Notes under the pieces: generated by a model | What the model was told of the DNA's origin: nothing | The model's database searches: none | The model's input: the letters and a program-made list of their open reading frames with translations, nothing else | Origin: Candidatus Uhrbacteria bacterium | Lineage (GTDB): Bacteria > Patescibacteriota > Patescibacteriia > 2-12-FULL-60-25 | DNA: 37,651 nt | Direction of reading: 5' to 3' | Assembly (NCBI GenBank): GCA_016203535.1 | Contig: JACQMO010000009.1 | Location: 1 to 37,651, forward strand | Position numbers and translations under genes: made by a program | In this document: positions 1 to 37,651 of the stretch, piece by piece | Layout of the letters: each line of letters starts with the position of its first letter | Numbering within the stretch: position 1 is the first letter of the stretch

Positions 1-108
1 GCCTTCGGCTGGGGCGTCGAACGGACGTACATGATGAAAGAAGGCCTCCAACTCGACGACATCCGCACGCTCTATAAGAATGATGTGCGGTTTTTGAAGC
101 AGTTTTGA
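1..108 (+). CDS. pheS: Phenylalanyl-tRNA synthetase alpha subunit, C-terminal end (partial)
   Basis: The first 35 codons of the window read in frame 1 to a TGA at 106-108. The peptide contains [13 protein letters not shown] and ends NDVRFLKQF, which is the conserved carboxyl end of PheS: the FGxGxER class II motif 3 followed by the short helix that ends with LRxLY-ND-RFL. PheS is the catalytic half of the alpha2-beta2 enzyme that charges tRNA-Phe. The upstream part lies outside the window. pheT follows after one intervening gene, so the usual pheS-pheT order is kept but interrupted by the HIT-like gene that begins 1 nt after this stop codon. Confidence 0.93.
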
Positions 109-109
109 T

Positions 110-580
110 ATGAGTCGCGCGAAGATTATCGGAGGCCTCGTGATCGCAGGCGTCATCGGCGCCTTGATCGGCGCATATGCATTCTCCGGAGTACAGCGAC
201 GCTCGTTTTTAGCGATCACAGGATGCAAAGGGAACTGTCTCGGTCCGAATGAAATCATGGGGCTCATCGCCTCCGTCGGATTTCAGAAGACACCCGGGCT
301 TGTGCCGCGTGCGGTGAAAGAGACGGACAAGACAGTCGTCGTCGAATTCCAACCGGGGTGGTTTGTTTTCTTTCCAAAAAAAGATATTCGCGATGCGGCG
401 GAGCTTCGAGAAGATGATGCGGAATATCTGAACGACATTTATGCCGTCATGGGAGATCTCATTCGCGAAAAGGGGATGACGAATTGGCAGATCTTCACGA
501 ACGGAAAAGACATTCAGCACATCACGTACCTCCACTTCCATCTCATGGATCGGTCGAAAACAGATGTAATCCCAAGGTGA
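110..580 (+). CDS. Membrane-anchored HIT-like protein
   Basis: 156 residues. The start overlaps the pheS stop region (TGATATG), which implies translational coupling. Residues about 5-25 form one hydrophobic segment with Gly repeats, then a soluble domain. The second half resembles the histidine-triad nucleotide-binding family: a beta strand followed by FFPKKDIRDAAEL, matching the HIT pattern of VxPKxHIxxxxEL, then a helix EDDAEYLNDIYAVMGDL, and near the end YLHFHLM at the place of the HxHxHxx triad. The central His (the nucleophile in Hint/Fhit) and the last His are present, but the first is Tyr. HIT proteins hydrolyse or transfer nucleotide adducts such as aminoacyl-AMP. An N-terminal anchor is unusual for the family. 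Placement between pheS and pheT is notable because Hint proteins act on aminoacyl-adenylates, but that functional link is inference. Confidence 0.6.
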   Translation: MSRAKIIGGLVIAGVIGALIGAYAFSGVQRRSFLAITGCKGNCLGPNEIMGLIASVGFQKTPGLVPRAVKETDKTVVVEFQPGWFVFFPKKDIRDAAELREDDAEYLNDIYAVMGDLIREKGMTNWQIFTNGKDIQHITYLHFHLMDRSKTDVIPR

Positions 581-602
581 GATTAGTATTATTTTCATTG
601 AT

Positions 603-3002
603 ATGAACTCCCTCGTCTCCTACAATTGGCTCGCCGGGTACGTTGATCTGAAGAAGGTCACGCCGGAGGAGTTTGCGCGGCGCGTGTCGCTCTCCGGACC
701 GGGGGTTGAGAAGATCATGCCGGCGGGCGTAGGCCTGGAAAAGATCGTGGTCGGACATGTTGTCGACGTGAAAGCGCATCCGAACGCGGACAAGCTGCGG
801 CTCGCGATCACAGACATCGGGAAGAAAAAAGTGACAATCGTCTGCGGCGGATCCAATTTGAAAAAAGGACAATGGGTCGCGGTCGCGCTCGTCGGGGCGC
901 ATGTCCGTTGGCACGGGGAGGGCGATCCGATAGCGCTCGCGCCGGCTGAAATCCGCGGCGTAAAGAGCGAAGGAATGATCTGTGCCGCCAACGAGATCGG
1001 CTTGTTCGATGCGTTCCCGCACGCCGAAAGAGAGATTTTAGATTTGGGCGAAATTGGAATCGGTACGGTAAAGCCCGGCACTCCCTTGGCGGACGCGCTC
1101 GGGTTGTCAGACGACGTCATCATGGATATCGAAGTAACCTCTAATCGTGTAGATGCGATGGGGATGGTCGGGATGGCAAGGGAAGCTTCGGCAATTCTCA
1201 ATCGGAGGTTTCAGTGGAAATTGCCTTCGCTCCCCAAGTCAAAAGTCAAAAGTCAAAAGTCAAAAGTTTCGATCAAGATATCGGCGAAAAAACACTGCCC
1301 CCGCTACATGGCGGCGCGGATCGAGGGCATTACGGTCGGGCCGTCGCCGTGGTGGTTGAAGCGTCGGTTGCTCTCCGCCGGAATCCGACCGATCAACAAC
1401 ATCGTCGACGTTTCGAATTTCGTTTTGCTTGAGCTGGCCCAGCCGATCCATATGTTCGATGCGGCCACACTTGAGGGCGGGATTGAGGTGCGGCTCGCAC
1501 GACTGAAGGAAAAGATCACGGCGCTCGACGGCCGCGAATACGCGCTAGATGACTCGGTGCTTGTGATCGCCGATGCAAAAAAACCGATCGCCATTGCTGG
1601 AATCATGGGCGGCGAGCGAACGGGCGTGACCGCGAAAACAGTGGATATCGTGATCGAGGCCGCGACGTTCGATCCGGTGACGGTCCGTCGCGGCGCACGA
1701 AAACTGAACATCCAGACGGATGCGCATCAACGGTATGAAAAAGGGCTGTCGACCGAAGCGCCGCCGTTCGCCCTGGCGCGCGCGATCGAACTCGTGAAAG
1801 AACTCGCCGGCGGGAAACTTGTCGGAATGAATGACGCGCGGCAGGGGAAATACGTCCCGAGAAAATTCTCCGTCACGGCGGACGAGGTCAACGCGCTCAT
1901 CGGCGTTCCACAATCGCAAACGGAGATGGTAAAGACGCTCCGGAATCTCGGATTTCAGGTTGGGACGAGCGGGAAAAAAATCACCGCGACGGTCCCGTGG
2001 TGGCGCGATCATGACATCGAAGACGGCCGCGATTTGGTGGAAGAAATCGCGCGGGTGAAAGGGTATGCCAATATTCCAGCAGTTGTTCCGGTAGGTTTGG
2101 CCGTTCAGTCGTCGGAGCCGGAGCTCATTTGCGAAAAACGCCTTCGCGACGTCTCGAAAGGCGCAGGTCTCACAGAAACCTACACGTACTCGTTCGTCTC
2201 GAAGGATCTCATGGCCAAGGCGGGATACGATGCGTCGAACATGCTGCGTGTACAAAATCCACTCTCTGCCGATTTTGAAGTGATGCGCACGACGTTACTG
2301 CCGTCGCTTTTGCAAGTCGCAAGCGAGAATAAAGAGCGCGCATCGGAGTTGCGTTTATTCGAAATTGCAAACGTGTATTACCCGCGTCGAGGCGATTTGC
2401 CGGACGAGCAACTCGAACTTGGCGCCGTGTTCAATGGGATGAGCGAACCCTGGCGCCACACCAAGGGCTACGTCGAACATCTCCTGCACGGCATGGGGAT
2501 CCGTGATGTTTCCTGGCGGCGCCTTGCGAATGATTCCTTCTGGCATCCCGGCCGTTCGGTCCAGGCGTTTCATGAACAAAAACTGGTCGCGACGCTCGGG
2601 GAGATCTCTCCGAAGATCGCGACGGCGTTCAAGCTCGACGGCCCGGTCGCCATGGTAGACATCCCGCTCGAGGCAGCGGTTCGGTTTGCCTCGACGGCTC
2701 ATCGACATGTTCCGGTCCCAACGTTCCCGGAAGCGAAACGAGACCTCGCGGTCATCGTGGACGCGCGCGTCGAATACGACGAGATCGCCCGCGAGATCGC
2801 TCACCGCTCACCGCTCACCGTTTCCGTCGCCTGGTTCGACACCTACACGGGCAAGGGGTTGCCCGAAGGAAAAAAATCCGTGGCCATGCATCTCACGATG
2901 AGCGCTTCGGATCGGACGCTCGAAAGCAAAGAGGTTGATGGGGCGATGGAGAAGATCCACCTCGCGCTCAAGGAAAAATTCAAGGCGGAGATTCGGAAGT
3001 AA
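603..3002 (+). CDS. pheT: Phenylalanyl-tRNA synthetase beta subunit
   Basis: 799 residues, full family length. Order of domains: EMAP-like tRNA-binding OB domain at about residues 40-155 (VVGHVVDVKAHPNADKLRL), B3/4 domain at about 225-395 (NNIVDVSNFVLLE), B5 domain with VPWWRDHDIEDGRDLVEEI at about 460-480, the core fold, and a C-terminal FDX-ACB anticodon-binding domain from about 700. PheT forms the heterotetramer with PheS and holds the editing site in B3/4. The ATG at 603 is chosen because the OB domain starts right after it and TATTAT at 587-592 gives a -10 hexamer only 10 nt upstream. Two runs of 7-bp repeats lie inside the frame: one in the linker between OB and B3/4, one in FDX-ACB; both leave the frame open. 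Confidence 0.96.
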   Translation: MNSLVSYNWLAGYVDLKKVTPEEFARRVSLSGPGVEKIMPAGVGLEKIVVGHVVDVKAHPNADKLRLAITDIGKKKVTIVCGGSNLKKGQWVAVALVGAHVRWHGEGDPIALAPAEIRGVKSEGMICAANEIGLFDAFPHAEREILDLGEIGIGTVKPGTPLADALGLSDDVIMDIEVTSNRVDAMGMVGMAREASAILNRRFQWKLPSLPKSKVKSQKSKVSIKISAKKHCPRYMAARIEGITVGPSPWWLKRRLLSAGIRPINNIVDVSNFVLLELAQPIHMFDAATLEGGIEVRLARLKEKITALDGREYALDDSVLVIADAKKPIAIAGIMGGERTGVTAKTVDIVIEAATFDPVTVRRGARKLNIQTDAHQRYEKGLSTEAPPFALARAIELVKELAGGKLVGMNDARQGKYVPRKFSVTADEVNALIGVPQSQTEMVKTLRNLGFQVGTSGKKITATVPWWRDHDIEDGRDLVEEIARVKGYANIPAVVPVGLAVQSSEPELICEKRLRDVSKGAGLTETYTYSFVSKDLMAKAGYDASNMLRVQNPLSADFEVMRTTLLPSLLQVASENKERASELRLFEIANVYYPRRGDLPDEQLELGAVFNGMSEPWRHTKGYVEHLLHGMGIRDVSWRRLANDSFWHPGRSVQAFHEQKLVATLGEISPKIATAFKLDGPVAMVDIPLEAAVRFASTAHRHVPVPTFPEAKRDLAVIVDARVEYDEIAREIAHRSPLTVSVAWFDTYTGKGLPEGKKSVAMHLTMSASDRTLESKEVDGAMEKIHLALKEKFKAEIRK
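1235..1267 (+). repeat. Heptanucleotide tandem repeat (AAAAGTC) inside pheT
   Basis: Unit AAAAGTC occurs at 1241-1247, 1248-1254 and 1255-1261, with a partial copy at 1262-1267 and a shortened one in front (CAAGTC). It encodes a Lys/Ser/Val-rich stretch (KSKVKSQKSKV) in the linker before the B3/4 domain. The A-rich unit stands out in a GC-rich gene. The reading frame is preserved because three units make 21 bp, or seven codons. Confidence 0.9.
2798..2818 (+). repeat. Heptanucleotide tandem repeat (CGCTCAC) inside pheT
   Basis: Three perfect copies of CGCTCAC at 2798-2804, 2805-2811 and 2812-2818, encoding AHRSPLT in the FDX-ACB domain. The same unit, on the opposite strand, recurs in livG at 37256-37282, where the encoded peptide is SPLTAHRS. 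Confidence 0.9.
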
Positions 3003-3024
3003 AGGCGCGTGGTATACTCTTCTC

Positions 3025-3315
3025 ATGACTCTCGGTTCCACGCTTGACCTTCTGTACCTTGTCCTCGCGGTCATGGTTGGTTGGGTGACGTTGTTTTTGT
3101 GCTGGGCCTTGTTTGAACTCGCGCGGCTCCTCCGGCAGGCGAACGAGGTAGTGACGGATGCGCGGACGAAAGCGAGCCGACTCGAGAACGCGATCCGCCA
3201 TTCCGCGAGCTATCTGGGCATCCTTGCCGCCGGCGGCAAGGCGTTTCTCTCCATGTTCAACCTCCGACAGGCGACGAAAAAGCGCCGGAAAAAAACCGAC
3301 GACGAAGAGGAGTAG
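3025..3315 (+). CDS. Small single-pass membrane protein, function unknown
   Basis: 96 residues from the ATG at 3025. A longer open frame starts inside pheT but the extra part is Arg-rich shadow sequence, and TATACT at 3013-3018 stands 6 nt before this ATG, so the transcript may be leaderless. Residues about 5-28 are one hydrophobic segment (LLYLVLAVMVGWVTLFLCWALF), followed by an amphipathic helix (LARLLRQANEVVTDARTKASRLENAI), a Gly/Ala hydrophobic patch and a charged tail KKRRKKTDDEEE. The pattern TM plus helix plus charged tail is like the small DUF948-type proteins, but no family can be named with certainty. It follows pheT by 22 nt and ends before a terminator. Confidence 0.65.
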   Translation: MTLGSTLDLLYLVLAVMVGWVTLFLCWALFELARLLRQANEVVTDARTKASRLENAIRHSASYLGILAAGGKAFLSMFNLRQATKKRRKKTDDEEE

Positions 3316-3325
3316 CGACGGACGG

Positions 3326-3358
3326 GAGCGCGTGGAAGACCACGGCTCTTTTTTATTT
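3326..3358 (+). terminator. Rho-independent terminator after the pheT operon
   Basis: GAGC-(G)-CGTGG, loop AAGA, CCACG-GCTC at 3326-3348, followed by TTTTTTATTT. It separates the pheS/pheT block from dnaE. Confidence 0.85.
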
Positions 3359-3386
3359 GGCTTTTTCTCGAATAGACCGCTAAGAT
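3357..3386 (+). promoter_or_regulatory. Probable dnaE promoter with -10 close to the start codon
   Basis: TTGGCT at 3357-3362, an 18-bp spacer, and TAAGAT at 3381-3386. The dnaE ATG lies 7 nt after the -10 hexamer, where the first transcribed base is expected, so the mRNA is probably leaderless. No SD sequence is present. Confidence 0.5.
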
Positions 3387-3393
3387 TTCCGCC

Positions 3394-6300
3394 ATGCCGT
3401 CCCCGTTCGTCCATCTCCATGTCCATTCGATGTACTCGCTCCTCGACGCGCTCGGGGACGTGACGGACATCGCGGAGCGGGCCAAGGAACTGGGGTACGA
3501 CGCCCTCGCGCTTACCGACCATGCGGGGCTGTATGGCGCGGTGGAGTTCGCCGAGGCCTGTAACAAACAGGGAATCAAACCGATCTTCGGGGTGGAAGCG
3601 TATCTCGCGCCGCATGGGATGGCGGACAAACGGCCGAGGATCGACGACCAAATGTCCCATCTGACGCTCCTTGCCGAAACGTCCGAGGGGTACCGGAATT
3701 TGATGAAGCTCGTGTCGCTCTCGTTCCTCGAGGGGTTTTATTACAAACCGCGCATGGACAAGGCGTCGCTCCGGCAATTCGGCAAGGGGCTCATCGCCTT
3801 ATCCGGATGTCTTCGAGGCGAAATTCCCAAGGCGCTCCATCAGCGCGACGAGGAGAAGGCATCCGCGCTTGTCGAGGCGTATCAGGACATCTTCGGCCGC
3901 GACAATTTTTTTCTCGAGCTCGTCCATCATCCCGAGTCGCCCTCGCAAAACGAGGTGAACGAACGCCTCGTCGCGTTATCGAAACGCACCGGCGCGCCGC
4001 TCGTCGCGACGAAAGATGTCCACTATCTCGATCCGGACGATTCGGACGCCCAGGACGCGCTGCAGTGCATCCATGACGGGAAACTCCTCACCGACAACAA
4101 CCGGTATTCCATTTCCGGGACGGACCACTCCTTCGTTTCTCCGGAGGTCATGGTCGAGGCGTTCGCCGATCTTCCCGACGCGGTGGCGAACACGCGCGCC
4201 ATCGCGGACCGTTGCAACGTCGCCCTCGAACTCGGAAAAAACTTCCTCCCGACGTTCGACGTTCCGGACGGGAAAACTCCCGACGCGTACCTGCGCGAAC
4301 TGTGCGAGGAGGGACTTCGCAGACGCTACCCCGCCGGCGCGCCGCCCGAAGCCGTCGAACGCCTCCGGTTCGAGCTGCAGACGATTGAGCGCATGGGATT
4401 CGCGGCGTACTTCCTGATCGTCCAGGACTACGTGAATTGGGCCAAGGGCCACGGCGTCGTGGTGGGCCCCGGACGCGGGTCCGCCGCCGGGTCCATCGTG
4501 GCATACGCGCTCCACATCACGAACCTCGATCCGCTGGGATACGGTTTGCTCTTCGAACGGTTTCTGAACCCCGACCGCATTTCCATGCCGGATATCGACA
4601 TGGATTTCGACGATGTGAAGCGCAAGGACGTGATCGAGTACGTCTCGGAGAAATACGGCCGCGACCGCGTCGCCGGCATCATCACGTTCGGAACCATGGC
4701 CGCGCGCGCGGCGGTGCGCGACGTGGGCCGCGTGCTCGGCTGGACGTTCCAGGAGGTGGATCGCGTGGCGAAGGCCGTGCCGCCGCCGATCCAGGGTCGC
4801 CACATCCCGCTCGAAACGTCGGTCAAGGAAAACAATGAGTTGAAGGCGCTCTACCACGGCGACCCGCGCGTCAAACAGCTCATCGACCTCGCGATCAAGC
4901 TTGAAGGGACCGCGCGCCACGCGTCGCAACACGCCTGCGGCATCGTCATCGCGCCGCGGCCGCTCGTGGAATTCGCACCGCTCCAGAAGGCGCAGGGCGG
5001 CGACGTCGAGCAGGTGATCCAGTACTCGCTCCATTCGGCGGAGGTGTCCGGTCTCCTCAAGATGGATTTTCTCGGCCTCTCTAACCTGACCGTCATCCGC
5101 GAGGCGATCGAGATCATCGCGGCGGTGCACGGCACGACCGTCGCGATCGATACGATCCCGCTCGATGATCCGGATACGTTCGAGCTGCTCGGCCGCGGCG
5201 ACACGACCGGCGTGTTCCAGCTGGAATCCGAAGGGATGAAAAAGTACATCCGCGAGCTGAAGCCGTCGGTCATCGAAGACATTATCGCCATGGTCGCGCT
5301 CTATCGTCCCGGCCCGATGCAGTTCATCGAGTCGTTCATCGCGCGCAAGCACGGCAAAGAGAAGATCAGCTATGCCCATCCACTTCTTGAGAACGCGCTT
5401 GCGAACACCTACGGGATTCCGGTTTACCAGGAGCAAGTAATGCAGGTGTCGAAGGACATGAGCGGATTCACGGGCGGCGAGGCAGACACGCTCCGGAAAG
5501 CCATGGGAAAAAAGATCGCCAAGCTCATGGCCGAGATGCGGCAAAAATTCATCGAGGGCGCGATTCGGAACGGCGTCGAGCGAACCACCGCGGAAGGGAT
5601 CTTCACCCAGTTCGAGGAATTCGCCGCATACGGCTTCAATAAGTCGCACGCCGCCTGCTATGCGCTCATCGCCTACCAGACGGCGTATCTCAAATCCCAT
5701 TGGCCGGAATGTTTCATGGCGGCGCTCCTGAACTCCGACTCGCAAAACCTCGACCGCATCACGATCGAGGTCGAGGAATGCCGGCGCATGGGGCTCGAGG
5801 TGCTGCCGCCGGACATCAACGAATCGTTCGCTGGATTTTCCGTGGTCAAGGATGACGGGAACGGCTCACCGAAAACCATCCGCTTCGGTCTCCAGGCCGT
5901 GAAGGGACTGGGCCAGGACGTGGTGGAGTTGATGGTCGTCGAGCGGAAACGGAACGGCTCGTACCGGGACCTGACAGATTTCGTCGCGCGCGTGCCGTCC
6001 AAAGCGATGAACCGCAAGTCGCTCGAATGTCTCATCCGGTCCGGAGCGCTCGATCGGTTCGGTGACCGGAACACGCTGTTTTTCAACATCGACACCCTGA
6101 TTGAACACCATCGACAGCGCCAGCGTGAAACGAACACGGGCCAGTTCAACCTGTTCGCGGCGACGGACGCCGGGACGCCGCCCGATGCCGTTCGCCTCAA
6201 ACCCGCGCCCGCGGCGACCAAGCGCGAAATCCTGGCCTGGGAGAAGGAGCTCCTCGGCCTGTATGTCACCGCGCACCCGTTTACGGAGTACGCCGAGCAG

Positions 6301-6924
6301 CTCTCCGACGCGGTCGTCCGGATCGCAGAGGCGCCGTCGCACGTGCAGAAGAAACGGATCCGGATAGGCGGGATCGTTACGACGGCCAAAAAAATTCTGA
6401 CGAAGAACAACGAACCGATGGCCTTCGTCAAGCTGGAGGACGGGAGCGGGGAGATCGAGGCCGTCGTCTTTCCTCGCGTCTACCAGGAGCATCCGGACCT
6501 CTGGGCGCCGGACCGCGTGCTTCACGTGAGCGGCCGGTTGTCGAAGAAGGATGACGAGCTGCATTTTTTGGTCGAGACGGCGTTCGAGCTCACGCCGGAA
6601 AATGTCAAAGAGGTGCGCGGAATGCAGGACGAACCGGAACAGCTTCCGGGACCGACCGATACGAGCCCTCGGTTCACCGCCGCTGGTTCACCGCCCCCGG
6701 GAGCCGCCATCACCCTTCACGTCAAGAACAAACTGCCGGACTCGATCCTCATCAAGCTTCGGCAGGTGCTCGATGCCCACCCGGGAGACGTGTCTGTCTA
6801 TTTCCTTGTGGATGACATCGGCGGGTTCCGCCGCGTGAAATCCTCGTCCCGCATCCGTTTCGACGCGGACGTGGTGAGGGAACTCGAAACGATCTTGGGA
6901 AGGGATACGGTGCGGGTTGGGTGA
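3394..6924 (+). CDS. dnaE: DNA polymerase III alpha subunit
   Basis: 1176 residues, the replicative polymerase of the C family. The N-terminal PHP domain opens with VHLHVHSMYSLLD (metal-binding His pair) and LTDHAGLYG. The palm carries the catalytic acidic motif PDIDMDF at residues 399-405, preceded by the GPGRGSAAGS nucleotide-binding loop. The finger region has YGFNKSHAACYALIAYQTA. A helix-hairpin-helix region follows, and an OB fold starts near residue 989 (RIGGIVTTAKKIL). Length is typical for DnaE1 type. It is a single-gene unit bounded by a terminator upstream and by a dispersed hairpin element 18 nt after its stop. A Pro/Thr-rich linker at about residues 1085-1105 contains a 14-bp-period direct repeat. 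A helical C-terminal region follows. Confidence 0.97.
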   Translation: MPSPFVHLHVHSMYSLLDALGDVTDIAERAKELGYDALALTDHAGLYGAVEFAEACNKQGIKPIFGVEAYLAPHGMADKRPRIDDQMSHLTLLAETSEGYRNLMKLVSLSFLEGFYYKPRMDKASLRQFGKGLIALSGCLRGEIPKALHQRDEEKASALVEAYQDIFGRDNFFLELVHHPESPSQNEVNERLVALSKRTGAPLVATKDVHYLDPDDSDAQDALQCIHDGKLLTDNNRYSISGTDHSFVSPEVMVEAFADLPDAVANTRAIADRCNVALELGKNFLPTFDVPDGKTPDAYLRELCEEGLRRRYPAGAPPEAVERLRFELQTIERMGFAAYFLIVQDYVNWAKGHGVVVGPGRGSAAGSIVAYALHITNLDPLGYGLLFERFLNPDRISMPDIDMDFDDVKRKDVIEYVSEKYGRDRVAGIITFGTMAARAAVRDVGRVLGWTFQEVDRVAKAVPPPIQGRHIPLETSVKENNELKALYHGDPRVKQLIDLAIKLEGTARHASQHACGIVIAPRPLVEFAPLQKAQGGDVEQVIQYSLHSAEVSGLLKMDFLGLSNLTVIREAIEIIAAVHGTTVAIDTIPLDDPDTFELLGRGDTTGVFQLESEGMKKYIRELKPSVIEDIIAMVALYRPGPMQFIESFIARKHGKEKISYAHPLLENALANTYGIPVYQEQVMQVSKDMSGFTGGEADTLRKAMGKKIAKLMAEMRQKFIEGAIRNGVERTTAEGIFTQFEEFAAYGFNKSHAACYALIAYQTAYLKSHWPECFMAALLNSDSQNLDRITIEVEECRRMGLEVLPPDINESFAGFSVVKDDGNGSPKTIRFGLQAVKGLGQDVVELMVVERKRNGSYRDLTDFVARVPSKAMNRKSLECLIRSGALDRFGDRNTLFFNIDTLIEHHRQRQRETNTGQFNLFAATDAGTPPDAVRLKPAPAATKREILAWEKELLGLYVTAHPFTEYAEQLSDAVVRIAEAPSHVQKKRIRIGGIVTTAKKILTKNNEPMAFVKLEDGSGEIEAVVFPRVYQEHPDLWAPDRVLHVSGRLSKKDDELHFLVETAFELTPENVKEVRGMQDEPEQLPGPTDTSPRFTAAGSPPPGAAITLHVKNKLPDSILIKLRQVLDAHPGDVSVYFLVDDIGGFRRVKSSSRIRFDADVVRELETILGRDTVRVG
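6671..6695 (+). repeat. Direct repeat of period 14 in dnaE linker
   Basis: GGTTCACCGCC at 6671-6681 and again at 6685-6695, separated by GCT, so the period is 14 (two times seven). It encodes part of a Pro/Ala linker. It may be a decayed heptamer array of the kind seen in pheT and livG. Confidence 0.6.
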
Positions 6925-6942
6925 GGAATTGATCCCTGCCAA

Positions 6943-7029
6943 GGGCATTCGGCCGAAGGTATTCCTCGCAGACGCTCGTGGCCGCTCGGCCATGCTTATG
7001 CTGCTCGAAACACCTACGCCCGAATGCCC
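6943..7029 (+). repeat. Dispersed 87-bp hairpin element, copy 1
   Basis: The arms GGGCATTCGG (6943-6952) and CCGAATGCCC (7020-7029) are perfect inverted repeats, and pairing continues inward (CGAAGGTATT against AACACCTACG, imperfect). The apex holds TGGCCG-CT-CGGCCA. A second copy at 13070-13156 is the same length and differs at six positions by my count. Both begin 17-18 nt after the stop codon of a plus-strand housekeeping gene. Around this copy TCCCTGCC (6933-6940) can pair with GGCAGGGA (7094-7103 region), so the folded unit may be larger. The 240-nt gap 6925-7162 otherwise holds no gene that I can support. Confidence 0.85.
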
Positions 7030-7162
7030 TTCCTTCTTCCTGCTTCATCCACCTCTGCCACAGGGAAGGAATAGAGAACAACTCTCTGGCGAAGGCAGGG
7101 AGCATCTCTTGACAATCCCTTCTCTTTTTGCCACGGTGGCCGCAGATCTTTTGAGGTGGATA

Positions 7163-7471
7163 ATGACAGTCAATGCGACGATCCAAGTCCGCGCGGTCGA
7201 GGCCTTCGCCTCCCGCGTCCCCGGGATGCTCGATGACGAAACCCTGCTCGGGATGCTCGCCTGCATCCTCCGAGCCCGCCCGTACGGGTTTTCCTCGGTG
7301 CGGCTTCAGAACCGCCGCGATCTCCTTTCGCTTACCGATGAGGAGGCCGCCCGCGCCCTGGAAATCATTCCGACGCTCGACATCCCGCGGGAACCCCGTG
7401 TTGCGCTGTCACACCTCGCCGCGGATGTCCGCGGCCGCACGGCCCGCCGACGGCCGCCTCGCTCCCCGTAA
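7163..7471 (+). CDS. Hypothetical protein, 102 residues
   Basis: Not recognised. The open frame extends back to 6917 through the hairpin element, but codon use becomes typical (GC-rich third positions) only from the ATG at 7163, so I choose this start. The protein is soluble and mostly helical: a hydrophobic-rich first half (VRAVEAFASRVPGMLDDETLLGMLACILRARPYG), then DLLSLTDEEAARALEIIPTLDIP, and an Arg-rich tail. No membrane segment, signal peptide or metal motif. It stands alone between the element after dnaE and a terminator that starts at its stop codon. GGATAAT overlaps the ATG, so the promoter is unclear. Confidence 0.5.
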   Translation: MTVNATIQVRAVEAFASRVPGMLDDETLLGMLACILRARPYGFSSVRLQNRRDLLSLTDEEAARALEIIPTLDIPREPRVALSHLAADVRGRTARRRPPRSP

Positions 7472-7493
7472 AGCCCGCTTCGGGCTTTTTTCT
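7471..7493 (+). terminator. Rho-independent terminator
   Basis: AAGCCCG (7471-7477), loop CTT, CGGGCTT (7481-7487), then a T tract TTTTCTG. It shares its first base with the stop codon of the preceding gene. Confidence 0.85.
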
Positions 7494-7520
7494 GTTGTCG
7501 CCGGATGATATCCTTCGGCC

Positions 7521-9920
7521 ATGTCCGATCAACCGGAACAGCGCGCCGAGCGTCGGTCGTCAGGGGCGCGTCGGGGAAAATCCGCGCAGTTTTTGGCTGC
7601 CCTTGAGTTCCAACGCCTGACGGCCGCCGAACGGAAAAAGGAGATGGAAACGTCCGAGGCATCCCAGGACGCGCGCGAGCTGGCCGAGGCGGAAGCCGAC
7701 ATCGCGGAGAAAGAGCTGGAACTGTTCGTGCGGGAACACGACTCCACCGGCGCCCTGAAGGGAGAGAAAATGGGGCGCGATGCGGCGCGCGAACTCCGTG
7801 AACGGGGCGTGGAGCGCGATGAGAGCGGATCCATTCGCCTGAATCCGGAAGACCATCGAGCGCATACGCTGCTCATCAACATGGGAGAGCTGGATCGCCT
7901 GAATACCCTGGGCGGTCACGCGCTGGGCGACAGCGGGCTTCGTCTGTCCCTGCAAACAATCGAAGACGCGGTGATCGACGTCCTTCGAAACCGACCGGAA
8001 TACAAGGACGACCGTCGGTTGGCGGAGGCGTATGACATCTACCGCACCTCGGGAAACGACTTCACCCTCACGCTCCGCGGCATTGAAGATGATGTGGCGC
8101 AAGAGATCCAGGACCGGATGAATCGCCAGGAGGTTTCGCTCGCCTCGGCCAAGCCGGGCGTCGAGCCCGTGCCGCTCACCGCGAGCCGGGTGGCGCGGGC
8201 GGACGCAATCGCGCTCGTGAACCAGCTCGAAGAACGGCCGGAAGACGCCGGACTCACGGACGAACGCGTCATTATTGACGCGATGAAGGAGAAGCTCCAG
8301 GCGTTGAACGATGCGGCGAAGGTCGAGGCCCGTGTCGGGCGGATGCTTGAGAAAATCCGGGAGAGCGGACGGCGGCCGGAAGGGGAGGGCGCGGCCAGGA
8401 ATTTTTACGAGACGTTCCTCAAGAAGTCCCTTGGGAGCGTGTTCCGCACCGAACCCGCGGCGGAACCGCTCGATTATGCCGGATTCCGGCAGCTGCTCTC
8501 CGAGCGGGGAGCGCTCGAAATCCCTCCGCCCGTCGAGTGGACCCATTTCGTGGCCGAACGGTCGCTTGGGGACGCCTTCGAATCGTTGAAATCACGTCGC
8601 GCCGTCGGACGGAAAATCGAACTTGAGTTGGCGCAGCGCGTGGCGTCCGAGGCGTTGCAGCGCCTTGAACGGTTCGGAAGGGAAATCGCCCCGGAGCCAA
8701 CCCCGGCATCGCTCGGCGGGTTCGAGGAACCGAAGCCCACGCGCGGGATCGCCGCCATGGCGGAGTTGCGCAACGCGGCGGACGCCGCGGGAGCAGAGGC
8801 GGGAGACCGCCCGATTCCGACCGCGCGCGCCAAACGCGCCCGTCTGGAATACGACCTCGAGCGCGCAAAGCGCGATGAACGCACCGGGCTCTACGGCCGC
8901 GGCGTCTTTTTCGAAACGATGAGCAGGGCCGTCCAGGAGAAGCGGCCGCTCGCCACCGTCGCGATCGACATGGCGTTCCTGAAATATTTCGACAAGGAAG
9001 GCGGGCCGGGAACGGGCAACCTCGCGATCGCGAAGGCCGCGGAAATTCTGGACGGAGTCGCCGCCGCATTTAGTCGTGAGGGGACGGCGGTCGAGGCCTT
9101 CCGGACGGGAGGCGATGAATTCGCTCTGACGATCACGGGCGGAGACGCGCAAACGATTCAGGAGGTGGTGAAGGCCGTGCGTGAGGCCGCCATCAACGCG
9201 GGCCGGATTCCGGGAACCGCGGGCGTCCGGCCGACCTATCGTCCGGAAGGGCTCCAGTTCAATTACGGAATCCGGGAAGCGCGGACGCCGGACGCGTTCC
9301 GGAACGAGCTGCTCGAGATGGGCGTCCCGCTCGGTGGCGAGGAAGACGCCGCCGCGGAACTGCCCGAGTATCTCCTGCGGCTCGCCGACAAGGAGATCGA
9401 CATCCAAAAGGGCGTCAACCGGATGATGTTTCTGATCTCGCGCGGCCTGGAAGAACGCCAGACCGGCGAATCGCGCAACGGCGATCTGCTCACGGCGTAT
9501 TCGCAGAAGGCCATCTTCGGCGAGGTTGGCGCTTCGCGCACCCGGTCGTTCGTCGAACAATTGTCCGGCTCGGCAGATCCGTCCGTCGAGATGCGGAAGA
9601 TCAAAACCGACGTGCTGGAATTCGTGCTTGCGCAACTGGATGCGCGGCATGCGGACGCGGCGCATGTGGGGGCGGAACTCGACCGGCGGGTGGAAGAGGC
9701 CGTGAAACTGCGGTTCGTCGAGAACCGCGTCCGGGAACTGGAGGAAGAGATCATGGGACTGCGGATGCGTCTCACGAGGGAAACGGAGGCGCGCGCCTCG
9801 CTGGAAGAAGCGCTTCGCGCCGCGGAGGAGGAACATCGGGCGGTCGGGCGCCTGCGCGAACGGATTTCGTCGCCGTCATCCGGATCGTCGCCTCCCGCCG
9901 CCATGCGGGACGTCGCCTAG
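7521..9920 (+). CDS. Large soluble protein with two GGDEF-like domains
   Basis: 799 residues, no signal peptide or membrane segment. The second half has a recognisable diguanylate cyclase domain: RDERTGLYGRGVFF (like the LTGLxNRRxF start) near 451, AIDMAFLKYFDKEGG near 481-495, and RTGGDEFAL with GGDEF at 530-534. An earlier region looks like a degenerate copy: INMGELDRLNTLGGHALGD at 119-137 (like DxDxFKxxND-xGHxxGD), then YRTSGNDFTL with SGNDF at 177-181. Between and around them are charged helices likely to form coiled coils (40-100, 240-290, 700-785). GGDEF proteins make c-di-GMP; the first domain lacks the signature, and in the second the usual Asn of the substrate loop is replaced (YFDKE), so activity is uncertain. 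TATCCT at 7509-7514 lies 6 nt before the ATG, suggesting leaderless initiation. Confidence 0.75.
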   Translation: MSDQPEQRAERRSSGARRGKSAQFLAALEFQRLTAAERKKEMETSEASQDARELAEAEADIAEKELELFVREHDSTGALKGEKMGRDAARELRERGVERDESGSIRLNPEDHRAHTLLINMGELDRLNTLGGHALGDSGLRLSLQTIEDAVIDVLRNRPEYKDDRRLAEAYDIYRTSGNDFTLTLRGIEDDVAQEIQDRMNRQEVSLASAKPGVEPVPLTASRVARADAIALVNQLEERPEDAGLTDERVIIDAMKEKLQALNDAAKVEARVGRMLEKIRESGRRPEGEGAARNFYETFLKKSLGSVFRTEPAAEPLDYAGFRQLLSERGALEIPPPVEWTHFVAERSLGDAFESLKSRRAVGRKIELELAQRVASEALQRLERFGREIAPEPTPASLGGFEEPKPTRGIAAMAELRNAADAAGAEAGDRPIPTARAKRARLEYDLERAKRDERTGLYGRGVFFETMSRAVQEKRPLATVAIDMAFLKYFDKEGGPGTGNLAIAKAAEILDGVAAAFSREGTAVEAFRTGGDEFALTITGGDAQTIQEVVKAVREAAINAGRIPGTAGVRPTYRPEGLQFNYGIREARTPDAFRNELLEMGVPLGGEEDAAAELPEYLLRLADKEIDIQKGVNRMMFLISRGLEERQTGESRNGDLLTAYSQKAIFGEVGASRTRSFVEQLSGSADPSVEMRKIKTDVLEFVLAQLDARHADAAHVGAELDRRVEEAVKLRFVENRVRELEEEIMGLRMRLTRETEARASLEEALRAAEEEHRAVGRLRERISSPSSGSSPPAAMRDVA

Positions 9921-9976
9921 TGTGGTATCATTCGTGCACCGTCCTCCTTCATTCGTATCCTCGTTCCGTCTTTCGT

Positions 9977-11185
9977 ATGAATGCACGTCACTCCCGACGC
10001 ACCGATTTCGCGCGACATGCCTTTCCGCAACCGCCGATCGCTCCGAGCGTGTATCGGAACATCGCGTTCAGCTTTCTCGGGCTGACGGTCGTCATCGTCG
10101 CCGTCGTGGTCTGGATGTCCACCGTGCGTGCGGAGATTCGAATCCAGGCGACGCGGGATTCCATCGCCCTCCAGACGACCGTGGAAGTCGCGAAAAGTCC
10201 GGAACAAGGACAGTTGCAGGGCCGGGTGGTGGAAGGAACGTTCGATAAGATCCAGGAATTCATGGTGAAGGAGCAGGCAGCCGTCTCGTCGAACGCGACG
10301 ACGACCGGCCGCGTGCGCATCACGAACCGGTATTCCAAGGCGCAGCCGCTCATCAAGACCACGCGGCTCCTCACGCCGGACGGGAAGCTGTTCCGGATCA
10401 ACGCCACCGTCACCGTCCCGTCCGGGGAATCGATTGAGGTGGGGGCGTATTCCGACAAGCCGGGAAAAGGATCCGAGATCCCATCCGGAACGACCTTCGT
10501 CATCCCCGGGTTGTGGATCGATTTGCAGAAACTCATCACCGCGGAAGCGATCACTTCTTTTGCGCCTTCCTCTGATGCGGTGAAGGTGGCTTCCGCCACG
10601 GATATCGCCGACGCGCAGCGGACGCTGGAGGAAACGGTGCTCGAGGAGGCGAAGAAAACGCTCGCCGCCGAAGCGAACGTCCCGGCGGACAAGCTCGGCG
10701 ACCGGTGCCATGATAATGGAGGGTGTTGGGCGGCGTTTTACGCCATCCAGCCGATGGAAAAGAAAAGCAACGTCACGGCCGGGCAGCAGACGGATTCGTT
10801 CCTCGCGCAGGTGAAACTCAAGGTCACGGCCGTTTTTTTCCCGCGGAAAGACATGGATCTTCTCGTCACCGGCAAGCTGAAGGAACGTCTGCCGGAAGGC
10901 CACGATCTCATTGATTTCGATTCGCGGAATGTCGCCTACACGCTGGAGCAGTCCGATGCGAAGGTCGAGAAAGCGCGGTTGTCCGTGAAGACCGAAGCGT
11001 TTTCGCGGCTGATTGCCACGAGCCCGTCCCTCTCGAAAGAGGGCCTTGCGGGGCTCTCCGTCGGCGATGCTACGTCGAAGTTGAAGGCCGTGGACGGCGT
11101 CGAGTTCGTCGAAATTACGCTCCGCCCCTCCTGGGCCCGCACCATCCCGAAACAGAAGGATAAAATAGAAATACAGATTGAGTAG
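9977..11185 (+). CDS. Single-pass membrane protein with large extracellular domain
   Basis: 402 residues from ATG 9977; the frame is open 57 nt further upstream, but that part is unlike coding sequence. A positively charged N-terminus (ARHSRRTDFARHAF) precedes one membrane segment at about 32-54 (FSFLGLTVVIVAVVVWMSTV), so the rest is likely outside the cell. The region RVRITNRYSKAQPLIKTTRL with VPSGESIEVGAYSD is predicted beta-rich, like the Ig-type or baseplate-J-like domains found in CPR surface proteins; I cannot assign a family firmly. A helical stretch (DAQRTLEETVLEEAKKTLAAEA) and a two-Cys-containing loop-like segment follow (DRCHDNGGCW). TATCCT at 9956-9961 could be the -10. It follows the GGDEF gene by 56 nt. 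Confidence 0.65.
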   Translation: MNARHSRRTDFARHAFPQPPIAPSVYRNIAFSFLGLTVVIVAVVVWMSTVRAEIRIQATRDSIALQTTVEVAKSPEQGQLQGRVVEGTFDKIQEFMVKEQAAVSSNATTTGRVRITNRYSKAQPLIKTTRLLTPDGKLFRINATVTVPSGESIEVGAYSDKPGKGSEIPSGTTFVIPGLWIDLQKLITAEAITSFAPSSDAVKVASATDIADAQRTLEETVLEEAKKTLAAEANVPADKLGDRCHDNGGCWAAFYAIQPMEKKSNVTAGQQTDSFLAQVKLKVTAVFFPRKDMDLLVTGKLKERLPEGHDLIDFDSRNVAYTLEQSDAKVEKARLSVKTEAFSRLIATSPSLSKEGLAGLSVGDATSKLKAVDGVEFVEITLRPSWARTIPKQKDKIEIQIE

Positions 11186-11186
11186 G

Positions 11187-11216
11187 AGAGAAGGGCCCAC
11201 GGGTCCTGCTCCTATT
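11187..11216 (+). other. Hairpin holding a partial inverted copy of the GTGA/GCAGG motif
   Basis: TAGGAG and CTCCTA form a stem around AGGGCCCACGGGTCCTG. The inner part CCCACGGGTCCTGC is the reverse complement of GCAGGACCCGTGGG, the 3' half of the structured motif at 21301-21407. The partner half with TCACCCGTG is absent. It may also terminate the upstream transcript, although the following T tract is weak (ATTTGGTTT). Confidence 0.5.
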
Positions 11217-11241
11217 TGGTTTAAGGGAAGAAGCAGGAGAC

Positions 11242-11270
11242 TTGGCCGTTTTTGCGTTGTCTGTCAGAAT
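11242..11270 (+). promoter_or_regulatory. Probable thrS promoter
   Basis: TTGGCC at 11242-11247, a 17-bp spacer, CAGAAT at 11265-11270. The thrS ATG is 9 nt downstream, leaving a leader of about two nucleotides and no SD site. Confidence 0.45.
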
Positions 11271-11279
11271 AGAGGCCTT

Positions 11280-13052
11280 ATGGATTTTTCCATCGAAACC
11301 CGCCGGCATAGCGCCGCGCACATCATGGCCGCCGCGATCCAGCGGCTGTTTCCTGACGCCAAATTCGGCGTCGGCCCGACGGTCGAGCACGGATTTTATT
11401 ACGACATCGACATCGGCCGGACGGTGACGCCGGAAGATCTGGAGGCGATCGAGAAGGAGATGAAACGGATCGTGGTCGAAAATCCGGAATTCACGCGCGA
11501 AGAAATGTCGCTCGACGAAGCGATCGTCCTATTCGGATCGCTCGGACAGTCGTACAAGGTCGAACTCCTCAAAGACCTGAACAAACGCGGGACGACAAAG
11601 ATTTCGGCGGAAGAAGCCGGGGATCTCGACCCGGGGAACCCGACGGTCGCGTCCGTGTACCGCACCGGCTCCTTTGTGGATCTGTGCCGCGGGCCGCACG
11701 TCGGTCGGGCCTCTGAGGTCGGCGCCTTCCGGCTGACGAAAGTCGCGGGCGCGTACTGGCGCGGCAAGGCGGAAAATCCGCAGATGCAGCGCATCTACGG
11801 GTGGTGTTTCGCGACACAGGCGGAACTCGAAGAACACGCGCGGATGATGGAGGAAGCGGAAAAGCGCGATCATCGCGTTCTCGGGCCCGCGCTCGGGCTG
11901 TTCACCTTCCATCCGTACGCGCCGGGAATCCCGTTTTATCTGCCGAAGGGGATGGCGGTTCGGAACGAACTCATGACATTCGTCCGTGAGATGTCATACG
12001 GAGAGGGGTATCAGGAAGTCCAGACGCCTCAAATTTTCGATGCCGACCTGTGGAAAACGTCCGGCCACTGGGAGCATTATCGCGGCGACATGTTCACCAT
12101 GACGGTCGATGACCGGGACATGGCGGTGAAACCCATGAACTGTCCCGCGCACATGCTGCTGTTCAAGATGGGGCTCCACTCGTACCGGGAACTGCCGCTC
12201 CGCATGGCGGAAACGACCACGCTCCATCGCAATGAACTGTCCGGGACCCTCGGCGGATTGACGCGCGTCCGCGCGTTCGGGCAGGACGACACGCACATCT
12301 TCGCGCGGCCGTCGCAGGTGCAGGGGGAGGTTGTCGCCCTGCTTGAACGCGTCCGGAAGGTGTACGAGACGTTCCGGTTGCCGATCGCGGAAGCGGTGCT
12401 CTCGACCCGCCCGGAGAAATTTTTAGGCGAGAAAGAAACCTGGGACAAGGCGGAAGAGGATCTCCGGCTTGCGTTGGTCGCATCCGGCATCCCGTTCGGT
12501 GTGAATGAAGGCGACGGCGCGTTCTACGGTCCGAAGATCGACATCCGAGTGAAGGACGTGATCGGCCGCAAATGGCAGCTTGCGACGGTCCAGCTCGATT
12601 TCCAGATGCCGCAACGGTTTGAATTGGAATACGTGGAGGAAGACGGATCCCGCAAGACGCCGGTCGTCATCCACCGCGCGATCCTGGGCTCCATCGAGCG
12701 ATTCCTTTCGATCCTCATTGAACACTATGCCGGGGCGTTTCCGTTGTGGCTCGCTCCGGAACAGGTGCGGGTGCTTCCGGTCGCCGACCGCCACGCGGAA
12801 TTCGCCGCGTCGCTCGCTTCGGAACTTCGCGCCAAGGGACTTCGGGTGGACGTAGACGTCACGACGGAGTCGGTCGGGAAAAAAGTCCGCAACGCCGAAC
12901 ACGCGAAAGTGCCCGTCATGCTCGTCGTGGGGGACAAGGAGGCAAGCGGGGACGTGTTTACGGTCCGTCGATACGGACAGAAGGATCAGTCGTCGATGGG
13001 CAAAGAAGAATTTTTGGGCGCCCTGAAGACGGAAATTGAAAACAGAGAGTAG
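11280..13052 (+). CDS. thrS: Threonyl-tRNA synthetase without TGS domain
   Basis: 590 residues. It charges tRNA-Thr with threonine. The protein begins directly with the editing (SAD-containing) domain: RRHSAAHIMAAAIQRLFPD near residue 9, and HGFYYDIDI; the N-terminal TGS domain of about 60 residues seen in E. coli is absent. Zinc ligands are C288 (MNCPAH), H339 (THIFARP) and H465 (VIHRAILG); the spacings of 51 and 126 equal those of the E. coli enzyme (C334, H385, H511). The anticodon-binding domain is at about 485-590 (LAPEQVRVLPVADRH). The frame is open further upstream, but the ATG at 11280 fits the family start and the promoter. Two tRNA-Thr genes lie further along the window. Confidence 0.96.
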   Translation: MDFSIETRRHSAAHIMAAAIQRLFPDAKFGVGPTVEHGFYYDIDIGRTVTPEDLEAIEKEMKRIVVENPEFTREEMSLDEAIVLFGSLGQSYKVELLKDLNKRGTTKISAEEAGDLDPGNPTVASVYRTGSFVDLCRGPHVGRASEVGAFRLTKVAGAYWRGKAENPQMQRIYGWCFATQAELEEHARMMEEAEKRDHRVLGPALGLFTFHPYAPGIPFYLPKGMAVRNELMTFVREMSYGEGYQEVQTPQIFDADLWKTSGHWEHYRGDMFTMTVDDRDMAVKPMNCPAHMLLFKMGLHSYRELPLRMAETTTLHRNELSGTLGGLTRVRAFGQDDTHIFARPSQVQGEVVALLERVRKVYETFRLPIAEAVLSTRPEKFLGEKETWDKAEEDLRLALVASGIPFGVNEGDGAFYGPKIDIRVKDVIGRKWQLATVQLDFQMPQRFELEYVEEDGSRKTPVVIHRAILGSIERFLSILIEHYAGAFPLWLAPEQVRVLPVADRHAEFAASLASELRAKGLRVDVDVTTESVGKKVRNAEHAKVPVMLVVGDKEASGDVFTVRRYGQKDQSSMGKEEFLGALKTEIENRE

Positions 13053-13069
13053 AAGAAAGCTCCTGCCCC

Positions 13070-13166
13070 CGGCATTCGGTCGTAGGTATTCCTCGCAGAC
13101 GCTCGTGGCCGCTCGGCCGGGCTTATGCTGCTCGAAACACCTACGCCCGAATACCCTTTGTTTTTT
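13070..13166 (+). terminator. Dispersed 87-bp hairpin element, copy 2, acting as thrS terminator
   Basis: GGCATTCGG (13071-13079) pairs with CCGAATACC (13147-13155), and TCGTAGGT pairs further in with ACCTACG; the apex is GGCCG-CT-CGGCC. The hairpin is followed at once by TTTGTTTTTT (13157-13166), so it has the form of a long intrinsic terminator. It is the counterpart of copy 1 at 6943-7029. Confidence 0.75.
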
Positions 13167-13200
13167 CGTGGATTATTCGTCTTTGGCGCAAGGCTGGGTA

Positions 13201-13255
13201 AACGTCAGCACGGGTGATCCGCCTCAGGCGGAGCAGGATCCGTGGGTTCGACGTT
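13201..13255 (+). other. Structured motif A (GTGA/GCAGG internal loop)
   Basis: Stem AACGTC:GACGTT (13201-13206/13250-13255), small internal loop AG against GGTTC, stem CACGG:CCGTG (13209-13213/13240-13244), asymmetric internal loop GTGAT against AGCAGGAT, stem CCGCC:GGCGG with loop TCA. The same plan with different stem sequences is found at 21301-21407 and 24150-24225. It lies between the convergent thrS and coiled-coil genes. Its orientation is taken from the other copies. Confidence 0.65.
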
Positions 13256-14804
13256 AGGCCGTTCCGCGCCAGCGTTTTTGCTGTCGGCTTACGATCCCGC
13301 GGCGTTCTTTGGTTCCGCGCAGGACATCCTTCGGCCCGACCCGTTCCGCAAGCGTGCTTAAGAGCAGGGCGTTCTTGTCGAGGTTGAGGGCTTTGGCGTG
13401 CTCCATGGTTTTTGCGTACCATCGGTTCGCCTCCGCATCGTTCTGGCGCGCCATTGCATCCTTATAGTTCGCGATCATGAAGATGAAGCTCGTCGACGGA
13501 GATTCCGGGGCGGGGAATGACTTCACGTTCTCCATGCCGAGGATGCCTGCCGCGACCGGATTTTTGTTCAGATTGGCATTCACCAGCTCCCACAACCGGT
13601 CGGCGTTCGGAACAAGTTCCTGCGCCCGGGCGATCGACATAGGTTCCTGTTCGCGCTCAATTTTTTGTACTCCTCCATGATCTTGGCCGGCGGGGGGAGG
13701 GATTTCAGCGGCTTCCCGTTTCTTTTTTGCCTGCGTGATCTTTTCCTCCATCTCCGGCGTGACTTCCCACCCGCGGTCAATCTCTTCCTCCTCCATCTGC
13801 TGGAGGATCCGCTTCCGATCCGCCTCCGGGATTTCGATGATGCCGGATTTTTCCTCCTCTTCCTCCATCTGTTTCAGGATCCGTTTCCGGTCCTCTTCGG
13901 GAATGACAAACTCATCCGCCTCTGTGGCGATTTCCGACGTTACCGTTTCCGGAACCGCTTCCGCCTTGGGGGCCCGGCGACGACGTTCGTGCGGCACGCG
14001 CTCGATCGCGGCCGCTTCTCCGCGTTTTGACCGGCTCATCGCATCGCGGTAGAGGTCATACTCGGATTTTTGGTTTGTCAGGTGTGCCAACGCATTTTTG
14101 AACCGGAAGGAAAGCGATGAGAAGAGTCCCTTTACGCCGGGCACATTTCCACCCATGAGCGCCTCGGGATGCGCGCCGTATTGCTGCTTGATTCGGTTGA
14201 TGATCTGCGACATCTCTTGCTGCCCCGCGCGGCCGCCCGCTTCTTCGGCGAGTTCGACCCCGCTCACTTTCGCTCCGAAGCGAAGCTCGCTCTCCGCGAT
14301 GCGCGGCTCCATTTTGCTTGCACGGATGCCCGCTTCGATTTCCTCCAGCGCGAGAAAATTCTCGTTCATGATGTCGCCGATCTTTTCGCCCGCTGGGACA
14401 CGCCGCGCATCCGCCTGCAGCCCCTCAAGGCGTTCGCGGATTTCCTCAAGTTCCCGACCGTACCGATCCATTTCCTGATCCGTGATCGTCCGTTCGCCCC
14501 TTCGTGTTTTCGTCCCCAGCGTCTCGCGGAATTCTTCGAGGATGTTTTTTGCCAGCTCCCGTTCGTTTTCGGAGCGACGCCGCAGTTTTTCCGCGGACGG
14601 GTGCATGCGCTCCCGGAGTTCTTCGGCGCGCTGTTCCGATTCTTTCTGCTCGCGCTCGACCTCTTCGGACAGCACGACCTTCGCTTCCGGAACCTCCTTG
14701 GGTTTCGCGCGCTTCGGCAGCTCCCGCGGGGCGACGTATTCCGCCCGCTCGGACGGCGCCGCCGGTTTGAGCTTTTTTGCGAGGCCCCCTTCCATGTTTG
14801 GCAT
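13254..14804 (-). CDS. Coiled-coil protein with tandem acidic repeats, function unknown
   Basis: 516 residues from the ATG at 14804 (a further ATG 24 nt upstream is in frame, but its codons overlap the TATACT-like promoter). Lys/Glu/Arg-rich, no membrane segment. The N-terminal third is long charged helix (SEEVEREQKESEQRAEELRE), a possible coiled coil. A middle segment contains two similar units, DRKRILKQMEEEEEKSGI and DRKRILQQMEEEEIDRGW, preceded by IPE. The last 110 residues are more regular (VPNADRLWELVNANLNKNP, NRWYAKTMEHAKALNLDKNALLLSTLA), perhaps a small helical domain. It converges on thrS and its stop codon lies inside motif A. It is not recognised. Confidence 0.6.
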   Translation of the reverse strand: MPNMEGGLAKKLKPAAPSERAEYVAPRELPKRAKPKEVPEAKVVLSEEVEREQKESEQRAEELRERMHPSAEKLRRRSENERELAKNILEEFRETLGTKTRRGERTITDQEMDRYGRELEEIRERLEGLQADARRVPAGEKIGDIMNENFLALEEIEAGIRASKMEPRIAESELRFGAKVSGVELAEEAGGRAGQQEMSQIINRIKQQYGAHPEALMGGNVPGVKGLFSSLSFRFKNALAHLTNQKSEYDLYRDAMSRSKRGEAAAIERVPHERRRRAPKAEAVPETVTSEIATEADEFVIPEEDRKRILKQMEEEEEKSGIIEIPEADRKRILQQMEEEEIDRGWEVTPEMEEKITQAKKKREAAEIPPPAGQDHGGVQKIEREQEPMSIARAQELVPNADRLWELVNANLNKNPVAAGILGMENVKSFPAPESPSTSFIFMIANYKDAMARQNDAEANRWYAKTMEHAKALNLDKNALLLSTLAERVGPKDVLRGTKERRGIVSRQQKRWRGTA

Positions 14805-14848
14805 ATATGTTGATCGGAAGTATATCACCTTTTTTTCTCGGCATAAAA

Positions 14849-14875
14849 CGCCCCGGGGAAACCGGGGCGTTCAGG
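14849..14875 (-). terminator. Terminator of the infC-rpmI-rplT cluster
   Basis: On the minus strand AACGCCCCGG, loop TTTC, CCGGGGCGTT, then TTAT, directly after the rplT stop. Plus-strand reading gives the same hairpin. Confidence 0.8.
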
Positions 14876-14876
14876 A

Positions 14877-15215
14877 TCATCCGTTCACGATTTTTGCAAA
14901 CACGTTCGGGTACGTCCGCGCGATTTCGGAAAGCGCTTTGCGGTCAAGGGCGACGCCGCGCTTTTTCAGACTCCCCATCAGTTTGGAAAACGTGGTGCCG
15001 ACGGCGCGGGCCGCCGCGTTGATGCGGATCTGCTGGAGCGCGCGATTGTCGCGTTTCTTGAGCTTGCGGTCGCGAAACGCGTGCGCGCCGGATTTGACGG
15101 CGGCCACCTTCGCGAGGGTGATTTTGGATTTGCGGCCCCACATCATCCCCTTGGTCCGGGCGAGGATGTTCTTTCGGCGCTTGATGCGGTGCGTTCCGCG
15201 TTTGACTCGTGGCAT
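14877..15215 (-). CDS. rplT: 50S ribosomal protein L20
   Basis: 112 residues. Starts MPRVKRGTHRIKRRKNILART, then the Lys/Arg-rich extended tail and the globular helical part (ALQQIRINAAARAVGTTFSKLMGSL), ending KIVNG. L20 binds 23S rRNA early in assembly of the large subunit. It is the last gene of the smpB-ssrA-infC-rpmI-rplT series. There is no SD site; the 21 nt before the start hold heptamer-like repeats (GTGGTAG, ATGGTAG on the plus strand). Confidence 0.97.
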   Translation of the reverse strand: MPRVKRGTHRIKRRKNILARTKGMMWGRKSKITLAKVAAVKSGAHAFRDRKLKKRDNRALQQIRINAAARAVGTTFSKLMGSLKKRGVALDRKALSEIARTYPNVFAKIVNG

Positions 15216-15236
15216 AGTGGTAGATGGTAGGTAGGA
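15216..15236 (-). repeat. Heptamer-like repeats in the rpmI-rplT gap
   Basis: Plus-strand units GTGGTAG (15217-15223) and ATGGTAG (15224-15230), then GTAGGAT. They fill the whole gap between the two ribosomal genes, so the rplT start codon follows the repeat directly. Confidence 0.55.
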
Positions 15237-15431
15237 TCAATTCGGGAGCGCTTTGATGATCGTCTTGGCGTAGACGGCGGCGACGCCCTTGTCGCGGCGC
15301 TTCTTCCGCGTGATTTTTCCCGGATTTCGGGTATTGAAATGGTTTTGACCGCCATAGCGCTTCAAAAGCTTCCCGCGTTTGGTGATGCGGATGCGCTTGG
15401 CGATCGCTTTGTTGGTCTTCATTTTCGGCAT
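15237..15431 (-). CDS. rpmI: 50S ribosomal protein L35
   Basis: 64 residues: MPKMKTNKAIAKRIRITKRGKLLKR at the start and the typical basic helix RKKRRDKGVAAVYAKTIIKAL near the end. A small rRNA-binding protein of the large subunit. It stands in the conserved order infC-rpmI-rplT, 38 nt after infC. The upstream gap is made of heptamer-like repeats in place of an SD site. Confidence 0.96.
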   Translation of the reverse strand: MPKMKTNKAIAKRIRITKRGKLLKRYGGQNHFNTRNPGKITRKKRRDKGVAAVYAKTIIKALPN

Positions 15432-15441
15432 ATTGGGACAA

Positions 15442-15469
15442 GTTGGTGGTTGTAGGTGGTAGGGGATGG
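15442..15469 (-). repeat. Heptamer-like repeats in the infC-rpmI gap
   Basis: Plus-strand phases GTTGGTG, GTTGTAG, GTGGTAG, GGGATGG at 15442-15469. The unit GTGGTAG is shared with the rpmI-rplT gap. This region is where L20-type leader control would act in other bacteria, but I see no L20-binding fold. Confidence 0.55.
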
Positions 15470-16024
15470 TTACGACTTGCGTCCGATGATGGCGGAGACG
15501 TTTCCACCCTGGCGTTTCACTTCCTGTTCGGTGTAGAGCGTATATTTCGATCCGATGTCGTGGATAAAATCCTGAATGCGCTTGACCGCCAGTTCGGCAT
15601 GCGCCTTTTCGCGGCCGCGCATGATGATCTCGATCTTGAGCTTCTGCCCCTCTTCGAGGAAGGCAAGCGCCTGCTGCAGCCGGACGTCCAGATCGTGTGC
15701 GCCCATTTTGACGGAGAGGCGGATGCCCTTGACCTCGACTTTCTTTGCGTGGGCTTTCTGCGTCCGGTATTCCTTGTCTTTCTGGTATTTGAAGGCGCCG
15801 TAATCAAGGAGGCGGCAGACCGGCGGCGTTTCTTTCGGCGAAACCTCGACGAGGTCGTATTCCCGCTCGCGCGCGATGGTGAGCGCCCGGGCGATCGGGA
15901 GGACGCCGAGGAATTTTCCCTCATCATCAATCACCCGGACCTCCGGACTCATGATCTGTTCGTTTACGCGATATTGGATGCCGGTCGGCTTTTGGGGCAC
16001 GCGCCGGCGGTAGTGGATTCGCAT
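15470..16024 (-). CDS. infC: Translation initiation factor IF-3
   Basis: 184 residues from the ATG at 16024. N-terminal domain with QYRVNEQIMSPEVRVIDDEGKFLG, linker, and C-terminal domain with RLSVKMGAHDLDVRLQQALAFLEEG and KIEIIMRGREKAH. IF-3 prevents premature subunit joining and checks start codon and initiator tRNA. The frame is open upstream to 16294, but that part is the tmRNA gene read through. The start lies 8 nt after the tmRNA 3' end, so infC has almost no leader once tmRNA has been excised. The start is ATG, not the AUU used for autoregulation in E. coli. Confidence 0.95.
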   Translation of the reverse strand: MRIHYRRRVPQKPTGIQYRVNEQIMSPEVRVIDDEGKFLGVLPIARALTIAREREYDLVEVSPKETPPVCRLLDYGAFKYQKDKEYRTQKAHAKKVEVKGIRLSVKMGAHDLDVRLQQALAFLEEGQKLKIEIIMRGREKAHAELAVKRIQDFIHDIGSKYTLYTEQEVKRQGGNVSAIIGRKS

Positions 16025-16032
16025 GTTTGGTA

Positions 16033-16427
16033 TGGAGATGGGGGGAGTTGCACCCCCGTCCGAACCGTTCCCCCGCAATCGTCGTTCACAGGCATAGTCT
16101 GCTCGAAATTTCGGCGGCCGGACAAGAGCGGACGAGGACCGGTCGCCTACACATCGTGCCATGTCAGTAGCGCTGAGACGTGACCAGCGATACCTAAGCC
16201 CGAGAAATGACGATCTCATCCGAAGGGTCGGGCCGCTCTCCGGGAGATCGTGGTTGTCGCCCTTAGGCGAGAGCCATTGAAGGTGAAGAGACACGGAACG
16301 CCGAAGCGACCGCGTTCTTCATCTTGTTCAAGACGTTGGCAATTGTCTGTGTTGAAACGGTTTTACGAGACGTTTCCGCTCGGCCTGCCGATTGTGAAAG
16401 AAGGATCCGTCAACGCTCGGCATCCCC
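16033..16427 (-). ncRNA. ssrA: tmRNA (transfer-messenger RNA)
   Basis: The 5' end GGGGATG (16427-16421) pairs with CATCTCC (16040-16034), with discriminator A at 16033 and no encoded CCA. After the 5' acceptor strand comes GCGTTGACGGATCC, matching the conserved TTCGACGGG region. The T arm is GGGGG-TGCAACT-CCCCC, with TGC in place of the usual TTC. The tag frame starts GCC AAC GTC at 16340 and ends GCT CTC GCC TAA (stop 16265-16263): 25 residues, beginning ANVLNKMK and ending SPSMALA, long for a tag but with the usual hydrophobic Ala-rich end. tmRNA with SmpB frees ribosomes stalled on non-stop mRNA. Its first 18 nt overlap the end of smpB. Confidence 0.92.
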
Positions 16428-16856
16428 TCGACGCAGTTCACGGTCAATGTCCCGTTTTTTGAGTTTCTCTCGCTTATCCGCGGCTTTTCGGCCGCGCGCG
16501 AGTCCGAACGAGAGCTTGATGTGACGGCCGCGAGGATACAACGATAACGGCACCAGTGTCAAGCCTTTTTGCTTGATTTTTCCCTGGAGGGAGCTCAATT
16601 CCCGGCGCTCCAGCAGGACCTTGCGATCGCGCGTCGGATCATAGCCGGGAAGAGGTCCGGCCTTGGCGTACGGCGAAATGTGGGCGCCCACCAGCCAGAG
16701 CTCGTCCGCGCGGAAGGCGAGGTACGTTCCGGCGAGCTTCGCGCCGCCGCTTCGGATCGACTTCACCTCATGTCCGAGCAACACCAATCCGCCATCGAAC
16801 GTTTCGAGGATGTCATAGTCGTGCCGTGCCTTCCGGTTTTCCGCGAACGTGGCCAT
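16410..16856 (-). CDS. smpB: SsrA-binding protein SmpB
   Basis: 148 residues. MATFAENRKARHDYDILETFDGG, then GHEVKSIRSGGAKLAGTYLAF (the oligonucleotide-binding barrel), DRKVLLERRELSSLQGKI and a basic C-terminal tail (GLARGRKAADKREKLKKRDI) that inserts into the empty mRNA channel. It binds the tRNA-like part of tmRNA and is needed for trans-translation. The last codons (GGG GAT GCC GAG CGT TGA) are also the first 18 nt of mature tmRNA. RNase P cleavage at the tmRNA 5' end would therefore remove the last five sense codons and the stop codon. The upstream gap to the divergent AI-2E gene is 70 nt; no clear -10 is visible. Confidence 0.97.
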   Translation of the reverse strand: MATFAENRKARHDYDILETFDGGLVLLGHEVKSIRSGGAKLAGTYLAFRADELWLVGAHISPYAKAGPLPGYDPTRDRKVLLERRELSSLQGKIKQKGLTLVPLSLYPRGRHIKLSFGLARGRKAADKREKLKKRDIDRELRRGDAER

Positions 16857-16926
16857 GAAAAAAGATGGAAGCGTGAACCCATATCATGTACCATAGCTGT
16901 CAACGACCCGCTACCCACTTCCCCCC

Positions 16927-17967
16927 ATGCCCGCCCCCCAGGAACGCAGCATCGTAGTGAAGACATCGACCGTCGTGAAGGTCTTGTTCATCCTGCTCGC
17001 GGCGTGGTTCACGTGGCTCGTGAGCGACATCATCGCCTTGCTCGTCGTCGCGCTCTTCCTCGCCGCGCTCATGTCTCCGGCCGCGCGATGGGGCGCGGAA
17101 CGGCACATTCCGAAGAGCGTGACCGTCCTTTGCATCTACGTGCTGCTGTTTTCCGCGATCGTCGCGTCCATCGCGCTGATCGTCCCGACGGTCGCGCACC
17201 AGATCGGGAATCTGTCGCAGACCATCGGATCTTCCCTCGTCGCTTTCTCCTCGAGCGTCCAGTCGCTCCGGGCGTTCACGGAGCAGTACGGTCTCGCGGG
17301 GAACCTGTCCGCCGGCGTCGACTCCCTCCAGGGACAGGCGGGACGCGCGGTGAGCGGACTGTTCGCGACGCTCACGGGCCTCTTCGGCGGCATCGCGGGG
17401 CTCGTCATCGTGCTCGTCCTCGCGTTCTACATGGTGGTGCAGGAAAAGGAAGCGCTCCGCATGTTCCATGCCCTCATCCCGGAGGAATACCGCGACATGT
17501 CCGCGCGGCTGCTCGCGCAGGTCGAGATGAAAATCGGCCGGTGGCTCACCGGACAGCTGCTCTTGAGTCTCATCATCGGCGCGCTGTATTACATCGGACT
17601 CCTCGTGCTCGGCGTCGACAGCGCGCTGGCGCTCGCGCTCTTCGCCGCGTTTACGGAATTCATCCCGTATCTCGGGCCCATCCTGGGAGGGATTCCCATC
17701 ATCATCGTCTCCGCGAACAGCTCTCCGGTGCTCGCGCTCTTCGCGCTCGGGCTCGTGATCGTCATCCAGCAGCTTGAGAACCAGATCATCGTGCCGAAGC
17801 TCATGCAGAAGGCGGTCGGGCTGAATCCGGTCGTGAGCATCATTTCGGTCCTCGTCGGCGCAAAGCTGTTCGGGATCGTGGGCGTCCTGCTCGCCATCCC
17901 GATCGCGACGACCCTCTCCGTCGCGCTCGCCGAAATCTACCGGTTCCGGCAGGAGAGAAAATCATAG
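16927..17967 (+). CDS. AI-2E family (PerM/TqsA-type) membrane transporter
   Basis: 346 residues. Two hydrophobic segments near the N-terminus (VLFILLAAWFTWLVSDIIALLVVALFLAALM) with the P-AR motif (SPAARW), a third at about 70-95, a soluble middle region with amphipathic helices (EQYGLAGNLSAGVDSLQGQ), and a C-terminal block of about four segments with the conserved FIPYLGPILGGIPIIIVSA and QQLENQIIVPKLMQKAVGLNPVVSI. These are family hallmarks. Members export small solutes or act as Na+/H+ antiporters; the AI-2 link holds for few of them, so the substrate is unknown. It is divergent from smpB and followed after 10 nt by the next gene, as in an operon. Confidence 0.9.
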   Translation: MPAPQERSIVVKTSTVVKVLFILLAAWFTWLVSDIIALLVVALFLAALMSPAARWGAERHIPKSVTVLCIYVLLFSAIVASIALIVPTVAHQIGNLSQTIGSSLVAFSSSVQSLRAFTEQYGLAGNLSAGVDSLQGQAGRAVSGLFATLTGLFGGIAGLVIVLVLAFYMVVQEKEALRMFHALIPEEYRDMSARLLAQVEMKIGRWLTGQLLLSLIIGALYYIGLLVLGVDSALALALFAAFTEFIPYLGPILGGIPIIIVSANSSPVLALFALGLVIVIQQLENQIIVPKLMQKAVGLNPVVSIISVLVGAKLFGIVGVLLAIPIATTLSVALAEIYRFRQERKS

Positions 17968-17977
17968 GCACGCTCGC

Positions 17978-18700
17978 ATGCCCCCATTCCCGACGCCTCC
18001 GGCTCAACCGCTGACGCCACCGATTCGGCCGTCGCCGCAGATGAAAAAAACGGTGAAGCCGGTGTTCGGCAAGAACGCGTTGAGTCTGCTCACGCTTGCT
18101 GTGTCGATCCTGATCGCGTTCGTCCTCGCGGCGGCGTTCGCGGTGGCCAAGACCGGAGTCATCGCCGTTCCGATTTTCTCACTTCTGTATCGCGGGCCGC
18201 AGCCGAGCCGACTCGTCGAGAGCCCGCCGATTGACGCCACCGCCTTTCGGGTGATGGTGAGCAGCCGGCTGATTGCCGAAACGCTCACCAAGAACCCGCT
18301 GCCATATCGTATCCGAATGACGGACGAGGAGCTGACCGGAGGGTTCCAGGGCGCCGTCACCCTCGCGCTGCGCGATCAGTTCTGGCAGGCGGAGCACGTG
18401 CAGGCCATCGCCGTGCCGGACGCCCTCGAGCTTTACGGACGATTCCGCCGCGGACGCCTCCATGCCGACATCAAGGCGCGGTTCCGACCCACCGTGGAAA
18501 AAGGGGGTGCGCGATTCGACCTGACGGGGTTCTGGTTCGGGGATTATCCGGTTCATCCGCGCTTCGCGACGCTCGTCGCCGGATGGATCTTTTCGCGCGA
18601 CCTGGGAACGTGGATCCTCCGGTTTGGAGATATCGAACTCCAGGGCGTAGAGTTGCAGGAGGGGCGGTTTGAGCTTCTCGCGTCGCCGCCGTCCGCATGA
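17978..18700 (+). CDS. Single-pass membrane protein, function unknown
   Basis: 240 residues. A Pro-rich cytoplasmic N-terminus (PPFPTPPAQPLTPP), one membrane segment at about 36-62 (LTLAVSILIAFVLAAAFAVAKTGVI), then a soluble domain with alternating beta strands, for example GGFQGAVTLALRDQFW and GARFDLTGFWFGDYPVHPRFA. A start at the internal Met-22 is possible. Not recognised; it starts 10 nt after the permease gene and overlaps the next gene by 4 nt (ATGA), so these three genes are likely one transcript. Confidence 0.6.
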   Translation: MPPFPTPPAQPLTPPIRPSPQMKKTVKPVFGKNALSLLTLAVSILIAFVLAAAFAVAKTGVIAVPIFSLLYRGPQPSRLVESPPIDATAFRVMVSSRLIAETLTKNPLPYRIRMTDEELTGGFQGAVTLALRDQFWQAEHVQAIAVPDALELYGRFRRGRLHADIKARFRPTVEKGGARFDLTGFWFGDYPVHPRFATLVAGWIFSRDLGTWILRFGDIELQGVELQEGRFELLASPPSA

Positions 18701-19458
18701 TCATCGTGCTCCGTCTTCTGCCGTTCGCGGTCGCCCTGCTTCAGGGCGCGGTTTTCGTCCAGCAGATCCGCTATCCGCTCCAGTATCCGTGGATCGTCGC
18801 GCTCGGGGTCGTGGCGTTGCCGCTCGCGTCCGCCACCATGGGATTCCGCCGGGTCCCGTTCCGCGACATGCTCGAGAAGATGACCCCGTCGTTCGCGCTG
18901 CTGGCGGCTCTGGCGTTCGGCCTGCTCCTGGCGGAAACCGCCGTGGCGTACGCCGTGATCGTCGCCCTTGCCGTCCTGTCGAGCTTCCTTTCCCTCGAGC
19001 TGCTGTTCATCCTCGCGTTTGATCCGTCGCGCTACCCGGTGAGCGCGCTTTCGCGGGTGAACATCGCCTATGTTCCCATCGCCATCTGGTACACCGCCGC
19101 GACATCGAGCGGACTTCTGACGTTTTTGCACATCCCGAAGCTGTGGCATGTTGTGATGATCGTCGCCCTTTCGGCCGTGATGTTCCGGACGACGGGGCAT
19201 CCCGGAGCCACCTGGCAGCAGAACGCCGTGTGGACCGCGCTCGGCGCGCTCATCGGATTGCACGTCGGGCTCCTCGGGCTCTTCCTTCCCCTCGGGATGC
19301 CCGTGCAGGGGTTCATTGCCGCCGCGATCCTCTGTTCGGCTCTCCGCGTCCGGAGATATATGTATGATCCGAAACCGACAGTACGGCTCGCCTGGGGGGA
19401 GGGGGTGGCGGTGCTCGTCGCTGCGGTCGCCGTGCTCACGACGGCGAAATGGCTCTGA
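18697..19458 (+). CDS. Multi-pass membrane protein, function unknown
   Basis: 253 residues, very hydrophobic, with about seven to eight membrane segments (for example LLPFAVALLQGAVF, YPWIVALGVVALPLASA, LLLAETAVAYAVIVALAVLSSFL, VVMIVALSAVMF). The family is not recognised; no catalytic motif is visible. The start codon overlaps the stop of the preceding gene. Two-gene membrane pairs of this kind often work together, which is inference only. Confidence 0.6.
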   Translation: MIIVLRLLPFAVALLQGAVFVQQIRYPLQYPWIVALGVVALPLASATMGFRRVPFRDMLEKMTPSFALLAALAFGLLLAETAVAYAVIVALAVLSSFLSLELLFILAFDPSRYPVSALSRVNIAYVPIAIWYTAATSSGLLTFLHIPKLWHVVMIVALSAVMFRTTGHPGATWQQNAVWTALGALIGLHVGLLGLFLPLGMPVQGFIAAAILCSALRVRRYMYDPKPTVRLAWGEGVAVLVAAVAVLTTAKWL

Positions 19459-19459
19459 A

Positions 19460-19494
19460 TCGTGTATCGTATCTCGTGTAACGTGTACCATGTT
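19460..19494 (+). repeat. Degenerate heptamer array before the HtrA-like gene
   Basis: Successive 7-mers TCGTGTA (19460), TCGTATC, TCGTGTA, ACGTGTA, CCATGTT up to 19494. It fills the gap between two genes and ends 4 nt before the ATG at 19498. Confidence 0.6.
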
Positions 19495-19497
19495 GGT

Positions 19498-20670
19498 ATG
19501 AAACTTCTGTCGACGCCGGTGAGTAAAACCCTGGAGACCCTGCTGCTTGCCGTCGCCGCGGGCGCCGCGTCCGGCGCAATCACAGCGCTCGTCGTCACCC
19601 CCGGACGACAGATCGTCCGTGAGATTCCGACCGCGACTTCCACGCCGCCCGTCGCCACCTCCACCGCGCCCGTCGAACCGCCGCTCGTCCGGCTGGAACC
19701 CCAATTATCGAAGCCGCTCCTCCCGCCGACGTTTGTCGCGCGCCGCGCGAGTCCCGTCTTCACGGTGTACCGAAAACCGCGCGGCACGACCCCCGAAGAA
19801 CGGACGCTCACGGAAGACCGCGCGCTCGGCCAGGCCGTCGCCCTCACGTCTGACGGGTGGCTTGTCACGGCGTCTCCCGTCGTGGGGTCGCTCCGCGTCG
19901 CCGACCTTGCCGTCTGGGTGAACGACAAAAGCGTCCGGGTGGAACGGGCGATCGCGGACTCCCTGAACGGGACGACGTACCTCAAGGTCGGCGTGTCGGA
20001 ACTCACATCCCCGGCGTTCGGCCAGGTTTCGGATCTCGCGGCAGGTTCGGAGGCATGGGTCGAGCGGCGCGCATCCGCGTTCGAACCGAGTCTTGTCCTG
20101 TCGCTCCGCGCGAACATCCCGTCAACGGATGCGGGGTCGAGCGAGGCGGCGTTCCGTCGGATCCTCGTCGGCGGAACGACCCAGACCGGAGACCGCGGGA
20201 TGCCCGTCTGGAACGCCAAGGGCGCGCTCATCGGTATCGTGGAAAGCGCGGCGGGCGAACCCATTCGCGCCATTCCGGCAACGAGCATCGCGGATTCGTT
20301 CGCAGGCCTGCTTCAACAAAACGCCATCACGCACGCGCTCCTCGGCGTGCAGAGCCTGGATCTCCAGGCGTGGCGTGTCGACGGGGATCGAGGCCGTCTC
20401 CCGGCGCGCGGCGCGCTTCTCAAGGACAACCGCAAGCAGAACCGGCCGGCCGTGGCGAAGGATTCTCCGGCGGCGATCGCCGGCCTCAAGGCGGGCGACG
20501 TGATCGTCCGCGTCGAACGTGATATCCTTGATGGGTCATCCGACCTCGGTGAGATCCTTTCCGAGTACCGGCCTCGCAGCGTCGTCACCCTCCGCGTGTG
20601 GCGCGACGGCGAAGAGACGGATGTTCCGGTTACGCTCGGCGCGATCACGACAAGCGCGCCGCTGAAATAA
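19498..20670 (+). CDS. HtrA-like pseudoprotease with PDZ domain, membrane-anchored
   Basis: 390 residues from ATG 19498; the upstream in-frame codons are the heptamer array. An N-terminal hydrophobic segment (LETLLLAVAAGAASGAITALVV) anchors or exports the protein, followed by a Pro/Thr/Ala-rich spacer. The middle has the trypsin-like fold of HtrA/DegP: GQAVALTSDGWLVTASPVV, then RRILVGGTTQTGDRGMPVW, KGALIGIV. A PDZ domain follows (AIAGLKAGDVIVRVERDIL, VTLRVWRDGEETDVPV). All three catalytic positions are changed: Pro for His in the TxxHV motif, no Asp before LKV (NGTTYLKV), and Arg for Ser in GNSGGP (GDRGMP). It should therefore bind peptides but not cut them. It may act as a scaffold or chaperone at the cell surface. 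Confidence 0.75.
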   Translation: MKLLSTPVSKTLETLLLAVAAGAASGAITALVVTPGRQIVREIPTATSTPPVATSTAPVEPPLVRLEPQLSKPLLPPTFVARRASPVFTVYRKPRGTTPEERTLTEDRALGQAVALTSDGWLVTASPVVGSLRVADLAVWVNDKSVRVERAIADSLNGTTYLKVGVSELTSPAFGQVSDLAAGSEAWVERRASAFEPSLVLSLRANIPSTDAGSSEAAFRRILVGGTTQTGDRGMPVWNAKGALIGIVESAAGEPIRAIPATSIADSFAGLLQQNAITHALLGVQSLDLQAWRVDGDRGRLPARGALLKDNRKQNRPAVAKDSPAAIAGLKAGDVIVRVERDILDGSSDLGEILSEYRPRSVVTLRVWRDGEETDVPVTLGAITTSAPLK

Positions 20671-20681
20671 ACCCCTCCCCC

Positions 20682-21287
20682 ATGTCTTCTCCCAACCTCC
20701 TTCGGCTCTTTCTTCGGTCCTGGCGCCTTATCGCGGTGAGTGCCGGCGCGGGATTGGTATTGGCGGTCGCGTTCTCCCTCGTCCAGACGCTGAAGTATTC
20801 CTCGACGGTCCGCCTGCTCATCACGCAGACGAACGTGACCGGGCTTGATCCGTACACGGCCGTCAAATCCACGGAGCGGATCGCGCAGAACTTGTCCGAG
20901 GTGATTTATACGTCCAGTTTTTTCAACGCCGTGATTTCCGACGGGCAGATCGATGCGGGGTATTTCTCCTCGGACGAGATCACGAAACGGCGCGAATGGC
21001 GGGAGACGATCACGACCGCCGTGTCGCCCGGAACCGGCGTGATGACGGTCGTGGCCTTCCATCCGCTCCGCGCGCAGGCGACGGCGCTTGCCGTCCGGGT
21101 CGCGCAGGAGATCGCGAGCCAGGCGCCGAACTATTTCGGATATTCCGTCCGCGTCCAGATCATCGACGACCCGCTCCCATCGCGGTTTTTCGCCAAACCC
21201 GATTTCGTGACAAACGGCCTCTTCGGCGCGATGATCGGATTTCTGGCCGCCTCCGCCTGGGCGCTTGGAAAAACTAGGGAATCGTAA
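20682..21287 (+). CDS. Wzz-like polysaccharide chain-length/co-polymerase protein
   Basis: 201 residues from ATG 20682, which lies 11 nt after the preceding stop. Two membrane segments flank a soluble domain: the first at about 15-37 (LIAVSAGAGLVLAVAFSLVQT), the second near the C-terminus (GLFGAMIGFLAASAWALG). The loop begins KYSSTVRLLITQ, matching the YxSxxxLLI pattern after TM1 of Wzz proteins, and ends with VRVQIIDDPLPSRFFAKP, like the Pro-rich IxDPAxxPxxPxxP stretch before TM2. No tyrosine kinase part is present. Wzz proteins set the length of surface polysaccharides; the exact role here is inferred. No glycosyltransferases lie nearby. Confidence 0.7.
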   Translation: MSSPNLLRLFLRSWRLIAVSAGAGLVLAVAFSLVQTLKYSSTVRLLITQTNVTGLDPYTAVKSTERIAQNLSEVIYTSSFFNAVISDGQIDAGYFSSDEITKRREWRETITTAVSPGTGVMTVVAFHPLRAQATALAVRVAQEIASQAPNYFGYSVRVQIIDDPLPSRFFAKPDFVTNGLFGAMIGFLAASAWALGKTRES

Positions 21288-21300
21288 GGGGACGCTCCTT

Positions 21301-21407
21301 ATGCGCCAGCACGGGTGACGCGGAACGGGGGACCCCCAGCGCCCGGATGCCGAGCACGGTCGAGGACGATGGGGGTGGGCCGCGGCAGGACCCGTGGGTA
21401 GGCGTAT
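21301..21407 (+). other. Structured motif B (GTGA/GCAGG internal loop)
   Basis: Stem ATGCGCC:GGCGTAT (21301-21307/21401-21407, one G-U), internal loop AG against GGTA, stem CACGG:CCGTG (21310-21314/21392-21396), internal loop GTGA against GCAGGAC, stem CGCGG:CCGCG (21319-21323/21380-21384), closed by a long GC-rich apical part with GGGGG-AC-CCCCC. It shares the two outer internal loops with motif A, while stem bases differ in compensated ways. Confidence 0.7.
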
Positions 21408-21433
21408 GTAGGAACAAACGAAGAAATATCCTT

Positions 21434-21460
21434 AAAACCGCGTAATCAGGCGGTTTTTTT
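21434..21460 (+). terminator. Rho-independent terminator
   Basis: AAAACCG (21434-21440), loop of ten bases, CGGTTTT (21451-21457), with the T tract continuing to 21460. It closes the transcript that includes motif B and insulates the gene island that follows. Confidence 0.75.
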
Positions 21461-21475
21461 AGATGTTGGGATGGC

Positions 21476-21504
21476 TTGACATTTTTCGCTATTTGTGATA
21501 TGTT
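21476..21504 (+). promoter_or_regulatory. Sigma-70-type promoter for the collagen-like gene
   Basis: TTGACA (21476-21481), a 17-bp spacer, TATGTT (21499-21504). It is a near-consensus promoter, unlike those of the housekeeping genes here. Transcription would start near 21511, giving a leader of about 197 nt. TTGACATTT recurs at 24240 before the third gene of the island. Confidence 0.75.
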
Positions 21505-21542
21505 ATTGCGTTCACTGGAAGCTTCGATCATGGGATTTTGAA

Positions 21543-21701
21543 GCCGTTCAGTCGGCGATTTGGGAACATTCCTCCTTTCCCAAAGAGCGACTGGACGGCT
21601 CCAGGACCTCAATCCGAGATCCAGGGTGCACCTACACAACTAGGGAAGAGCCCACTCCGGGGCGTTACGATTTATCGTAGCGGCCCGCTGGCCGCAGGAG
21701 G
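21543..21701 (+). promoter_or_regulatory. Structured 5' leader with SD and a complementary CCTCCT loop
   Basis: A long hairpin: GCCGTTCAGTCG (21543-21554) pairs with CGACTGGACGGC (21588-21599), and TTTGGGAA (21559-21566) pairs with TTCCCAAA (21577-21584). The loop contains CCTCCT (21571-21576). A second hairpin, GCGGCC-CGCT-GGCCGC (21680-21695), abuts the SD AGGAGG (21696-21701), 6 nt before the ATG at 21708. The loop sequence is the exact complement of the SD, so a long-range contact that blocks initiation is possible. Confidence 0.6.
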
Positions 21702-21707
21702 TTCTAG

Positions 21708-22886
21708 ATGTACCAGAAGTTGATCCTGGCCGCGGTCACCGCGGTCGCTTTCTCGATGGTCGGGAGACCGGCCATGGCGCAGGACGCGCATCGGCACGGG
21801 ACGCAGGATTGCGTCCTGAAGACCGAATACGACGCGACCAAGAGCCAGCTCGACGACGCCAACGACGCTCTCGCAATTTTCAAGAAGAATTGCGGCACGC
21901 TCGAGGAGGTACAGGCCCGCGGCGTCGCCGGAAAGCCCGGCGCTCCCGGACCGCGAGGCGCGCAGGGTCCGGCAGGTTCGCAAGGACCGGCGGGCCCGAA
22001 GGGTGCGGACGGCAAGAGCCCCACGGTCACCAAGGTGGACGTCGGCAGCGCCGAGTGTCCGGCCGGCGGCGTGGAGATCGTCCCGCCGAACGGAACGGCC
22101 GCGCTCTACCTCTGCAACGGCAAGGACGGCACGGGCTACGCGGCCGCGGCAGAGCCGGCAGGCACCGCCTGTCCGGCCGGCGGCGTGAAGCTCACGCCGT
22201 CGGACGGCAACGCCCCCTCCTACGTCTGCAACGGGCAGAAGGGGGACAAGGGCGATCCCGGCCAGAGCTGCTGGGACCTGGACGGGAACGGCACGGGCGA
22301 CGTCGGCCGCGAGGACATGAACGCCGACGGCAAGGTCGATGTCATGGATTGCATCCCCGATTCGCCTCTCGCCGACAACTACCTGACCCTCTACGGAGGA
22401 TTGGGGAGCGGCGTCGCGTTTCGGGGGTCGATTCCGGCCTACATGTTCAACGCGGCGATCGGGATCACGGGCGACCTCTCCGACCACGTCGGAATCGGGT
22501 TCTTCGGGGATGCCGGCGGGTTTAATTCCGCGACGAACGGCTGGGGCTGGGATCTGAAGGGCAGCATCGGACCGATCTTCACCTTCGACAAGGAGGAGCG
22601 GAATCGGCTGTTCGTCGGCCTCTCGGCGACCCAGTACGGCCGCGGGAAGTCCGAGAGCCCCGGCCTCACCGGAAACGGCCTCGGCTACATGGTCGGCGTC
22701 CAGACCCGGTACTTGGGCCGGATCGTCGGTCCGCTCGTGGCGGCCCCGTATCTCGAGCTCGGCTGGGGCCACGCGAGCGGATACGACCCCGTCGCGCGTC
22801 CCCTCGAGCCGTTCGATCGCGCGACCGTCCAGGGCGTCCTCGGCTTCGATCTCTTCGTCGCCGCGGGCGTGTTCAACAAGAAGTAG
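21708..22886 (+). CDS. Secreted collagen-like protein with C-terminal beta-barrel-like domain
   Basis: 392 residues. Signal peptide MYQKLILAAVTAVAFSMVGRPAMA with an AxA cleavage site. A short helical part with two Cys follows, then eleven Gly-X-Y triplets from residue 72 (GKPGAPGPRGAQGPAG). Next come two related Cys-containing units (CPAGGVEI...YLCNGKDG and CPAGGVKL...YVCNGQKGDKG), like the repeats seen in Myxococcota secreted proteins, and a Ca-binding-like segment DLDGNGTGD and DMNADGKVDVMDC. The last 170 residues alternate in beta-strand fashion (LYGGLGSGVAFRGSIPAY, GLGYMVGVQTRYLGRI) as in outer-membrane barrels. A canonical SD precedes the ATG. Outer-membrane proteins are unexpected in CPR bacteria, which lack an outer membrane, so transfer or assembly chimerism must be considered. 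Exact function unknown. Confidence 0.7.
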   Translation: MYQKLILAAVTAVAFSMVGRPAMAQDAHRHGTQDCVLKTEYDATKSQLDDANDALAIFKKNCGTLEEVQARGVAGKPGAPGPRGAQGPAGSQGPAGPKGADGKSPTVTKVDVGSAECPAGGVEIVPPNGTAALYLCNGKDGTGYAAAAEPAGTACPAGGVKLTPSDGNAPSYVCNGQKGDKGDPGQSCWDLDGNGTGDVGREDMNADGKVDVMDCIPDSPLADNYLTLYGGLGSGVAFRGSIPAYMFNAAIGITGDLSDHVGIGFFGDAGGFNSATNGWGWDLKGSIGPIFTFDKEERNRLFVGLSATQYGRGKSESPGLTGNGLGYMVGVQTRYLGRIVGPLVAAPYLELGWGHASGYDPVARPLEPFDRATVQGVLGFDLFVAAGVFNKK

Positions 22887-22914
22887 TGTGGCGCATGGTG
22901 GTGCCCCCTCGGTG

Positions 22915-22950
22915 CCCGGCGCCCCCGACAATGGTGTCGGGGGCGCCGGG
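22915..22950 (+). terminator. Strong GC hairpin after the collagen-like gene
   Basis: CCCGGCGCCCCCGACA (22915-22930), loop ATGG, TGTCGGGGGCGCCGGG (22935-22950): 16 perfect base pairs. The downstream tract is pyrimidine-rich (CTCGCTCTTTCTTCC), not pure T. The rest of the 232-nt gap 22887-23118 holds no gene that I can support; GGAGAGAGAGG about 7 nt before 23119 serves as SD. Confidence 0.7.
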
Positions 22951-23118
22951 GCCGATCTCGCTCTTTCTTCCTAGGTCACCGGAGCAGTTCTTGTTCCGGT
23001 TCCTTCGCAAATCGGTCGTGTCCGCACGGTCGGTTTACAAGGGATCTCGTACGTTTCCAACCAGTTTCCAAGTTCATCAACACAACACACCGCCGTAAGG
23101 CGGAGAGAGAGGCATCAC

Positions 23119-24048
23119 ATGCGCAACGTGATTTGTTTCATTTCGGCTTCGCTCATCGCCTTCGGCTGCTACGCTACGCCGGACGAGAAGAACGACGACG
23201 ACGATTCGTGCGACGCGGACCGCGACGGCTACAGCACGAAGGACTGCGAAGAGAAGGACAAGCCGGAGGACTGCGACGACAACGACAAGTCGACGCAACC
23301 CGAGGCGACCGAGCTCTGCGACGGCGTCGACAACAACTGCGACGGCGACGTGGACGAGGGCTTCGCCTGCGGCCCGGACGCGGACGGCGACGGGGATCCG
23401 GACAAGACGGACTGCGACGACGCCGACAAGACCGTCCACCACGGCGCCGAGGAGGACTGCGACGACGACCTCGACAACGACTGCGACGGCAAGGTCGACT
23501 CCAAGGACTCGGAGTGCAAGACCGGATCCTCCGGTTCGGGTGGCAGTGCGGGTTCGGGTGGGTCGTCCAGCTCGGGCGGAACGTCCGGTTCCGGCGGCAG
23601 CTCAGGTTCGGGCGGTAGCACGGGCGGGGGCTCGGTCACGTCGTGCAGCGTGACCATCAGCTGGCAGCCGGACGCAAGCGACAACGTCAGCTGGGAGCCC
23701 GGCTCCGGAGCCGACATGTGGGTGAACGGCACCTACACGAAGGCCGACGGAAGCTCGGGAGGCGGTTGGGACAAGGCCCACGCCCTCTGCATCCTCGCCA
23801 AGGATCCGAGCCTGAACGTCTGGTCGTGCACGATCCAGGCGCGCGAGGCCGAGGTGCTCTTCACGCTTTCGCTCGACGGAAAGTACTGGTCGTTCGACCA
23901 GTGCTCCTGGAGCGGGAACGGGAAGAACGTCGGTCTCACGACCGTGAAGGCCGGCGGGGTCAGCCAGAACTACTCGTTGGTGGACAACGGGTCGGACGGC
24001 TTCGCCTGCACCTACAACGCCCGCGTCGCCAGCATCGACTGCCCGTAG
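23119..24048 (+). CDS. MopE-like metal-binding lipoprotein
   Basis: 309 residues. Short signal peptide with lipobox (SLIAFGC; acylated Cys-17). Residues about 25-140 are extremely Asp- and Cys-rich, with repeats of the MopE/thrombospondin-type-3 kind: DRDGYSTKDC, LCDGVDNNCDGDVDEG, DADGDGDPDKTDCDDADKTVHHG, DNDCDGKVD. Such loops bind Ca2+ or other metals. A Ser/Gly-rich linker (GSGGSAGSGGSSSSGG and similar) connects to a C-terminal beta-rich domain of about 130 residues with Cys residues (VWSCTIQAREAEVLFTLSLD), perhaps disulfide-bonded. The domain is not recognised. The repeats are common in myxobacterial and other Gram-negative surface proteins. Expected location: outer face of the membrane. 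Confidence 0.75.
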   Translation: MRNVICFISASLIAFGCYATPDEKNDDDDSCDADRDGYSTKDCEEKDKPEDCDDNDKSTQPEATELCDGVDNNCDGDVDEGFACGPDADGDGDPDKTDCDDADKTVHHGAEEDCDDDLDNDCDGKVDSKDSECKTGSSGSGGSAGSGGSSSSGGTSGSGGSSGSGGSTGGGSVTSCSVTISWQPDASDNVSWEPGSGADMWVNGTYTKADGSSGGGWDKAHALCILAKDPSLNVWSCTIQAREAEVLFTLSLDGKYWSFDQCSWSGNGKNVGLTTVKAGGVSQNYSLVDNGSDGFACTYNARVASIDCP

Positions 24049-24074
24049 TCCGTCGCCGACTACGAGCGCTCCGC

Positions 24075-24118
24075 AGCCCTGGCATTTCCTTCACCGGATC
24101 TGCCAGGGCTCTTTTTAT
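24075..24118 (+). terminator. Rho-independent terminator after the MopE-like gene
   Basis: AGCCCTGGCA (24075-24084) pairs with TGCCAGGGCT (24101-24110), followed by CTTTTTATT. Confidence 0.88.
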
Positions 24119-24149
24119 TACTTTTTTCTATCCAAAATATATAGAAGAG

Positions 24150-24225
24150 GACGGGTGACGGGGCGAGTGTCTTCTCGGACCGACTTCCATCGGTCCGAAA
24201 GGCGCGAGCCCCGGCAGGCCCCGTC
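24150..24225 (+). other. Structured motif C (GTGA/GCAGG internal loop)
   Basis: Stem GACGG:CCGTC (24150-24154/24221-24225), internal loop GTGA against GCAGGCC, stem CGGGGC:GCCCCG (24159-24164/24208-24213), apical hairpin CGGACCGA-CTTCCA-TCGGTCCG. Compared with motifs A and B both stems have changed on both sides while the internal loop is kept. No outer stem with the AG/GGT loop is visible here. Confidence 0.65.
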
Positions 24226-24239
24226 CCACCCAGTATCCC

Positions 24240-24269
24240 TTGACATTTCTCCCTTTTTCCTGCTAGATC
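24240..24269 (+). promoter_or_regulatory. Promoter for the proline-rich barrel gene
   Basis: TTGACA (24240-24245), 18-bp spacer, TAGATC (24264-24269); CTAGAT with 17 bp is an alternative. TTGACATTT is shared with the promoter at 21476. AGAAGGACG lies about 8 nt before the ATG at 24315 as SD. Confidence 0.6.
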
Positions 24270-24314
24270 GAGGCAGCCCCTTTCACCCTCAACCCTCGTA
24301 GAAGGACGACACGC

Positions 24315-25445
24315 ATGCCGAGATCATGGATCGTATTGATTCTGGTGGTCGGCGTCGTCTCGGCAGCCGCCGGGACCGCCAATGCCCAGGTGTGTTCACC
24401 GGGGAAGATCAAGAAGGTGACGTGTAACCAGGGCGATCCGCCCGAGTGCGTCACCCGATGCGTCGATGCGCCGCCGGAAGCGCCGAAGCGGCCGACGCGA
24501 CACGCGGCACCGCCGCTGGAAGATCCGTATGCGGCACCGCCGCCGAAGCCGTCTGTGCCCAAGCCGGATCCGCGGTGCAAGCCGGGAGAGTTCGTCTATT
24601 CGGACGAGGACGGCAGCAAGAGCTGCAAGTCCTCGGCCGACATGTACGCCATGCTTCGCGACATCCAGGCGCGCATCAAGGCGCTTCAGGAGAGCGGAGT
24701 CCCGCAGGGCCGGACGGACGAACCCATGCCGCCCCTCTCGCCGGTGCTGAAAGGCGAGCCGGAACCGACCCCGGAGCCGCCTCCGGTTCCGGAGCCACCG
24801 CCTCCCGCGGTGGAGCAGGATCCGATCGCGGCCGAGCTCGCGCGCCTCAACGCGCGTCTCGCGGCGATCGAGAAGCAGTTGTCCGTTCTGCAATCCGTCG
24901 AAAGTCGCGTCGCGGCGCTCGAACAGGAGAAGTTGATCCCGCCCGTGTCCGTCGATACCGCCTCGAAGCCGCGCGGGCCGATCTGGCTCGAGCTTTCCGC
25001 GATCGGGAACGTCCACTCGCTCACGCCCTACGACCAGGTCCTCTGGGCCACGGGCGCGGAGATCGCGGTCCTTCCGACGCTCACCGATCGGTGGGGTCTG
25101 CTCTTCGGCGCGGGTGCCGGCTATGCCGGAGCCGACGACCTGGGCAACAAGCTCTTCGCCGTCTGGGCGACGGCCGGAGCGCAGGCGCAGATCGTCGCGG
25201 ATCTGCATCTCGCGTTCGGTCCGATCATGGAGCTCCGGTTCGACGGCGACCGGAAGGACACGGACTCCTACGGCGGGTTCCTCCAGCCGAAGTACTGCTG
25301 GAGGAAGTACCGCCCGAATGCGCTCTGCGGCGGGATCCGAGCGGCCGTCGAGGCCACGCGGTTCCAGGGCCCGCAGACCGGCGAGCTGTTCACCCGCGCG
25401 GACAGCAGCTTCACCGCCACGCTCGGGTACGGATTCGAGCCATGA
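24315..25445 (+). CDS. Secreted proline-rich, coiled-coil protein with C-terminal beta-barrel-like domain
   Basis: 376 residues. Signal peptide MPRSWIVLILVVGVVSAAAGTANA, then a short Cys-rich part (CSPGKIKKVTC, CVTRC), a Pro-rich region (PPKPSVPKPDPRCKPGE), a helical segment DMYAMLRDIQARIKALQ, a second Pro-rich spacer with PEPPPVPEPPPP, and a coiled coil with heptads AELARLNARLAAIEKQLSVLQ and VESRVAALEQEKL. From about residue 225 beta strands follow (IWLELSAIGNVHSL, WGLLFGAGAGYAGADD, AQIVADLHLAFGPIMELRF), ending TATLGYGFEP. This plan suits a trimeric or barrel-forming outer-membrane protein. It is the last gene of the atypical island and stops 8 nt before a terminator. Function unknown. Confidence 0.65.
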   Translation: MPRSWIVLILVVGVVSAAAGTANAQVCSPGKIKKVTCNQGDPPECVTRCVDAPPEAPKRPTRHAAPPLEDPYAAPPPKPSVPKPDPRCKPGEFVYSDEDGSKSCKSSADMYAMLRDIQARIKALQESGVPQGRTDEPMPPLSPVLKGEPEPTPEPPPVPEPPPPAVEQDPIAAELARLNARLAAIEKQLSVLQSVESRVAALEQEKLIPPVSVDTASKPRGPIWLELSAIGNVHSLTPYDQVLWATGAEIAVLPTLTDRWGLLFGAGAGYAGADDLGNKLFAVWATAGAQAQIVADLHLAFGPIMELRFDGDRKDTDSYGGFLQPKYCWRKYRPNALCGGIRAAVEATRFQGPQTGELFTRADSSFTATLGYGFEP

Positions 25446-25453
25446 CCCTCACT

Positions 25454-25481
25454 CCCTTGTCTTCGGACAAGGGATTTTTTT
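25454..25481 (+). terminator. Rho-independent terminator
   Basis: CCCTTGT (25454-25460), loop CTTCGG, ACAAGGG (25467-25473), tail ATTTTTTT. Confidence 0.88.
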
Positions 25482-25498
25482 ATGTTAGGATGTTCGGC

Positions 25499-26302
25499 AT
25501 GTTGGATGATCTGCTAGACCGGTGGGCGGTGAATCCCGGAACCGGATATTTGTTCATCGGGCCGCGTCGCAGTGAAAAGTTCATTGCCGCGGAACGGTTC
25601 GTCCGCGCGCTGCTCGGCGTGTCGGGAGACGTTGATCTCCGACTTCATCCGGACGCCGTCATCCTCGAGCCCGAGGAAGGGAAGGTCGGTATCTCGGTGG
25701 ACGCGGTGCGGAAAGCGCGAATCCGCCTGTCCGCCCGCCCGTCTCTCGCGCCGCGGCAGATCCTGTTCGCCCCGCAGGCCGACCGGTTGCGGGAGGAGGG
25801 GATGAGCGCGCTCCTGAAAATCCTGGAAGAGCCGCCGGCCGGCGCGGTGTTTCTGTTTGTCGCGGAAGACCTCGGAGCGTTTCCGGCGACCGTGCTGAGC
25901 CGCCTCATGAACGTCCCGTTCGTTGCGCGCGGCAGGCACGTCCCCCGCCCCGACGTCGCGGCAGCCGCGACGGCGTTTTTGGGCGCGCCGTCCGTCGGGA
26001 CACGCATGGAACTCATAGAAATGCTTGCCAAGCGCTGTGACGCCGCCGCGGATCCGACGGAGGAATGGGCGGCCACGTGCGAGGACTGGGGGGAAACATT
26101 CCGCGTCGCGTTGGCCGAGGACCCGAGGACGGCGCTCGTCGCCGGCCAGGCGGTCGTGACGGCGCGTCGATTCGTCGGTGGGCCGCTTTCGCCGCGGCTG
26201 CCTCTTGAGGCGGCGGCCGTTCGGCTCGGATCGGATGATCCGTTCCGGAGCCTTTTTCCCACGCCGATTTCTCCCCCCGTCCCATCTATTTTTCTCGGAT
26301 GA
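25499..26302 (+). CDS. holB: DNA polymerase III delta'-like clamp-loader subunit
   Basis: 267 residues from ATG 25499. The frame is open far upstream through the barrel gene, but TAGGAT at 25486-25491 stands 7 nt before this ATG and the terminator lies just upstream, which fixes the start. The conserved region is LFAPQADRLREEGMSALLKILEEPPAGAVFLF and LGAFPATVLSRL, the sensor and SRC-like motifs of the HolB/DnaX AAA+ family. A P-loop is missing (YLFIGPRRSEKF), as expected for delta', which does not hydrolyse ATP. The zinc-finger Cys set of E. coli HolB is not visible. The protein helps load the sliding clamp, together with the DnaE in this window. The C-terminal helical part is diverged and short. 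Confidence 0.75.
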   Translation: MLDDLLDRWAVNPGTGYLFIGPRRSEKFIAAERFVRALLGVSGDVDLRLHPDAVILEPEEGKVGISVDAVRKARIRLSARPSLAPRQILFAPQADRLREEGMSALLKILEEPPAGAVFLFVAEDLGAFPATVLSRLMNVPFVARGRHVPRPDVAAAATAFLGAPSVGTRMELIEMLAKRCDAAADPTEEWAATCEDWGETFRVALAEDPRTALVAGQAVVTARRFVGGPLSPRLPLEAAAVRLGSDDPFRSLFPTPISPPVPSIFLG

Positions 26303-26319
26303 GGTATACTACGTTCCAT

Positions 26320-27393
26320 ATGAACAGCATCGTGACACGCGTTCTTTTTCCGCTCGCCGCCCTCGTGTTCCTCGGTCAGGGCTGCTTCGGCCCCAGCCAG
26401 CCGAAGGCGACCGGACCCGACGGCGGCGTCTGGAAGACGAAGGATCGCGGACTGGCGTGGGTCAACAAACGCGCGCTCGTAACCGGACCGAAAGTGACGG
26501 CGGACGCGTCGAATTTTTCCGTCGTCGCGATGGCGTTCGATCCGCAGGACGCGAATGCGATCTACGCGGCGACGGCGGAACACGGGTTGGCGTTCTCGCT
26601 CGACGCGGGGGAGTCCTGGCAGATTTCTCGCGCGCTGCCGCAGGGCCGCGTAAACGCCGTGGCGGTGGATTCAAAAAACAAGTGTACGGTCTACGCCGCA
26701 ATGGCAAACAAGATTTTCAAGACGGAAACCTGCACGCGCGACTGGAACCAGATTTTTTTCGACCCGCAAACCAGCAAGCAGTTCACGCAGCTCGTCGTGG
26801 ACTGGTTCAATCCGACGATCCTCTACGCCGGAACGTCCGACGGCGACGTCCTCAAATCGACGGACGCCGGGATTTCATGGCAGGTCGTGAAACGGATCGA
26901 CGGGGTCGGCGTGTCGTCCATGATCATGGATCCGCGCGACTCGCGGCTCCTGTACGTCGGGACGAACGGGGAGGGGATCCTGAAGACGCTCGACGGCGGG
27001 AACACCTGGCTGCAGATCAAGAAACAATTCGGCGACGAGTTCCGCGAAGCGCGCCGCGTGGTCCAGATCGCGCTTGATCCGCGCAATTCAAACATCCTGT
27101 TCGTCGTGTCGAAATTCGGCATCATCCGTTCCGAAGACCAGGGAGAGACGTGGAGCGCCCTGCCGCTTACGTCCCCGCCGGGGACGGTGAAGATCACGGC
27201 CTTGGCCGTGGATCCGACGGACAGCGCAAAACTCATCTATACCGGCCCGGCGACGCTCATCCTCTCGGCGGACGGGGGGAAAACGTGGACCGCGAAGAAG
27301 CTCCCGACGTCCAAAATCGGTTCGACCCTGCTCGTCGATCCCAAAAACGGAGACGTGATCTATCTGGGAACCCAGCCGCCGGAGAAAAAGTAA
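26320..27393 (+). CDS. Beta-propeller (BNR/Ycf48-like) lipoprotein
   Basis: 357 residues from ATG 26320 (a start seven codons earlier is possible). TATACT at 26305-26310 is 9 nt upstream. Signal peptide with lipobox FLGQGC. Asp-box-like repeats of the sialidase/sortilin/Ycf48 type recur about every 40-50 residues: SLDAGESWQI, STDAGISWQV, LDGGNTWLQI, SEDQGETWSA, SADGGKTWTA. This implies a beta propeller of five to seven blades. The sialidase Arg triad is not evident, so a scaffold or binding role outside the cell membrane is more likely than an enzyme. It directly precedes frr by 62 nt. Confidence 0.8.
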   Translation: MNSIVTRVLFPLAALVFLGQGCFGPSQPKATGPDGGVWKTKDRGLAWVNKRALVTGPKVTADASNFSVVAMAFDPQDANAIYAATAEHGLAFSLDAGESWQISRALPQGRVNAVAVDSKNKCTVYAAMANKIFKTETCTRDWNQIFFDPQTSKQFTQLVVDWFNPTILYAGTSDGDVLKSTDAGISWQVVKRIDGVGVSSMIMDPRDSRLLYVGTNGEGILKTLDGGNTWLQIKKQFGDEFREARRVVQIALDPRNSNILFVVSKFGIIRSEDQGETWSALPLTSPPGTVKITALAVDPTDSAKLIYTGPATLILSADGGKTWTAKKLPTSKIGSTLLVDPKNGDVIYLGTQPPEKK

Positions 27394-27455
27394 GCGGGCG
27401 CCCTCTTCCCGTTTGACGACCGCGCCGAAAACTGGCAAGATTTTACGTACCTTTT

Positions 27456-28010
27456 ATGGCAAATCCCATCGAGATCGCCAAGCCGGAATTCGAGCAGACG
27501 ATCGATCATTTTGGAAAAGAATTGCACAACATCCGTTCCGGACGCGCGCATGCGTCGATGGTGGAGCACCTGCTCGTCGACGCGTACGGTTCGGCCATGG
27601 AACTGAAGGGCGTCGCGTCGATCAGCGTGCCGGACGCGAAGACGATCCAGATCGAACCGTGGGACAAGACGCTCGTGAAAGAGATTGAAAAAGCGATCCA
27701 GGCGGCGGGCATCGGCGTGAACCCCGTGACCGCCGGGACGGTGATCCGGCTCAATCTGCCGCCGCTCACCGAGGAAAACCGAAAAACCATCGTGAAGATC
27801 GTGCACCAGAAGGCCGAGCAGGCGCGCATCGGGATCCGGAAAATCCGAGAGAACGTCCGTGAGACGATCTCCGCCGACATGGAAGCCAAGCGGATTTCCG
27901 AGGACGAAAAATTCCGCCTGCAGGATTCGTTGGATAACGTCGTAACCGAATACAACGGGCGCATCGAAGCAATGGCGGCGGAGAAGGAAAAAGACGTCAT
28001 GACCATATGA
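27456..28010 (+). CDS. frr: Ribosome recycling factor
   Basis: 184 residues, standard size. The N-terminal helix FEQTIDHFGKELHNIRSGRAHASMVEHLLVDAYGS contains the RTGRA-like signature; then GVASISVPDAKTIQIEPWDKTLVKEIEKAI, GVNPVTAGTVIRLNLPPLTEENRK and a long C-terminal helix. RRF with EF-G splits post-termination ribosomes. It is followed by glyS after 13 nt, so the two are probably cotranscribed. TACGTA lies 6 nt before the ATG, a poor -10 match. Confidence 0.96.
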   Translation: MANPIEIAKPEFEQTIDHFGKELHNIRSGRAHASMVEHLLVDAYGSAMELKGVASISVPDAKTIQIEPWDKTLVKEIEKAIQAAGIGVNPVTAGTVIRLNLPPLTEENRKTIVKIVHQKAEQARIGIRKIRENVRETISADMEAKRISEDEKFRLQDSLDNVVTEYNGRIEAMAAEKEKDVMTI

Positions 28011-28023
28011 CGAATTCCTGACT

Positions 28024-29412
28024 ATGCCCATTCCTGCCGAACGGAAGATGGACGTGCTCGTGGCGCTCTGTAAGCGGCGGGGATTCGTGTATCCCGATTC
28101 CGAGATTTACGGCGGATTCGCGAACGCGTGGGATTTCGGCCCGTACGGCGTGGAACTCAAGAACAACATCCGTGACGCGTGGTGGGATCGGTTCGTCCGC
28201 GGACGCGAGGACGTCGTCGGCGTGGATACGCCGATCATCCAGCACTCACGGATCTGGGAGGCGTCCGGGCATGTCCAGAATTTTTCCGACCCGCTCGTCG
28301 AGTGCAAGGCCTGCCACAAGCGGTTCCGCGCCGACCATCTGCTCGAGGCCTCGCAGGCCGAGCCGGGATATGACAAGGAACGTCCCGCGAATCTGAGGGA
28401 CATCCGTTGTCCCGAATGCGGCGGCGGGCTCACGGACGTGATGCATTTCAACCTGATGCTGAAGACGTTCATCGGCCCGAAGGAAGAGGCGTCGAACCTG
28501 GCGTACCTCCGGCCGGAGACCGCGGCCGGCATGTTCACGGCTTGGGCGAACATCCGCGACACGATGCGGAAGCGGTTGCCGTTCGGCATCGCGCAGGTCG
28601 GCCGCGCGTTCCGGAACGAGATCACGCCGGGCAATTTCATTTTTCGTCTGCGCGAGTTCGAGCAGATGGAGATCGAATATTTCGTGAAGCCCGAGGACGC
28701 GCCGCGCGCGTTTGACATGTGGCTGGATGCATATAAGGCGTGGGTGCGCGACGTGCTCCGGCTTTCGGACGCGAACGTCCAGTACCGCGAGATCCCGGAT
28801 GCGGAACGCGCGTTCTACTCCGCCCGCTCGATCGATCCGGAATACCTTTTCCCGTTCGGCATGAAAGAGCTTGGAGGACTCGCGAACCGCACGGACTATG
28901 ATTTGTCGCGCCACCAGGAATGTTCAAAGCAAGATTTGCGCATCCTCGATCCGGAAACGAATGAGCGGGTGCTCCCGTACGTGATCGAACCGACGTGGGG
29001 GCTCACCCGGAGCGTTCTCGCGGTGCTCTGCGAACATCTGGACGAGGACCGCGCGCCGACGGCGGACAAGGAAGACGATGAGGCGCGGCTTGTGCTGCGG
29101 CTCCCGCCGCGCCTCGCGCCGGTCAAGGCCGCGATTCTGCCGCTCACGAAGAAGGACGGCCTGCCGGAGATTGCGCGCGAACTGGCGACGAACCTCCATC
29201 GCCGCGGGATCGTCGCCGAGGAGGACGAATCGGGTTCCATCGGCAAGCGTTACCGGCGGCAGGACGAGATCGGCACGCCGTGGTGTTTCACCATCGACCA
29301 TCAGACGACCGAGGACAAGACCGTGACCGTCCGCGACCGCGACGGCATGTCCCAGTCGCGCGTGCCGCTCGCGGATGTCCCCGCGTGGGTCATGGAAAAA
29401 CTTTCCGTATGA
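28024..29412 (+). CDS. glyS: Glycyl-tRNA synthetase, dimeric (alpha2) type
   Basis: 462 residues, single-chain class II enzyme of the eukaryotic/archaeal/Gram-positive type (not GlyQ+GlyS). Starts DVLVALCKRRGFVYPDSEIYGGFANAWDFGPYG, motif 1 region; CKACHKRFRADH and CPECGGG give a four-Cys insertion likely to bind zinc; motif 2 FGIAQVGRAFRNEITPGNFIFRLREFEQMEIEYF; motif 3 EPTWGLTRSVLAVL; C-terminal anticodon-binding domain (RLPPRLAPVKAAILPL). It charges tRNA-Gly. Its stop overlaps the start of the M16 peptidase gene (ATGA), and the run glyS-M16-tpiA-TPR appears to be one operon. Confidence 0.97.
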   Translation: MPIPAERKMDVLVALCKRRGFVYPDSEIYGGFANAWDFGPYGVELKNNIRDAWWDRFVRGREDVVGVDTPIIQHSRIWEASGHVQNFSDPLVECKACHKRFRADHLLEASQAEPGYDKERPANLRDIRCPECGGGLTDVMHFNLMLKTFIGPKEEASNLAYLRPETAAGMFTAWANIRDTMRKRLPFGIAQVGRAFRNEITPGNFIFRLREFEQMEIEYFVKPEDAPRAFDMWLDAYKAWVRDVLRLSDANVQYREIPDAERAFYSARSIDPEYLFPFGMKELGGLANRTDYDLSRHQECSKQDLRILDPETNERVLPYVIEPTWGLTRSVLAVLCEHLDEDRAPTADKEDDEARLVLRLPPRLAPVKAAILPLTKKDGLPEIARELATNLHRRGIVAEEDESGSIGKRYRRQDEIGTPWCFTIDHQTTEDKTVTVRDRDGMSQSRVPLADVPAWVMEKLSV

Positions 29413-30692
29413 AACGTCCGCTCGTTCGCACGCTTGGAAACGGCCTCACGACAATCCTGGTCCCGCAAAAAGGCGCGACCTCCATGACGATCTTCGTCAT
29501 GGTGCGCGTCGGTTCCCGCTACGAAACGCGGCCCATCAACGGGGCGTCTCATTTCATCGAACACCTGATGTTCAAGGGGACGACGCGACGGCCCACGACC
29601 CAAATCCTCACACAGACCATCGACCGGTACGGCGCGGAGTACAACGCGTTTACCGGTAAGGACCTCACGGCGTACTACATCAAGATCGCCGCCGAGCAAA
29701 CGCCGCTTGCGATCGACATGCTGCACGACATGCTGTTCCACTCGCTGTACGATCCCAAGGAAATCGACCGCGAGCGCGGGGTGATCGTCGAGGAGATCAA
29801 CATGTACGAGGACAATCCGCGCATGCATCTGGAGGATCTCCTCGAAGGCGCGCTCTTCCCGGATTCCACGCTCGGCTGGAACATCGCCGGACCGCGCGAG
29901 GTGATCCGGTCGGTCACGCGCGAACAGCTCATCACGTACCGCGATTCCTACTATCACCCGTCGCGCATCACGGTCGTCATCGCGGGAAAGATCCCGGCCG
30001 GGACGTCGTCGCTCCTCCATCAGACGTTCGGGAGCGTCCGTCCCCGTCGCGCCGGCGCGGACGACGCGTTCGCCCGGTTCTGCCCGCCCGCGGACCTGGG
30101 GTTGCCCGTCGCCCTCCAAACCAAGAACACCGAACAGGTGCAGCTCGGCCTTGCGTTCCACGGGCTCCATCTTTCCCATGACGACGCGCCGGCGGCCTCG
30201 CTCCTCGCCACGATCCTCGGCGGCAGCATGTCGTCGCGTCTCTTCATCGAGATCCGCGAACGGCGCGGCCTGTGCTATTCCATCCGGGCGTCGCACGAAT
30301 CGCTCGAAGACACCGGCGTGTTTTCGGTGACCGCCGGACTCGAGAAAAAGCGTTTCCCCGAAGCGGTCGGGGCGATCCTGGGTGAGTTGAAGAAGGCCGT
30401 TCGACGGCCGCCGGCGCCGGAAGAGATCCGCCGCGCCAAGGACCACGTCCGCGGGAAGACGATGCTCGCGTTCGAGGATTCGGCGACGCAGGCGGAGTGG
30501 TACGGGCGCCAGTGGACGTTTTTGGGGCAGGTCGAAACGCCGGACGAGAAAATGAAACGGCTGGAGAAGGTGACCGCCAGGGATGTCCAGCGCGTCGCGA
30601 AGAAACTGTTCGATCCGTCGCATCTCGCCGCTGCGGTGATCGGCCCCTTCCCGGACGCCGCCCCGATCCGCCGGATGCTTCGACAGACATAA
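29409..30692 (+). CDS. M16-family zinc metallopeptidase (PqqL/MPP-like)
   Basis: 427 residues from ATG 29409, overlapping the glyS stop by 4 nt. Begins with LGNGLTTILVPQKGATSMTIFVMVRVGSR and the inverted zinc motif H48-F-I-E51-H52 (SHFIEHLMFKGT). The third zinc ligand is in VIVEEINMYEDNP, probably Glu-129, 76 residues after H52 as in pitrilysin. The C-terminal inactive half carries RGLCYSIRASHESLEDTGVFSV. No signal peptide, so cytoplasmic. The family cleaves peptides within a clam-shell chamber of two similar halves; a single-chain protein of this size would pair as a dimer. Substrates are unknown. Confidence 0.93.
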   Translation: MKRPLVRTLGNGLTTILVPQKGATSMTIFVMVRVGSRYETRPINGASHFIEHLMFKGTTRRPTTQILTQTIDRYGAEYNAFTGKDLTAYYIKIAAEQTPLAIDMLHDMLFHSLYDPKEIDRERGVIVEEINMYEDNPRMHLEDLLEGALFPDSTLGWNIAGPREVIRSVTREQLITYRDSYYHPSRITVVIAGKIPAGTSSLLHQTFGSVRPRRAGADDAFARFCPPADLGLPVALQTKNTEQVQLGLAFHGLHLSHDDAPAASLLATILGGSMSSRLFIEIRERRGLCYSIRASHESLEDTGVFSVTAGLEKKRFPEAVGAILGELKKAVRRPPAPEEIRRAKDHVRGKTMLAFEDSATQAEWYGRQWTFLGQVETPDEKMKRLEKVTARDVQRVAKKLFDPSHLAAAVIGPFPDAAPIRRMLRQT

Positions 30693-30696
30693 CCCT

Positions 30697-31452
30697 ATGA
30701 AAAAACTCATCATCGCGAATTGGAAGATGCATTACGGTCCGCTGAAGGCGGGCGCGTGGGTTCGGGCGTTCCGTCGGGAACGCCTTCCGAAAGACCTGGA
30801 TGTCGCGGTCGCGGCGCCGTTCGTGTCGCTCGCCGCCGTCCGCGCGTCGCTCGGGCGCGCCTCCATCCCGGCGCTTGCGGCGCAGGACGCGTTCTGGGCG
30901 AATGAGGGCGCATTCACGGGGGAGATCGCGCCGGTGATGCTGTCGGAGTTTTCCTGCGCGTACTGCCTGGTGGGCCACAGCGAACGGCGCATCAACCTGG
31001 GCGAAACGGACGAGATGGTCGCGAAAAAAGCCGCGGTATTGCAGAAGGCGGGGATCTCGCCGGTAATCTGCGTGGGGGAGACGGAGACGCAGCGTCGAAA
31101 GGGAGAGCAGGACAAGATCGTGCGCGCGCAGCTTACCGCCGCGGTCGCCGGGCTGAAGGGAGACGGCCGCGCCGTGCCGGTCGTCGCGTACGAGCCGGTC
31201 TGGGCGATCGGGACCGGTCGTCCGTGCACGCCGCAACATGCCAAGGACATGCATGGCAATCTCCGCGGCGTCCTGAAGAAAAAATTCGGCGCCGCCGCGG
31301 ACCATGTCCGGATTGTGTACGGCGGGTCGGTCGATCTCCGCAACATCGGAGAGTTTCTGACGACGACGGGGATCGACGGGGCGCTGGTCGGCGGCGCGTC
31401 GCTCGACCCGCGGAATTTCGCGCTGCTGTGTCGGGCCGCCATTCCGGCATAG
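30697..31452 (+). CDS. tpiA: Triosephosphate isomerase
   Basis: 251 residues, complete TIM barrel. Active-site residues are present: N8 and K10 (IANWKMH), H94 (LVGHSERR) and E166 (AYEPVWAIGTG). The phosphate-binding loop GGSVD is near residue 209 (IVYGGSVDLRNI) with ALVGGASLD at the end. It interconverts dihydroxyacetone phosphate and glyceraldehyde 3-phosphate in glycolysis. It starts 4 nt after the M16 peptidase stop. CPR genomes usually keep this lower-glycolysis step, so the gene is expected. Confidence 0.97.
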   Translation: MKKLIIANWKMHYGPLKAGAWVRAFRRERLPKDLDVAVAAPFVSLAAVRASLGRASIPALAAQDAFWANEGAFTGEIAPVMLSEFSCAYCLVGHSERRINLGETDEMVAKKAAVLQKAGISPVICVGETETQRRKGEQDKIVRAQLTAAVAGLKGDGRAVPVVAYEPVWAIGTGRPCTPQHAKDMHGNLRGVLKKKFGAAADHVRIVYGGSVDLRNIGEFLTTTGIDGALVGGASLDPRNFALLCRAAIPA

Positions 31453-31464
31453 CGCCGGGATTCT

Positions 31465-32355
31465 ATGTCCGCCATCGTCTGGGTGCTGCTCGCGCTGGCC
31501 GCAGTCTCGTTCGCGGTCCTGGCGGTCGTGATCGGGAAGCATTGGAAGGAGATCCGGCTCCTCGATCCGGATTCGATCAAGGAAGAACGGGTTCGGAAAA
31601 AGCGGGACGAGCTCGTGGCGCAGCGATTCGAACGGATCAAGGACGGACTCCTGACGCCGCTGAAACTGTCCGGACAACATGCGAGCGTTGCCGCGAAGAA
31701 GGCGTTCCATGGCGCCTACCTCAAGCTGCTCCAGCTCGACCGGTTGTATGCGAAGGCGAAGGCGCCGGGATCCGAACCGAACGTTTCGCTGGACAAACGG
31801 CTGAAGGTGTTGATCGAGGAAGCCAAGTCGTTGGCGCGCGACCTTAAGTGGGGAGACGCCGAACGGAAGTATCTTGAGGTGTTGAGCATGGACAAGCGGA
31901 ACACCGAGGCGTATCGGGGGCTCGCGGCGATGTATGTGAAACAAAAAATGTACCCGCAGGCGCAGGAGACCTACGAATTTCTTCTCCGCATGTCCGAGGC
32001 GGACGACGCCTCATATGCGGGGCTCGGGGAAATCGCGGAAGCCGCCGGCGACCCTGCGCGCGCCGAGGAAATGTACCGCAAGGCGGCGGAGCTCCGGCCG
32101 CGCGCGGCCAACCGCCATGCGGCGCTGGCCTCCTTCTATCTCGACCGGCAGGCGCCGGATAAGGCCTGGCCGTTCGCGCGGCGGGCGACCGAACTCGAAC
32201 CGAAATCCTTGAAGTACCTCGAACTGACCCTGGAAACAGCCGTCCGCATGGGCGACCGCGGGGAAGCGGAGAAGCGGTACGAGCGGTTCCGCCTCCGATC
32301 GGAGGACCGGCAGAAAGCGCAGTCGTTCAAGGAGCGGATTGACGGGATGCCATGA
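31465..32355 (+). CDS. Membrane-anchored tetratricopeptide-repeat protein
   Basis: 296 residues. One N-terminal membrane segment (AIVWVLLALAAVSFAVLAVVI), a charged helical stretch, then TPR units from about residue 130: AERKYLEVLSMDKRNTEAYRGLAAMYVKQKMY, AQETYEFLLRMSEADDASYAGLGEIAEAAGD, AEEMYRKAAELRPRAANRHAALASFYLDRQA, AWPFARRATELEPKSLKYLELTLETAVRMGD. The spacing is near 34 residues. TPRs bind proteins; partners are unknown. It starts 12 nt after tpiA and is the last gene of that operon, just before tRNA-Thr. Confidence 0.85.
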   Translation: MSAIVWVLLALAAVSFAVLAVVIGKHWKEIRLLDPDSIKEERVRKKRDELVAQRFERIKDGLLTPLKLSGQHASVAAKKAFHGAYLKLLQLDRLYAKAKAPGSEPNVSLDKRLKVLIEEAKSLARDLKWGDAERKYLEVLSMDKRNTEAYRGLAAMYVKQKMYPQAQETYEFLLRMSEADDASYAGLGEIAEAAGDPARAEEMYRKAAELRPRAANRHAALASFYLDRQAPDKAWPFARRATELEPKSLKYLELTLETAVRMGDRGEAEKRYERFRLRSEDRQKAQSFKERIDGMP

Positions 32356-32381
32356 GACGGTTATCCTGTGCACGCTCCTAC

Positions 32382-32453
32382 GCCTGAGTAGCTCAGCGGT
32401 AGAGCACCTGTTTTGTAAACAGGCGGTCGCCGGTTCAAATCCGGCCTCAGGCT
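32382..32453 (+). tRNA. tRNA-Thr (anticodon TGT)
   Basis: Acceptor GCCTGAG:CTCAGGC, D arm with AGCTCAGCGGTAGAGC, anticodon stem CCTGT:ACAGG with loop TTTGTAA, T arm GCCGG-TTCAAAT-CCGGC, discriminator T. No CCA encoded. TATCCT at 32362-32367 may be the -10. Confidence 0.97.
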
Positions 32454-32480
32454 CACCCAATCACCTCCCTCTTGAAACGT

Positions 32481-32636
32481 ATGTCCCAAGAAACACTCAT
32501 CAAGCTCGAATGCACCGAGTGCAAGCGCGTCAACTACTTCAGCACCAAGAACAAGAAGACGATCAAGTCGCGCTTGGAGCTGAAGAAGCATTGTTTGCAT
32601 TGCAAGAAACACACGCCCCATAAAGAGACGAAGTAG
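32481..32636 (+). CDS. rpmG: 50S ribosomal protein L33, zinc-binding form
   Basis: 51 residues, below common length cut-offs. Sequence begins [20 protein letters not shown] and continues [18 protein letters not shown], then [11 protein letters not shown]. The two pairs CTEC (11-14) and CLHC (38-41) form the zinc ribbon of the C+ type of L33. It is a component of the large ribosomal subunit near the E site. tRNA-Thr lies 27 nt upstream and may share the transcript. No SD is seen: the preceding bases TCACCTCCCT resemble the anti-SD strand. Confidence 0.93.
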
Positions 32637-32686
32637 GAGAGCTGCTACTGAAATGTTAACAGCTTTACCAATCACCCCCAAAGGGA

Positions 32687-32692
32687 TATTCT
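32687..32692 (+). promoter_or_regulatory. -10 element of the HTH/LAGLIDADG-like gene
   Basis: TATTCT lies 6 nt before the ATG at 32699, the same spacing as at 3013 and 7509. The hairpin AGCTG...CAGCT at 32640-32663 upstream may end rpmG transcription. Confidence 0.45.
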
Positions 32693-32698
32693 TTTGGA

Positions 32699-33291
32699 AT
32701 GATCACAAAGAAAAAGCTTGAGCTGCTCTATCTCCAGCAAGGAAGATCACAGCAGGATATCGCGAACGCTTTTGGATGTTCCTTGAATCGCGTAGCATAT
32801 TGGGTCAAGAAGCATGGGATACGGACTCGTTCGATCAGTGATGCCGTGTATCTCAAATGTAATCCCGATGGTGATCCTTTTCATTTTATTGGTCCGCAGA
32901 CTCTAAAAGAAGCGAAATTATTCGGTATTGGTTTGGGTCTCTATTGGGGGAAGGAACAAAAGCTTGTACAGGGTCTGTGCGATTGGGGAATACGGATCCT
33001 CGGTTGATCCGTACCTTCATGGATTTTTTGATCAGGTTATTCGGGGTCGAGAAAAAAGACTTTCGTTTCAGTTTGCAATTATTCACCGATATTGATACAA
33101 ATACCGCCACGGATTTTTGGTGTCGGCAGTTGAGCGTCCCGCGCAGTCAGTTTACAAAACCGACGATCACAATATCCGGGTCAATTGGAACCTATAGAAA
33201 AAAGAGCCAGTACGGTGTGGCGACACTCTACTACCACAACAAGAAACTGCGAGACGTTCTTGTAGAGATGGTGGGCGCAATCCGTTGTTGA
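32699..33291 (+). pseudogene. Frameshifted HTH plus LAGLIDADG-like (homing endonuclease-type) protein
   Basis: The first frame (32699-33007) has a helix-turn-helix: LQQGRSQQDIANAFGCSLNRVAYWVKKHG, followed by LKEAKLFGIGLGLYWG. The coding potential then moves to the frame one base back (from about 32944): GEGTKACTGSVRLGNTDPRLIRTFMDFLIRLFGV, with the rest of a domain ending DVLVEMVGAIRC. Joining gives LYWGEGTK, consistent with one G lost from a run of six at 32946-32950. The LFGIGLGLYWGEG segment followed by N-DP and FL patterns resembles LAGLIDADG helices. Base composition is clearly lower in GC than neighbours, a sign of transfer. The gene ends 22 nt before the intron-bearing tRNA-Thr. A programmed -1 shift or a sequencing error in the G run is possible. 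Confidence 0.6.
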
Positions 33292-33313
33292 ACCTTGAAA
33301 ATGCACAATTCAT

Positions 33314-33579
33314 GCCGTTGTAGCTCAGCTGGTAGAGCATCTCCATGGTGGGTCGCATGACTCCTGCCCACGACGAAAGTAATTTCGCCGCGAATCCCGA
33401 ATAACGGTTCAAGGCCCGCGCCGGGTTCAGACCGTGGCGTTAAAAACGCCCGAACGACTGACAAGGGTCCCGATGTCCATCGGGGAAGATACAGTCTAGT
33501 CCTCTTCCATAGGCGTCCAAGGAAGAAGAGGTGTAAGCGAAGGAGAAGGTCACCGGTTCAATCCCGGTCAACGGCTCCA
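33314..33579 (+). tRNA. tRNA-Thr (anticodon GGT) interrupted by a group I intron
   Basis: 5' exon 33314-33349: acceptor GCCGTTG, D arm GCTCAGCTGGTAGAGC, anticodon stem TCTCC, then loop bases ATGGT. 3' exon 33540-33579: loop AA, stem GGAGA, variable AGGTC, T arm ACCGG-TTCAATC-CCGGT, acceptor CAACGGC, discriminator T, CCA encoded. The joined loop is ATGGTAA, anticodon GGT. The split falls between positions 36 and 37. With tRNA-Thr(TGT) it covers most threonine codons. Confidence 0.92.
33350..33539 (+). ncRNA. Group I self-splicing intron in tRNA-Thr
   Basis: 190 nt. The 5' exon ends in T (33349) and the intron ends in G (33539), as group I splicing requires. Core elements: AAGTAATTTCGCCGCGAATCC (P/Q region, 33378-33398), GGGTTCAGACCGTGGCG (R-like), and GAAGATACAGTCTAGTCC (S-like, 33486-33503). 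GCC at 33366-33368 can pair with exon GGT through a G-U at the splice site. Small size and location in a tRNA anticodon loop are like the IC3 introns of Azoarcus and cyanobacteria. No ORF lies inside. Confidence 0.88.
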
Positions 33580-33580
33580 C

Positions 33581-33666
33581 GGGCAGGTACCCAAGCGGTC
33601 AACGGGGGCAGACTGTAAATCTGCTGGCATACGCCTTCCAAGGTTCGAATCCTTGCCTGCCCACCA
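33581..33666 (+). tRNA. tRNA-Tyr (anticodon GTA)
   Basis: Long-variable-arm tRNA: acceptor GGGCAGG:CCTGCCC, anticodon stem CAGA-CTGTAAA-TCTG with anticodon GTA, variable arm TGGCATACGCCTTCC, T arm AAGG-TTCGAAT-CCTT, discriminator A and encoded CCA. It starts one base after tRNA-Thr(GGT), so both are processed from one precursor. Confidence 0.96.
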
Positions 33667-33701
33667 CATAACAAACCCGCCAGATGGCGGGTTTGTTATG
33701 T
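33666..33701 (+). terminator. Terminator between tRNA-Tyr and the convergent histidine kinase gene
   Basis: ACATAACAAACCCGCC (33666-33681), loop AGAT, GGCGGGTTTGTTATGT (33686-33701): 16 perfect pairs, with TTTTTT a few bases later on the plus strand. It overlaps the stop codon of the minus-strand kinase gene and includes the last base of the tRNA CCA. Confidence 0.8.
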
Positions 33702-35927
33702 CAACCTTTTTTCCCCGGCGCGTTTTTTCATCCCCGAGATCGGAAGTGTCGCAGAGAACGTGGATCCCTTGCCTTCCGTCGATTCAAACCCGACCGCTCC
33801 CCCGACCTGCTCGACGAGCAGTTTGACGATATACAGCCCCAAACCGCTTCCCTCGGTTTCGATTTTGCGGACGTTGCTGCCGCGGAACAGCTTCGTGAAG
33901 ATCATGGACTGCTCATCTTTTGGAATCCCGATCCCCGTATCCTTGACCTCGAAACGGACGCCTTGGGGGGAAACGGAAACCTTCACCGTGATATGCCCGC
34001 CGCGCGGCGTGTAGCGGATCGCGTTTAACAGGTAGTTTTCCAGAACGATCCGTATGAGTTTCTGGTCGCCACGATACGTTGTCGCTCCGTCGAAATCCAT
34101 ATCCACGAACTGCCCTTTTTCGTTCACGTGCTGTTCCAGTTCCGACAGCAGATCCTTAACGACCTGACGGAGGTTGATGTCCTCCGGCTCGATGGAAAAT
34201 TTTCCGGACTCGATACGCGAGACGTTCAGGAGCGAGTTGACCAGCTCCACCATGCGTCGATTGCTCTCATAGAGATGAGAGACAAGATCCTTTTGTCCCT
34301 TGGTGAGCCGTCCACCATCTTCCGCTAGCAGCATCTCACAGAACCAATTCGTCGCCGTGAGCGGCGTCCGCAGCTGGTGCGAGGCGAGCGAGACGAATTC
34401 GCTTTTCGCTTTATCGATTGCAAGCTCTTTCGTCATGTCATCAAGGACCACCACGACCGTTTTGACCTGGTCGCGGCTATTCACCGCCGCGGAAGAGACG
34501 CGGAGCGCGATCATCCGACCGTTTCGATCCATGAAGAACATCCCCGTTTGGTTGATGCGCGTTTCTCCTCGGAGGAGCGTGTCCGCGATCGGATTTTCGC
34601 GTTCCGGAACGGGGGTCCCGTCCTCCCGGAGAAACCCGTATTCTTTCAGACTTCCGATTTTTTTTCCGTCAAGCCGCAAGAGCCCGCGCCCGAGATTATT
34701 CGTGATCATCAGTTGGCCGCTCGGCGCCTTAGCCACGATGACCGCGACCGGGAGATTATTCAGGAGCGCTTCAAGGAGCCGGCGTTCTTCTTCGATTTCC
34801 GTCACTTTTTGCGTCAGCTGGCGCGTCTTCTCCGCGACGCGTTCTTCCAGATGGGCATAGAGTCCTTCCAACTGCCCCGCCATTTTATTGAACGCGATCC
34901 CAAGGTCGCCGATTTCGTCCTTCATCACGGTAGGAACGCGGCCGGAAAAATCCCCGCGCGCGAACCGTTTGGACGCATCAATAATGGCCTGGAGCCGGCG
35001 GAGGATCACGCGTTCCATCGCGACCCACCCGAACAGGATCAACGTCATCACCGCGAGCGCGATGATGAAGATGTCGCGCCGAAGGATGTGATTGGCTTCC
35101 GCGGAAGCGACGGCGCTTGAAAGGCCGACAGCCACATAGGTTTCCTCGGCGCCGAACGCGGTCGGGAGCGGAGAAAATGCGAATAACCGGTCGATCCCGT
35201 CGATTCCTGGCGCCATCGCCGTGCCCTCGCGTCCGGCGCGGGTGATGAATTGGATGATCTCCGCGCTCTCGTACCTGTTCCCGATCCACGCATCCGGGTT
35301 CGGATGATGCGCGAGAATCGTACCCGTTCGGTCGAAGATGAACACCTCCGTATCCGGCGGGAGGTGGATGCCTTCGAATACGCGGTTCAACCAGAGAAGG
35401 TTCAGCGCCGCGAACACGACGCCGCGGAGCGTCCCGTCCGGTCTATAGACTGGAAATCCGAAATTGACCGTCGGTTTCCCCGTGATGCGGCCGATCTGGT
35501 ATTCGCCGATCGCGAACCCGCGCATTTCAATCGCCTTTTTGAAATACAATCGATCAGCGCCACTGACCGGCGAGGTGAAGGGGATTCCGCTGCAGACAAG
35601 GTTTCCGTCCGGACCAATCACCCCGAAATTCGCAAAACGAGGGTTTTGGGCGAGGAGTTCGCTCATGAGCGAATTGCATTTTTCGACGTTCCAAATATCC
35701 GGGACGACCGAGAGCGCCTTAAGAATCTGTTCCGAATTTTTTATTTGGAGCGTCTGGCCCGTCACGCCGATTAAGGATAGGTGGACCGCATGTTGTTCGG
35801 CGTTGTGACTGGCGAGCGTGCGTTCCTCCATGTCGTGGGCGATCAGCAGGAGCGCAAACGGCAAAACTCCCAAAACGCCCAACACGAACAGTTGTTTTCG
35901 TAATCCAAGAAGCCGGCGTTTGGCCAT
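33696..35927 (-). CDS. Membrane sensor histidine kinase (dCache-HAMP-PAS-HisKA-HATPase)
   Basis: 743 residues from ATG 35927. Earlier in-frame ATGs exist at 35939, 35942 and 35966, but TATGAT (35943-35938) is a good -10 that overlaps two of them. TM1 at about 10-30 (FVLGVLGVLPFALLLIA), extracellular double-Cache-like sensor (VIGPDGNLVCSGIPF, YFKKAIEMRGFAIGEYQIGR, TVNFGFPVY) to about 280, TM2 at about 286-305 (IFIIALAVMTLILFGWVAM), HAMP with FARGDFSGRVP, coiled coil, PAS at about 385-500, HisKA with SHQLRTPLTATNW (His-517), then N box ENYLLNAIRYTP, G1 DTGIGIP, G2 GSGLGLYI. It autophosphorylates in response to a ligand; the Cache sensor suggests a small molecule such as an amino acid. No response regulator is in the window. 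It lies behind livFG. Confidence 0.93.
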   Translation of the reverse strand: MAKRRLLGLRKQLFVLGVLGVLPFALLLIAHDMEERTLASHNAEQHAVHLSLIGVTGQTLQIKNSEQILKALSVVPDIWNVEKCNSLMSELLAQNPRFANFGVIGPDGNLVCSGIPFTSPVSGADRLYFKKAIEMRGFAIGEYQIGRITGKPTVNFGFPVYRPDGTLRGVVFAALNLLWLNRVFEGIHLPPDTEVFIFDRTGTILAHHPNPDAWIGNRYESAEIIQFITRAGREGTAMAPGIDGIDRLFAFSPLPTAFGAEETYVAVGLSSAVASAEANHILRRDIFIIALAVMTLILFGWVAMERVILRRLQAIIDASKRFARGDFSGRVPTVMKDEIGDLGIAFNKMAGQLEGLYAHLEERVAEKTRQLTQKVTEIEEERRLLEALLNNLPVAVIVAKAPSGQLMITNNLGRGLLRLDGKKIGSLKEYGFLREDGTPVPERENPIADTLLRGETRINQTGMFFMDRNGRMIALRVSSAAVNSRDQVKTVVVVLDDMTKELAIDKAKSEFVSLASHQLRTPLTATNWFCEMLLAEDGGRLTKGQKDLVSHLYESNRRMVELVNSLLNVSRIESGKFSIEPEDINLRQVVKDLLSELEQHVNEKGQFVDMDFDGATTYRGDQKLIRIVLENYLLNAIRYTPRGGHITVKVSVSPQGVRFEVKDTGIGIPKDEQSMIFTKLFRGSNVRKIETEGSGLGLYIVKLLVEQVGGAVGFESTEGKGSTFSATLPISGMKKRAGEKRLT

Positions 35928-35962
35928 GTCAGCGGCCATCATACCATGGACGTCGCGGCGGA

Positions 35963-36685
35963 TCACTTGATCCCGACCCCGAAAAAGGTTTGTTCGACGA
36001 TACGGTTGGCGCGGAGCTCGTCGCCCGACCCCTCGAAGAGGATGTTCCCGTCCGTGAGAATGAGTCCGCGGTCCGCGATGGACAGGAGCGTTTTGAGGTT
36101 GTGCTCGACGATCACGACCGCCGCGCCAAGACGCTCCCGGATTTCCAGGATGCGTTGGAAGGTCTGTTCCACGAGACGCGGTGCGAGACCGACGGTCGGT
36201 TCATCGAGGAGGAGGAGCTTCGGTTCGGTCATGAGGGCGCGTGCCAGGGCGCACATCTGCTGTTCACCGCCGGAAAGGGATCCCGCCGGACGCGTGAGGA
36301 GGGGCCGAAGTTCGGGAAACAGGTCGAGCGCAGTCTCCAAACGCTCCCATCGGGCTTCGCGCGCCAGGAAACATCCGCCCAGCCGAATGTTGTCTTCTAC
36401 GGAGAGCGATGGGAACACGCGGCTCCCTTGCATCACGTACGAGATCCCGCGGCCGGGTAAGTCTTCCGGCCGCGGAACGAACGCCGCTCCGTTCCAGAGA
36501 AACGTGCCGTGTTCGGGAGCAAGCAATCCGGCGACGAGCTTGAGGATCGTTGATTTTCCCGCGCCGTTCGGTCCCATGAGGACGAGGAGTTCGCCGGACT
36601 TCACGGTCAGCGAAAGATCATCCAACACCGGTTGCTGCCGGTACCGAAACGTCAGATTGCGAATGTTCAGGAGTTCGGTATTCAT
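35963..36685 (-). CDS. livF: Branched-chain amino acid ABC transporter ATP-binding protein LivF-type
   Basis: 240 residues. Walker A GPNGAGKST near 38-46, Q loop GISYVMQGSRVFPSLSVEDN, signature SLSGGEQQM, Walker B KLLLLDEPTVGLAP, switch His in VIVEHNLK. The C-terminal end (ILTDGNILFEGSGDELRANRIVEQTFFGV) matches LivF. It forms a heterodimer with LivG, driving import through LivHM. It lies 19 nt after livG on the same strand and 36 nt before the histidine kinase, which has its own -10. Confidence 0.93.
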   Translation of the reverse strand: MNTELLNIRNLTFRYRQQPVLDDLSLTVKSGELLVLMGPNGAGKSTILKLVAGLLAPEHGTFLWNGAAFVPRPEDLPGRGISYVMQGSRVFPSLSVEDNIRLGGCFLAREARWERLETALDLFPELRPLLTRPAGSLSGGEQQMCALARALMTEPKLLLLDEPTVGLAPRLVEQTFQRILEIRERLGAAVVIVEHNLKTLLSIADRGLILTDGNILFEGSGDELRANRIVEQTFFGVGIK

Positions 36686-36704
36686 GCCTTTTTGGTATGT
36701 GCTC

Positions 36705-37490
36705 CTAGTGTCCCACGTACGCGTCGATCACGTCCGGATTCGATGAGATGTCCGCATAGGATCCGAACGCCAGCCGCCGCCCGGCCGCGAGCACGAGGAC
36801 GCGATCGCACAAATCCTGGATGAGCGGAAGGTTGTGTTCGACAAGCAGGATGGTTCGTCCTTCGGCCGCGAGTCCGCGGATCATGTCCGTCATCGTGCCG
36901 CGCATGGCCGGAGCGAGTCCGGAAAACGGTTCGTCGAGAAGCAGGATCCGGCTTCTCGCGAGCTCGACACGCGCAAGCTCGACGAGTTTCGACTGGCCGT
37001 AGGAGAGGTCGCGGCCGGAACGCGTGAACGTCCCTTGAAGATCCATGCCGGACAGGACGCTTCGGGCGCGTTCGTGGAATCGACGCCGGACATCCTGAAG
37101 CGCGCCGCGTCGGAACAGGGCGGAGAAGATCGTCGGCCAGGCCGGTGCCGGAGCGGCAAGTTCAAGATGCTCGGATACGGGCGCTTGCGGAATGAGTCGG
37201 CTGTCCTGGAACGTTCGCCGGACGCCATGACGGGCGAAGGCGTGGGCTGTGTTCCGTGAGCGGTGAGCGGTGAGCGGTGAGCCGTCAATTCGGATGGTTC
37301 CGGCATCGGGCTGAAGCAAACCGGACAGCAGCGCGAGGAGCGTGGATTTCCCGGCGCCGTTCGGGCCGATGATCCCGACGGTTTTCCCCTGGGGAACGTC
37401 GAAGGACAGGTCGTCGATCGCCGCGACGCCGCCAAACCGTTTTGTCAGGTTGCGGATTTCGAGCGATGCGCCGTTCGTCATAGCGTCCAT
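36705..37490 (-). CDS. livG: Branched-chain amino acid ABC transporter ATP-binding protein LivG-type
   Basis: 261 residues. LTKRFGGVAAIDDLSFDVPQG, Walker A GPNGAGKST, VRRTFQDSRL (the RTFQ Q-loop form of LivG), degenerate signature DLSYGQSKLVELAR, Walker B RILLLDEPFSGLAP, VEHNLPLI. A second start at Met-5 is possible; the first follows the livM stop by 3 nt. The region between DG and RHGVRRTF is longer and unusual (SPLTAHRSRNTAHAFA) because it contains CGCTCAC heptamer repeats. Substrates of Liv systems are hydrophobic amino acids, urea or other small molecules; which applies is unknown, since the binding protein is outside the window. Confidence 0.93.
   Translation of the reverse strand: MDAMTNGASLEIRNLTKRFGGVAAIDDLSFDVPQGKTVGIIGPNGAGKSTLLALLSGLLQPDAGTIRIDGSPLTAHRSRNTAHAFARHGVRRTFQDSRLIPQAPVSEHLELAAPAPAWPTIFSALFRRGALQDVRRRFHERARSVLSGMDLQGTFTRSGRDLSYGQSKLVELARVELARSRILLLDEPFSGLAPAMRGTMTDMIRGLAAEGRTILLVEHNLPLIQDLCDRVLVLAAGRRLAFGSYADISSNPDVIDAYVGH
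37256..37282 (-). repeat. Heptanucleotide tandem repeat (CGCTCAC) inside livG
   Basis: Plus-strand GTGAGCG at 37256-37262, 37263-37269 and 37270-37276, plus GTGAGC at 37277-37282: nearly four copies. On the coding strand this is the same CGCTCAC unit as in pheT (2798-2818), in a different reading phase and gene. Confidence 0.9.
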
Positions 37491-37493
37491 CCG

Positions 37494-37651
37494 TTACAGT
37501 TCATACCTCCCGACGATGCCGGTCGGCCGGAGCCGCATGACCGCGAGGATGGCGATGCCGATAAGCGCCTGCTGGACATGGCCCGTGAGCGCGATCGGGA
37601 CATCCAGGAACCGCAGGGATTCCGGCAGGATGGTGAGGAACGCCGCGCCGA
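37494..37651 (-). CDS. livM: Branched-chain amino acid ABC transporter permease, C-terminal end (partial)
   Basis: The last 51 codons before TAA (37496-37494) read GAAFLTILPESLRFL, then ALTGHVQQALIGIAILAVM and end RPTGIVGRYEL. This is the carboxyl end of LivM-type permeases: a final membrane helix followed by the RPxGLxG motif. The remainder is past the window edge. It leads into livG after 3 nt, so livM-livG-livF is an operon. Confidence 0.85.
   Translation of the reverse strand, partial: GAAFLTILPESLRFLDVPIALTGHVQQALIGIAILAVMRLRPTGIVGRYEL

What the first reader, a model, noticed from the sequence alone, without database searches (positions are those of the whole stretch)
16410..16427. smpB and tmRNA genes overlap by 18 nt: tmRNA maturation would make smpB a non-stop mRNA
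The smpB codons GGG GAT GCC GAG CGT TGA are at the same time the first 18 nt of tmRNA, including the whole 5' acceptor strand GGGGATG (pairs with CATCTCC at 16040-16034). Known: RNase P cuts the tmRNA precursor at this 5' end. Inference: on a shared transcript every tmRNA produced cuts off the smpB stop codon. The cut smpB message would stall ribosomes and become a substrate of the SmpB-tmRNA system itself, a built-in feedback that links SmpB and tmRNA levels. infC begins 8 nt after the tmRNA 3' end, so processing also frees an infC message with almost no leader.
Basis: partly seen in the sequence, partly recalled or inferred. Interest (0 to 1): 0.78.

Follow-up and report, generated by a model that had tools for sequence, protein, structure and literature searches.

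The report
smpB–ssrA overlap; ssrA promoter inside smpB
The last 18 bases of the smpB gene really are the first 18 bases of the tmRNA gene, but the self-cutting feedback proposed for this was already described in an insect symbiont and is not conserved here; the more interesting thing next to it is a promoter for tmRNA that appears to be written inside the smpB protein codons and kept there across much of the Patescibacteria.

Summary
Observation confirmed: Rfam places the tmRNA 5' end at 16427 and the smpB stop is 16412-16410, so the genes share 18 nt. (1) It is prior art: Hudson et al. 2014 (PMC4131195) described the same overlap, and the same non-stop feedback idea, in Carsonella. (2) The overlap is not conserved: the same-genus genome G001 has a 69-nt gap, and overlaps of 1-18 nt are scattered over 11 of 129 linked Patescibacteria genomes. 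(3) ssrA appears to have its own promoter inside smpB: the codons for GLT...LYP read TTGACA-N18-TATCCT (16562-16533), sigma70-type, 105 nt upstream of tmRNA. The site is strong in 103 of 129 genomes where ssrA directly follows smpB and in 1 of 59 where it does not; synonymous resampling gives about 24 of 129. Where it is missing, 11 of 24 linked genomes have a strong promoter just upstream of ssrA instead. So most tmRNA need not come from an smpB message, and 'every tmRNA produced cuts off the smpB stop codon' does not follow. Read-through smpB transcripts would still lose their stop if RNase P matures the tmRNA. No transcript data exist here; promoter activity is inferred.

The parts
16410..16427 (-). 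18-nt overlap: smpB codons GGG GAT GCC GAG CGT TGA = tmRNA nt 1-18
16410..16856 (-). smpB, 148 aa
   Evidence: PF01668 E=1.4e-48
16033..16427 (-). tmRNA (ssrA); Rfam model span 16030-16427, discriminator A at 16033, CCA not encoded
   Evidence: RF00023 105.8 bits; acceptor 7/7 pairs
16557..16562 (-). -35 hexamer TTGACA (codons L-T of smpB), predicted ssrA promoter
16533..16538 (-). -10 hexamer TATCCT (codons Y-P of smpB), 18-nt spacer, predicted ssrA promoter
16428..16526 (-). predicted 5' leader of pre-tmRNA from the internal promoter (about 99 nt, smpB 3' codons); start site inferred
   Evidence: inference
15470..16024 (-). infC (IF3), starts 8 nt after tmRNA discriminator
   Evidence: PF05198/PF00707
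14877..15431 (-). rpmI (L35, 15431-15237) and rplT (L20, 15215-14877)
   Evidence: PF01632, PF00453

Best explanation
smpB and ssrA have been packed together until the smpB stop codon fell inside ssrA. This is tolerated because ssrA has its own sigma70-type promoter buried in the conserved smpB codons for GLT...LYP (TTGACA-N18-TATCCT, 16562-16533). That promoter gives a pre-tmRNA with a leader of about 99 nt, made only of the 3' end of smpB and without its start codon, which RNase P removes; infC-rpmI-rplT can be read from the same transcript. New stop codons come ready-made from the tmRNA 5' end (TTGAC in the D-loop for the 18-nt overlaps; GGGGATGA or GGGGGTGA for the 8-nt ones). smpB messages from an upstream promoter that run on through ssrA would still be turned into non-stop messages by tmRNA maturation, as a side effect of the packing rather than a kept regulatory device. 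Shown: the overlap, its lability, the promoter-like sequence, its synonymous conservation and its dependence on ssrA lying next door. Inferred: promoter activity, start site, transcript sizes, any SmpB tagging.
For: Site strong (-35 >=5/6, -10 >=4/6, spacer 18) in 103/129 linked genomes vs 1/59 unlinked, Fisher p=9e-27, ignoring phylogeny. Independent pairs on the best tree: 25 linked/unlinked contrasts, promoter tracks linkage in 13, opposes in 0, no difference in 12, p=2.4e-4. Synonymous resampling within genes: 103 observed, mean 24, max 37 in 500 trials. At the site TTG is used by 110/129, ACA by 95/129, TAT by 111/129, though elsewhere in the same genes these make up 18%, 21% and 57% of their codon families. 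No other position in smpB has a recurrent hit, nor the reverse strand. Same-genus contrast: G105/G127/G242 linked with TTGACA/TATAAT, G175 (ssrA on another contig) TTCACC/TATCCG. G240, first filed as lacking tmRNA but with the promoter, proved to have tmRNA just downstream of smpB. Linked genomes lacking the site: 11/24 have a >=10/12 promoter within 180 nt upstream of ssrA; 1 on the reverse strand; 1.2 expected from shuffles. Other phyla mostly use CTG ACG ... TAC TTC. Only promoter hit in the 2-kb scan of the window. Overlap labile.
Against: No RNA data. The window's -10 (TATCCT, 4/6) is weaker than the TATACT/TATAAT of many relatives. On well-supported branches only, 5 independent pairs remain and the sign test cannot reach significance. 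26 of 129 linked genomes lack the strong site, though three of these (G008, G021, G023) keep TTGACA with TACCCT. G149 has a moderate site (TTGACT/TATACC) and no tmRNA was found in its locus.
Confidence: 0.78

Rival explanations
1. Selected feedback: smpB and ssrA are co-transcribed, tmRNA maturation removes the smpB stop, and tagging and decay of SmpB from the cut message balances SmpB against tmRNA.
For: Overlap real; no room for a terminator between the genes; the gene upstream of smpB is divergent, so smpB transcription must start near 16857-16926 and run into ssrA; the same idea was published for Carsonella.
Against: Not conserved within genera; a TTGACA-N18-TATNNT ssrA promoter is present in most overlap genomes (G000, G002, G003, G024, G043, G053, G077); overlaps (11/129) are about as common as exact abutments (7) and fewer than short gaps, as expected from drift in spacing.
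Confidence: 0.12
2. Plain compaction with no promoter in smpB: ssrA is made only by processing of the smpB-ssrA-infC transcript, and the TTGACA...TATNCT codons are kept for a protein or RNA reason.
For: L-T and Y are common at these positions in SmpB of all phyla.
Against: The constraint is on synonymous bases, vanishes when ssrA is elsewhere, and matches the sigma70 consensus at both ends with fixed spacing; lost sites are often replaced by intergenic promoters.
Confidence: 0.08
3. Artefact: a sequencing error or wrong gene end creates the overlap.
For: Draft genome in 30 contigs.
Against: Both genes are intact; an 18-nt overlap of the same form, with the same TTGAC stop, occurs in the separate genome G024, and 8-nt overlaps in six others.
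Confidence: 0.02

Closest known systems
Carsonella ruddii smpB-ssrA overlap (Mao 2009; Hudson, Lau and Williams 2014, PMC4131195)
   Same: smpB CDS runs into the 5' end of ssrA, so that tmRNA maturation is expected to give non-stop smpB mRNA; present in only some strains.
   Different: Carsonella SmpB has lost its C-terminal tail and central loop; here the tail is kept. The 2014 survey found the overlap nowhere else; here it recurs in scattered Patescibacteria, and ssrA appears to have its own promoter within smpB.
arfA non-stop mRNA (RNase III cleavage; Garza-Sanchez 2011, Chadani 2011, as summarised in PMC3985003)
   Same: A ribosome-rescue factor whose message loses its stop and is tagged by tmRNA.
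   Different: There the cut is by RNase III and the truncated product is an active backup; here the cut would be by RNase P and would hit SmpB itself, with no evidence of selection.
Promoter internal to recA driving recX in Mycobacterium tuberculosis (PMC3062782, title and start of abstract only)
   Same: A promoter inside the coding region of an upstream gene drives an overlapping downstream gene.
   Different: Here the promoter sequence is conserved over much of a phylum at the synonymous level and the downstream gene is a structural RNA.
CDS-tRNA overlaps (250 upstream CDSs running into valid t(m)RNA genes in 2031 genome projects, PMC4131195 Table 4)
   Same: Maturation of the RNA would truncate the upstream message.
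   Different: Those mostly involve tRNAs and unrelated proteins.

Membership tests
tmRNA (Rfam RF00023) | Full-length covariance model match above gathering score | tested here: met
   105.8 vs 47 bits, positions 1-374
tmRNA (Rfam RF00023) | Acceptor stem with G-U third pair (alanine identity) | tested here: met
   GGGGATG/CATCTCC, 7/7 pairs
tmRNA (Rfam RF00023) | Tag reading frame ending in a hydrophobic/Ala residue and stop | tested here: met
   ...SSPSMALA*, conserved with G001 ...SSPAMALA*
SmpB (PF01668) | Profile match over the whole domain, basic C-terminal tail kept | tested here: met
   E=1.4e-48, profile 2-139/143; tail DKREKLKKRDIDRELRRGDAER
Carsonella-type smpB-ssrA overlap | smpB stop codon lies inside mature tmRNA | tested here: met
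   18 nt
Carsonella-type smpB-ssrA overlap | Non-stop smpB mRNA is actually produced | not testable with these tools
   needs RNA ends; only expected, not shown, for Carsonella in the text read
Carsonella-type smpB-ssrA overlap | SmpB tail lost (as in Carsonella) | tested here: not met
   tail kept; same gene arrangement, not the same degenerate state
Intragenic sigma70-type promoter | -35 and -10 hexamers at 16-18 nt | tested here: met
   TTGACA-18-TATCCT, 10/12
Intragenic sigma70-type promoter | Conserved beyond protein-coding need and tied to the downstream gene | tested here: met
   103/129 vs 1/59; synonymous resampling mean 24
Intragenic sigma70-type promoter | Primary transcription start downstream of the -10 | not testable with these tools
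   no RNA data
ArfA-type non-stop regulation | Nuclease cut before the stop codon, retained in relatives | tested here: not met
   overlap not kept within genera

The most novel reading that the evidence does not exclude
Two promoters and one overlap make a timing device: the promoter inside smpB supplies tmRNA steadily, while the longer smpB-ssrA transcript allows full-length SmpB to be made only until its tmRNA part is finished and cut by RNase P, after which that message is non-stop and its SmpB is tagged. In some lineages this would cap SmpB according to the level of free tmRNA.
Probability: 0.12. Interest if true: 0.75.

Novelty: new variant of a known kind. Interest (0 to 1): 0.52.

Why it matters
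The overlap extends a curiosity thought confined to Carsonella to several Patescibacteria lineages. The promoter is the more useful result. It is a regulatory signal written in synonymous positions (and in one amino-acid position) of smpB, present when the RNA gene it serves is next door and absent when that gene has moved. It gives a specific sigma70-type promoter (TTGACA-N18-TATA[AC]T) to test in a group of mostly uncultured bacteria in which few promoters have been mapped (own knowledge), and it argues against models in which ssrA is made only from the smpB message.

Tried and rejected
Chance overlap through a misplaced tmRNA end: rejected, acceptor invariant in relatives. Frame-shift error: rejected. 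Conserved overlap in the genus: looked for, found a 69-nt gap instead. smpB-specific promoter upstream: none recognised in the window; 16 of 38 family genomes have a loose (>=9/12) hit there, not informative. CDS-tRNA overlap as a genome-wide habit: only one other plausible case among 39 tRNAs of this genome (L222, 13 nt, HTH-like ORF with only sub-threshold Pfam hits), so neither common nor unique. Well-supported-branch-only pair test: too few pairs. Literature search for an ssrA promoter inside smpB: nothing found in the held open-access papers. One of the three rows of a DNA alignment (L162) was on the wrong strand; that row was ignored.

Full report
What is there. On the minus strand the window carries smpB (16856-16410; PF01668, E=1.4e-48), ssrA/tmRNA (16427-16033, Rfam span to 16030; 105.8 bits), infC (16024-15470), rpmI and rplT. 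The smpB codons GGG GAT GCC GAG CGT TGA are tmRNA nucleotides 1-18. The acceptor stem is complete (7/7 pairs, G-U at pair 3), the CCA is not encoded, and the tag frame ANVLNKMKNAVASAFRVSSPSMALA matches the same-genus genome G001. The closest named relatives are Candidatus Uhrbacteria and other Patescibacteria.

Is the overlap a feature or an accident of packing? In 83 genomes of the same class with smpB followed directly by ssrA, the smpB stop lies inside tmRNA in nine (18, 18, 12, 10, 8, 8, 8, 8 and 1 nt), abuts it exactly in six, and lies 1 to 492 nt upstream in the rest. Two more 8-nt overlaps and one more exact abutment occur in a phylum-wide sample of 46 further linked genomes. The overlap is not kept within genera: the window's genus has 18 nt vs a 69-nt gap (G001), g3 has 8 nt vs a 176-nt gap, g11 has 18 nt vs gaps of 14-101, g6 has 8 nt, 0 and a 53-nt gap. 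The new stops are supplied by the tmRNA itself: all six 8-nt overlaps use GGGGATGA or GGGGGTGA, and both 18-nt overlaps use TTGAC in the D-loop, a sequence also present in relatives whose SmpB ends earlier. This looks like repeated drift of the stop into the RNA gene, not a maintained device.

Prior art. [quoted passage not shown] They also counted 250 upstream CDSs running into valid t(m)RNA genes among 115,660 such genes.

The promoter. The simple promoter scan of 2 kb around the junction found one site, on the right strand and inside smpB: TTGACA at 16562-16557, 18 nt, TATCCT at 16538-16533. These bases are the codons for L-T and Y-P in the conserved peptide KGLTLVPLSLYP. Across relatives the same four codons are nearly always TTG ACA ... 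TAT NCT (or AAT), although the protein would allow many others. In SmpB genes of other phyla the usual spelling is CTG ACG ... TAC TTC. I then used genomes of the same phylum in which ssrA is not next to smpB as controls. A strong site is present in 103 of 129 linked and 1 of 59 unlinked genomes. Resampling synonymous codons within each gene gives 24 of 129 on average, never more than 37 in 500 trials. No other position of smpB, and nothing on its other strand, shows a recurrent hit.

Relatedness. The raw contrast ignores shared descent. On an SmpB tree built without the four site residues there are 25 independent linked/unlinked pairs; the site goes with linkage in 13, against it in none, and does not differ in 12 (p=2.4e-4). 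Restricted to well-supported branches only five pairs remain and no conclusion is possible. The clearest close pair is genus g89, where G105, G127 and G242 have ssrA next door and TTGACA/TATAAT, and G175 has ssrA on another contig and TTCACC/TATCCG. G240, first listed as lacking tmRNA but with the promoter (TTGACG/TATACT), turned out on a direct covariance search to have tmRNA just downstream of smpB. Among 24 linked genomes without the strong site, 11 have a promoter of at least 10/12 matches within 180 nt upstream of ssrA, against 1 on the reverse strand and 1.2 in shuffles, for example TTGACA-17-TATAAT in G044 and G078.

How it most likely works (inference). RNA polymerase starts about 7 nt after TATCCT, near 16526, and makes a pre-tmRNA whose leader of about 99 nt is the 3' end of smpB without its start. 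RNase P removes the leader at 16427 (5' processing of tmRNA by RNase P is established; PMC3985003 abstract). No smpB message is lost in this route. The transcript can continue into infC, which starts 8 nt after the tmRNA. smpB itself must be transcribed from close upstream, since the neighbouring gene is divergent, and there is no room for a terminator before ssrA; those transcripts do contain tmRNA and, if matured, would end at the CGA codon before 16427 and be non-stop.

Limits. No transcript, RNase P or protein data were available; promoter activity and start site are predictions. The window's own -10 is weaker than that of many relatives. The genome is a draft of 30 contigs. Linkage was judged by contig and strand, so some genomes filed under 'other contig' in fragmented drafts could be misfiled, which would only weaken the contrast. 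One class genome (G057) has a poorly called tmRNA 5' end (4/7 acceptor pairs). The ORFs next to tRNAs were checked by Pfam for only five.

Noticed in passing
window 16033-16024 and relatives: infC is found downstream of ssrA in 75 of 83 linked class genomes (8 nt after it in the window), so smpB-ssrA-infC-rpmI-rplT looks like an old cluster and infC may be read from the ssrA promoter.
   Followed up: partly
smpB codon after Tyr (16535-16533): The residue after Tyr is mostly Phe or Leu in other phyla but Thr/Pro/Asn/Ser/Ala in linked Patescibacteria, as the -10 needs NCT or AAT: the promoter seems to have changed the protein.
   Followed up: partly
SmpB C-terminus, 16428-16410 and relatives: The SmpB tail in the window's family often ends in RG followed by acidic residues (RGEDVE, RGEDI) also where there is no overlap; in overlap genomes the tmRNA acceptor GGGGAU encodes the G-D of a similar motif.
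   Followed up: no
L222 (G000:C30:30408-30479) and L231: A 245-codon HTH-like ORF runs 13 nt into a tRNA gene in the same genome; an ORF that looks like MurF by eye abuts a tRNA exactly.
   Followed up: partly
G040:C33/C39, G058:C1/C17, G016:C27/C63, G024:C20/C17: Two tmRNA genes above the Rfam cut-off in one genome; the second copy is not next to smpB and may be mobile-element-borne or contamination.
   Followed up: no
window 16030-16427; 24807-24900; 29972-30066: ARAGORN missed the tmRNA and called two tRNAs (Ala cgc, and one with a 4-base anticodon) that Rfam does not support.
   Followed up: no
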